A stretch of 45,792 nucleotides of DNA, taken from contig JAHHGS010000086.1 in the NCBI GenBank assembly GCA_019359715.1, forward strand, positions 1-45,792. The letters run 5' to 3'. The notes beneath the pieces are model-generated. The model was not told where the DNA came from. It saw only the letters and a program-made list of their open reading frames with translations, and ran no database searches. This DNA is from Aphanocapsa sp. GSE-SYN-MK-11-07L. GTDB taxonomy: Bacteria > Cyanobacteriota > Cyanobacteriia > Thermosynechococcales > Thermosynechococcaceae. Each line of letters opens with the position of its first letter. Position 1 is the stretch's first letter. Position numbers and translations under genes: made by a program. Below are positions 1 through 45,792 of the stretch, piece by piece.

Positions 1-205
1 GGGTTTTTTTTTTTTATCTTTTTTTTTCGTGGGGGGGCGCCCACCCCCCCCCGACTCTAAATCCTGATATCTTTGCAATGACTCACCGGAACCGCAAGAA
101 CGTGGCAAATGATCGCAAGAACGTTGAAGAGAAGAATTCCCGCATCGCCTCATACTGAAGATATCAATTGATCTGAAACTCTTTTGTAGAAGGAAGAAAA
201 TCCTG
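1..205. other. Low-complexity window edge and 5' gap
   Basis: Positions 1-53 are homopolymer runs of T, G and C with almost no normal sequence. This looks like a contig-edge or sequencing artefact and not biology. From about 54 to 205 the sequence is ordinary. It contains a short direct repeat, CGCAAGAACGT, at about 93 and again at about 114, and ends with a purine-rich AAGGAAG that may serve as ribosome binding site for the gene starting at 206. No gene or RNA was recognised. Confidence 0.5.
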
Positions 206-622
206 ATGTCATACGAGAATTTAGAGAATACTCGCCGTCTATTCAAAGCGGTTGAAGAACGCGATGTTGCTGGAGTGCTGGCCGCTTATGATCCTGAGAT
301 TGTTATCCGCGATGCCGAGTCACTCCCCTATGGTGGCATCCATCACGGTCTGGAAGGGGCAAAGCAACATATTGAAGGAGCTGCTCAAGCTTGGAATCAC
401 CTCCAATCTGAAGCCGAAAGGAAGATGGATGCCGTTTTTCTGGATGCAGGTGAGTATGTTGTCGTTCTTTGGCGGCTAAAGGGGCTGGACGTGAGCAGTA
501 GCAGAAAGCTCGATTCGCCAACCGTCAGCGTCTATAAGCACCGCGAGGGCAGAATTGTCGAATCCCAAATGTTTTACTCGGATACTGTTGCGATCGCGCA
601 GTTCCTGGCGGGTAAACCTTGA
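206..622 (+). CDS. SnoaL-like / NTF2-fold protein
   Basis: A 138-residue protein with the layout of the SnoaL-like polyketide-cyclase family (NTF2 fold). The N-terminal helix (residues 5-25, NTRRLFKAVEERDVAGVLAA) is followed by YDPEIVIRD, a GxxxGLEGAKQHIEG segment, and a C-terminal sheet ending in VYKHREGRIVESQMFYSD. Members of this fold act as small-molecule isomerases, cyclases or simple binding proteins, so the substrate cannot be told. AAGGAAG lies about nine bases before the ATG. The gene converges on the tetR gene that ends at 651. It may be functionally tied to the nearby flavin hydroxylase, since SnoaL-like proteins often accompany such enzymes, but that is inference. Confidence 0.75.
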   Translation: MSYENLENTRRLFKAVEERDVAGVLAAYDPEIVIRDAESLPYGGIHHGLEGAKQHIEGAAQAWNHLQSEAERKMDAVFLDAGEYVVVLWRLKGLDVSSSRKLDSPTVSVYKHREGRIVESQMFYSDTVAIAQFLAGKP

Positions 623-650
623 GCTTCTTAGCGCTCAACAGCAATATTCA

Positions 651-1274
651 TCAATCATCAGTGGCAGGGTAGCGGGGTAACAATCCCTCCATCAGCGATC
701 GCACCAATTCCTGCACCAACTGACGATCGGCTTCTACATTTGGACTTTCCCCAAAAAAGCGCTGCCTGAGGGCATAACTGGCACAGGTTCCAAACAATGC
801 CTCAGCCGCGATCGCAGGATTTGCCTGAGCCGAAACCCGACCGAGCCGCTGTTCCGCCCGCAAATAGGCAGCGAGCAGCGGAGCAGGCCGCGACTGATGG
901 CGGTGCTGAGCTTGGGTAATCAGGGCTTCTCGATAGCGTTGCAGGAGTTCGGGTTCCGCAAATAGCGCGGCCCGGAGAGGGGCAGCTTTGTAGTAAAACG
1001 CAAGGGCAATCTCTGCTAACTCTTCGAGGTGAGCCTGCACACTTCCCTCACCAATCCGATAGGGCAATTTTGAGAGCGCATCCCAATAATCGGGCAGCAG
1101 CTCCTCTAAGTAGATCGCCACAAATAAATCGGCGCGATCGCGAAAGTGATTATAGAGCGTCCCATCGGCGCAGCCCGCTTCACGAGCAATCTCACGAGTC
1201 GAGGCTGCCGCTAATCCCTTTGTCCGGATCACCCGTTCTGCGGCATCCAACAGCCGCTGCCTTGTTGTGGTCAT
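651..1274 (-). CDS. TetR/AcrR family transcriptional regulator
   Basis: A 207-residue protein with a typical TetR N-terminal helix-turn-helix. Residues 4-50 read RQRLLDAAERVIRTKGLAAASTREIAREAGCADGTLYNHF in overlapping parts, which matches the family consensus closely. The C-terminal ligand-binding half is variable, as usual. The ATG is 54 bases downstream of the stop of the co-directional aromatic hydroxylase gene. The two may share a transcript, and the regulator may control that enzyme in response to an aromatic or lipophilic ligand. A short inverted repeat just before the start (1276-1287) is a candidate operator. The family assignment is secure; the target and ligand are unknown. Confidence 0.9.
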   Translation of the reverse strand: MTTTRQRLLDAAERVIRTKGLAAASTREIAREAGCADGTLYNHFRDRADLFVAIYLEELLPDYWDALSKLPYRIGEGSVQAHLEELAEIALAFYYKAAPLRAALFAEPELLQRYREALITQAQHRHQSRPAPLLAAYLRAEQRLGRVSAQANPAIAAEALFGTCASYALRQRFFGESPNVEADRQLVQELVRSLMEGLLPRYPATDD

Positions 1275-1275
1275 T

Positions 1276-1303
1276 GTTTACTTAAACCTGGTTCGCTGTA
1301 AAC
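1276..1303. promoter_or_regulatory. Candidate TetR operator
   Basis: GTTTA-CT-TAAAC (1276-1287) is a palindrome with 5-base arms. GTTTAC (1276-1281) also pairs with GTAAAC (1298-1303). The site sits directly upstream of the tetR start codon, where autoregulatory TetR operators are commonly found. The arms are short and could arise by chance. Confidence 0.3.
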
Positions 1304-1328
1304 GTGTAAGGAAGGTGTCCATATATTT

Positions 1329-2924
1329 CTAGGGTGTAGTAAGTTCTTGGAGATAACGTTTGACCCAGTTCAGCGAGGGGTCTGTTGAAATGACTGCAAT
1401 GTAGTTGTCGGGTCTCAGGAGCAGGGTAAAAGCCTGGTTGGTATTGAAGACTGCTGCCACCTGTGGGTCAATTGGGATAATGCTGAAATCAACGAGCTGG
1501 GGATCTTGATCTTCAAGTTCCAGTTTCAAGAGTTGAACATCGCTTGGTGTAGTTGAGAAAATGAGCAGGTGAAATTTCGGTTGATGGAGCTTGTCGTAGA
1601 TACTTTCACCTTCGACCTGAAAATAGGGCATTCGATCCCCAGCTTTGATTTTGAACGGCCCATCGCCGACAGGTTGGCTGAGCGAACTATGGCGATAGTT
1701 AATCCCAATTTGCGAGATCAGCGGAAACAAGAGATGTTTAACCGGATTGAGCCTGAACACATAAGGTGCAACCAGCGGTAAAACCGTCATCCGAAAAAAA
1801 GCAAGCAGCCAGTTCGAGCCTGCGGCAACTTGAAACATGCGATCGGTGGTTTGCAAAAGATGCTTCGCGTTTTGCAGCCGCTCCTGATTGTATGTTTCCA
1901 GAATGGTTTCGTCTGCTTTGTGGTTTAAAACCAACGCCAATTTCCAGGCAAGATTGTAGCCATCTTGAATCCCGGTGTTCATCCCCTGCGCTCCGACGGG
2001 GGTATGAACATGGGCAGCATCCCCGGCTAGAAAGCATCTACCCTGAGAGAATGAACTAACATGGCGCGAATGGACTTTGTAAGTTGAGAACCATTCGACA
2101 TCATGAACGTCAAGGTCAAATTCTGCTTCTGCCTGAATCCGCTGTTCGATTTCTGCATACAGCACATCGCCTTCGTCCTTGGAGAACTGTTCGGGAAACG
2201 TGCCGACAATTCGATAGCGGTTTGCGCCTTTGAGTGGAAAGAATACTAGCAGCGAATCCTTTGATAGACAAACCTGAAGCGCATCATGGCTTAAATGCCA
2301 GTCAATCTGGGCATCGGCCACATAAAATAGGCGCTCGAAGGTGCTGCCTGCGAATTCAAGTCCAAGCCGATGTCTAACCGAACTCTTCGGGCCATCACAC
2401 CCAACTAGATATTGAGCCTCAATGCTCTGAGATCTGCCGTCAGCCGTTTTCACGTCCGCGGTTACTTTTTCCTCAGTTTGGGCAAAACTGGCGAGTTCAG
2501 TTTGCCAGTCAACCGTCTTACCCTTCCGTTTCAGATAGTCGTAGAGAAGTTGCTCGTTCTTGCTTTGCTCTAAGAACAGCACATAGGGATAAGTTGTCAA
2601 GCCAGCCCCCAGGTTTGACAAATCGAATTCAGCCCGCACTGCGCCGCGTTTAAGCAGACGTGCTTTGCGGGCGATCGCACCTTGTTCAACTGCCGGTTTC
2701 GCTAAACCTAGCTGCTCGTAGATCTCCAGGGTACGAGCATGAACGCCGAGAGCTTTGGAATAGGGGGTAACGCCTTCATGCTGGTCAACAATCACAAAAT
2801 CAATGCCATATCTAACAAACTGGCAAGCCAACGCCAGCCCGGTTGGCCCTGCCCCAACAATCATCACATCAGTGTTTATCGTCTGTTCAGGAAGGGAGCT
2901 TGGTCTATCTTCTAGATCGCTCAT
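1329..2924 (-). CDS. FAD-dependent aromatic-ring monooxygenase (PheA/TfdB-like)
   Basis: A class A flavoprotein hydroxylase of about 531 residues. The N-terminal Rossmann motif is MIVGAGPTGLALACQ. Next come a YLVGCDGPKSSVR (DG) motif and the FAD/ribityl motif CFLAGDAAHVHTPVGAQGMN. The C-terminal ~130 residues fit the thioredoxin-like domain of the phenol-hydroxylase/PheA branch. The reading frame is open to 2954, but ATG at 2924 is preferred because GGAGG lies five bases before it. Such enzymes use NAD(P)H and O2 to hydroxylate phenolic or polyketide rings. The adjacent co-directional tetR gene suggests inducible expression. The substrate cannot be read from the sequence. Confidence 0.88.
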   Translation of the reverse strand: MSDLEDRPSSLPEQTINTDVMIVGAGPTGLALACQFVRYGIDFVIVDQHEGVTPYSKALGVHARTLEIYEQLGLAKPAVEQGAIARKARLLKRGAVRAEFDLSNLGAGLTTYPYVLFLEQSKNEQLLYDYLKRKGKTVDWQTELASFAQTEEKVTADVKTADGRSQSIEAQYLVGCDGPKSSVRHRLGLEFAGSTFERLFYVADAQIDWHLSHDALQVCLSKDSLLVFFPLKGANRYRIVGTFPEQFSKDEGDVLYAEIEQRIQAEAEFDLDVHDVEWFSTYKVHSRHVSSFSQGRCFLAGDAAHVHTPVGAQGMNTGIQDGYNLAWKLALVLNHKADETILETYNQERLQNAKHLLQTTDRMFQVAAGSNWLLAFFRMTVLPLVAPYVFRLNPVKHLLFPLISQIGINYRHSSLSQPVGDGPFKIKAGDRMPYFQVEGESIYDKLHQPKFHLLIFSTTPSDVQLLKLELEDQDPQLVDFSIIPIDPQVAAVFNTNQAFTLLLRPDNYIAVISTDPSLNWVKRYLQELTTP

Positions 2925-3036
2925 CGCTGCCTCCAGGCTAAAGCAACAGAACAAGAAATGAACGTATGCTCAGATCTTATGAACAGTCGCTCAGACTGTC
3001 AAGAGCGGCACCGCGCAATGGAGGAGATGATTAGCC

Positions 3037-3630
3037 TCAAGACTTTGACTTCCTAACCCAGAAGACGATCGCGCCTATCCCAACCACAACTGCGCCAACA
3101 GCCACCGGAATTTGCCATTGAGCAGGTGGCTGCTCGGCCTGCTCAGATTGACGAGCCGTCTGAGCTGTTGGACTGCCAGCAGGCGTTGACCCGGCTCCGA
3201 CAATTACCTTGTAAGACAACTCAAAGGGTTGGAAACTTCCGCCTGCCTTGGGTGTGCCCCTTAGCTCCAGCTCGTATACTCCAGGTTTTGGAAACACAAT
3301 TTCCGCCCCCGGAATACCCTGATATCGTTCAGCCGTGGTGGCTTGGAGGACTGGCTCCAACAAGGGTTTAGAGCCTTCGCGATCCGGCTGGAGATGAACA
3401 GCCAGCTTACAGTTGCACTGGGCGAGGGGAATAATTGCGCCCCCCTTGCGAGTGAGGGCAAACCAGACCTGGGCCGGCTCTCCGGCTTTAGGGCTATGGT
3501 GGGGTTCAAGATGAAATGTTGCGGCCACATCACCGGCAACTTCAACTTTGTGGGCAACGGCTGGGCTAGCCAGCCAGAGGGTTAACAATATCCCACCCAG
3601 AAATTTACTTCGGCTTAGTTGGGGAAACAT
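3037..3630 (-). CDS. Secreted, C-terminally membrane-anchored protein
   Basis: A 197-residue protein with a clear Sec signal peptide (about residues 10-26, GGILLTLWLASPAVA, cleavage near AHK). Its extracytoplasmic beta-rich domain contains a CNC pair (QCNCKLAV). After a Pro/Ala/Gln-rich linker comes a C-terminal transmembrane helix (about 173-192, PVAVGAVVVGIGAIVFWV) with the basic tail RKSKS. No family is recognised with certainty. The domain resembles small periplasmic metal- or redox-linked proteins of FixH/CopC style only in general outline. Its start overlaps the end of the upstream UreH-like gene by 26 bases, so the two are almost certainly translationally coupled and may act together, possibly in metal or electron handling. 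Confidence 0.7.
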   Translation of the reverse strand: MFPQLSRSKFLGGILLTLWLASPAVAHKVEVAGDVAATFHLEPHHSPKAGEPAQVWFALTRKGGAIIPLAQCNCKLAVHLQPDREGSKPLLEPVLQATTAERYQGIPGAEIVFPKPGVYELELRGTPKAGGSFQPFELSYKVIVGAGSTPAGSPTAQTARQSEQAEQPPAQWQIPVAVGAVVVGIGAIVFWVRKSKS

Positions 3631-4834
3631 AAAACTTGCTCAAACACAGGATTGACCAGACCAAACCAGATCTGGCTAATAATACAGCGATCGCAGTTCC
3701 TACCAAGCCGCCTGTCCAGAGCTGATGCTGCCAAGTCCAGTTCAGCCCGCCCAAATAACGAGAGCCAATCAGCACCGTGTGCATGACAGCCAGCAAAAAG
3801 GCTGGCACCGCCAACAAATGAATTTGGCGCCAGCGATCGCCCAACCGTTGCTGTAAGCGATCGAAGCTAGTCAGGGCGGCTGGAATCAACAAAATTAAGG
3901 CCAAGAAACCTGCCCCCATCCCAACTTGATGCTGCGGCAGCAGATAGGCGATCGCCCCAATTTGCCATTGCAGCGTATGGTCGAGCATGTGCCCGGTATG
4001 GGCGATCGCCAGCACAAACGCTCCGACCCCCAGCGCCCGCCGATACTGGAGGGGTTGGGGCCAAAGGTGACTGATTGGGCGACCAATCAGCGCCAGCACC
4101 AGTAAAATCAGGGCAGCGTGGCCAGTGTAATCAACCATGCCATCAGTTCGGAGCAGCGTCAGAACTCCAATCGTGATCGTGATCCAGCCCCCTAAGCGAA
4201 ACAACTGGCTCCGCCGACCTGCACTCAATTTGGCGATCGATAGCCCAACCCCCAGCATACTGGGCACTGTTCCCAATCCGAAGGCTGCCATTGTCGCTGC
4301 TCCCAGCCAAAGATTGCCCGTTTCAGCCGCCTTAATTTGAGCCGCGTACAAAAAGCCGCAGGGAATTAGCCCCCACATGCTGCCCAGAACCAGCGGCGTC
4401 CAGCCCGCGGACGATTGGCTGAGGCGATGCGTGGCTAAGCGCTGGTGTAAATTACCGAAAGGATTCAGCAGCGGTAAGTGGGGTAGCCATCCCGGTTTAA
4501 TTTGGCTTAGGCCAAACCAGATCAATAGGCTGCCTGTAAAAATAGTTAACCCCTGACGCAAAGCACTGCCAATCCCCGCCATCTGCCCGCCAGCGATCAA
4601 GACTGAGCCAACTGCCCCAATTGCTGCCCCTACTAAGGTATAGCTGAGCAGTCGGCCTAAATTGAGTAGACCATGCCAAACTAATTTTTTGGCCCAGCTT
4701 TCAGCGCCATCCGGCTGGGAATCGCCTTGCCGCTCAGTCAGCGAGAAGCCAACAGCGATCGGTCCGCACATGCCAACGCAGTGGCCAAAGCTACCCAGAA
4801 AGCCCAGACTCATGACCAGAAACAGATCTACCAT
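3605..4834 (-). CDS. UreH/DsbD-like transporter fused to ferric-reductase-like domain
   Basis: A 409-residue polytopic membrane protein. The N-terminal half (about 1-250) is a UreH/TauE-SafE-like (DsbD_2) domain, marked by GHCVGMCGPIAVG at about residues 17-29 and a second-repeat MWGLIPCGFLYAA motif. The C-terminal part (about 260-395) resembles the ferric-reductase-like/MsrQ haem-binding domain. It has RRALGVGAFVLAIAHTGHMLDH, then ALTSFDRLQQRLGDRWRQIH, then AVMHTVLIG, supplying several spaced histidines that could bind haem b. Proteins of the first family move copper or reducing equivalents across membranes. The fusion implies coupling to transmembrane electron transfer, which is inference. 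It overlaps the downstream secreted-protein gene by 26 bases. Confidence 0.8.
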   Translation of the reverse strand: MVDLFLVMSLGFLGSFGHCVGMCGPIAVGFSLTERQGDSQPDGAESWAKKLVWHGLLNLGRLLSYTLVGAAIGAVGSVLIAGGQMAGIGSALRQGLTIFTGSLLIWFGLSQIKPGWLPHLPLLNPFGNLHQRLATHRLSQSSAGWTPLVLGSMWGLIPCGFLYAAQIKAAETGNLWLGAATMAAFGLGTVPSMLGVGLSIAKLSAGRRSQLFRLGGWITITIGVLTLLRTDGMVDYTGHAALILLVLALIGRPISHLWPQPLQYRRALGVGAFVLAIAHTGHMLDHTLQWQIGAIAYLLPQHQVGMGAGFLALILLIPAALTSFDRLQQRLGDRWRQIHLLAVPAFLLAVMHTVLIGSRYLGGLNWTWQHQLWTGGLVGTAIAVLLARSGLVWSILCLSKFYVSPTKPK

Positions 4835-5251
4835 CTTCGCTCAACGGGTATTTAAGGAGCTGGGCAGCGTTGACAAGATAACTGTCAGGGTTTTGACTCA
4901 AGAGGTGAAACATCTACAGATGAAGCTGGCCGAGCCAAAACTTGACTGCCTGATAAGAATTTTCTCATCTGTCTTTCATGAATCATCTCTTTAAAACTGT
5001 GATCATCATTTAGACATGGTTCTGCAAATTTCTGCCGGAAGGCATAAGTATTGTGTGATTAAAAAGTAGATAATTGCTTAAAATTTTGTCAAGTTTCAAA
5101 AGTCAATATTATGATAGTAACTCGAAGAGCAGGTTATAAAAAGGTTCTAGAGTGCCTGAATATACACCTGGATTAAACTTGGCTAGACTTTGAGGAAAAA
5201 TATTCTGAACTTCAGTTGAGATGTCTGAAAATAGAATTCAACCCAATCATC
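4835..5251. other. AT-rich intergenic region before glycosyltransferase gene
   Basis: A gap of about 417 bases between divergent genes. The right half is AT-rich and holds a candidate promoter at 5086-5115. The frame is open leftward from 5252 to a TTG at 5216, but this adds only 12 unconvincing residues. No other gene, tRNA or strong hairpin was seen. Confidence 0.5.
5086..5115 (+). promoter_or_regulatory. Candidate sigma-70 promoter
   Basis: TTGTCA (5086-5091) and TATGAT (5110-5115) each match the consensus at five of six bases and are 18 bases apart. They lie about 137 bases upstream of the glycosyltransferase start and could drive the plus-strand cluster from 5252 to 10302. This rests on motif matching only. 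Confidence 0.35.
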
Positions 5252-6274
5252 ATGAATGATTTGACTGACGAACCGTTAGTGAGCGTGATTATTGACAATT
5301 ATAACTATAGCCGTTTCCTACCCTATGCGATTGATAGTGTTTTCAGCCAAACCTATCAAAACTTTGAGCTAATTATTGTCGACGATGGCTCAACAGACCA
5401 TTCAAATCAGATTATTAATTCTTACTGTCAGAATCAAAAGTATCACAATCGGATTATTCCCATTTTTCAAGAGAATTCAGGCCAAGGTGGCGCTTGCAAT
5501 GCTGGTTTTGATCATGCCCGCGGTGAAATAATCTGCTTTCTAGATGCCGATGATTACTATCATCCTAAAAAGCTAGAAAAGGTGGTTCAGTCCTTTTTCT
5601 CGCACCCCAACTGGATTCAAGTTGCCCATTGTTGGATCTCGGTTAATAGTGAGGGGATGCCGATCGGGCGTAGCACTTCTAATGTTTTGAGTCAGGGAAA
5701 TGTGCAGTCTCTATTGTTGAAATGGGGCAAATATGCGTCTGGCATTACCTCGGCCTTGGCGTATCGACGTCAGGCTTTAGAATTAGTGATGCCAGTCCCG
5801 GCCCGCTCGATTGTTGATTCCTATTTGAATGCTTCAGTCCCTTTCTATGGCGAAGTTGGTTGTATTAATCAGCCACTCATGTATTACCGGATGCATGGCA
5901 AAAACATGCAGGCGTATAACAGCAACATGCATTATCTCGTTAACGAACGACGTGAGATTGCTAAAGTTATTAACCAGTCGGCTGAAAAAGTAGGTGTTTT
6001 ACAGCGGTTTGATTTGAAAAATGATGTGGATTTCCGCGCCTATCGGATTGTCGAAGTAGGTCAAGCGACTTGGGCAGAAAAATTACAAATCATTCAGCTA
6101 TCAATTCAAGAAAGTATGGCGCTTCGCCGTAGTCTGAGAGACAGCCTGATCCGACTTGTCTACCGCAGTGTTTGCGTCTTGTTTCCACGGGAAGCAACTA
6201 CCTTACTCGGTTTAGGCTTTCGTCGATACATAAAGCAAAAGCTCCAACGAAAAGCGCATCATTATCAGCAATAG
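5252..6274 (+). CDS. Family 2 glycosyltransferase
   Basis: A GT-A fold glycosyltransferase of about 340 residues. The N-terminal sequence PLVSVIIDNYNYSRFLPYAIDSVFSQTYQNFELIIVDDGSTD is typical of GT2, followed by NAGFDHARGEIICFLDADDYY with the DxD metal/nucleotide-sugar motif. It would transfer a sugar from a nucleotide-sugar donor to an unknown acceptor, as in exopolysaccharide or natural-product glycosylation. ATG at 5252 is chosen over the in-frame TTG at 5216. It heads a co-directional run with a PhyH-like dioxygenase 25 bases downstream. The C-terminal ~110 residues are variable and basic and show no obvious membrane helix. Confidence 0.9.
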   Translation: MNDLTDEPLVSVIIDNYNYSRFLPYAIDSVFSQTYQNFELIIVDDGSTDHSNQIINSYCQNQKYHNRIIPIFQENSGQGGACNAGFDHARGEIICFLDADDYYHPKKLEKVVQSFFSHPNWIQVAHCWISVNSEGMPIGRSTSNVLSQGNVQSLLLKWGKYASGITSALAYRRQALELVMPVPARSIVDSYLNASVPFYGEVGCINQPLMYYRMHGKNMQAYNSNMHYLVNERREIAKVINQSAEKVGVLQRFDLKNDVDFRAYRIVEVGQATWAEKLQIIQLSIQESMALRRSLRDSLIRLVYRSVCVLFPREATTLLGLGFRRYIKQKLQRKAHHYQQ

Positions 6275-6299
6275 CCAGACTACAAGCGAGGGAAAAGCA

Positions 6300-7310
6300 A
6301 TGAACGATGGTTATGCTCTATCTGCTAGTGAAGTGTTGCAGGACTGGCAGCAGAGAATGATTAAACTCCGACGAAGACTGATTAGCCTTCCGGCTGAAAC
6401 GGCTGAGTCGTTTATGAGCATCCCATGGATTGAAAACAATTTTTTCTATGCTCGCTATCAAGCCTACCGAGATCGCCACCAGTCTAAACTTTTGCCCCTC
6501 AATCAAACAGATCAAAAAATTGTCGATAGCCTAGTTCAAACCGGACTCTGCCGTACTTCCCTGCAAGAATTGCAGATTCCCGATACAGAAGCGTTTTTAC
6601 AGGCTGCCAGGGCGATTTTTGGAGAGCTTGAGCAAAAAAGAAGCTTCGCCCAAGGCACTTTAAATGCTAGTTTTGACCAACTCATCCAATACCCAAATTT
6701 TTTAACCTGGGGCTTACAAGATCGTTTGCTGAAGATGGTTGAAAACTATCTAGAATTACCCGTTGCTTATGACACCTTTACTTGCACATTAACCCTTAAG
6801 GCTGCTCAACAAGCAGGAACTCGCCTCTGGCATATTGATCATGAAGATCGGCGGATGATCAAGCTAATTATTTATCTGACGGATGTCGATCAAAACAGCG
6901 GCCCTTTTCAATACATTCAGCCAGAGATCAGCCTTGATTTACTAAAGTCAGTTCCGAGTAGATTTGATTTTTTGACAGAGCAAGAACTCAAGCAGTATCT
7001 GCCCGCCTCTATGGAGAGTCCCTTTACCAGTTGTACGGGTAAGGCTGGGACTGTGATTTTTGTGGATACAGCCCGCTCCTATCATCGGGGTAAACCTCCT
7101 TCAGCCGGCGATCGCCAGGCTGTTTTCTTTGGCTATTTTAGTCGTAGACCACGCTATCCCTTTCGCTGTGGGCGAAGCCTGCTTTCTAAACCACAATTAA
7201 ACAGCCTCTCGGCGCATTTGCCAGCCGAAAAGCAGGCGTGTTTAAATTGGCAGCAGTCTCTCCCGACTGTGGCAAAATTGATTCCCCGCTACCGATACTA
7301 CAATCTTTAG
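6300..7310 (+). CDS. PhyH-like Fe(II)/2-oxoglutarate dioxygenase
   Basis: A 336-residue protein with the double-stranded beta-helix signature of phytanoyl-CoA dioxygenase-like enzymes. The metal motif is HxD in LWHIDHEDRRMIKLIIYLTD (about residues 178-180), and the distal histidine is in FVDTARSYHRGKPP (about 262). The arginine-rich segment after GDRQAVFFGYFSRRPR fits the 2-oxoglutarate site. The conserved NSGPFQYIQ turn lies between them. The N-terminal ~100 residues are helical and not recognised. Such enzymes hydroxylate small molecules or lipids. Its place between a glycosyltransferase and a Kelch gene suggests modification of a glycosylated metabolite, which is inference. Confidence 0.82.
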   Translation: MNDGYALSASEVLQDWQQRMIKLRRRLISLPAETAESFMSIPWIENNFFYARYQAYRDRHQSKLLPLNQTDQKIVDSLVQTGLCRTSLQELQIPDTEAFLQAARAIFGELEQKRSFAQGTLNASFDQLIQYPNFLTWGLQDRLLKMVENYLELPVAYDTFTCTLTLKAAQQAGTRLWHIDHEDRRMIKLIIYLTDVDQNSGPFQYIQPEISLDLLKSVPSRFDFLTEQELKQYLPASMESPFTSCTGKAGTVIFVDTARSYHRGKPPSAGDRQAVFFGYFSRRPRYPFRCGRSLLSKPQLNSLSAHLPAEKQACLNWQQSLPTVAKLIPRYRYYNL

Positions 7311-7390
7311 GCTCAGACACTACATTAGGACAATGAATCTAGCCCCCTCCGATCGCAATTTAAGACTCGATGAATTCAGGAGGTGTGGCA

Positions 7391-8455
7391 GTGCGCTTAT
7401 CTGAGTGGCTAGCAACAATCGGGCTGCCTGAAGGCTGGAAGCGAGGGGCTGCGCTGCCGATCGCTCGGCTGGAAAGCGCCGGAACAGCAATTGATGGCAA
7501 GCTGTATGTCTTTGGCGGATTTTGCTTTCGCCTCAAGGCCTCAAAACGAGTCGATGTCTACGATCCAGTCAAGAATAGTTGGATCCAGGCTGCTGATATG
7601 CCGCTCCCAGTCACTCACGTTTATCCCGTATTTGATGGACAATCTGTTTGGTTTGCCGGCGGATTTGTGGGAGATCATCCCGGCCCAGTTACCGACGACG
7701 TCTGCCGCTACGACCCGCTAACCAACACTTGGGAACGGGATATTCCTCTGCCAGCAGTGCGGGCTAGCGGCGGATTTCAATTAGTCAATCAGTGCCTACA
7801 TTACTTTGGCGGATTTGCTGCCGATCGCGACACTACCTGTACAGAGCACTGGGTATTGCCTTTGCAGGATGGCAGACAATGGATGAAGCGGGCACCGCTG
7901 CCTGAACCGCTTGGCCACAACGCCAGTGTTGTTTTAAATGGCAAAATTTATTCGATGGGTGGACAGTACAGACACGATACAAACCCAATAGATCAAACAA
8001 GTGTCTACGTCTACGATCCAAGTAAGGATAGCTGGCAGGCGCTGGCGAGTTTACCAGAACCGCGATCGCATTTTGAGCCAGGCACCTTTACCTACAACGG
8101 TCAAATCATCGTCGTCGGTGGGCGAAATAATCATCAAAACCGGCAAGATAACTATAATTTTTTCCGGCATCAAGAAGACCGGATGATTGATGACCTGCCG
8201 CACCGGGCCTACCGCCTCCTGAGTCGGCGGCGCAGCGTTGACTCATTCGTTCCTAAAGTGACGACCTACGACCCAATCGCTGACACATGGCAAGATTTGA
8301 TTGATTTACCGGCTCATTTGCTGGCGCCGGTTGCCAATGTCATTCAAGCTCAATTTATTCTCACCGGGGGCGGTCGGAATTGGGTTACAAACCCCCAAGC
8401 TCGGACTCTGCTGAACGAAAGTCTGCTTGACTTGATTCCTCAGCAACCCTATTGA
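7391..8455 (+). CDS. Kelch-repeat beta-propeller protein
   Basis: A protein of about 354 residues made of Kelch-type repeats. Examples are GKLYVFGGF, VWFAGGFVGD, HYFGGFAAD, GKIYSMGGQ and QIIVVGGRNN, each followed by a Tyr-Asp-Pro...Trp element such as VYDPVKNSW, RYDPLTNTW, VYDPSKDSW and TYDPIADTW. Five to six blades are visible, consistent with a closed propeller. GTG at 7391 is preferred over ATG at 7370 because AGGAGG (7378-7383) lies seven bases before it. There is no signal peptide. Bacterial Kelch propellers serve as binding scaffolds or enzymes, and no catalytic motif is evident here. It lies 80 bases after the PhyH gene and 24 bases before surE. Confidence 0.88.
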   Translation: MRLSEWLATIGLPEGWKRGAALPIARLESAGTAIDGKLYVFGGFCFRLKASKRVDVYDPVKNSWIQAADMPLPVTHVYPVFDGQSVWFAGGFVGDHPGPVTDDVCRYDPLTNTWERDIPLPAVRASGGFQLVNQCLHYFGGFAADRDTTCTEHWVLPLQDGRQWMKRAPLPEPLGHNASVVLNGKIYSMGGQYRHDTNPIDQTSVYVYDPSKDSWQALASLPEPRSHFEPGTFTYNGQIIVVGGRNNHQNRQDNYNFFRHQEDRMIDDLPHRAYRLLSRRRSVDSFVPKVTTYDPIADTWQDLIDLPAHLLAPVANVIQAQFILTGGGRNWVTNPQARTLLNESLLDLIPQQPY

Positions 8456-8479
8456 TACCAGAAATAAAATCACCCAATT

Positions 8480-9184
8480 ATGACCTGGATTGTCACCAAC
8501 GACGACGGAATTGATGCCCCTGGATTGCAAGCTTTAGTTCAAGCGATCGACCTAATCATCCCGAAGGAAATTGCCCGCCCGACGATGATTGTTGCTCCCC
8601 GCGATCATCAGTCGGGCTGTGGGCATCAGGTAACGACGGTTGGCCCGATCGTGGTTGACCAAAGATCAGCCCAGGCATTTGCCGTTGCCGGTACACCAGT
8701 AGACTGCGTTCGCTTGGGCTTGAGCCAGTTTTGCCCAGGGGTGAAACTGGTGCTATCGGGCATAAACGCTGGTGCCAACTTGGGCGTTGATGCCTACATT
8801 TCTGGGACTGTGGCGGCGGTACGAGAGGCAGCATTTCATCAGCTGCCAGGAATCGCAATTTCTCATTATCGGCAGGGCGATCGCCCGCTGGATTGGGCCC
8901 GGGCCAGCCGTTGGACGGCAAATGTGGTGGCTAAACTGCTGCGGCATCCAATCGAGCCGGATAGTTTTTGGAACGTGAATCTGCCCCACCTGCTGCCAAA
9001 TGATCCCGACCCAGACGTAGTATTCTGTCAGTCCTCAACCCAGCCATTGCCCGTAAATTATCGCTATCATGACGGGCAATATCACTATGTGGGCAAATAC
9101 CAAGAGCGCGATCGCAGTTTGGGGACTGATGTGGATGTTTGTTTTGGAGGGGCGATCGCCATCACCCAAATTCGGCTTTATTAA
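8480..9184 (+). CDS. surE: 5'/3'-nucleotidase SurE family phosphatase
   Basis: A 234-residue SurE-fold metallophosphatase. It begins MTWIVTNDDGIDAPGLQAL, with the metal-binding Asp pair at residues 8-9 (NDDG). It also has the VVAPRDHQSGCGH-like segment and the conserved LVLSGINAGANLGVDAYISGTVAAVREA block. SurE enzymes remove phosphate from nucleoside monophosphates and other phosphomonoesters. Cyanobacterial housekeeping SurE proteins usually open with a different sequence, so this may be a second, specialised copy serving the cluster. It starts 24 bases after the Kelch gene. Confidence 0.9.
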   Translation: MTWIVTNDDGIDAPGLQALVQAIDLIIPKEIARPTMIVAPRDHQSGCGHQVTTVGPIVVDQRSAQAFAVAGTPVDCVRLGLSQFCPGVKLVLSGINAGANLGVDAYISGTVAAVREAAFHQLPGIAISHYRQGDRPLDWARASRWTANVVAKLLRHPIEPDSFWNVNLPHLLPNDPDPDVVFCQSSTQPLPVNYRYHDGQYHYVGKYQERDRSLGTDVDVCFGGAIAITQIRLY

Positions 9185-9222
9185 AGGATGTTCATGGGCT
9201 GTTCTAAGGGAGGGAGATCCAA

Positions 9223-10302
9223 ATGGTTGCGTCAAACTGTCGGATTGGGATTATCGGGGCTGGCACAACCGGAGTTTATTTAGCCAGTTTGCTGGCAGAG
9301 CAAGGGTTCCAGGTGACTCTGTTTGAAAAAGCTGCCTCTCCCCGCACAGAAGGGTGCGGCATTTTTCTAATCAAAGCCGGGATGGAGGCGCTCCAGCAGG
9401 GAAATCCGCAGCTCTGTCAGCGGATCATGCGCGCTGGTGATCCGGTGCAAAAAGTTGAGTTCCGCAATCTGCGCGGCCAGACGATCAGTTCTGAAACCGT
9501 CACCCATCAGGAAAACGAACTGCCAGGCATGCTGATCCACCGGACAGCAATTTTGTCTGCCCTGCTCGATTTCCTCCCTCCAGGCTGCCTGCACTGCAAC
9601 GCTGAATTAACTTCTGTCGTCCAAACCAGCGACGGCGTAACTGCCCATTTTCAAGATGGCAGCGAGTGGGAAGGCGATCTGCTGGTGGGAGCAGATGGGA
9701 TTGTCTCGAAAGTGCGATCGTTTGTGGTGCCAGGGGTAGAGCCTTGTTACCTGGGCGATTTGGTCTGGCGGGGTCTGGTTGCCGATCGCAGCTTCTGTCC
9801 CCCCGGCAACTTTATTGTCTATGCGCGGGGACGGGGCATTTATGCCAATTTCTTTCATATTGGCGGCGATCGCACCCACTGGGGATTTTTTATCGAAGTC
9901 GAACAGCAGGAGCCGGGCCGACTGCGCCCCAGCAATCCGGCTATTCCGGCCGCAGAGCTGGCCAAATTAGCCGCCGATGCCCGCAGCCTGATTGCATCGA
10001 CCCCGCCAGAGCAGGTGGTCAGCCGCTATTCCTACGACATTGATCCTCTACCCCATTTGTATGCGGGGCGGATTGTCTTAATCGGCGATGCTGCCCACGC
10101 CAAAAGTCCGACCAGGGCCCGGGGCATGTGTTCAGGGTTTGAAGATGCCCTCTCCCTGTCTCGCCATCTAGCGGCGGGAGCCGATATTGCGACAGTGTTA
10201 GAGCAATTTCAGACGGAAAGATTGCCAATTGTGCATGAATATCAGCGCACCAGCCGTCAACAAAGCCAACAGATTGGTCGTCGTCAAAAAAGCGCCGCTT
10301 AA
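9223..10302 (+). CDS. FAD-dependent monooxygenase (UbiH/salicylate-hydroxylase-like)
   Basis: A 359-residue class A flavin monooxygenase. It has an N-terminal GxGxxG motif (RIGIIGAGTTGVYLASLL), a DG motif (LLVGADGIVSKVR) and a GD motif (IVLIGDAAHAKSP). The segment after GDAAH (TRARGMCSGFEDAL) departs somewhat from the usual GQGxNxALEDA but keeps the final ED. GGGAGGGAG lies just upstream of the ATG at 9223, so the start is well supported. It follows surE by 38 bases on the same strand and is the last gene of the run that begins at 5252. The substrate is unknown. It is unrelated in sequence detail to the larger hydroxylase at 1329-2924. Confidence 0.87.
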   Translation: MVASNCRIGIIGAGTTGVYLASLLAEQGFQVTLFEKAASPRTEGCGIFLIKAGMEALQQGNPQLCQRIMRAGDPVQKVEFRNLRGQTISSETVTHQENELPGMLIHRTAILSALLDFLPPGCLHCNAELTSVVQTSDGVTAHFQDGSEWEGDLLVGADGIVSKVRSFVVPGVEPCYLGDLVWRGLVADRSFCPPGNFIVYARGRGIYANFFHIGGDRTHWGFFIEVEQQEPGRLRPSNPAIPAAELAKLAADARSLIASTPPEQVVSRYSYDIDPLPHLYAGRIVLIGDAAHAKSPTRARGMCSGFEDALSLSRHLAAGADIATVLEQFQTERLPIVHEYQRTSRQQSQQIGRRQKSAA

Positions 10303-10634
10303 GCTCTGAAGGAAATAGGAATGCTTGACGATTATTGAGGAAATTCGCGTGAGTGAAGCGATCTGATCACCCTCACAAACTTAGAATGACCGCGTTTACA
10401 CCATGTTCTGGTTCGTCGGGCTGCAGAAGTGCTCGGACTTGAAAACGTATGAACAATTGCCAGCTTGCGTAAATCAATCGGCATCATCACGATTGATGAG
10501 TGAGCAATCAAGATGCAACTGTCGGGTCGTGGGGTTGAGCTTGCAATTTGCGGTTCAGAAATTGCCAACGCTTGCATTGATTTTTCGCTAGTGCTATACA
10601 CTACCCATAGGGTCAGCCAGATCAGAACTACACT
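10303..10634. other. Intergenic region, possible gene remnant
   Basis: About 330 bases with no intact gene. The minus strand is open from 10784 to 10332, but that frame runs into the solid herA gene and shows no recognisable domain. One plus frame reads in pieces like a protein (SLRKSIGIITIDE then QLSGRGVELAICGSEIANACIDFS) but is broken by stop codons, so a decayed gene is possible. Only the last few dozen bases are likely to act as leader for the herA-like gene. Confidence 0.35.
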
Positions 10635-12317
10635 ATGCCCCAGCTTTCCGTTTATTCTGCCAGCGCGATCGGGACTGTCAAAGGGCCGGGAGAGACCGGC
10701 AACCAGTACGTTTTTATCACTACCGATACCCAGCACGTCAAAATTGGCGAGTTTGTTTACTATCAGCTTGTCGATCCAGAGCAAAAACAGCTAGAGATTA
10801 TCGGCAAAATTTCTGCCTGCTGCCTAGTCGATCATTTGCCCGATCGCATTTTTGCTGACACTGAAATTGACCCCTGCACGATCGCTGCTTTGATTGGCTT
10901 TAAGTACGACTGCCCCGAACTCTACGAAGTCACGGTGGAAATGGTTGGCTACTTTCAGCCCAGCTTGGGGTTTATCAACCCGCGCCGCCCGCCAGAGCCG
11001 GGCAGCAAAGTTTACTTGGCCAGCGATTTGGTCCTGCGGCAAATCTTAAATAAAAAGCAGCCGGGCCAGGTCGGGGCGGCTCACATTGGCTCTCTGCTGC
11101 TGCGCACCAACGAGGCCGTGCCGATCGCCCTTGATGTCAAAGAACTGGTCAGCACCCACATGGCGATTTTGGCCGGCACGGGTTCCGGTAAATCCTACAC
11201 GGCGGGGGTATTGGTGGAAGAACTGCTGCTGCCCCACAACCGCGCAGCCGTGCTGATTTTTGACCCCCACGGCGAGTATGGCACCCTAGAAGCCCTGCGT
11301 GGGCACACTGACTTTCAAGCGGAAGATGGCTATGCCCCAAAGGTGAATATTTTGACCCCGGACAAGGTAAAAATTCGCTTTTCTTCCCTCGACTACTACG
11401 ACATTTTGGGACTGCTGCCGGAAATGAGCGATCGCCAAAAAGCGATTCTTGATAAAGCCTTTGCCAATCTAAAAAAGCGCACCAAGGGCGACGGTCGCTG
11501 GGATATGAATGACCTGATCTTCGAGGTCAACGCCGCCGATCGCACCCAAGATGACGACGGCACCGACAGAAAAGGCACTTCTGCGGCCGCCCTAGAGTGG
11601 AAGCTGGAGCAAATGGGGCGATCGCCCTATTTTCACGCCTTTGAGCATCTCACCCCCAGAGAGCTATTTGAGCCGGGGCAAGTCACCGTCCTCCAAATGA
11701 ATGACATCAGCCAGCAGGAGCAGCAGGTGATCTGTGCGGCAATTTTGCGCCAAACCAGCCACGCCCGCATGAATACGCAAAAAGAGCGGATTCAACCCAC
11801 CGATGAAAATTATTTGCCCTACCCGGTGTTTATTTTGCTGGAAGAAGCCCATCGGTTTGCTCCGGCCCATGAGCCGTCTCGCTGCAAAATGGTGCTGCGG
11901 ACGATTCTGAGTGAAGGACGCAAATTCGGCTTAGGGGTGGGCTTAATTACCCAGCGCCCAGGCAAACTGGACTCAGATGTGCTGTCGCAGTGCATGAGCC
12001 AGTTCATTATGCGGATTGTCAATCCGGTTGATCAAGACAGTCTCAAGTACGGGGTGGAAGCGGCCGGGCGCGATCTATTGCAAGAATTACCCGCCCTGAC
12101 CAAAGGGCAAGTGATTATCAGCGGCATGTGCGTAAATACGCCGGTGCTGTGCAAAGTTCGGACTCGCCTGACTGCCCACGGCGGCGAAACCCTCGATGCC
12201 CCAGACCTATGGCAGAAACACTTCCAAGCCCATCGCCAACTAGAACGGCAAGTGGCAGTGGCTCCTTTGGTTGGACAGCGGCGGGCCGCCAGCGTACGGG
12301 GGCGATCGATCGAGTAA
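10635..12317 (+). CDS. herA: HerA-like DNA-translocating ATPase (DUF87)
   Basis: A 560-residue HerA/FtsK-superfamily ATPase. Residues 1-90 fit the HAS-barrel domain (VYSASAIGTVKGPGETGNQYVFIT). The Walker A is GTGSGKSYTAGVL near residues 181-188, following HMAILAG. IFDPHGEYG lies just after it, and FILLEEAHRFAP near residue 398 is the Walker B with catalytic Glu. GLGLITQRPGKL-like and SQFIMRIVNP segments close the core. HerA proteins form hexameric pumps that work with the NurA nuclease in end resection, or with other effectors in defence. No nurA or other obvious partner lies beside it, so its role here is open. The neighbours are a flavin monooxygenase and a lipid kinase. Confidence 0.88.
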   Translation: MPQLSVYSASAIGTVKGPGETGNQYVFITTDTQHVKIGEFVYYQLVDPEQKQLEIIGKISACCLVDHLPDRIFADTEIDPCTIAALIGFKYDCPELYEVTVEMVGYFQPSLGFINPRRPPEPGSKVYLASDLVLRQILNKKQPGQVGAAHIGSLLLRTNEAVPIALDVKELVSTHMAILAGTGSGKSYTAGVLVEELLLPHNRAAVLIFDPHGEYGTLEALRGHTDFQAEDGYAPKVNILTPDKVKIRFSSLDYYDILGLLPEMSDRQKAILDKAFANLKKRTKGDGRWDMNDLIFEVNAADRTQDDDGTDRKGTSAAALEWKLEQMGRSPYFHAFEHLTPRELFEPGQVTVLQMNDISQQEQQVICAAILRQTSHARMNTQKERIQPTDENYLPYPVFILLEEAHRFAPAHEPSRCKMVLRTILSEGRKFGLGVGLITQRPGKLDSDVLSQCMSQFIMRIVNPVDQDSLKYGVEAAGRDLLQELPALTKGQVIISGMCVNTPVLCKVRTRLTAHGGETLDAPDLWQKHFQAHRQLERQVAVAPLVGQRRAASVRGRSIE

Positions 12318-12484
12318 TTAGCCTCGCTGACACCCGACTGGCTGAGTAAAAAGCGGCATCAAGCGTTTTGATCTTAAGAGCGATCGCCCGGCTCTACGCT
12401 ATTTTGGAGCTATGGCGCTTTGCGCTTCAGCCTCCTTTGTATCTAATGATCTAATATGCAGCCCCACCGCTGGTCAATCTTGCC

Positions 12485-13357
12485 ATGAATCGCAAAACAG
12501 CCTTATTGCTGATTAATCATCACGCTCGGAAAGGCAAGCAATCGGCCGATGAAGTGGTTGATCAGTTGAAAGCTTTAGGCTTGACTCTGATCGAAGCGGA
12601 TATTGACAATCCCGCCCATTTAGCTGAAACGATTCATCAATATCAGGAACAGGTTGACTTAGTGATTATTGGCGGTGGCGATGGCACGCTGAACGCGGCG
12701 ATCGCGGCCTTGGTCGAAACCCAGTTGCCCCTGGGCATTATTCCGCTCGGCACGGCGAACGATTTAGCCCGCACCTTGGCAATTCCAGTCGCCCTGTCCG
12801 AGGCTTGCCAAATCATCGCCGCTGGTCATACCCAACGGATCGATTTGGGCTGGGTGAACGGCAAATACTTTTTCAATGTTGCTAGTTTGGGGCTGAGTGT
12901 CCAAATTACCCGCAGCTTAACCAGAGATGTCAAGCGGCGTTGGGGAATTTTAGCCTACGGAATTACCGCCCTGCAAGCCCTCTGGCGCAGCCAGCCGTTT
13001 GGGGCTGAAATTCAAATCGGCGATCGCTCGGAACGGGTGAAAACAGTCCAAATTGCTGTCGGTAACGGTCGGTTTTATGGCGGCGGGATGACGGTGGCAG
13101 CCGATGCGGCAATCAATGATGAGCGCCTTGATCTATACAGCCTAGACATGAAGCATTGGTGGCAAATGTTAGCCCTCTTACCGGCGCTGCGCCTGGGGCA
13201 ACATGCCTCTGCCTCCTGGGTACACGCTTGGGCCAGCCAAGAATTCCACGTCTATACGCGCCGTCCCCGTTCAATTAACACAGATGGCGAAATTACCACC
13301 GCTACGCCTGCCCACTTTCGGGTGATTCCGAAGGCTTTATCGGTATTCGTGCCTTAG
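12485..13357 (+). CDS. YegS/DagK-type lipid kinase
   Basis: A 290-residue member of the diacylglycerol kinase catalytic family. It starts with RKTALLLINHHARKGK. The nucleotide-binding motif GGGDGTLNAAIAAL follows, then LPLGIIPLGTANDLARTL, the classic DAGK signature. The C-terminal half carries NVASLGLSVQITR and VAVGNGRFYGGGM-like blocks with final INTDGEITTATPAHFRVIPKAL. These enzymes phosphorylate diacylglycerol, sphingoid bases or related lipids using ATP, at the membrane. The length is normal for the family. It stands alone, 167 bases after the herA-like gene. Confidence 0.92.
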   Translation: MNRKTALLLINHHARKGKQSADEVVDQLKALGLTLIEADIDNPAHLAETIHQYQEQVDLVIIGGGDGTLNAAIAALVETQLPLGIIPLGTANDLARTLAIPVALSEACQIIAAGHTQRIDLGWVNGKYFFNVASLGLSVQITRSLTRDVKRRWGILAYGITALQALWRSQPFGAEIQIGDRSERVKTVQIAVGNGRFYGGGMTVAADAAINDERLDLYSLDMKHWWQMLALLPALRLGQHASASWVHAWASQEFHVYTRRPRSINTDGEITTATPAHFRVIPKALSVFVP

Positions 13358-13538
13358 CAACCCAGGGGTAGTGGCTCATTGACCAGACCATAGAATTTGG
13401 AAAATGCTCAACTTATTTTCGCAAGCTGCCTTGGTTGATCAAAACCACGACAAGTGTAGGATCAAATTGGGCTGCGGGCGATCGCGAATTTCCCCAGCAG
13501 TTTTATAGTTTAAATCCCTACAGCGAGATGATTGCCCT

Positions 13539-14222
13539 ATGACTTCTGGTAGCACTGTCAAACGAGCCGGCCAAACTGCGATCGGTCAACTCCGGCGGAG
13601 CATCACGGCGCTGTTGGCGGGGGCAGCGATTTTAGGGCTGGGCTGGTATGGCTATCTACAGGTATCACAACGGCTGTGGGCGCCCGCTGCTGCGACTGTT
13701 CAAGTTAGAACCCTAATCAGCGGTCAACTGCAAAACATGACCGAGCTAACCACGGCCAAAATGTCTAGCAAAGCAACGGTCGTTGTCAGTCAAGCCAGAA
13801 AACTCGGTAACTTTAGCCTCGGAGATACTAACTTAGTCTATGAAGGGGTTGGTGATATGCAGGCGGGAATTGACCTGATGCAACTCAAAGCCACGCAAGT
13901 CAACCCTGAACAAGGGCAGATTCATATTTTGCTGCCGCCTCCCCAAATCACCAATGTCTCGCTGAATGTACAGCGCTCTAGCGTGTTGGCAAACTATAAG
14001 CGCTGGTTTGGCCCGAACGTTGAGCTAGAACTCCAAGACCAAGCTCAGCAAGAAGCGCTTAAGCAAATTAGAGCCACAGCCTGCAATCAGCAACTGATTG
14101 CAGCCACCAATGCTAACGCCAAGCAGCTAGTCGAGCGGATTTTGCAAACGGCTGGCTATCAAGAAGTCATGATCGAGACTCAAACCCCTCAACCAGAAAC
14201 CTGCGTCAAGATGGCTGCCTAG
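13539..14222 (+). CDS. DUF4230 domain membrane-anchored protein
   Basis: A 227-residue protein with one N-terminal transmembrane segment (about residues 22-45, ITALLAGAAILGLGWYGYLQV). The extracytoplasmic domain has the DUF4230 pattern: VRTLISGQLQNMTELTTAKM, then GVGDMQAGIDL, then ILLPPPQITNVSLN. The C-terminus has an amphipathic helix and closing Cys-containing strands. The function of DUF4230 is not known. It is encoded between the lipid kinase and the small HTH gene, with separate spacing, so no operon is implied. Confidence 0.8.
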   Translation: MTSGSTVKRAGQTAIGQLRRSITALLAGAAILGLGWYGYLQVSQRLWAPAAATVQVRTLISGQLQNMTELTTAKMSSKATVVVSQARKLGNFSLGDTNLVYEGVGDMQAGIDLMQLKATQVNPEQGQIHILLPPPQITNVSLNVQRSSVLANYKRWFGPNVELELQDQAQQEALKQIRATACNQQLIAATNANAKQLVERILQTAGYQEVMIETQTPQPETCVKMAA

Positions 14223-14529
14223 ATTTCCAGCTTGAATCTAATAGGGGTACATTCCCCGCTGCTTGCAGCGAAAGAATCGGATTGCAATCCAAATCTGCGG
14301 TTTGGGAGCAAAACGATTTGCATACCCCGTCCGCTTGCGGCGGGGTAGTTGATTTGAGCGTGTCATTCAAAGGTGCGAAGTCACGGCGAACTATTCTAGA
14401 AGATAGATCCGGGACTGAACCATTTGGGTATGCTTAGGATAGAATAATCCACAATTTAGTGAGCTAAATTTAACCCGCGATCGCCCACTCGCGATTCTGA
14501 CTGATAGCCGTTGCTGCTCGAAGCCTGCC
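14223..14529. mobile_element. Possible non-autonomous IS200/IS605-like element (hairpin pair)
   Basis: Two hairpins with the same CTTG loop lie about 60 bases apart. The first is CGCTG-CTTG-CAGCG (14257-14270). The second is a longer stem, TACCCCG(T)CCG-CTTG-CGGCGGGGTA (14323-14347), with one bulged T. Paired subterminal hairpins of this kind mark the ends of IS200/IS605 elements and their gene-less derivatives, and GC-rich CTTG-loop stems of this type are familiar in cyanobacterial genomes. No transposase is encoded between them. The exact ends are not visible. The rest of the gap (14350-14529) shows nothing further. Confidence 0.45.
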
Positions 14530-14949
14530 ATGCCAGCTAGATTGCAAATTAAGCCCGAAGACTGCTCTCCTCTAGGTCAATTGATTTTTCAATACTTAGA
14601 GACTCAAGCAATTAGCATGAATCGGCTAGCCGAACTGTCTGGCATTCCCCAACCCCGATTGCGAGGAGCTTGCTTCAAAGGCACCTGCCCCACACCGGAA
14701 ACGATTAGAAAGCTGGCTAGGGCAATGGGCAAGCATCATCTAGAGCTTTATACTCTGGCTTACGAGGGAAGAGTTGAGCATCTGCCAGAGGATGCCAACA
14801 ACGATTCCCTCGATATGTTGATGCGAGAGCTATTTGAAACGGCTAGAGAAATGAAGCTGGTTGCTCCCACATTACGCCCTTCTAAAACCAAAATTCGCAA
14901 AGCGTTAATGGAGCTTGGGTTTCAACCAGAGCAAGCAGAGTGCGGCTGA
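14530..14949 (+). CDS. Small helix-turn-helix (XRE-like) protein
   Basis: A 139-residue protein. Residues 25-65 (AISMNRLAELSGIPQPRLRGACFKGTCPTPETIRKLARAMG) form an XRE/lambda-repressor-like helix-turn-helix. Residues 88-120 are acidic and helical (LDMLMRELFETAREMKL) and may dimerise. It is probably a DNA-binding regulator. The targets are unknown. It converges on cpcG, with the hairpin terminator at 14949-15003 between the two stops. Confidence 0.72.
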   Translation: MPARLQIKPEDCSPLGQLIFQYLETQAISMNRLAELSGIPQPRLRGACFKGTCPTPETIRKLARAMGKHHLELYTLAYEGRVEHLPEDANNDSLDMLMRELFETAREMKLVAPTLRPSKTKIRKALMELGFQPEQAECG

Positions 14950-15003
14950 AAAAACTAAAGCCCGCAAGCAAGTTTGAGTGAATAGAAACTCTGCTTGCTT
15001 GCG
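14949..15003 (-). terminator. Rho-independent terminator of cpcG
   Basis: A perfect 10-bp stem, CGCAAGCAAG (14963-14972) paired with CTTGCTTGCG (14994-15003), encloses a 21-base loop. On the minus strand it is followed by TTTAG and TTTTTT (14954-14949), a good U-tract. It lies about 85 bases after the cpcG stop and just after the convergent HTH gene. Confidence 0.7.
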
Positions 15004-15088
15004 AGCTAGGTTGGGTTTGATTGTAATGCTCTAGGTCATGTTGCCTGAGACATTGAGTGCCCCAAGCAACACGACGCGGTTGATTCAT

Positions 15089-15838
15089 CTATCGACGAGG
15101 TACGCTCCGCTCAAAATCAATGTTGAGAGCTGAGATCTTCTGGGGGATGTTACCTTTGGGGCTGATGCTCCGCGCCATTTCTAGGAACTGGGCTGGATTG
15201 CCCGCCCTCGCTTGCTTGTCTTGGGGAACATAGGTGCGAACAGTGGTTTGCCAGATCACTTGGGGGAAGCCTAGCTGACGACGATGATAGGCATCGTAGC
15301 GAGGGGACTTGATGTTGAAAGGCAACTCGCCCTCTGCCCGACCCGGCAAGACCCGACGGCGCTGATAGGGAAGCGTATCATAACCAAAGGCAGCTAGGTA
15401 TTCTTCGCTGTTCAGCAAGTCATCGACAAAGCCGACAATTCCCTTTGTAGCAACGGTAATTGACCAAGCTAGCTTCTCGCGGTTGTCGTAAACATCACGG
15501 CCCAGCACGCGCTGTACCGTTTGTTCAACAAACCGATAGTTGCTGTTTAGGTTATAAAAACTGTTCCGGTAAGTGTTGGACAGCAGCAAACCCCGCACGA
15601 AATCCCGAACGGTAATTTGACCACTGCGAAGTTGAGACTCTAAAAAGCGCTCCCGATCGCTAGTAAAAGCATGGAAAAAGATCTGGCGGTAAGCCGCTTC
15701 GATCAGGTCATCCATATCGGTTGCCGAAAGCAGGTTTTCTGTCGAATAAGTCCTGGGTTTCTCATCACCAGGAACTTCGTAGCCAGCCACACGCTGATTT
15801 TGACTAGTGGGGGAATATTCTAAAAGAGGAAGTGCCAC
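15089..15838 (-). CDS. cpcG: Phycobilisome rod-core linker CpcG
   Basis: A 249-residue phycobilisome linker. The N-terminal [26 protein letters not shown] is typical of CpcG. The linker domain (about 45-190) includes [41 protein letters not shown]-like and [16 protein letters not shown] blocks. CpcG joins phycocyanin rods to the allophycocyanin core, with the N-terminal domain in the rod and the C-terminal tail on the core. The length is as expected for CpcG1-type proteins, and there is no C-terminal hydrophobic segment of the CpcG2/CpcL kind. The gene stands apart from any cpc operon in this window and has its own terminator downstream. Confidence 0.95.
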
Positions 15839-15966
15839 GCCTACAAAATCTCCCTTTTCTTACGAAATCTTACAAATTTAACCATAATCATAAGGGGATA
15901 GCGGGTCATTATTCGCTTTAGTCTAATGAAAAATTACATAACTTAATCTTAATCGAGGGAGTTGCT

Positions 15967-16710
15967 GTGGTGACAATTCAGTGCGGCGAAAAAAGTTTTA
16001 GCAATATTCAGGCGGTATTTTTTGACAAAGATGGCACCCTTGCAAACTCAGAGGCGTTTTTACGCAGTCTGGGCCAAAAGCGATCGCGGCTGGTTGATGC
16101 CCGCGTTCCTGGTGTGCAAGAGCCGCTGCTGATGGCCTTTGGTCTGGAAACCAGCACTCTCAACCCAAAAGGCTTAATCGCTGTCGGTGGGCGGCGAGAC
16201 AACGAAATCGCGGCGGCTGCCTACATTGCCGAAACCGGTCGAGACTGGGTGGAAGCCCTAGAGATTGCCCAAACTGCTTTCCAAGAAGCAGATGGCTATC
16301 TTCAGCCGAAAGCTGTCCATACGCCTCTGTTTGCGGGCTGCTTAGAAACGCTGCGATCGCTGAGCAAAGCGGGTCTTAAATTGGGGATAATCTCTTCTGA
16401 CACTCTAGAGAACGTGCGGAGCTTTGCCCAAACCTATCAACTAACTGATTACCTGCAATTGCAGTGGGGCGAAGGGTTAGAGTCTGGCTTAAGAAAGCCT
16501 GATCCCGAAATTTTTCACTCTGCCTGCCAAAAACTAGGCGTCAGTCCAAACGCAGCCCTGATGATTGGCGATGCAGCGACGGATATGAATATGGCTAGAG
16601 CGGCTGGGGCCGGCGGTTGCATTGGTGCTGGCTGGGGGTGGTCACAGCCAATTACCCTTGCCCAAGCCGACGTGATGCTAGAGCAGCCTGCTCAGATTCA
16701 GGTGGATTAA
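15967..16710 (+). CDS. HAD-family phosphatase (phosphoglycolate-phosphatase-like)
   Basis: A 247-residue HAD-superfamily hydrolase. Motif I is FFDKDGTLANS (nucleophile DKD near residues 19-21). Motif II is LGIISSDT (about 140). The conserved lysine is in GLRKPDPEIF. Motif IV is ALMIGDAATDMNMARAAGAGG. The helical cap lies between motifs I and II. It probably dephosphorylates a small phosphorylated metabolite such as 2-phosphoglycolate, but the substrate is not determined by motifs. The start is GTG (15967 or the adjacent GTG at 15970), preceded by GAGGGAG at the right distance. It is divergent from cpcG and converges on nadK with a 14-base gap. Confidence 0.88.
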   Translation: MVTIQCGEKSFSNIQAVFFDKDGTLANSEAFLRSLGQKRSRLVDARVPGVQEPLLMAFGLETSTLNPKGLIAVGGRRDNEIAAAAYIAETGRDWVEALEIAQTAFQEADGYLQPKAVHTPLFAGCLETLRSLSKAGLKLGIISSDTLENVRSFAQTYQLTDYLQLQWGEGLESGLRKPDPEIFHSACQKLGVSPNAALMIGDAATDMNMARAAGAGGCIGAGWGWSQPITLAQADVMLEQPAQIQVD

Positions 16711-16724
16711 CCAAAAGTCATCAA

Positions 16725-17645
16725 TCAGGGCAGCTCTACAGAAGTAGGCTTCGCGACGTGGGGGAGGCCCCAGCCCAGCTTTTCGCGCAAAACGTGGAAA
16801 AATTCTGGCGATCGCAGGCGAATGAACCGGGCGCAGTAGGGCGATCGCTGGACTTGAACAATATCGGCTGGCAGCACAAAACAGCCCGCATTGCCATCCA
16901 CCATCATCACTAAATGCTTGAACGGATTGGCCGGATAAATCCGGGCTGACTCGGAATTGGCAAACACGAGCGCGCGCGAGGCCAAGGAGTGAGGGCAAAT
17001 CGGCACCAGTTGCAAGACTGACACGCCTGGGGTAATCACTGGCCCACCGGCTGAGAGGGCATAGGCAGTCGATCCGGTGGGGGTAGAAATAATCAAACCA
17101 TCGGCAGCAATGTCTACTCTGGCGTGCTGCCCAATATCGACTTCAAAATGACACATTCCCGTCAGGGGTTCTTTATGCAGCACCATCTCATTCAAAGACA
17201 GAGCCTCCCAAAGCACTGTCTGATCTCGCAGCACTTGAACGATTAGCATGTCCCGGTCTTCAACCGAATAGTTGCCCGTCAACACCTGCTCGATCGCCTC
17301 TGGCAGCTTGTTCAGATAGGTTTCAGTCAAGAAACCCATGTGCCCTGTATTCACCGTCAGCAGTGGAATGCCGATCGGTGCCAACTGTCGGCAGGCTGAC
17401 AAAACGGTGCCATCTCCACCGAGGACAATCGCAAACTGCATTTGGGCATCAAACCCCGGTGGAGCCAGCCGGTCAATCGGCGTGTGGCAAACGGGGCTAT
17501 CGGGGCGCGAGTAGCCCAGAATTCCGCCAATTCCGGTTGCCGTGACCACTTTCCAGCCGCGGCTCTCCAGCTTGTCCTTCAGCTCTTGGGCGATCCGACA
17601 AGCCGTAGGTTTAATCTCGTTGTAAATAATTCCGGCTGTGGTCAC
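16725..17645 (-). CDS. nadK: NAD(+) kinase
   Basis: A 306-residue NAD kinase. It carries [16 protein letters not shown] (GGDGT at residues 76-80), [11 protein letters not shown], the NEMVLHK segment, and [25 protein letters not shown], the glycine-rich NAD-binding signature. It phosphorylates NAD to NADP with ATP or polyphosphate. Cyanobacteria usually carry two NadK paralogues. This one, with a ~30-residue N-terminal extension around [13 protein letters not shown], resembles the ~305-residue form. The start codon is GTG at 17645. The gene is monocistronic by spacing. Confidence 0.95.
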
Positions 17646-17793
17646 ACGCCTGGCCCAGAGTTTGGTTGTCAGTCGATTTTATCAGCCTGTCGGTCTTCAG
17701 CGGGGCATAACTGATTTTTCAGATTGTTCTGAACTCATAAGTTTTGCCCTCAAAGCTAAAACGAGTCGATCGCTGACTCGCACCGCTGACTGA

Positions 17794-18783
17794 TTAAGAG
17801 GGGTTTGAGGATTTGAAAGGGGTACGCTTGCGGGTAGATTTTCTGTTTTTATTCTTTTCGTAGTCAATTTCCTTCAGCTTTTTCATAATCCGGCCGAAAT
17901 AGTCTTGCATGTAGTCTTCCAGCGTGCCGATTTGCTCTGGGTCAAGCCCGAAAGCAGCGTAGGTCTCAGCCATTGAGGCGTCCAGGGCTGTGCCGGAGGC
18001 AATCACTTCCGTAAAGGCCAGCCGATCAGCAACGTTCCAGCCCCACTCAAACACCTGGGCAATATTTCGTACCCCTCGCAAGACTCCAATCGGCATCCGG
18101 GTGACTCTCGCGTCCTGACCAGACAGGCGTTCGCACAAACGAATAATTTCGTAGGGCCCCCAGGCTCTTGGGCCAGCAATGTCGTAGGACTGGTTGATCG
18201 TTTCGGGTTGAACTAGCGCTTGAATCGCAAACCGGGCGATATCTTGGGTGTCCATGTAAGCGATCGGGGAGGCTTCGCCCATCACCCAAACCGCTTTCTT
18301 GTCTAGAATCGGAATCGCGTACTGCCCAATTAAGCCTTGGTAAAAGCCGCAGGGACGCAGAATGGTGTACTTTAACCCCGACTCTGCTAAGAACTGTTCA
18401 GTACAGTGCTTAATTTCCATCAGCGGCACGTGCGGGTATTTCTCAGCACTCATAATTGAGAAAAAAACAAACCTCTCAATCCCTGCTTGCTGAGCTGCTT
18501 GAATTAAATTAACTTTACCTTCCCAATCCACCTGCTTAATTCTGAGCGAGTCGGTTGGGCGGCTGGTGGCAGCATCAATCACACAGGTAATGCCAGCCAA
18601 AGCCACCTTTAAACTGGTTGGCTCGCACAGGTCGCCCTCAATTAAGTGCGCCCCCCATTCCTTCAAGAATGAGGCTTTGCGAGTATTTCGCACTAGGCAA
18701 TGCACTTCGTGTCCTTCGTCGATCGCGCGCCGCGCAATCTGCCTACCCAAGGTGCCTGTCCCACCAACAATCAGTAGATTCAT
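17794..18783 (-). CDS. ycf39: Ycf39-type NmrA-like protein, PSII assembly factor
   Basis: A 329-residue atypical short-chain dehydrogenase of the Ycf39/HCF244 family. The N-terminal NAD(P)-binding motif is MNLLIVGGTGTLGRQIARRA. It is followed by HCLVRNTRKASFLKEWGAHLIEGDL and ERFVFFSIMSAEKYPHVPLMEIKHCTEQFL, which match Ycf39 closely. Ycf39 binds the D1 assembly complex with Hlip proteins and helps deliver chlorophyll to new photosystem II. The C-terminal tail is very basic (EKNKNRKSTRKRTPFKSS). It is encoded just downstream of hisB on the same strand, with a 57-base gap. Confidence 0.92.
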   Translation of the reverse strand: MNLLIVGGTGTLGRQIARRAIDEGHEVHCLVRNTRKASFLKEWGAHLIEGDLCEPTSLKVALAGITCVIDAATSRPTDSLRIKQVDWEGKVNLIQAAQQAGIERFVFFSIMSAEKYPHVPLMEIKHCTEQFLAESGLKYTILRPCGFYQGLIGQYAIPILDKKAVWVMGEASPIAYMDTQDIARFAIQALVQPETINQSYDIAGPRAWGPYEIIRLCERLSGQDARVTRMPIGVLRGVRNIAQVFEWGWNVADRLAFTEVIASGTALDASMAETYAAFGLDPEQIGTLEDYMQDYFGRIMKKLKEIDYEKNKNRKSTRKRTPFKSSNPS

Positions 18784-18840
18784 GAAAATTCTAGTAATAA
18801 AACTTAACTTTCTTAATACTCTATCAGACTTTACCCCGAC

Positions 18841-19497
18841 TCACAGCACTCCCTTTGAACTGGGGATCGTCTGGCTCCGACGTGGATCAATGGCGATCGC
18901 CATCCGGATCGCTCTCGCAAAGGCTTTGAAGCTAGCCTCAATAATGTGATGGGAGTTAATGCCGTCCAGTTGACGAATGTGCAGCGTCATTTGACTGTGA
19001 TTAACGACGGCCACAAAGAATTCTCGCACCAGTTGAGTGTCGTAAGTGCCAACCCGCTGGGTCGGAAGGGTTAGCCCATAGCTGAGGTGGGGACGCCCCG
19101 AAAAATCCAGCACGACTTCGACTAGGGCTTCATCTAGGGGAGCCAAAAAGTGACCAAAGCGGTAAATGCCTTTGCGATCGCCCAGCGCTTTCGCCAAAGC
19201 TTGCCCAAAGGTAATGCCGACATCTTCGTTGGTGTGGTGGTCGTCAATGTGTAAATCGCCCGTAGCCCGAATTTCCAAATCAAGCAGCCCGTGGGAGCAA
19301 ATCTGATCCAGCATATGGTCTAAAAACGGCACCCCCGTCTGGTTATCTGCCTTGCCTTGCCCATCTAGATTGACCGTCACCTGGACATCAGTTTCCCCGG
19401 TTTGGCGCTGCACTGTTGCTGTTCTGAGCGGCAACACTAATGCTGAAGAATGCTCTGAACCAGCCAAGTTTGAGAGAGGCAGATCGCGGGTTTGCAT
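18841..19497 (-). CDS. hisB: Imidazoleglycerol-phosphate dehydratase
   Basis: A 218-residue HisB (monofunctional, no HAD domain) that dehydrates imidazoleglycerol phosphate in histidine synthesis. Metal-binding histidine motifs are [26 protein letters not shown] and [16 protein letters not shown], which sit in the two-fold repeated HisB architecture. The ~22-residue N-terminal leader before [13 protein letters not shown] is slightly long, so an internal start is possible. It is co-directional with ycf39 but unrelated in function. Confidence 0.95.
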
Positions 19498-19589
19498 GGA
19501 TTACAAATTAGAAAAATAAAGTTTCTCATCTATTATCTCTTGCCTGGATCAGTCGTGATTTACACTCCTAATCGCATGGCTTAGAATCT

Positions 19590-19814
19590 ATGGATTTAAT
19601 AATGCGCTGGGATGCACTGCCATCCGAAGCTTACTTGGTGCCGCAGTCAATGTGGTACATCCACACGCGAGCTGACACCCCAAAAGTTGACCCAGCAACC
19701 TGGCGACTGCAAGTTGACGACAGTTTGGGACACACCCACCCGTTGAGGCAGCCCTACAACGCGAACGGACTTTCCTATGGCGCAGTTGTCTCTCATCCGG
19801 TGTTAGTCAAGTAA
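19590..19814 (+). pseudogene. Remnant of sulfite-oxidase-like molybdopterin oxidoreductase
   Basis: A 74-codon frame whose two halves both resemble the same large family. The start (WDALPSEAYLVPQSMWYIHTRADTPKVDPATWRLQVD) fits the N-terminus of sulfite-oxidase-like molybdopterin proteins. The end (LGHTHPLRQPYNANGLSYGAVVSHPVLV) fits their extreme C-terminus. Several hundred residues that should lie between, including the cofactor-binding cysteine, are missing. The most likely reading is an internal deletion that left a short in-frame ghost. It is not expected to be functional. Confidence 0.6.
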
Positions 19815-19895
19815 ATAAGCTCTGAGCTGAAATGGTCATTCAGCTCAGAGGGTTAGATGACGCCAAACTTGAGAGCGACTCGCTTGAAGTTAAAT

Positions 19896-20948
19896 TTAAT
19901 TCTCAGGTTGAGCGTGGTACTCACGAAAAGACTGATAGGCGCGATCGCTGTCGTAGGTATAAAGATGGCATTGCCCAACAATCTCTTTCATTAGCTGCCA
20001 AGAGAACCGACGCTCGATCAGGTACTCGCCCCAGTTTTCTCGCAGGCTTTGGTGCGCTAACCGCAGGTTATAGGAAGGAATCGCCGTTGAGATGTGATGG
20101 GGAATATGGACGTTAATGTCGTGGCAAAGAAATTCTACCCAGCCCGGATAGTCGCAGTGAACCGTGCCTGCTAATTGGGCTTGGGCCTCGTGCCAAGTGG
20201 CTGCGGGCTGAAACCGAACATCAGGGGCGGTATGGTGCACCAGCGTAAACGTGCTCATCCAGAAGTGGTAAACCAACCAGGGCAGCAGCCAAAACTTGAT
20301 AAACCCCCAAACGCCGGTTGTGATAATCAAAGTTGGAAAGACAACCGCCGCGAAGCCAATCACGACCAGAACTGATAGCTTGACCTGCGATCGCTGCTTG
20401 CCTTCAAACGTCGTCCAGTTAAAGTGCATCCCGAACCAGTGAATAATGGAAGCTAACCACCAAAGCCAGCTTCGCATCAGGCGATAGCCAGGTTTGACAA
20501 CTCCATCCAGACTGTCGTATAGCTCCGGTTCAAAGGGTCGCCAAGCATTGTCTTCTTCTAGTTTGTTGGTGTGCTTATGGTGATGATCGTGCAGAATGCG
20601 CCAGCTATGGAAAGGGTAAATCAGCGGCATCATATACAAATGCCCGACTAAATCGTTCACCCAGCGCCGATTGGCAAAGGAGCGATGCCCACAGTCATGA
20701 CCAATCACGAAAAATCCGGTCAGGGCAGTGCCGGTAAATACCCAGGCCAGGGGCAGCAAAAACCAAGGCGCAGCCACAATAGTGGCGTAGCCAATGGCGA
20801 CCATCAGCAGACTGATCAGAGCTTTACTCCAAGCTTTAAACCGATTTTTAGCAAAACAATCGCGGGGCAAGGTTTTGAGAATATCTCGTAAGCGCAAGTC
20901 TGGGTTGACAGCAGCATCTGGTTGGGGAAGTTGAGTTAGTGCGGTCAT
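19896..20948 (-). CDS. desA: Acyl-lipid delta-12 (omega-6) fatty acid desaturase
   Basis: A 350-residue membrane desaturase with the three histidine boxes HDCGH (84-88), HDHHH (120-124) and HIPHH (281-285), in DesA spacing. Hydrophobic segments flank them (about 44-80 and 195-235). DesA introduces the delta-12 double bond into oleoyl chains of membrane lipids, using ferredoxin. The context motifs [13 protein letters not shown] and [18 protein letters not shown] are typical of cyanobacterial DesA. The upstream region (20949-21287) is long and AT-rich, in keeping with temperature-regulated desaturase genes, although no element was identified. Confidence 0.93.
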
Positions 20949-21287
20949 GAAGGTGTCAAATATTCTCCAAGATTATTTTTTTCAACAAAAAACCCGCTGG
21001 TGGCAGCAGGTGACGTATGTCTATTAAACCCTTGAGCAACGACCGATCGTGGCAGTGATGTTTAGATAGACCAAGCAAAGGCTTACGAACTGTCTCAAAC
21101 GGAATCGCTGCTCCACAAACATTACATTAGCTTTACAAAACCAATGTTTTTATATCATAATCCGTAACCCCGAAATCGAAATTTGCTCGACAAGTCCAAA
21201 CCGCTGCTGGCAGAGTGTGGACTAGGACGCTTCAAACAATGAACGTCACGACTAGGCAGGTGCGATCGCCGTGTTGGAGGAAGACGC
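20949..21287. other. Intergenic region upstream of desA
   Basis: About 340 bases between the desA start and the end of a small minus-strand reading frame. The part near desA is AT-rich and probably holds its promoter and leader. No clear -10/-35 pair, hairpin or repeat was identified, and no gene was found. Confidence 0.4.
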
Positions 21288-21479
21288 TCAACCCAGTCGG
21301 TCGATCGAGCTGCGATGATTGCGATGCGGTAAATGATGACCGGGGCGCTCTCGTGGCAGATGGCGGTTTAAAGATTGCGGAAACAGCTTGAAAAATATCC
21401 CCGCTAGCAGCAAGCAGGCAAACAAGCCAGCCACACCCACCAGCGTGTAAATCATCAGATCACTAGGGCGCTTGGCCAT
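21288..21479 (-). CDS. Hypothetical small membrane protein
   Basis: A 63-residue frame with one transmembrane helix (about residues 9-32, MIYTLVGVAGLFACLLLAGIFF in part) and a basic, histidine-rich tail (HLPRERPGHHLPHRNHRSS). The family is not recognised. The N-terminus (MAKRPSDLM) and hydrophobic helix make it a plausible real single-pass protein, but no strong ribosome binding site is visible. It lies downstream of the hairpin at 21538-21571 and so is probably transcribed separately from the radical SAM gene. Confidence 0.45.
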   Translation of the reverse strand: MAKRPSDLMIYTLVGVAGLFACLLLAGIFFKLFPQSLNRHLPRERPGHHLPHRNHRSSIDRLG

Positions 21480-21537
21480 AGCAGAGCTAAAAACTGAATC
21501 TTTGCCAGTAGTCTATCGCGACAGTCTCAAATTTATT

Positions 21538-21571
21538 AGGGTTTTGATTAGCGCGGGCTAATCAAAACCCT
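21538..21571 (-). terminator. Perfect 15-bp hairpin after the radical SAM gene
   Basis: AGGGTTTTGATTAGC (21538-21552) pairs perfectly with GCTAATCAAAACCCT (21557-21571) across a GCGG loop. On the minus strand it begins 17 bases after the stop of the radical SAM gene and is followed by TAATAAATTT, a weak U-tract. It is most likely its terminator. Confidence 0.6.
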
Positions 21572-21588
21572 GACTCAAACACCACTCC

Positions 21589-23280
21589 CTAAGATTTAAG
21601 GGCTGGTTGCGTCGGAGCTACAGGTTTTTTGCGTAAGTGTTGAGCGTAGAACGAAGCCGCTTCATTGCCTTGGCGACACTCTTGGGCAAACTTAATCAGG
21701 TGATGGCCAACCACCCCAACGTGAATCACGCTTTCGATTTTGCCAGCCTTGAGAGCGGGCCAGGCCATTTTCCAAAAAGTTTGGCGGTAATGGCTGAGAA
21801 TGCCAACCTGAAGCAGAATATTCCGCATTGCCCGCAGCCCTTTCAGAATATTTGCTTTCGAGACTCTGGCCGGACTGTTGGGCACCGAAATCCGGTTCGG
21901 ATAGGTGTGCTGGATTTGGTAGGCAAAGCGCTCGTACAGAAACTCTGGTTCGTAGGCGCGGCTAATACAGCGCTGCCACATTTCTATCACCTGCTCGTAG
22001 GGCATCAGAAACTCAACGTTCGACTCCCGATGCTCGTCGTGATTGAGCCGACCTTCGGCTTCTAGCCTCCGCCAGAGCGGGGTGCGGGGCAGGGCGTGCA
22101 GCAGGTTAATGGTCAGGGTTGGGATTTGGGAGGTGCGGATAAAGTCTAAAATCCGATCGCCCGTTTCCGGTGTATCGGTATCAAAGCCGATAATAATCCC
22201 AGAAACAACCTCCATTCCGTAGCTATTCAGGGTTTTAATCGCCTCCAAAATCGGCATACTCAGGTTTTGGTCTTTAGAAATGGCTTGCAGGGCATCGGTT
22301 TCCGGGGTTTCAATTCCGCAAAAAACTGTACAAAAGTAGGCTTCTCGCATCATTTCTAGCAGCTTAGGGCTTTGGGCAATATTTAAGGTGGCCTCGCAAG
22401 CAAACTGAATCGGATAGCCATTCCGCTTTTGCCAGTCAATCAGGTGAGGCAGCAACTCCGTCACCGCTCGCCGATTGCCAATGAAATTATCATCGACAAA
22501 GTAAACTGCCCCCGGATTGCCGGAAGCCAGCATCACATCCAGCTCTCGCACTACCTGCTCTGGGGTTTTGAGGCGAGGATTACGTCCGTAGAGTTCAGGA
22601 ATGTCGCAAAACTCACATCGAAACGGGCAGCCGCTAGAAAACTGGACGCTGCCTAAAAAGTAGTTCTGCATGTTGACATGCTGGTAAGCAGGCACCGGAA
22701 ACTCGCTTAAAGGCAGACGAGCAGACGTTTCAAGCCGAATTTGCTCCGGTGGCCGGGTCGAGCCATGAAGGTCAAAATATTCAATCATCTTGTCTGTGGC
22801 ATCACCCAGTTCACCCAGATGCAAAATGTCAAAGTCTGGGTAGTAGTCTGGACAGCCTGAGACGGAAGGCCCACCTACAGCCGTTAGCTTGCCGTAGCGA
22901 TGAGCCAAATCGTTAATCCGGTTAATTTGGGGGCGCTGAATGTGCATGCCGCTTGTAATCACCACATCTGCCCAGCGATAGTCAGCCGGCTTGGCGGCAG
23001 CGACATTTTCATCAATCAGTCGCACTTCCCAGGTCTGCGGCAGGTAGGACGCAACCAGCAAAATGCCCTGAGGGGGCATAAAAGCTTTGATTTTACGCCC
23101 CATTAGCGGGTAAGCGTGGTTAAACGTCCCAAAGGAGCGGCTGTATTGCGGGAAAATGCAGAGAACCCGACGATGGTTGCGGGGAGTATAGGTAGCTTTG
23201 CCGGGGGGCATTTCGGGAACTGTTTGTTCAAATTCTTTGGCACTGGCAACCACGCCGACAGTCCTCACAACAACTAACAA
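21589..23280 (-). CDS. hpnP: B12-binding radical SAM protein, probable hopanoid C-2 methylase
   Basis: Up to 563 residues. It has an N-terminal B12-binding-like domain (RVLCIFPQYSRSFGTFNHAYPLMG through AVGGPSVSGCPDYYPDFDILHLGELGDATD). A radical SAM core follows, with C218xxxC222xxC225 in SSGCPFRCEFCDIPELYGRNPRL. The C-terminus is DUF4070-like. The FGTFNHAYPLM, AFMPPQG, SGMHIQR and PSVSGCPDYYPDFD blocks resemble HpnP, which methylates hopanoids at C-2, more than the common cyanobacterial DUF4070 proteins, which open differently. This is judged from remembered family patterns. The frame begins with TTG at 23280; internal GTG codons or ATG at 23211 are alternatives. No squalene-hopene cyclase gene is nearby. 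Confidence 0.65.
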   Translation of the reverse strand: MLVVVRTVGVVASAKEFEQTVPEMPPGKATYTPRNHRRVLCIFPQYSRSFGTFNHAYPLMGRKIKAFMPPQGILLVASYLPQTWEVRLIDENVAAAKPADYRWADVVITSGMHIQRPQINRINDLAHRYGKLTAVGGPSVSGCPDYYPDFDILHLGELGDATDKMIEYFDLHGSTRPPEQIRLETSARLPLSEFPVPAYQHVNMQNYFLGSVQFSSGCPFRCEFCDIPELYGRNPRLKTPEQVVRELDVMLASGNPGAVYFVDDNFIGNRRAVTELLPHLIDWQKRNGYPIQFACEATLNIAQSPKLLEMMREAYFCTVFCGIETPETDALQAISKDQNLSMPILEAIKTLNSYGMEVVSGIIIGFDTDTPETGDRILDFIRTSQIPTLTINLLHALPRTPLWRRLEAEGRLNHDEHRESNVEFLMPYEQVIEMWQRCISRAYEPEFLYERFAYQIQHTYPNRISVPNSPARVSKANILKGLRAMRNILLQVGILSHYRQTFWKMAWPALKAGKIESVIHVGVVGHHLIKFAQECRQGNEAASFYAQHLRKKPVAPTQPALKS

Positions 23281-23447
23281 ATCAGGTAGCTCTGCATCTG
23301 TCAGAATTTAGAGCAGCGTGGGCAAAGCCAGCACCCCTCTGACATCCTAATCTGGATAAAACTACCATAAATATATTAGACAAGAGTTTATTGCCTTTGT
23401 GCCGGGTTGAAGCTGCAAATATGCTTAGATTTCTGGGAATCTGGCGC

Positions 23448-23930
23448 TTAAATAAACATTTGCTCCCAAACTCTCACATATTCTTTGGCAGTCGCTGTGC
23501 CTTCTTGGGGAAATTGGGATAAAAAGTTTTTATCGCTGCTGGGTAGATAAGGGCCTTCCTTCAGCTCCAAAATCACAGTGTCTGGGGTCAAAGCAACCAG
23601 GGTGTGAAACACGCCTTCCGCCAGTTCTAATCCCTGAGTTGGCCCTTGGGCTTTTAACGCTTCTTGATGGATAATCTGCCCTTCGGCATCAAACAGCAGC
23701 ATGCCGATCGCACCCTGCACTACCAAAAAAAACTCAAACCCGTTGATGTCTGGCGATCGCAGATGCCGATGGGGGCGAACATAGGTGCCGGGTTGCAGCA
23801 CATTTAAGAACCGCTGCACTTTTTCATCGTGGGCGTGAAAATTGTAGTTCTGACGCAGGCGATCGCTGGCTCTGGCTTGAGCGGCTATCTTTGCCAGTAA
23901 GTCATGGTCTAGGCGCTTAATCGATTCCAC
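23448..23930 (-). CDS. WbuC-family cupin protein
   Basis: A 160-residue cupin. It has RLRQNYNFHAHDEKVQRFLNVLQPGTYVRPHRHLRSP, a WbuC hallmark, with the metal-binding histidines in PHRH. The second cupin motif is near GLELAEGVFHTLVALTPDTVILELKEGPY. WbuC proteins occur in O-antigen and surface-polysaccharide gene sets, but their reaction is not established. The length and motifs are complete. It is monocistronic by spacing, with about 167 bases to the radical SAM gene downstream. Confidence 0.85.
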   Translation of the reverse strand: MESIKRLDHDLLAKIAAQARASDRLRQNYNFHAHDEKVQRFLNVLQPGTYVRPHRHLRSPDINGFEFFLVVQGAIGMLLFDAEGQIIHQEALKAQGPTQGLELAEGVFHTLVALTPDTVILELKEGPYLPSSDKNFLSQFPQEGTATAKEYVRVWEQMFI

Positions 23931-24230
23931 AGGCTTAAGAAAACTAGGATGATCAACACGGGCTGACTATAGCCTAATTAGTTGAACATGAGTTGATAAG
24001 CCTTGCCCACCCTCTGCCAGCATCAGTAAGCATGAGTTTCATTCGGGATGACGATACTTAATCAAGTGAGCGATCGCTTAAACTTTTGTTGCGTTTTAGG
24101 ACTGAAGTTGAACCCAAAGCCGTACTGTAAATCTACATTATTTTTAGATTTGGGTCGTTTAGCGCCTCAAATTGTAAAAAAATGTAAAATGATTTTAAGA
24201 ACTTTTAGGAAGCTAGCTGCTCACTCCTCT

Positions 24231-24812
24231 ATGCAGACTCAGTTTTTCGCCTCTCAGTCCGTCGTGATTGATGTCCCAGCCCAAACAGTGCCGATTCAGC
24301 ACTATTTGCGGCAGCCTCAGCGGTTGGTGCATGCGCTCACCGACCCCAGCCGCGTCAAGCTGATTGGGCCCGACTGCTTTCGGCTGACGATGCGCCCACT
24401 CAGTTTCATGATGTTGAGTCTTCAGCCGACGGTTGATTTGCAGGTGGAAGTGGCAGCGGATGGTCGAGTTAAATTGCGGTCTGTGGGCTGCGAGATTCGC
24501 GGTGTTGAGTACATCAATCAGCGGTTTCAGTTTGACCTGATCGGCTATTTGAACCCCGTTTGTGAGCAGGGGCAAACCCGCTTAGTAGGCCAAGCTGACC
24601 TGAAGGTGAAAGTAGACTTGCCGCCTCCGCTTTGGTTTACACCCAAATCACTTCTAGAAACCACAGGTAACGGTCTACTTAAAAGCGTGTTACTAACGGT
24701 TAAGCAACGACTAATGCATCAGTTGCTCCTAGATTATTGTGCTTGGGCTAACGAAACAGCTCCCGCTGAACTGCCGCTGTCTCCGGCTTTACCAGCTCAC
24801 CCGCCGGTTTGA
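24231..24812 (+). CDS. DUF1997 family protein
   Basis: A protein of about 193 residues of the DUF1997 family, common in cyanobacteria and plastids. Characteristic segments are VPIQHYLRQPQRLVHALTDPSRVKLIGPDCFRLTMRPLSF, then CEIRGVEYINQRFQFDLIGYL, then LMHQLLLDYCAWA. The function is unknown, and the fold is probably of the lipid/START-like beta type. The frame is open from 24048, but the residues before 24231 (a Cys/Lys-rich stretch) look non-native and homologues start near the Met at 24231. ATG at 24189 is another option. The next gene starts 34 bases downstream, so the two may be co-transcribed. Confidence 0.8.
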   Translation: MQTQFFASQSVVIDVPAQTVPIQHYLRQPQRLVHALTDPSRVKLIGPDCFRLTMRPLSFMMLSLQPTVDLQVEVAADGRVKLRSVGCEIRGVEYINQRFQFDLIGYLNPVCEQGQTRLVGQADLKVKVDLPPPLWFTPKSLLETTGNGLLKSVLLTVKQRLMHQLLLDYCAWANETAPAELPLSPALPAHPPV

Positions 24813-24846
24813 GCCGATCGCCAAGACTGAGAAGCGATCGCCAAGC

Positions 24847-26028
24847 ATGAAAAGAAGTTATCTGATTGTCTCAATCATCCTATTGGGAGTCCTCTGCGCT
24901 CTGGGTTTGAAGATTGGCAGCGGTTACGTCACCGGCCAAGATGCCGCTCAGAAGAAAAATTCTGCTCCAGCCAATAGCACAGCAGAGGCGCTCTACCGAG
25001 GAGATGCAAAAGCCCAAAAGGCGCTGGCCGATAAAGTGATTGCGGACATCAATCGGGGGATTAATGCTAGTTCGTTCCAAACTGGCAACGCTCAATTTAA
25101 TGGCGAATGGGCGATAGGCAGTTATCAAATGGCAGTCTTGGGCTTGGGTCAAGTTATCCTAGCCCATCCTCAACTGCGAGATCAGTACGTCCCTCTAATG
25201 GAACAAAGTGTTGAAAGGCTACTGACGCCAGAAAATAACCGTTTCGGCACAGAAGCATGGCAGGAAAATGGACTTTCCTCACTGGATTCTGCCAATGGTC
25301 ATGCTTATTTGGGTTATACAAATCTTGCTCTTTCAATGCTGCGGTTGCACAAACCAGACAATCGATTTAGCCAAATTAATGACCAGTTGACTGAAGCACT
25401 GGTGCGTAGGCTGACCAAAGCACCCCACGGCATGATTGAAACTTACCCAAACGAAGCTTACCCAGCCGATCTGGCGGCTGTGATCGGGTCAATTGGCCTC
25501 TACGATCGAGCAACGGGTAAAAATCATCAGGCACTTTTAGCAAAGCTGATGCTTCAGTTCCGCCAAAATTTGATTGATCCCAAAACAGGGTTGGTTTTTC
25601 AAGCGGTTGATGCTAGTTCAGGCACGCCAGTCGATCAACCCAGATCAAGCGGAACGGCTCTCAGCGCTTATTTTCTCTCCTTTGCTAATCCTGAAGCGGC
25701 TAAAGTCATCTTTCGCGGCATTCCAGCAAAGCAAAAAATTAGCCTCTTAGGACTGGTGGGGATTAGAGAATATCCGCAAGGGCAATCAGGTCAGGGAGAC
25801 ATCGATTCTGGCCCGCTGGTGATGGGAGCCTCATCTTCTGCAACTGCCTTCTCTCTTGGTGCAGCCCGTCTGGCTGGCGACAAAAAGTTGTATCGAGATC
25901 TCTATCAGACAATTAAATTCTTGGGTAACTCACCGCTTGGAAAAATGAATGGGGTGTCATTAGTCGAAAGTCCGCTGGGTAATGCCATTCTGCTGACGAT
26001 GCTAACAGCAGGTGACACACCAAACTGA
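24847..26028 (+). CDS. Membrane-anchored helical-barrel protein (linalool-dehydratase-like)
   Basis: A protein of about 393 residues. It begins MKRSYLIVSIILLGVLCALGLKIG, a signal peptide or signal anchor. After an Ala/Ser/Asn linker comes a long helical domain with repeated patterns (GSYQMAVLGLGQVIL, GHAYLGYTNLALSMLRL, IETYPNEAYPADLAAVIGSIGLYD, SGTALSAYFLSFANPEAA, GPLVMGASSSATAFSLGAARLAGD). The HAYLGYTNLALSML and YPNEAYPAD segments recall the (alpha/alpha)6 barrel of linalool dehydratase/isomerase-like proteins. This resemblance is moderate and the function is not established. ATG at 24847 is chosen because the hydrophobic leader starts there; the frame is open further upstream. Confidence 0.7.
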   Translation: MKRSYLIVSIILLGVLCALGLKIGSGYVTGQDAAQKKNSAPANSTAEALYRGDAKAQKALADKVIADINRGINASSFQTGNAQFNGEWAIGSYQMAVLGLGQVILAHPQLRDQYVPLMEQSVERLLTPENNRFGTEAWQENGLSSLDSANGHAYLGYTNLALSMLRLHKPDNRFSQINDQLTEALVRRLTKAPHGMIETYPNEAYPADLAAVIGSIGLYDRATGKNHQALLAKLMLQFRQNLIDPKTGLVFQAVDASSGTPVDQPRSSGTALSAYFLSFANPEAAKVIFRGIPAKQKISLLGLVGIREYPQGQSGQGDIDSGPLVMGASSSATAFSLGAARLAGDKKLYRDLYQTIKFLGNSPLGKMNGVSLVESPLGNAILLTMLTAGDTPN

Positions 26029-26120
26029 AAGATTCGGTGCAGAACTGCTGCGGCAGCCCAGGATTAGAGTTTCGTTAGAGATATCAGCTAGACTGAAAAT
26101 TAAGCTCAACGGTCAACCCT

Positions 26121-26397
26121 ATGGTCGCCAATTCTCTCCGCTGGACAACTAGAGATCTTGATGCCATGCCCGACGATGGCGGCTGGAAGCGCTATGAAAT
26201 TATTGATGGAGAACTGTTTGTGACCCGCGCCCCCCACATTCGTCATCAAGGTGCAGCAGGCAAACTGCATGTTGAACTAGAAATTTGGTCTAGACAGAGC
26301 AAACTTGGTCAGCCCTTTCAGACACCAGGCGTGATTTTCACTCCAACGGATGCAGTGATTCCAGATTTGGTTTGGATTAGTCAAGAACGCCTAGCGA
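26121..26397 (+). pseudogene. Truncated Uma2-family (DUF820) nuclease
   Basis: The N-terminal half of a Uma2 protein: WTTRDLDAMPDDGGWKRYEIIDGELFVTRAPHIRHQ, then TPGVIFTPTDAVIPDLVWIS with the PD motif of the PD-(D/E)XK fold. Full-length Uma2 proteins have about 190 residues. Here similarity stops after ERLAN at about 26396, before the second half with the remaining catalytic residues. The frame ends at 26411. The following sequence belongs to a different nuclease family in another frame, so the gene was cut by a rearrangement and not by a simple stop. Uma2 genes are abundant in cyanobacteria and of uncertain biological role. Confidence 0.75.
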
Positions 26398-26694
26398 ATG
26401 GTGTTGATTGAGCTAAAGCTGGGTGAGTTTTCAGCGGAGTATAAGGGACAGGTTGAGCTGTATTTAAAGTGGTTATCGAAGTATGAGAAGGAACCGGGGG
26501 AGGAGGAACCGATCGCGCTGATTCTCTGTGGTGGCAAGGATGCTGAGTTGGTGGAGTTGATGGATTTGGAGCGGGATAATATTCATGTGGCGGAGTATTG
26601 GTTGCAGTTGCCGCCGAAAGATCTGCTGCAAGCGAAGTTGCGGTTGGCGATCGCGCAGGCGCGGTTGGAGTTGCGCGATGGGGATGATGAGTAG
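26398..26694 (+). pseudogene. C-terminal fragment of DUF1016 PDDEXK nuclease
   Basis: Reads VLIELKLGEFSAEYKGQVELYLKWLSKYEKEPGEEEPIALILCGGKDAELVEL in parts. This is the PD-(D/E)XK domain of DUF1016/YhcG proteins with its ExK motif (IELK). The C-terminus is complete (NIHVAEYWLQLPPKDLLQAKLRLAIAQA). The N-terminal ~250 residues of the family are absent, because sequence to the left belongs to a truncated Uma2 gene. The apparent ATG at 26398 arises at the junction. It is probably not functional, though a short chimeric nuclease-domain protein could be translated. Confidence 0.75.
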
Positions 26695-26770
26695 GGGCGA
26701 TCGGGCTAGATTTAGCGGAGATGATTGCCACTGAGCTAGCGGGCTAGTCTTACAAGTCTCCTAAGGGCTG

Positions 26771-27697
26771 ATGATGAACAAAGCTAATCCACCAGAATCG
26801 CTGATCGAGATTGCGCAGGCTCCTTTGCTGACGTGGGTTGAGTTAGCGCAAGCTGATGCTCAAAATGGCAAATTGCCCAGCTATGTGCCGCAGTTAGCAA
26901 CCGTTGATGGCGATCGCTGGGCCGTTCAAATCCAAGCCGTCAACGGAGCAACTTGGGGGGCTGGCGCGACAGATGATATCTTTCCTCTAATGAGTGTGAT
27001 CAAGCCCCTGCTGCTGCTGTTTTTGCTAGAAACATTAGGGGCAGAACAGGTCTGGCAGCGGGTGGGGCAATTGCCCTCAGATTTGCCCTATAACTCGTTA
27101 ACCCAACTAGAAGCTGATCAAGGCTGGCCCCGCAACCCGATGCTGAATAGTGGGGCGATCGCGCTAGCTGAACTGATCCCTGGCAGCACGGCGATGGAAC
27201 GCTGCGATCAACTACAAGCGTGGCTAAATCAGCGATCGAGAGCCAATTTGCAGTTGGATTTAGGCATGTTGGCTTCGGTTGAGTCCGTTGAAAATCCAAT
27301 TAATCAGGCGATCGCTCAGCGCTTGGCGATGGCTGGTTATCTCCAGTCCCCACAGCTCGCAACTTATAATGCGATTTGCTGTTTGGCTGGCACGGTTAAA
27401 GACTTGGCTCGGATTGGCTGCTTGCTGGCCGCAAATTCTGCTTCAATTCAGCAAACTGTGAATCAGATTATGCTGACCTGTGGGCTGTATGAGCAGTCAG
27501 CCGCCTTTGCTCAAACCGTGGGCTGGCCAACCAAATCTGGGGTGAGTGGAGGCGTGCTGGCAATTGTGCCGGGTGAAGCAGCGATCGGGCTTTACAGCCC
27601 CAAACTAGATGCCACAGGCAACTCGATTGTGAGTTTATTTCTGTTAGAGCAACTGGCTAAATTTCACCGCAGCTTGGATTCTAAGGACTATAAATAA
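26771..27697 (+). CDS. glsA: Glutaminase
   Basis: A protein of about 308 residues of the glutaminase (beta-lactamase-fold) family, which hydrolyses glutamine to glutamate and ammonia. It has the SxxK motif in FPLMSVIKPLLLLFLLE, NPMLNSGAIALAELI with the substrate Asn, and TYNAICCLAGTVKDLARIG with the catalytic Tyr region. CGLYEQSAAFAQTVGWPTKSGVSGGVLAIVPG carries the family signature KSGVxGG. Some positions deviate (VIK for the usual ISK; YEQSAAF for YDxSGxF). The start is MMNK at 26771, or the next Met. Its last ten bases overlap the end of the convergent cobK gene. Confidence 0.88.
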   Translation: MMNKANPPESLIEIAQAPLLTWVELAQADAQNGKLPSYVPQLATVDGDRWAVQIQAVNGATWGAGATDDIFPLMSVIKPLLLLFLLETLGAEQVWQRVGQLPSDLPYNSLTQLEADQGWPRNPMLNSGAIALAELIPGSTAMERCDQLQAWLNQRSRANLQLDLGMLASVESVENPINQAIAQRLAMAGYLQSPQLATYNAICCLAGTVKDLARIGCLLAANSASIQQTVNQIMLTCGLYEQSAAFAQTVGWPTKSGVSGGVLAIVPGEAAIGLYSPKLDATGNSIVSLFLLEQLAKFHRSLDSKDYK

Positions 27698-28437
27698 CCC
27701 TTCAACCAGTCCAGCGCTGCCTCTACTGTTTCAACTTTGGTGATCTCAGGTACGGCTGGACGCTGCACCATCACGACTGGCAGTTCTAGTTCTCTGGCGG
27801 CGATGATTTTGGCATAGGTGGCGGTTCCACCGCTGTTTTTACTCACAATCGCGGCAATCTTATGCTGCAAAAGCAAACCCCGCTCGTGATCTAGCCGGAA
27901 CGGCCCGCGCTCTAGTAACAATTTTCCTTGGGGAATTGGAGTTTCTGGCAGCGGTGGGTCAATCATTCGCATCAGAAACCAAATCTCTGGCAAAGCGGCG
28001 TAAGCTGCTAGTTCTTGCCGACCAATCGTTAAAAATACTCGCTGCGCTAATCCAGGCAGCCGGGCCGCCGCTTCAGGATGACTAGCCACTTCCAGCCAGC
28101 GATCGCCGCTTGTTTTTGACCAAGCTGGGCGCACTAGGAGCAAATGGGGAATCCCAACCTCTGCTGCTGCCGTTGCCCCATGCCAAGAAATTTGGGCTGC
28201 AAACGGATGAGTCGCATCAATTAATAAATCAATTTGGCGATCGCGCAGGTAATTAGCTAAGCCTGCCGCACCGCCAAACCCACCGACTCTTGAGGCATTT
28301 GCGCTTGGGTTTTGGGTTCGCCCCGCGATCGAAGTAATTACTTCTAGTGCTGGCAGTTGAGCGACTTGGGTGGCCAAGGCGATCGCATCACCCGTGCCTC
28401 CCAGAATTAGCACTCGCTTGAGTCTTGGCGGTGTCAC
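27688..28437 (-). CDS. cobK: Precorrin-6A reductase
   Basis: A 249-residue CobK/CbiJ enzyme that reduces (cobalt-)precorrin-6A with NADPH in the corrin ring pathway. The N-terminal VLILGGTGDAIALATQV, then RVGGFGGAAGLANYLRDRQIDLLIDATHPFAAQIS and FLTIGRQELAAYA are family hallmarks, and IVSKNSGGTATYAKIIAARELELPVVMVQRP closes the protein. It shares four bases (28434-28437) with the end of the upstream DUF92 gene, so the two are translationally coupled. No other cobalamin gene is present in the window and no cobalamin riboswitch was seen upstream. Confidence 0.93.
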   Translation of the reverse strand: MTPPRLKRVLILGGTGDAIALATQVAQLPALEVITSIAGRTQNPSANASRVGGFGGAAGLANYLRDRQIDLLIDATHPFAAQISWHGATAAAEVGIPHLLLVRPAWSKTSGDRWLEVASHPEAAARLPGLAQRVFLTIGRQELAAYAALPEIWFLMRMIDPPLPETPIPQGKLLLERGPFRLDHERGLLLQHKIAAIVSKNSGGTATYAKIIAARELELPVVMVQRPAVPEITKVETVEAALDWLKGYL

Positions 28438-29219
28438 AGTTTAAACGCTAAGGCAAAGAGGATGGCGGCGATCGCCCCCAGTAGGGTATTAATTCCATTC
28501 ACCACTTCGTTAGTGAGCCAACTCAAACGAGACTGGAGAGTTGCCCCAATCAGGCTTTCTAAGTTTGTGGCGATAAATGCTGCCAGGACGCACCAGCCAA
28601 TCCCCCAAAGCGAAATTAGCCCAACTCCCCAACCAACCAGGGCGATCGCTAAGGAACCGACGACTCCAGCCAGGGTGCCTTCTAAGCTGATCGCGCCTTC
28701 CGTGCCACGGGGCACAGGTTGGAGGGTGGTAATTAAAAAGGTGCGCTGACCGTAGGCTTTGCCCACTTCACTGGCGCAGGTGTCAGAAAGCTTGGTACTC
28801 AGACTGGCCACATATCCCAACAGCAAGAATTCTCGGTAGGCCGGTGGAGCAACTAGCGTCGCCAAAGCGCAGAGGGTGCCAGTCAAAGCTGACCCCCAAA
28901 CATTTTCTGGCCCCCGTGCCCCTGATCGTTTTTCGGCAATCCCGGCTGCTTCTTTTTGAGCCAGCCCAATCTGCGTTGCGCCGGAGCCAACCAAAAAGTA
29001 AAACATAACCACGGCATAGCCCTGCCAGCCCAAAATGCCCCAAATCAGTACCCCCAAAACCCAGGCATGAAACAATCCAGCCGGAGTCAATAGCTTTTTG
29101 GGCGCTAAGACAGCGACGATCGCTAGCCCGCTGTTGAGCAACAGGGCGATCGCCCACGGAACTAACCAGCCCAGTTCTGATCCGAACAACCCATCTTGCA
29201 AGTTCATTGCTCCATTCAA
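28434..29219 (-). CDS. DUF92/TIGR00297 membrane protein (VTE6-like)
   Basis: A 261-residue polytopic membrane protein of the DUF92 family, homologous to plant VTE6, a phytyl-phosphate kinase in tocopherol and phylloquinone synthesis. Seen features are about six to seven hydrophobic helices, LTPAGLFHAWVLGVLIWG, KRSGARGPENVWGSALTG, LSTKLSDTCASEVGKAYGQRTFLITTLQPVPRGTEGAISLEGT and a C-terminal LTNEVVNGINTLLGAIAA, all typical. It probably phosphorylates phytyl phosphate to phytyl diphosphate during recycling of chlorophyll-derived phytol. The start may be at 29219 or the Met four codons later. It is coupled to cobK by a four-base overlap, a pairing without obvious functional logic. Confidence 0.88.
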   Translation of the reverse strand: MNGAMNLQDGLFGSELGWLVPWAIALLLNSGLAIVAVLAPKKLLTPAGLFHAWVLGVLIWGILGWQGYAVVMFYFLVGSGATQIGLAQKEAAGIAEKRSGARGPENVWGSALTGTLCALATLVAPPAYREFLLLGYVASLSTKLSDTCASEVGKAYGQRTFLITTLQPVPRGTEGAISLEGTLAGVVGSLAIALVGWGVGLISLWGIGWCVLAAFIATNLESLIGATLQSRLSWLTNEVVNGINTLLGAIAAILFALAFKL

Positions 29220-29850
29220 TCAATTAGTTTTTTAAGCATCTTTCATTTTTAGCTATTAGACGGGAAGCCCCGCGCTCTCCCGAAGGGAAGCGTCTTTCCT
29301 GAGAGACGCGGCGGTGAAGAGTCCAACCCCCAAAAGATTTTGACCAACGCTCAAAGAATTGAGCGGGGTTGGTGATGAAGCGCCAAAAGTGTAAGATTGA
29401 GCTATTGGTGTAGCCGCCATCTAAGATGCTTGTAACCATCAGAACCAACATAGCTTAGGAATGACTAGTCGGACTGCTTTCGAGTATGTCTGCATTTGTC
29501 TTTAAGGCTCTGCGGTGGGATGTCACGCGGAGGATAAACAAAGCACAGGGAGGCCACGAGAATACTCAGCCGATGAACTGTGTAGCCAGGAACTCAGAAG
29601 CCCAAATTGCCAGAGGATCTGGCAATTGCTGTAATCTTTGATTTGGCGTCGGGCGGGCCAGAAACCAGGATATGTCACCCAACCAAAGACTTGCTTAGCC
29701 GTCAGAATCAGCGGCAATCATTGGCGCTAAATTGCTCAATCTGTTTGCTTTCAGTCTATAGCAATCCGCTCTAGATCAGGTTCTAGCCACTTTTTTAGCA
29801 ACCAGTGCTAGAGTTTTTACATATGTTCACCACCTCCGACCCTAAATCCG
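29220..29850. other. Gene-poor degraded region
   Basis: About 630 bases without a convincing gene. Two short minus-strand frames (29224-29451, 75 codons; 29523-29717, 64 codons) have no recognisable family. The part at 29255-29315 holds a hairpin cluster like an IS605-type right end. The middle and right parts show no further structure. Together with the damaged antitoxin gene next door, this looks like an old insertion and deletion zone. Confidence 0.4.
29255..29315 (-). mobile_element. Possible orphan IS605-type right end / guide-RNA-like hairpins
   Basis: On the minus strand this reads GCGTCT-loop-AGACGC (perfect 6-bp stem), then CTTCCCTTCGGGAG (small stem-loop), then GCGCGGGGCTTCCCGTC. 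GC-rich hairpin tails of this layout occur at the right ends of tnpB-bearing IS605 elements, where the tnpB-associated guide RNA ends and the flanking sequence acts as guide. No tnpB remains nearby. The assignment is from general resemblance only. Confidence 0.33.
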
Positions 29851-30048
29851 ATGGAAGTTACTCATTTGTTGAGTCAAGAACAAGTTGTCATTCCAACAAC
29901 CCAAAAGCCTTTTCTGAAGACGACGTTAGATCAAGTTGTAGGATGTCTAAAGTATTCAGGGAAAGCAAAGAGTTTAGATGAGATGGAAGACGCAATTCGT
30001 CAAGGCGTAACGAAGCAAAGTCAAATTGACTCCAGACACAAAAGTTGA
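29851..30048 (+). pseudogene. Internally deleted AbrB/MazE-type antitoxin
   Basis: A 65-codon frame. The start, MEVTHLLSQEQVVIP, matches the first strand of AbrB-type antitoxins (EVTxLSSKGQVVIP). The end, KPFLKTTLDQVVGCLKYSGKAKSLDEMEDAIRQGV, matches the usual C-terminal toxin-binding tail. The roughly 20-25 residues between, which complete the swapped-hairpin DNA-binding fold, are missing, so DNA binding should be lost. No PIN or other toxin gene follows; the next gene is convergent and overlaps the last 28 bases. It could still be translated, but it is scored as a damaged gene. Confidence 0.6.
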
Positions 30049-30494
30049 ATCGCATCCATTTGTTGCTGATTTTCGTAAAGCAACTGGGAGATTGCTAGCT
30101 GCTGCTTCAGTAATTCACTGTGCTGAGATTTGAGCCTATTGAGTTGCTCGTTTAGTTGTTGATGTGAACTCGGTTGAGACGGCAATATTTCTTGAAATTC
30201 AGACTTAAAATGTTGCGGCTGGAGCGGTTCAAGAGCATCGATTGTGGCTTCAGCATTAATAATTTGGCGGTTTAGTTGGTCGATCTCAGACTGGAGCCGA
30301 TTGGCTTCTATTTGAAATTGCTGATACTTTTCGACAGCTCTGGTTTCAAGGTCTGGGCGGCAACGCTCTTGGGCAAGAATAATTCTGGACGCCCATTTAT
30401 CAACCTCTGCTTGAACAACAGACAACCTTGAAAACTTGGCAGCCTTGTTGAGCGAAGCTTTCTTAATGACATAGAGGGGATATTGCTTGGACAT
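30021..30494 (-). CDS. Coiled-coil protein, weakly PspA/IM30-like
   Basis: A protein of about 157 residues, almost entirely predicted coiled coil and rich in Gln, Leu and Glu. An N-terminal part (VVQAEVDKWASRIILAQERCRPDLETRAVEKYQQFQIEANRLQSEIDQLN) resembles the W-x-x-R-A...DLA-x-A pattern of PspA/IM30 helical hairpins. A second coil (QQLNEQLNRLKSQHSELLKQQLAISQLLYENQQQ) follows after a Pro/Ser break. The family is not certain. Start is taken as ATG at 30494, and a GTG two codons earlier is possible. It overlaps the damaged antitoxin gene tail-to-tail. Confidence 0.6.
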   Translation of the reverse strand: MSKQYPLYVIKKASLNKAAKFSRLSVVQAEVDKWASRIILAQERCRPDLETRAVEKYQQFQIEANRLQSEIDQLNRQIINAEATIDALEPLQPQHFKSEFQEILPSQPSSHQQLNEQLNRLKSQHSELLKQQLAISQLLYENQQQMDAIQLLCLESI

Positions 30495-30634
30495 AACCAC
30501 AAATTAAATATGAGAGTTTCTTGCCTGTCAGCAAGAGATTTAATTTGAATATGCCCAACTGAAGATATAAATCTCACTTTCTGGAAAATCGACAATCAAA
30601 CCCCAAAGAAGCCACATTAAAGTTCAAGGATGCA

Positions 30635-31933
30635 CTAGGCTTTGCCATCTGAATGATTGACGTAGTAGTCACGGGTGCCTTTGGCAGCGATCGCTTCACC
30701 CAGTCGAGTTAGGGCTTGCACGTAGGCGGCGGTGCGGAGGGAAATTGCTTTTTGAGAGGCGATCGCTAAAATAGCTTCGGTTTCGGCCAGCATGCTGGTT
30801 TGGAGGCGCTGGTTGACTTCAGCAAGGCTCCAGTACAGCCCGCTTCGATTTTGTACCCATTCAAAATAGCTGACCGTAACGCCGCCAGCGTTGACCAAAA
30901 TATCGGGAAAGACCTGAATCCCTTTTTTAGCCAGAATCTCATCGGCGGCTGAGGTAATTGGCCCATTCGCCACTTCAAAAATATACTTTGCCCGCACCTG
31001 ATCAGCGTTTTCGGCCGTAATTTGGTTTTCTAAAGCGGCTGGCACTAAAACATCTACATCTAGGGTCAACAGTTCGGGATTACTGATCGCTTGGTGCTCA
31101 ACAATGCTGCAAACGCTCCCCTGGCAGTACACTGCCTGCACACTCCGGCTGGCTTCCTTGTATTGTCGAACACTGGGAATATCCAACCCAATCGGCGCAT
31201 AAATGCCGCCTTGGGAGTCACTGACGGCGACAATTCTATAGCCTGCCTCAAATAGCAGCCCCGCCAAGACTGCGCCCGCATTGCCAAAGCCCTGAATTGC
31301 GACCGTGGTTTCGGCAGCAACGCGGCCAAGCTTGGGCAACGTGGCATTGATCACCGAAAAAGCGCCCATCGCAGTCGCGGTGTCTCGCCCCAGACTGCCC
31401 CCAAGGGCGATCGGTTTGCCGGTGACAACGCCGCGGCAAATTTGACGACGAATCAGACTGTACTGATCCATCATCCAGCCCATCATCATCGGATTGGTGT
31501 AGACATCCGGGGCGGGAATATCAATATCGGGGCCAATAAAATCAGCGATCGCATCAATATAGCCCCGGCTCAGTCGCTCTAGCTCCATACGAGATAAAGC
31601 CTTTGGGTCTACAGTTACGCCGCCTTTGGCCCCACCAAAGGGCAAGTTGAGCAGCGCGCACTTAAACGTCATCCAGAAGGCCAGGGATTTGACTTCATCC
31701 AGGGAGACATCGGGGTGGTAGCGCACACCGCCCTTACCGGGCCCGCGCGTGTGGTCATAGATCACCCGATAGCCCTGAAACACTTTCAGCGTTCCATTGT
31801 CCATTCGCACCGGAATCGATACCTGCAAGCAGGTTTTAGGCGATTGCAGAGAGGCGATCGCATCTTCAGACAGGTTGGCGTGGGCGATCGCCTGCTGCAA
31901 GCGCTGACGGGCATCGTTAAACAGTTCCGGCAT
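30635..31933 (-). CDS. gdhA: Glutamate dehydrogenase (Glu/Leu/Phe/Val family)
   Basis: A 432-residue amino-acid dehydrogenase. The N-terminal catalytic domain has FQGYRVIYDHTRGPGKGGVRYHPDV and LPFGGAKGGV with the catalytic lysines, and DIPAPDVYTNPMMMGWMMDQYS with the catalytic Asp. The Rossmann domain carries VAIQGFGNAGAVLAGLL. A C-terminal PDILVNAGGVTVSYFEWVQN block completes the signature. It interconverts 2-oxoglutarate, ammonia and glutamate. The motifs and length fit GdhA rather than leucine dehydrogenase. It is monocistronic. A glutaminase gene lies 3 kb away, but there is no operon link. Confidence 0.94.
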   Translation of the reverse strand: MPELFNDARQRLQQAIAHANLSEDAIASLQSPKTCLQVSIPVRMDNGTLKVFQGYRVIYDHTRGPGKGGVRYHPDVSLDEVKSLAFWMTFKCALLNLPFGGAKGGVTVDPKALSRMELERLSRGYIDAIADFIGPDIDIPAPDVYTNPMMMGWMMDQYSLIRRQICRGVVTGKPIALGGSLGRDTATAMGAFSVINATLPKLGRVAAETTVAIQGFGNAGAVLAGLLFEAGYRIVAVSDSQGGIYAPIGLDIPSVRQYKEASRSVQAVYCQGSVCSIVEHQAISNPELLTLDVDVLVPAALENQITAENADQVRAKYIFEVANGPITSAADEILAKKGIQVFPDILVNAGGVTVSYFEWVQNRSGLYWSLAEVNQRLQTSMLAETEAILAIASQKAISLRTAAYVQALTRLGEAIAAKGTRDYYVNHSDGKA

Positions 31934-32211
31934 AAAACTTTTAGGAGATAGAGTTCAAATCGCGATCGTTGAGGCGCTCGGTTGCACCCCCTCAAAAATG
32001 ATCACAAATTTAGGGCAATCAATTTCCACTTTTTAAGATTGATTGCTGAAAGTTTGGCGTGCAGCGGTTCAATTCTGAGCCGGATTAGGGGCTAGACCAC
32101 CCATAAATCATAGAATCGAGCTACTGTTTAACTAAATTGCCCTAAAAAATTGACAGAGTTCAAAGATTTAGGCAAAGATCATAAAAGTCACAATTCTTTA
32201 AGGTCTTACCC

Positions 32212-32853
32212 ATGTCCCTTGAGTTCCTATCGCCAGAAACGATTCAGGAAATTGCCAAACAGTATGGTTACTGGACGGTTTTTTTAGGGATCATGCTGGA
32301 AAATGCTGGCATTCCGCTGCCAGGGGAAACCATTATTATTGTCAACAGCTTTTTGGCCGGTAGCGGTGAGATGAGCTACTGGTGGGTACTGGCTTGCGCG
32401 ATCGCTGGGGCAATTTTAGGCGACAACTTTGGCTACTGGCTTGGCTTTTATGGCGGTTGGCCATTACTGCTGCGGCTGGGACGTCTGTTCAAAATTACAG
32501 AAGAAAAGCTGGTCGATATTCGGAATCGTTTTAGCCACAACGCTGCTAGAGCCGTCTTCTTGGGTCGGTTTGTTGCTCTGCTGCGAATTTTTGCTGGCCC
32601 AATGGCGGGGATGGCCCAAATGCCTTATCCGCAGTTTTTATTGGCTAACGCGGCCGGAGCAGTTGTTTGGGCGGGTGTGACAGTCACGATTGCCTTCTTT
32701 GCTGGAAAAGTGATTCCGTTAGCGCAAGTAATTACCTTGATGGGGCAATTTGGCATCGTCGTGGTGTTAGCGATCGTGCTTTTCTTTGCCGTCCCCCCCT
32801 TACTGGAATACCTCAAACACCGCCGCTCAATGCTCAAAGATCAAAAAAGCTGA
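32212..32853 (+). CDS. DedA family membrane protein
   Basis: A 213-residue DedA/SNARE-associated (VTT-domain) protein. Hallmarks are FLGIMLENAGIPLPGETIIIVNSFLAG, AIAGAILGDNFGYWLGFYGG and AVFLGRFVALLRIFAGPMAGMAQMPY, where the Gly-Arg-Phe...Arg-x-x-x-Gly pattern is universal in the family. Four to five hydrophobic segments are present. DedA proteins act in lipid scrambling, including undecaprenyl phosphate recycling and phospholipid transport. It converges on the fadE-like gene with only a 35-base gap and no clear terminator. Confidence 0.93.
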   Translation: MSLEFLSPETIQEIAKQYGYWTVFLGIMLENAGIPLPGETIIIVNSFLAGSGEMSYWWVLACAIAGAILGDNFGYWLGFYGGWPLLLRLGRLFKITEEKLVDIRNRFSHNAARAVFLGRFVALLRIFAGPMAGMAQMPYPQFLLANAAGAVVWAGVTVTIAFFAGKVIPLAQVITLMGQFGIVVVLAIVLFFAVPPLLEYLKHRRSMLKDQKS

Positions 32854-32888
32854 TCGAGGGAGCGGACATTATCCCGCAATATTCATGA

Positions 32889-35330
32889 TCAGGACATGGC
32901 GTGAATTGCAGCTAGGGCAGCAGGAGCTGCCAAATTGCTTGGCGGTTGGAGATCCAGATCTTCCTCTCGCCGAAAAGCATCAACTTGAATTGCATCAGTG
33001 CTTGCCAATTCAGCAGCGTGCAGCAACTCAAGGTCTGGTTTTGAAATAATTCCGGCTACCAAGGCCGCTTCGACCAGTTGCTCAGGCTTGCCCGCTGGCA
33101 GTTGTCCGGCTCGGCTGGCGGACTTGATTTTTTTGCGGATCGCTTCGGCTTGATCACAGAGACGACAAGCTTGTTCTAGCCGCCCCAGCGCTTGATCAGG
33201 ATCAGTAGGAATGTAGATACCCGCCGTGAGACGATCGCGATCGCTACCCGGCGTTTGCAGGCGGCGGGCAATTTGGCTACCCACGTGATCCGCAGGCAGG
33301 CTGCCAATTGGATTGAGTCGCCACCAGCCGAGGAGGGGAAGGCGGGCGATCGCGGGTAGAGGCAAATTGCTCAAAATGCCCTCAAACCCCTGTTGAATTT
33401 GGGACAGGCTATATTGCACCCCCCAGTGGACAAAAGCCAGATCCTCAGGGTTACGCCCTTCTGCCTCAAAGCGGCGCAGCGTTGCTGTGGCCAGATACAG
33501 CCAAGAAAGAATGTCGGCTAGCCGTCCGGTTAACTTTTCGTGGCGTTTTAACGTGCCGCCAAATCCAATCAGCACCAGATCCGTCAAGAGGGCAAAGCTA
33601 GACGCCGCCCAGGCCAGTTTCTGGTAGTAGCGAGCCGTTGCCCCGGAGACAGGCGCTAGAGCCAGATAGCCCCGCGAAAGACTAAGTAACACAGTCCGGA
33701 AGCCATTCCGAATTGTAAACCCGATGTGTTGCCACAGGAGTTGATCAAAAGCAGTAACATCTTTGGTTTGCAGGGCCGAGACTTCGGCATAGAGATAGGG
33801 ATGAGCGCGGATTACACCCTGCGCAAAAATCATCATTGTCCGGGTGAGAATGTTAGAGCCTTCGACCGTAATGGGAATTGGCATCGCCGTGTAAAGATTG
33901 GCCAGCAAGTTGCGCGGCCCACGACAAATCCCGGCTCCACCCAGGATATCCATGCCGTCATTGACGATTTTGCGAGCCAACTCGGTGAACTGATATTTGG
34001 CGATCGCCGACACCACCGCTGGCTTTTCCCCCTGATCCACTGCGCCACAGGTATAAATGCGAGCCGCTTCCATTAAATAGGTTAGGCCGCCAATCCGAGC
34101 TAGGGGTTCTTCAATTCCTTCAAACCGCCCAATCGGTAGCCCAAATTGCCGTCTGACCGTGACATAGTCGCCAGTGACTCGGGCCACGAATTTTGCCACC
34201 CCTGTAGAGCTAGCCGGAAAGCTAATTCCGCGCCCGGCCGCCAGAGACTGCATCAGCATCTTCCAGCCCTGCCCCGCCTGTTCAATCCCACCGATGATTT
34301 GCGCCGCCGGAATCACGACATCTTGCCCAGCGATCGGGGAATTGTAGAACGGTACGCCCATCGGGTCATGGCGTTGGTCAATCTTCACCCCCGGTGTATC
34401 CGCTGGAATCAGGGCACAGGTAATTCCAGGTTCTTTGCCCTTGCCCAGCAAATTGTCTGGATCAGAAAGCTGGAAGGCCAGCCCAATCAGGGTGGCGATC
34501 GTGCCTAAAGTAATGTAGCGCTTACAGAAGTTCAAGCGCAAATAGAGCTGACCATCTTCCCCCCGAAAAACCGTGCCTTGGGCCGTAATGCTGGCCGCAT
34601 CCGACCCTGCCAGTGGTTCTGTTAAAGCAAAGCAGGGAATCGCCTCGCCTCGCGCCAGTCGGGGCAGATACTCGTCTTTCTGAGCGGCTGTGCCGTAGTT
34701 GAGCAGCAGTTTAGCTGGCCCCAGCGAATTCGTCACCCCCACCGTTGCCGTGTAGATAAACGAGCGAGAGGCTAACTTCGCCATCACGGTGCTATAGGCC
34801 AAATGCGAAAACCCCAATCCGCCGTACTCTAGCGGAATCATCATGCCCAGGAATCGTGCTTGCTTCAAATAGCCCCAAACCTGGGCTGGCAGATCCTTCT
34901 GGCTATAAATTTCCCAATCTGTAGCCATTGAGCAGACCTGCTCAACCGGCCCATCTAGAAAGGCTTGCAGCTCCGGTGTGACTTCAGGATAAGGTTCACT
35001 GATCAGCCGCTGGAAATTGGGTTTGCCGGCAAAGAACTCCTGCTCCACCCAAACCGTCCCTGCTGCGATCGCGGCTTGTTCCGTCTCCGAAATCGTCGGC
35101 AATAGCTTCAGCGCAGTCATTCCCCGCATAATCGGCAGTGTAAAAATCACCTGTCGCAGCAGCGGAATGTTCAAAACCACCGCTACTGTTCCCAGAAATA
35201 TCCAGCTCCAAATCGGAGCGTGAAATACCGCCAAGACAGCCGCAAAATAAAGTGACCACAGCCAAAGCGGTACGCTAATGTAGCCCAGGAGTAACAGCAC
35301 CAAGAGCAAAGCAATCAGTAAGTAAAGCAT
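32889..35330 (-). CDS. fadE: FadE-type acyl-CoA dehydrogenase
   Basis: An 813-residue protein matching proteobacterial FadE in length and plan. It has two to three N-terminal hydrophobic helices (residues 1-60). The acyl-CoA dehydrogenase core follows, with KARFLGMMIPLEYGGLGFSHLAYSTVMAKLASRS-like text, CFALTEPLAGSDAASITAQG (flavin/substrate signature) and DILGGAGICRGPRNLLA. A DUF1974-like C-terminal region completes it. It catalyses the first oxidation of fatty acyl-CoA to 2-enoyl-CoA at the membrane, passing electrons to the quinone pool via flavoproteins. It is the last gene of a four-gene operon and starts 13 bases after the thiolase. AGGA precedes the ATG. Confidence 0.93.
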   Translation of the reverse strand: MLYLLIALLLVLLLLGYISVPLWLWSLYFAAVLAVFHAPIWSWIFLGTVAVVLNIPLLRQVIFTLPIMRGMTALKLLPTISETEQAAIAAGTVWVEQEFFAGKPNFQRLISEPYPEVTPELQAFLDGPVEQVCSMATDWEIYSQKDLPAQVWGYLKQARFLGMMIPLEYGGLGFSHLAYSTVMAKLASRSFIYTATVGVTNSLGPAKLLLNYGTAAQKDEYLPRLARGEAIPCFALTEPLAGSDAASITAQGTVFRGEDGQLYLRLNFCKRYITLGTIATLIGLAFQLSDPDNLLGKGKEPGITCALIPADTPGVKIDQRHDPMGVPFYNSPIAGQDVVIPAAQIIGGIEQAGQGWKMLMQSLAAGRGISFPASSTGVAKFVARVTGDYVTVRRQFGLPIGRFEGIEEPLARIGGLTYLMEAARIYTCGAVDQGEKPAVVSAIAKYQFTELARKIVNDGMDILGGAGICRGPRNLLANLYTAMPIPITVEGSNILTRTMMIFAQGVIRAHPYLYAEVSALQTKDVTAFDQLLWQHIGFTIRNGFRTVLLSLSRGYLALAPVSGATARYYQKLAWAASSFALLTDLVLIGFGGTLKRHEKLTGRLADILSWLYLATATLRRFEAEGRNPEDLAFVHWGVQYSLSQIQQGFEGILSNLPLPAIARLPLLGWWRLNPIGSLPADHVGSQIARRLQTPGSDRDRLTAGIYIPTDPDQALGRLEQACRLCDQAEAIRKKIKSASRAGQLPAGKPEQLVEAALVAGIISKPDLELLHAAELASTDAIQVDAFRREEDLDLQPPSNLAAPAALAAIHAMS

Positions 35331-35343
35331 GATATTCCTGCCT

Positions 35344-36531
35344 TTAAACCCTTAAATTCTCAATCACCCCCGCCGCTCCCATCCCACCGCCGACGCACAT
35401 GGTAATCAAGCCATAGTGAATGCCGCGCCGTTGCATTTCGTGCAGCAGGGTGGCGGTCAGTTTAGCGCCAGTGCAGCCCAAAGGATGACCCAGGGCGATC
35501 GCGCCGCCATTGACATTGATGATTTCTTCGTTTAAGCCCAGTTTGCGAATTACGGCTAGGGATTGGGCGGCAAAAGCTTCGTTGAGTTCGATTAGGCCGA
35601 TGTCAGCCAGAGTAAGACCGACTTGATGCAGCACTTTTGGCACAGCTTCGACTGGGCCAATCCCCATAATTTCGGGTGCTACACCGGCAACAGCGAATCC
35701 CAGCAATCGCCCTAGTGGTTGAATGCCCAACTCTCTGAGCTTGCCTCCGCTAATCAAGATCGCTGCGGCTGCTCCATCCGACATTTGCGAGGAGTTACCG
35801 GCTGTCACGCTGCCGCCGAGCCGGAAGACTGCCGGTAGCTTGGCGAGGGCTTCTAGACTGGTATCCACTCGCGGGCCTTGATCAACTTGGAATACTTTAT
35901 CTACGGTTTGGAGTTGACCGTCAACATAGAGAGTTTGATGGATTGGCACCGGAATGATTTCTTCGTCAAAGCGTCCGGCTTCGCTGGCCGCGATCGCTCG
36001 CTGGTGCGATCGCAACGCAAAGGCATCCTGATCGGCACGGGAAATCTGATAGTGGTCAGCCACGTTCTCTGCCGTCAAGCCCATTGTGCAGTAGACCTGG
36101 GGAGCTTCAGCCACTAACTCTGGATTCGGAGCTAGCAGGTGTCCGCCCATCGGAATTAGGCTCATTGATTCCGCCCCACCAGCAATCATTATCTCCGCTT
36201 GCCCACTCACGATCGCTTGATGGGCGATGGCGATCGCCTGCAACCCAGAGGCGCAGAAACGATTCACCGTTGCCCCGGCCACAGAATTGGGCAGTCCGGC
36301 CCGTTGGGCGATTACCCGTCCCAAATTGAAGCCCTGCTCAGCTTCTGGAAAAGCACAGCCAAAAATAACATCATCAATCTGGGCTGGCTCCAGCACTGCT
36401 ACTTTCTGGAGAGCGGCTTGAACCGCGATCGCCCCTAAATCATCAGGACGGATGTGGCGCAGCGTACCCCGTGGTGCTTTTCCGACAGCAGTTCTGACGC
36501 TACTAATGATATAGGCAGTTGGTGTAGTCAT
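35344..36531 (-). CDS. fadA: Acetyl-CoA acyltransferase (thiolase)
   Basis: A 395-residue thiolase. The acyl-accepting cysteine is Cys93 in [13 protein letters not shown]. The other catalytic residues lie in [21 protein letters not shown] (His) and [14 protein letters not shown] (Cys). [18 protein letters not shown] and IIPVPI are also typical. It cleaves 3-ketoacyl-CoA with CoA to give acetyl-CoA in beta-oxidation. GAGG lies eight bases before ATG at 36531, so this start is preferred over the GTG three codons earlier. It starts 10 bases after the end of the bifunctional dehydrogenase gene and is clearly in the same operon. A cyanobacterial PHB-type PhaA role is less likely given its partners. 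Confidence 0.94.
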
Positions 36532-36541
36532 AGTATGCACC

Positions 36542-38944
36542 TCAATTCCTCAGTGGTTTCTTAGTTCTGAGCATGTGTGCGATTCGGTCTTGGGTTTTTG
36601 ATTGACTCAATAACGGGATAAATCTTTCCCGCTCTAGTTGCAGTAGGTAGGTTTCTGAAACGAGGGCGGGAGCAGATAAGTCTCCACCCGTCATCACGTA
36701 GGCGAGATGGTTGGCCAGGATGCGATCGTAGTCGCTGGCAAAACCGCCCTGCTGGAAGATATAGGCAGCGTGTTCTAGGATGGCTCGTCCAGGATGACCC
36801 AAAACTGTAATCGCGTTATTGTCCGGTGGCGGGGTGTAGCCTTCCCGATCTAGGCGCAGCACTTCTTGTTTAGCCACGAAGAGGCGGCGATCGCCATTCA
36901 TGACAATTTGAGTTGTGGGGGGTAAGTAGCCCCAGTCTTGAGCTTGCTGGGCACTGCTGGAGACTTTGGCCATGGCGATGGTTTCAAAGGCCCGCTGGAG
37001 GAAGGGCTGAATGTCGCCAACGGCTTCACTGGCAGCCCGTTCGACGGCCCGGCTGACCATCCGCATGATGCCGCCAGCACCGGGAATTAGCCCAACGCTC
37101 AATTCCACCAAGCCAATGTAGGTTTCGGCGGCGGCCACGACTTGTGGGCAGGCCATTACTAGTTCGGTGCCGCCGCCCAGCACTCGTCCCTGAATTGCCG
37201 CCACAATTGGGCGGGGCGCATAGTGAATTCGTTGCAGCAGGGATTGGAATTGGTCGATTAAATTAGCGATCGCCGTCAAATTGCCTGACTGGGCCAAGCC
37301 GGCCATTTCGGCGAGATTGGCTCCGCCAGAAAAGTTAGCGCTGTCATTCCCAATCACCAGCCCCCGGAATTCGCCGCTCTCAACTCGCGACAGCACTTCG
37401 GCTAATCCTTCCACCACCTTGAGGCTGAGGGTATTGCCTTTGGATCGAAACTCATAAAGAGCCACGCCTTGACCAATATCCAGTAAAGCTGCTTCTGAGT
37501 TTTGCCACAGCGTATGGTTCAGGTCGGCTTTGATCTGACTGAGGTGAATTTCGTCAGTCGGGGTAGCTAACAAGATTGGCCCCGGCTGAGAAAGCACAAC
37601 CCCAGACGTAAAACAGGCTTCAGCCGGACAAGTCTCTTGAGCTGCCTGCGGGTGCTGGGCGATCGCGGCTTGATAAAAGCCTGTTGCTCCTTCAAATCGC
37701 AGCTTCGTTACCCAAGCCGGAACGATGATACCGCTGGTTTCCATATCGGCTAGCACTTGCTCAAAGCCGAGGCTGTCCCAGAGTTCAAACGGGCCAACTT
37801 CCCAGCCAAACCCCCAGCGAATGGCGCGATCGATTTCGGCCAAATCATCGGTAACTTCAGGAATGCGACGGGCGCAGTAGCCTAATAGCGATAGAGTTGA
37901 TTCCCGGAAAAAGCTGCCAGCCCGTCCGCGATCGCGGTAAAGGGCTGGCAAACGCTGCTTTAAATCAGCAATTTTAGCGATCGACTCAATCTCACCCAGA
38001 TCAAGCGGTTTGGCTGGTTCGTACGCCAGGGTTTGGGGATTTAGAGATAGAATCTGACCACCCTGCTTGCGATAAAAGCCCTGCCCAACTTTAGCCCCCA
38101 GTCTGCCCTGAGCAACCAACTGCTTCAGCAGTTCAGGCACCTGGAACATCTGCCGACTTTCGTCTTCGGGAATGGCTGGATAGAGATGTTCGGTGACGGC
38201 AACCAGCGTATCTAGCCCGACCAGATCGGCGGTGCGGAAAGTGGCTGATTTCGGCCGCCCCACCAGCGGGCCGGTTAGGGTATCAATTTCTTCAATCCTA
38301 TATCCGGCATCGGTTACGCCCCGTAGCCCCAGTAAGGTTGCATACAAGCCGATTCGATTGGCAATGAAATTCGGGGTATCTTTGGCAACCACAATTCCTT
38401 TGCCCAAATGCAGGCGGGCAAACCATTGCAGCCGCTCCAGAACTAGCGGATCGGTATCTGGAGTAGGAATCAGTTCTAGGAGCTTTAAGTAGCGAGGTGG
38501 ATTGAAGAAGTGGGTGCCTAAAAACCGCTGCCGAAAGGAGTCAGAGCACCCTCTAGAGATCGCCTGAATTGACAAACCGCTGGTGTTAGTAGAAACGATC
38601 GCATCGGGGCCAACCACGACTTCCAGGCGGGACATCAGCGCTTGCTTGGTCGGTAAATCTTCGACTACTGCTTCAATCACCCAGTCCACCTCTTTGAGGC
38701 GGTCAAAGTGCTGCTCGAAGTTACCCAGCGTCACCCGACGCGCTGTTTTCTCAGTAAAAAAGATTGGCGGCGAGAGTTTGAGCGCTGCGTTAAAGGCTGT
38801 TTCAACCAGATCATTTTTGTTGCCAACAGGAGCTGGCAAATCTAACAGATGGACTGATAAACCAGCATTCGCTAAATGGGCGGCAATTTGGCTACCCATC
38901 ACCCCGGCACCAAGGACGGCGGCGGTTCTGAATGGTTTAAACAT
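36542..38944 (-). CDS. fadN: 3-hydroxyacyl-CoA dehydrogenase / enoyl-CoA hydratase (FadN-like)
   Basis: An 800-residue bifunctional beta-oxidation enzyme in FadN order. The dehydrogenase comes first ([27 protein letters not shown], then [21 protein letters not shown] with the catalytic His, then [12 protein letters not shown]). The crotonase domain comes last (residues about 480-700: [66 protein letters not shown]). Both crotonase glutamates (GGGTE and GLVE) are kept, so both hydratase and dehydrogenase steps should work. GGGAG precedes the ATG by eight bases. It begins 18 bases after the lipase-ligase gene and ends 10 bases before the thiolase. Confidence 0.93.
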
Positions 38945-38962
38945 GATGCTAACTCCCTTGGG

Positions 38963-41920
38963 TTAGGTCGTAAATCGGGGACTGAGCGACTGAGCAGAGA
39001 GTGGACAGGGCGGGCTTGGTGTGATCGGACAAGTGATATCAGTCAGATCAAACTCCGCCAGATCGGTAGGGGTCTGGATAATCGGTTTGGATCGGCTCTT
39101 GCTGTCAACTTCCCCATACAAAGCCGCAATTTCTGCCCGGAATCGCTGGTTGACTTGGCAGCGATCGATCTGACCTTGAGCAGTCAACAGTTGATTCGCC
39201 ACCGTCAACTCGGCATTAATTAACCGGAACCGTTTCAAAATCGCCCAGTAGGGCGAATGACAATTGGCGGCATCGACTAGCCCCTGATACCACTCGATAA
39301 CGCAAGGATGCTGAAGCAACCCTTCTGCGTCGAGGTTTAGCCCAATTTGGCGGCACCGATTGCGCAGGGCAGGCAAATCAGGAAAAATCAAAGCCGCACA
39401 GAATTTGCGCTCTGCCCCAATCACAACTACTTGGTTGACTAAAGGCGACAGTTGCAGCCGGGCTTCTAGCGGTCGGGGGGCAATATATTTTCCAGTCGAG
39501 AGTTTGAACAGGGCTTTCTTGAGTCCAGTCAGGGTCAGCCGACCGTCTGGGGTGATTTTGCCTAAATCTCCGGTCTGCCACCAGCCTGCTGGATCAACTG
39601 CCGCCTCGGTTGCGGCTGGGTTTTTGTAGTAGCCGGCTGTGATATACGGGCCGCGCAGCAGAATTTCTCCATCCGCCGCGATCGCCACTTCCATCCCCGG
39701 AATTGCCGTGCCAACACTGCCAGCCTGATTACTGCTGGGGCGATTAAAGCAAACCACCCCACTGGCTTGCGTCAAGCCATAGCCCTGTAAAATTGGCACT
39801 CCGGCCGCCGCGAAAACATTCGCTAGCTCTGTTTTTAAGCCTGCGCCACCGCTCAGCAAGTACTTCAGCCGTCCGCCAAACAGCGATCGCCATCGCCGCA
39901 GTACTAAGCGATCCGCCAGCTTGAGCAGAAGTGGATCAATGCCGCTGGCGGGCTGTCCCAATTGATAGCGCTGGGCGACGCTGACTGCCCAGTTAAAGAT
40001 CAGCCGCACCCAATTTGGCTTTAGTTTGCTGCCTCGCTCTAAAATCTGGCTGTAGATTTTCTCTAATAGCAGCGGCACGGTAGCCAAAATCGTCGGCTGA
40101 ACGGACTGGAGATGCCGCAGGACTCGATTTGGATCAGAAAAATAAATACTGTGCCCATAGTAGGTATGGCTATACAGCAGAAGGCGAGCAAACACGTGGG
40201 TGAAGGGCAAAAAAGCCAAGACGACTTCCACCGCCCCCCAGCCCAAATCTGGGATTTCGGCAAAGGTGGCTAGGGCATTGCCTGCCAGATTGGCATGGCT
40301 CAGCATCACCCCCTGAAGCTGACCGTTGGTATCTGGAATATAAATAATCGTCGCTAGGTCTTGGGGGCTGAGGGCAGCCCGGAGCGCTTGCAGCTTGCTG
40401 CTAGAAATCTCCGCTTCTCCGTTAGCTTGCAGTTCCGCCAAGGAAAAGACCTGGAGGCGATCGGGCAGGCAAATTTGGGTTTTTGGATCAGCCGCCTGGG
40501 AACACAGATGCAGATTGAGTCCAACCGCTACCGGATCTAATCCTAGTTTGTTGGCCAACTGGCTCGGATCAAACTGCTCTGCCTGCGATTGCGATCGCAA
40601 CTGCGGCCAATCCTCTGGCACCTGAGCGATCACAATCTGCTGCAACTCTGGCAGTTCTGATAGATAAGGCACAACTTGCTCCAACAAATCCAGGTTGCTG
40701 AGGATGAGGGCTTTTGCTTCGCTGTGCTGGAGCACGAAGACAATATTTTCCAACGTCTGGGTGAGGTCAATCGGTACATCGACTAACTGCGCTAACAAAC
40801 AGCTTTGATCTGCGATCGCAAAGTTCAAATCAGAGTGCATCAAAAATGCAACCCGATCGCCCTTGGTCAACCCCAAATTCAGCAGTCCTAAGGCCGCCGC
40901 TTCCACCTGCTGGCGAACCGCTTGATTCGAGAGGGCTTGCCAGCCAGTTTCTGTCCACTGATTAAAGGCGCTGGCGTTGGGAGCGCGATTACAAGCAGCA
41001 TCCAGCAATGCGGGCAGAGTTTTTCCGAATCCAATGCTTGGTGAATTCTCCAATCCACAGGCGGTGAAAGGTTGACATCGCTCTGCCCCTTCTAAATGCC
41101 GATCTAACCAAACGTCTACATCCGTGAACATTCGGTGGTAGTCCAGATCAATGTAGAGGTCGTGATAGGAGCCAGGATATTCCCGGTGTTCTTTATCTGG
41201 AAACAGCACGTGCTGAAAAAACGCCCGGCTTCCCTCCGGGGCAGTCACGCGATCGCCGCTCCCATGCATAATCAGCAGCGGAATTTGCAGATCGGCCGCA
41301 TGATCATTAATCCAATTCACCGTCGCAAAAAACTCAGTTACCAGCCGCGCACTGCCATACTCATGTCGCAGCGGGTCTTGCAGATAAGCAGCGAGGGCGA
41401 TTGGATCACGGGAAGCCAAATTTTTAGCCAGCCCAGACCTCAAGCTAAACCGAGGCATCAGCTTTGATAGCCATTTGCCCAGCTTTAGTTTGTAAGCCGG
41501 AACGCTAATTTTGCCCAAGGCCGGAGCCGTTACAATCAACCCCTGAATCTGCTTCGGCGATCGCAGCCCATAATCGAGCACAATCGTTCCGCCCAAACTG
41601 TGCCCCCAAAGAATAATCGGACAGCCCGATCGCTGGGCCCGAATCTGCTGCAAAAAAGCCGCTAAATCTGCCCGAAACTCCAGCCAACGGTTGATATGTC
41701 CCCGCTGCCCTGACGATCGCCCATGCCCGCGCAAATCCAAAGCATAAACCTCATAGCCTTGCGGCACCAGATACTCAACCACATTCTGAAACACACCACT
41801 GTGTCCACCCAGTCCGTGCACCAAAACCACGATCGCCTGGCTAGATGATTCTGGATGCCAACTCTGGAAATAGAGATGGCAATCTCCAAAGCCTTTAAAT
41901 GTGCCTTCGAGGTGTTTCAT
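38963..41920 (-). CDS. Alpha/beta-hydrolase (lysophospholipase-like) fused to acyl-CoA-ligase-like domain
   Basis: A 985-residue two-domain protein. Residues 1-285 are a monoglyceride-lipase-like hydrolase: VLVHGLGGHSGVF, LDLRGHGRSSGQRGH, nucleophile Ser108 in GHSLGG, Asp223 in HGSGDR and His253 in GSYHDLYID. Residues about 305-930 are an AMP-forming ligase of the long-chain acyl-CoA synthetase type: VMLSHANL (538-545), LPFTHVFARLLLY, YGLTQ (714-718), GWWQTGDLG (Asp785) and KLSTGKYIAPRPLE. The ATP loop normally reading TSGTTGxPKG is IPDTNGQLQG (528-537), the YGLTE glutamate is Gln718, and GRKK is GLKK. Fatty acid release and activation on one chain is the likely role, but ligase activity is uncertain. 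It heads the beta-oxidation operon. Confidence 0.88.
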   Translation of the reverse strand: MKHLEGTFKGFGDCHLYFQSWHPESSSQAIVVLVHGLGGHSGVFQNVVEYLVPQGYEVYALDLRGHGRSSGQRGHINRWLEFRADLAAFLQQIRAQRSGCPIILWGHSLGGTIVLDYGLRSPKQIQGLIVTAPALGKISVPAYKLKLGKWLSKLMPRFSLRSGLAKNLASRDPIALAAYLQDPLRHEYGSARLVTEFFATVNWINDHAADLQIPLLIMHGSGDRVTAPEGSRAFFQHVLFPDKEHREYPGSYHDLYIDLDYHRMFTDVDVWLDRHLEGAERCQPFTACGLENSPSIGFGKTLPALLDAACNRAPNASAFNQWTETGWQALSNQAVRQQVEAAALGLLNLGLTKGDRVAFLMHSDLNFAIADQSCLLAQLVDVPIDLTQTLENIVFVLQHSEAKALILSNLDLLEQVVPYLSELPELQQIVIAQVPEDWPQLRSQSQAEQFDPSQLANKLGLDPVAVGLNLHLCSQAADPKTQICLPDRLQVFSLAELQANGEAEISSSKLQALRAALSPQDLATIIYIPDTNGQLQGVMLSHANLAGNALATFAEIPDLGWGAVEVVLAFLPFTHVFARLLLYSHTYYGHSIYFSDPNRVLRHLQSVQPTILATVPLLLEKIYSQILERGSKLKPNWVRLIFNWAVSVAQRYQLGQPASGIDPLLLKLADRLVLRRWRSLFGGRLKYLLSGGAGLKTELANVFAAAGVPILQGYGLTQASGVVCFNRPSSNQAGSVGTAIPGMEVAIAADGEILLRGPYITAGYYKNPAATEAAVDPAGWWQTGDLGKITPDGRLTLTGLKKALFKLSTGKYIAPRPLEARLQLSPLVNQVVVIGAERKFCAALIFPDLPALRNRCRQIGLNLDAEGLLQHPCVIEWYQGLVDAANCHSPYWAILKRFRLINAELTVANQLLTAQGQIDRCQVNQRFRAEIAALYGEVDSKSRSKPIIQTPTDLAEFDLTDITCPITPSPPCPLSAQSLSPRFTT

Positions 41921-42660
41921 TGTGATTTGTCCTCAAATCAGGCAAAAGGAGAGAAGAAGGCAGAAGTGATAAGGCAGAAGGCAGAAGGTTTTGGAGCAAA
42001 TCCCATGACCAGATTCACAGCGCTTCCTGCGGGATGTAGTTCTTCTGGAGCAGCACAGCTCCGACAACTCGCCTCTGACTTGATCAGAATCGAAAAAATG
42101 ATATCGCCATCCCCCTTAATTCTGGGGATTTTTAAATTCCCTACTGCCTTCCCTAGCGGCAAAAAGGTCGAAGCTTTGATTTCATTCAGAACAATATTTG
42201 TCCGTCTACTTTCTTAGATAAACCCAATAGCAGGCGGTCTCAATCCTCTAACTGAAGAACTGATGCGGACTACTTGTCCATTGATTTCACCTCAAGAAGC
42301 CGCTTCTGAGACAATCAAGATTCCCAAGAGGCGCTAACTGTTAATCTACGATTAACTATATTTTAAAGGTTTTAACCTGATACCAGGACTTCTTGTTTAA
42401 AATTTAACTTGATCAACTGTTCTAAGTTATTTAAATCCGCTCTAGCTCCAGATTGATGAAATTTTTAGAATGACCCGAACGCAAAGCACCATCGTTATGG
42501 GACAGCGATCGGGTTTGAGCATTAAGTATCCTGAATTGCAGTTAGGATTGAAATAGCCTAACGGCTTTAAATCGTTTGGCTAGTTTGCTCTGAGGAATTT
42601 TCTGGCATTAGAATGATCGAATTTTCCCAGAATGACTGATCCTGAAACTGCAATTCACGG
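41921..42660. other. Intergenic region between divergent genes
   Basis: About 740 bases between the start of the beta-oxidation operon and the glycosyltransferase gene. GAGGA about nine bases before the ATG at 41920 is the operon's ribosome binding site. A heptamer repeat lies at 41952-41988. Short frames at 41855-42217 and 41938-42162 show no family and are rejected. From 42200 to 42660 the sequence is AT-rich with no clear structure. Promoters for both flanks should lie here, but none was pinned down. Confidence 0.45.
41952..41988. repeat. Heptamer tandem repeat (GGCAGAA)n
   Basis: Copies of GGCAGAA start at 41959, 41973 and 41980 in a strict 7-base register, with degenerate units AGAAGAA at 41952 and GTGATAA at 41966. 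This is like the short tandemly repeated repetitive sequences known from filamentous cyanobacteria. It lies in the leader or promoter zone of the beta-oxidation operon. Confidence 0.6.
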
Positions 42661-43662
42661 ATGATGATGCGTAAACTCTATTTCTTAGTCCCCGGTACGA
42701 CAGGACAATTTGGTGGGGGTGGATTGTGGGCTGAGTTAAAAACGGTTGAACTGGCTCGAAAAATCTGCCCGGTCGAAATTGTTACCTATCGTCAGCGGGA
42801 AGCGGAGTATTTATTTCTCCAGGATTGTTTGCAGCAGCCTGATTTGGATCAGGTGATTTTTGTGATTAGCTGGGGATTTGACGTTGCTGCCTTAGCTCGC
42901 ACCCTTAAGCCCTACAACGTGGTATATCATGCCCACAGCGCCGGATACTCGTTTAGCTTGCCGGCCGACATGCCAATTATTACGGTCAGCCGCAACACAA
43001 TGGGCTATTGGGGGCAGAAGTCGCCTAATTCGTTAATTTATTATTTACCTAATCAAATCTCCGATCAATTTTACAATCAAGGACTGAAGCGTGATATCGA
43101 TGTTTTAGTCCAAGCCCGCAAGTCTTCTCAGTATTTACTCCAAACGCTAGTGCCTGCTTTGCAACAGCAGTGTCAGGTTGAAGTTGTGGATTACTACGTT
43201 GAGGATTTAGCCGCCCTGTTTAATCGATCGCGGATTTATCTCTACGATTCAGCCGAGTATTGGGCAGTCAGCGGCGTGACGGAAGGGTTTGGGCTGCCAC
43301 CCTTAGAAGCGCTGGCCTGTGGTTGTCAAGTTTTTTCTAGCCTCAATCATGGCTTAGCAGATTATCTCGATCCGGGGGTGAATTGCTATAAAATTGCTGG
43401 TTTCTCTGTGGAGTATGATCGGCAACGAATCTTGCAGGTGCTGCGATCGCCTAATCCAATCGCGCTGCCAGCTACTTTCTTAGATGACTATCGGGCCGCC
43501 AATATTCTCAGCAAGCTGCAAATGATCTTGACTGAAATCAATCAATTCTTTGATTGCAAACCGGCAGCAATGCAGGCGATCGCCGGGCTGACGCCGGCTC
43601 GAATTGCTCAACTCCGGCTTCAGAAAGTGATCAATAAACTACGCAAAAAATTGAAATTTTAA
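42661..43662 (+). CDS. Glycosyltransferase, GT-B (GT4-like) type
   Basis: A 333-residue glycosyltransferase. The N-terminal half has LVPGTTGQFGGGGLWAELKTVELARKI with a Gly-rich loop. The C-terminal half has the donor-binding segment VSGVTEGFGLPPLEALACGCQVFSSLNHGLADYLDPG, whose Glu-x7-Glu pattern (EGFGLPPLE) is the GT4 hallmark. It probably transfers a sugar in cell-surface polysaccharide synthesis. The C-terminus is a basic helix (LQKVINKLRKKLKF). The start is MMMRK at 42661; a start at the third Met is possible. The next gene begins 12 bases downstream. Confidence 0.85.
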   Translation: MMMRKLYFLVPGTTGQFGGGGLWAELKTVELARKICPVEIVTYRQREAEYLFLQDCLQQPDLDQVIFVISWGFDVAALARTLKPYNVVYHAHSAGYSFSLPADMPIITVSRNTMGYWGQKSPNSLIYYLPNQISDQFYNQGLKRDIDVLVQARKSSQYLLQTLVPALQQQCQVEVVDYYVEDLAALFNRSRIYLYDSAEYWAVSGVTEGFGLPPLEALACGCQVFSSLNHGLADYLDPGVNCYKIAGFSVEYDRQRILQVLRSPNPIALPATFLDDYRAANILSKLQMILTEINQFFDCKPAAMQAIAGLTPARIAQLRLQKVINKLRKKLKF

Positions 43663-43674
43663 GGAGAGTACAAA

Positions 43675-44076
43675 ATGAAATTTTTAGTGGTTAAGCATGT
43701 GATTGTAGAAGGATTGGGCATCTTAGAGCAATTTTGCCACCAAGCTGGAGTCACCGTTGATACCGTTGAGTTAGAAAAAGGCGATAAATTTCCGAATTTA
43801 GAGGGCTATGCTGCTCTCTGGGTGATGGGTGGGCCGATGAATGTGGGAGATATTGAGGCCTATCCTTGGCTAGTTGAAGAAAAAGCCCTGATCCGTCACG
43901 CCGTCAGCGATCGCAATTTGCCCTACATGGGGGTTTGCCTGGGGGCGCAACTGCTGGCTGATGCCCTAGATGGAGCCGTGGGTTTTATGCCTGCGCCTGA
44001 AGTGGGAGTGCTCCCGATTACCCTGACGCAAGCAGGCTGTAATCACCCCCTGATGCTGGGTCTGCCCCACACCTGA
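43675..44076 (+). pseudogene. Truncated class I glutamine amidotransferase
   Basis: The first ~130 residues of a GMP-synthase-like glutamine amidotransferase: ALWVMGGPMNVGDIEAYPWLVEEKALIRHAV and the nucleophile Cys88 in YMGVCLGAQLLADAL. Homologues have roughly 230-240 residues and supply the catalytic His and Glu in the second half, which is missing. The frame ends at LGLPHT, just where an IS200/IS605-type element begins. AAGGAGAG precedes the ATG at 43675. The truncated product is not expected to hydrolyse glutamine. Confidence 0.8.
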
Positions 44077-44131
44077 GGAGTTCGGGAGCTTGGTAGCCCT
44101 GTGACTTTAGTCCGGGGCGGAAAAGCGACGC

Positions 44132-44147
44132 GGGGTCTTTAGACCCC
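44132..44147. repeat. Hairpin at the left end of the IS element
   Basis: Perfect 6-bp stem GGGGTC-TTTA-GACCCC, eight bases beyond the tnpA stop. It may be the subterminal hairpin recognised by the Y1 transposase or a tnpA terminator. On the minus strand no long U-tract follows at once, which favours the former. Confidence 0.5.
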
Positions 44148-44154
44148 TTAATAT

Positions 44155-44559
44155 TTACCAGTGATGTGGGTCTTCAATATATTTTTGAAGGGTTTGAGCG
44201 CTAACGCTACCTGCTGTGCTAAAAAAATAGCTGTTAGTCCATAGACTAGGGAGTCTCTTAAGTTCAGGGAACTCTTCTCTTAAAAGCTTAGAGCTTCTGC
44301 CCTTAAAGGATTTTATCACTAAGTGAATTTGGTCAGTTGGAGGGATCTCGACAAACAAATGAACATGATCAGGCGCTATCTCACAGGCTCGAATAATCCA
44401 TTTCTTCTCGGTTGCTAGCACTGCCCAGATTTCATAGAGTCTATTCCTGATTTCTCCTTTCAGGACTGGCCTGCGACGCTTAGGGATGAAGACGTAGTGG
44501 ACAATTGCCAGCCCTACTGAGTGGTTGTAATGCTGATACTCAAAACTCTGCTTCCTCAT
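44155..44559 (-). CDS. tnpA: IS200/IS605 Y1 transposase TnpA
   Basis: A protein of about 134 residues, complete for the family. It begins MRKQSFEYQHYNHSVGLAIVHYVFIPKRRRPVL. The HUH motif is in APDHVHLFVEIPP, and KSFKGRSSKLLREEFPELKRLPSLWTNSYFFSTAG is highly typical. The catalytic tyrosine is in KYIEDPHHW at the C-terminus. It performs single-strand cut-and-paste transposition through a 5'-phosphotyrosine link. The frame is open to 44628, but family length and N-terminus favour Met at 44559; 44586 is an alternative. It should be active if the ends were intact. Confidence 0.9.
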   Translation of the reverse strand: MRKQSFEYQHYNHSVGLAIVHYVFIPKRRRPVLKGEIRNRLYEIWAVLATEKKWIIRACEIAPDHVHLFVEIPPTDQIHLVIKSFKGRSSKLLREEFPELKRLPSLWTNSYFFSTAGSVSAQTLQKYIEDPHHW

Positions 44560-44646
44560 AAAATCTCGATAACTTTCAACCAGCATGTTGCTATCTCTTA
44601 TTTTACTGTGCATACTGTTGATAGTCATCTATTTATCGACAAAAAT

Positions 44647-45705
44647 ATGTATGGCTGTCAACAAATCCTAATTCATCAAAGCAAGGAATATCAAGCCATT
44701 CTTGAATATCTTTGCTCTGAGTCTAATAAGGTCTATAACTGTTCTCTGTACTATGCTCGTCAAGTCTTTTTCAAGACGGGCAAGCTCACGAATCGAGCGG
44801 CCATCTGTGACGAGATGGCAAGGTCTAAGAACCGTCACTACAGGGCGATCTATGTCTCTGCTGCTCAGCAGTCCTGCAATGCAGTTGCGGAAGCACTAAA
44901 AGGGTACCGTAAGCTGATGAAGTTATGGGGGCGTGGAGAACTGCCGAACAAGCCGGAACTGCCCAACTACCGCAAGTCAGGACTGTTTACGGTTTCATAC
45001 CCTAAGCGCTGGCTGAAAATGACTGAGCAGGGGATCAGGATTCCGCTTGGCACTCTGGTCAAGGCGTGGTTTGGACTTTCTGAGATCTACCTGCCCATGC
45101 CGAAAAATCTGGACTGGGCAACGATTAAAGAAGTCCGAATCTTGCCCCGTAACGGGTGCTTCTATGCTGAGTTTGTCTATCCAATGCCGACTGTCCAAAC
45201 TCAGTTAGACCCCACTAAAGCGCTTGGAATTGACCACGGCCTGAATAACTGGCTGACCTGCGTGAGCAATATTGGAACCAGTTTCATTGTGGATGGACTG
45301 AAGCTGAAATCTCTGAACCAGGGGTACAACAAGCGAGTTGCAACGTTGAAAGAGAATCAGCCTCAAGGTTTTTGGTCGAAGCAGTTAGCCAGTCTTACTG
45401 AGAAGCGCAATCGACAGATGCGGGATGCCGTCAATAAGGCTGCTCGAATTGTCGTGAATCACTGCTTAGAAAACGCTATTGGAACAATAGTCTTTGGCTG
45501 GAATACGGGACAAAAAGATGGAGCCAATATGGGGAAGAAGACGAACCAGAAGTTTGTCCAAATCCCAACGGCTAAGCTCAAAACTCGGATTGCTCAACTT
45601 TGTGAACAGTACGGGTTGCAATTTGTAGAGAACGAAGAAGCCTATACTTCAAAAGCTTCGTTCGTATGCTTAAAGACACTAACCTCGGCAGCCCAAAGAC
45701 ACTAA
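44647..45705 (+). pseudogene. tnpB: Truncated TnpB (RNA-guided nuclease of IS605 type)
   Basis: About 340 residues of TnpB from MYGCQQILIHQSKEYQAILEYLCSESNKVYNCSLYYARQ. The RuvC-I motif is LGIDHGLNNWLTCVS, and IVFGWNTGQKDGANMGKKTNQKFVQIPTAKLK follows. Similarity ends at ENEEAYTSKASF (about 45663). The last ~14 residues are read from an unrelated repeat array. The zinc-binding/RuvC-III region with the final catalytic Asp (usually NADxNxAxNI) is missing, so the nuclease should be dead. The usual RuvC-II Glu position is FGWN here, suggesting the alternative-glutamate arrangement in which ENEE supplies the acidic residue. The upstream in-frame extension to 44521 is not used. Confidence 0.82.
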
Positions 45706-45792
45706 CTTCGGCGGCCTAAAGACACTAACTTCGGCACCCAAATGACAGCAACCTCGGCGGGTCATTTTTGAGAAACTTCGGCAGGTAATATC
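45664..45792. mobile_element. Terminal repeat array of a second inserted element
   Basis: Similarity to TnpB stops at about 45663. From 45672 five copies of a 23-base unit follow: 45672-45694, 45695-45717, 45718-45740, 45741-45763 and a weaker 45764-45786. The core is AAAGACACTAACTTCGGC, with CTCGGC or TTCGGC kept in all five. Direct repeats of this spacing at an insertion point resemble the multiple transposase-binding sites at ends of Tn7-like or related DDE transposons. The element body lies beyond the window. Confidence 0.6.
45672..45786. repeat. Five tandem 23-bp repeats
   Basis: Units 1-3 are nearly identical, differing mainly in the last five bases. Unit 4 (45741) changes AAAGACACT to AATGACAGC, and unit 5 (45764) keeps mainly AAACTTCGGCAGG. 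The gradient of divergence runs from the outer to the inner side, as expected for ordered protein-binding sites at a transposon end. Confidence 0.75.

Follow-up and report, generated by a model that had tools for sequence, protein, structure and literature searches.

The window, by which we mean the whole 45,792-nucleotide stretch of Aphanocapsa DNA analysed here, carries a gene in which a lipase-like hydrolase and an acyl-CoA-synthetase-like protein are read as one chain. The question that it raises is whether such a protein releases a fatty acid and then activates it with ATP, as a sequence-only reading of the locus had proposed, or whether the ligase-like half has come to serve the lipase in some other way.

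A hydrolase and a ligase-like domain in one frame

The gene forms a single open reading frame with an ATG start and zero internal stops (Table 1). The folds first assigned to the two halves were borne out by Pfam, with all three domains scoring above their cut-offs: Hydrolase_4 at residues 27-259 (237 bits against a cut-off of 27), AMP-binding at residues 307-765 (181 bits) and AMP-binding_C_3 at residues 807-937 (45 bits). Solved monoacylglycerol lipases matched the N-terminal half along its whole extent, at a best E of 3e-44, and Ser108, Asp223 and His253, already named as an intact triad from the sequence, fall on the triad of the solved mycobacterial and human monoacylglycerol lipases. The serine is kept in 31/31 relatives, and the aspartate and the histidine in all 29 having that column, the unfused relatives included. 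This half is thus predicted to be a Ser-triad hydrolase of the monoacylglycerol-lipase type, which would hydrolyse monoacylglycerol. A homologue of the lipase (~50-57% identical) is also found in Nostocales-like genomes (f30; loci L068-L089) that have neither the ligase nor the cluster, and the lipase therefore also has an independent role.

Table 1. Positions in the window of the fused gene, its domains and motifs, and the fad genes that follow it
Feature	Position	Strand	Remarks
Fused gene, hydrolase + acyl-CoA-synthetase-like domain	38963..41920	-	985 aa; ORF and Pfam; fused orthologue in Pseudanabaena sp. lw0831
Hydrolase (monoacylglycerol-lipase-like) domain, residues 1-281	41078..41920	-	Hydrolase_4; best PDB matches are monoacylglycerol lipases
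Catalytic Ser108 (GHSLGG)	41597..41599	-	Alignment to solved lipases and conservation
Catalytic Asp223	41252..41254	-	Alignment to solved lipases and conservation
Catalytic His253	41162..41164	-	Alignment to solved lipases and conservation
Linker, residues 282-300 (CQPFTACGLENSPSIGFGK)	41021..41077	-	Same length in lw0831
Acyl-CoA-synthetase-like (ANL fold) domain, residues 301-942	39095..41020	-	AMP-binding, AMP-binding_C_3; Foldseek
Degenerate A3 P-loop YIPDTNGQLQGV	40307..40342	-	Canonical YTSGTTGxPKGV
A5 motif YGLTQ	39767..39781	-	Canonical YGLTE; Mg-binding Glu replaced by Gln
A7 motif TGD	39566..39574	-	Intact
A8 motif GLKKALFKLSTGKY	39485..39526	-	Hinge Asp-Arg replaced by Gly-Leu; CoA-side loop KK..FKLSTGKY intact
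A10 motif AQGQIDR	39161..39181	-	Canonical PTLKVRR; catalytic Lys replaced by Gln
Conserved C-terminal peptide CPLSAQSLSPR	38975..39007	-	Most of the cyanobacterial clade; absent from Rhodothermota
FadB-like 3-hydroxyacyl-CoA dehydrogenase / enoyl-CoA hydratase	36542..38944	-	18 nt downstream of the fusion
FadA-like thiolase	35344..36540	-	1 nt downstream of FadB
FadE-like acyl-CoA dehydrogenase	32889..35330	-	13 nt downstream of FadA

A second single-frame fusion was found in Pseudanabaena sp. lw0831 (L094/G051), with 60% identity to the window protein. In both fused genes the Cys of the CQ(P/F)F motif at the lipase end lies 19 codons from the Thr of the TLP motif at the ligase start, and neither a stop nor an in-frame ATG remains at the joint; the first part of the linker is similar to the C-terminal end of lipases that are not fused. 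That two genes had been joined in sequencing or assembly could be envisaged from their separate and adjoining positions in many relatives, but the joint is shorter than plain stop read-through would leave, and a frameshift or join near residue 290 is excluded in practice by lw0831, whose single-frame fusion agrees in linker length and codon spacing.

Relatives were collected through a family alignment, which yielded 171 of them (a contig scan with the fusion sequence gave 0 matches), and the best 80 were kept. In this GTDB-wide scan, among the best 80 of the 171 relatives, the hydrolase gene lies 5' of the ligase gene in 25 of 58 cyanobacterial loci, at gaps of -22 to 1,499 nt, and the two are fused in one of the 58 (lw0831), the window being the second fused case. 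In the unfused cyanobacterial clusters the two genes are separate and mostly adjoining. The fusion is thus scarce (2 of ~60 cyanobacterial clusters examined), and the concern that it might prove to be widespread did not apply; nor did we find a third case among 386 genomes sampled from the phylum and 67 of the two orders concerned, two partly overlapping sets. Four further cases (G010, G012, G038 and G229) had appeared fused by a long frame, and their ORFs proved to be separate genes. A search of the open-access literature gave no description of a hydrolase-ligase fusion, or of a pseudo-acyl-CoA-synthetase, of this kind.

In a five-gene tree, the two fused genes and their nearest unfused relatives formed one supported clade of seven rows, in which the fused genes were not recovered as sisters and sisterhood was not rejected (AU p = 0.158). 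Lipase-ligase spacing is at its tightest in these nearest unfused relatives (42, 71, 109 and -22 nt). One fusion event behind both fused genes is the simplest reading, though not a proven one.

The AlphaFold model of the protein (mean pLDDT 87.4, pTM 0.70) has both domains well folded. A tunnel joining the two sites, for which structure prediction had been put forward as a check, cannot be claimed from this model because pLDDT falls below 50 in the linker (residues 285-297).

Selective loss of ATP motifs in the ligase-like half

Foldseek matched the ligase half with adenylating domains of carboxylic acid reductase (CAR), 4CL and FACS; no curated NCBIfam model for FACS scored above its cut-off (best NF038343, 229 bits vs 950). 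The half has the ANL fold with its N and C domains and the A7 Asp, and is without the P-loop, A5 Glu, A8 Arg and A10 Lys of a FACS. YIPDTNGQLQG stands in place of the P-loop YTSGTTGxPKG and does not match the FACS pattern (T/S)SG(T/S)TGxPKG, and A8 reads GLKK against the canonical DRKK. A review describes the A10 Lys as the main catalytic residue and as conserved across the acyl-CoA ligases, and gives rate losses of 100- to 2,000-fold for single substitutions at the A8 Arg or the P-loop Thr (PMC8388817). In canonical members of the superfamily the A8 motif helps to form the CoA pocket (PMC8460268), and the part of A8 tied to that pocket (KK..FKL..GKY) is the part kept invariant here. These losses (A10 Lys, A8 Arg, Mg-binding Glu and canonical P-loop) leave the proposal that a released fatty acid passes directly to ATP-dependent activation unsupported.

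The loss extends to the whole clade. None of 57 cyanobacterial orthologues has the A8 Arg or the P-loop Ser, and the A8 Asp survives in just 1; 4 have retained the P-loop Thr209, 7 the A10 Lys and 37 the A5 Glu. A set of intact relatives (n = 22; Rhodothermota, Bacteroidota-labelled bins and one Chloroflexota) keeps all these residues in 22/22, except for the A10 Lys (21/22). TGD, YG.T and KK..FKL..GKY are kept in all 57 cyanobacterial orthologues, in which the AMP-ribose, acyl and CoA-side motifs are invariant. The mean fraction kept was 0.32 for 14 ATP-core columns; for the 160 further columns that do not vary in the intact set it was 0.81 (Mann-Whitney p = 6e-7). The p-value describes the contrast and not a discovery, the ATP-core columns having been picked from known motifs. 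In the same alignment no motif is missing from the Aas paralogues of other cyanobacteria, and the loss is therefore neither misalignment nor a general trait of cyanobacterial ligases. Nor is it the decay of a single gene, since the A8 Arg is gone in 57/57 and the A10 Lys is left in 7/57, with the same-operon orthologues of Rhodothermota intact.

In the ligase tree, all cyanobacterial cluster ligases group together (SH-aLRT 100), adjoining the intact Rhodothermota/Chloroflexota set. The basal lineages (Xenococcaceae, Symploca) are without the A8 Arg and the P-loop Ser, while the A5 Glu is present in all of them and the A10 Lys in several, and part of the clade might therefore still be active; in the clade with the fusion, the A10 Lys and the A5 Glu are lost too. 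Because every cyanobacterial orthologue examined is degenerate, lipase adjacency and the loss of ATP motifs are inseparable from common descent.

Close pairs of degenerate ligases gave dN/dS values of 0.085-0.22, within or somewhat above the range that FadB, FadA and FadE gave for those pairs. These ratios indicate that the degenerate ligase is under purifying selection in the relatives and is very unlikely to be a relic. A C-terminal CPxxA(Q/R/K)SL peptide, following a variable linker, is present in most cyanobacterial members and in 0 Rhodothermota members, and among the proteins of the window genome only the fused gene matched it. It is possibly a docking tag. In its CPxxAQSLxPR form, the peptide is restricted to the cyanobacterial clade, and in many cases another CP pair stands before it.

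The fad operon and the possible supply of acyl groups

The fusion gene is the head of a tight operon-like set with FadB-, FadA- and FadE-like genes, so that dehydrogenase, hydratase/dehydrogenase and thiolase genes lie together (32889-38944) as in a fad beta-oxidation operon. The thiolase carries its Cys/His/Cys motifs, and FadB carries HFFNP and GGGTEL, with the His and the Glu. In the FadB-like protein the dehydrogenase domain precedes the hydratase domain, opposite to the order in E. coli FadB, and the best NCBIfam model for the protein is of the Staphylococcus type, below cut-off. The full set of ligase, FadB, FadA and FadE is present in 42 cyanobacterial loci and 14 of Rhodothermota type among the best 80 of the 171 relatives, and their order is conserved in the loci listed, often with the lipase upstream. 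Elsewhere in the window, an IS200/IS605-type element at 44155-45705 consists of a Y1 transposase (44155-44628, minus strand) and OrfB/TnpB (44521-45705, plus strand), and a short GATase-like ORF (43675-44076), which may be cut, lies just before it.

Cyanobacteria have been reviewed as having no complete beta-oxidation pathway (PMC7181335), and Synechocystis as encoding no beta-oxidation homologues (PMC7133116). Contrary to these reviews, a complete fadBAE-type set, which Rhodothermota have as well, is conserved in dozens of cyanobacterial genomes, and the clade-wide loss of adenylation motifs under purifying selection poses the question of how acyl-CoA arises there, if at all. No electron-transfer flavoprotein (PF01012) was matched in the window genome or in any cluster-bearing cyanobacterium tested, which says nothing on the ligase, as 3 of 4 Rhodothermota carriers with an intact ligase are without it too. 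Aas is present in nearly all other cluster-bearing genomes; in the window genome (99.5% complete), neither Aas nor another recognisable long-chain acyl-activating enzyme was found. The ligase domain of the fusion is therefore the sole candidate there, which would favour some residual activity.

The loss of ATP motifs throughout the clade, the invariance of the other motifs and the dN/dS values make it most likely that the protein is not a standard lipase-plus-ligase channel and that a pseudo-ligase, or an ATP-independent partner handling acyl groups and CoA, has been retained instead. Put more specifically, the ligase-like half is probably, if well short of certainly, a non-adenylating acyl/CoA-binding partner of the lipase, acting either as a pseudoenzyme scaffold or through an ATP-independent hand-over of acyl groups. 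A putatively active acyl-ester hydrolase would then be tethered through a flexible linker to a pseudo-acyl-CoA-synthetase, and the fusion would be produced from one operon together with the full beta-oxidation enzyme set. The hydrolase may free or accept an acyl group; the ligase-like half would no longer adenylate fatty acids with ATP, but may bind the acyl chain and/or CoA and so keep lipase-released acyl groups near the Fad enzymes. What the sequence offers as a basis is an intact triad and an intact ANL fold, ATP-phosphate motifs that are lost beside AMP-ribose, acyl-pocket and CoA-side (thioester-state A8) motifs that are kept, purifying selection in the relatives and an operon-like order of the genes. 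The sequence-only reading thus stands as regards the folds and the fusion, but the ATP-dependent activation that it implied is probably mistaken.

The sharpest sub-case of this explanation, possible but doubtful, is an ATP-independent transacylase, in which the hydrolase Ser would take up an acyl group from a glycerolipid or acyl-ACP as an acyl-enzyme and hand it on to CoA lodged in the pantetheine tunnel of the ligase-like half, so that FadE would receive acyl-CoA with no ATP spent. PhaG, an alpha/beta-hydrolase that is an ACP:CoA transacylase, is a precedent for such chemistry. The selective loss of phosphate-handling motifs beside an invariant CoA-side A8 loop is consistent with it, as is the lipase gene adjoining or being fused with the degenerate ligase and adjoining the intact Rhodothermota-type ligase in 0 of 22 loci. 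However, the lipase homologue of Nostocales occurs without any cluster, transfer from an oxygen ester to a thioester is uphill, and the two proteins are separate in most genomes. We raise as a tentative idea, one that we would not expect to hold, that cyanobacteria with the operon feed beta-oxidation through an ATP-free step from the lipase to CoA on a former acyl-CoA synthetase. If this were true, the acyl source would be membrane lipid or acyl-ACP, and in two genomes both proteins would have merged into one chain.

The first proposal, a working lipase joined to a working ATP-dependent acyl-CoA synthetase that channels the fatty acid into beta-oxidation, has in its favour the fold, the FadB/A/E context, the intact orthologue that Rhodothermota have at this operon position and a window genome in which no other FACS or Aas was found. 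It nevertheless seems unlikely, given that the protein has other residues at the A10 Lys, A8 Arg, A5 Glu and P-loop positions, on which adenylation is reported to depend (PMC8388817). It is very unlikely that the ligase has been jobless and drifting since it entered cyanobacteria and that its fusion was an accident. While the ligase has changed somewhat faster than FadB (55% vs 68% identity to lw0831) and its frame is broken at two loci (L150 and L062), the low dN/dS, the invariant non-ATP motifs, the frames intact in dozens of genomes and the clade-specific C-terminal peptide all argue against such a relic. Genes of this kind should not be annotated as long-chain acyl-CoA ligases, for example when strains are chosen for fatty-acid production.

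Comparison with known systems

OleB is haloalkane-dehalogenase-like and has an Asp nucleophile. Its fused form OleBC, of the olefin/beta-lactone pathway, is a bacterial fusion of an alpha/beta-hydrolase to an ANL-superfamily ligase, as is the window protein, and has been described mainly in Micrococcales (PMC7064751). In contrast, the window hydrolase is of the Ser-triad monoacylglycerol-lipase type, its ligase is degenerate in the ATP motifs, and its neighbours are FadB, FadA and FadE, not OleA and OleD. Identity with OleBC was rejected on the missing OleA/OleD, the Ser nucleophile and the Hydrolase_4 assignment.

The N-terminal domain shares its family and triad with the monoacylglycerol lipase of M. 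tuberculosis (PDB 6eic), which is a stand-alone enzyme, unlike the fusion. The cyanobacterial Aas (slr1609 type), which activates free fatty acids, belongs to the same superfamily as the ligase half but is only ~35% identical to it, has intact motifs, lies at another locus and was not found in the window genome. The FadD/FACS orthologue of Rhodothermota is the sister group in the tree, with the same ANL fold, the same position in the fadBAE operon and ~40-45% identity; it keeps YTSGTTGxPKG, YGLTE, DRKK and TPTLKVRR, the motifs lost from the cyanobacterial ligases, and has no lipase beside it. Among solved ANL structures, the best fold and profile match of the ligase half is the adenylation domain of carboxylic acid reductase (PDB 6oz1, 5msc), which differs from it in being a working adenylating domain that is followed by PCP and reductase domains and that keeps the aligned A10 Lys (SGIAKLLR).
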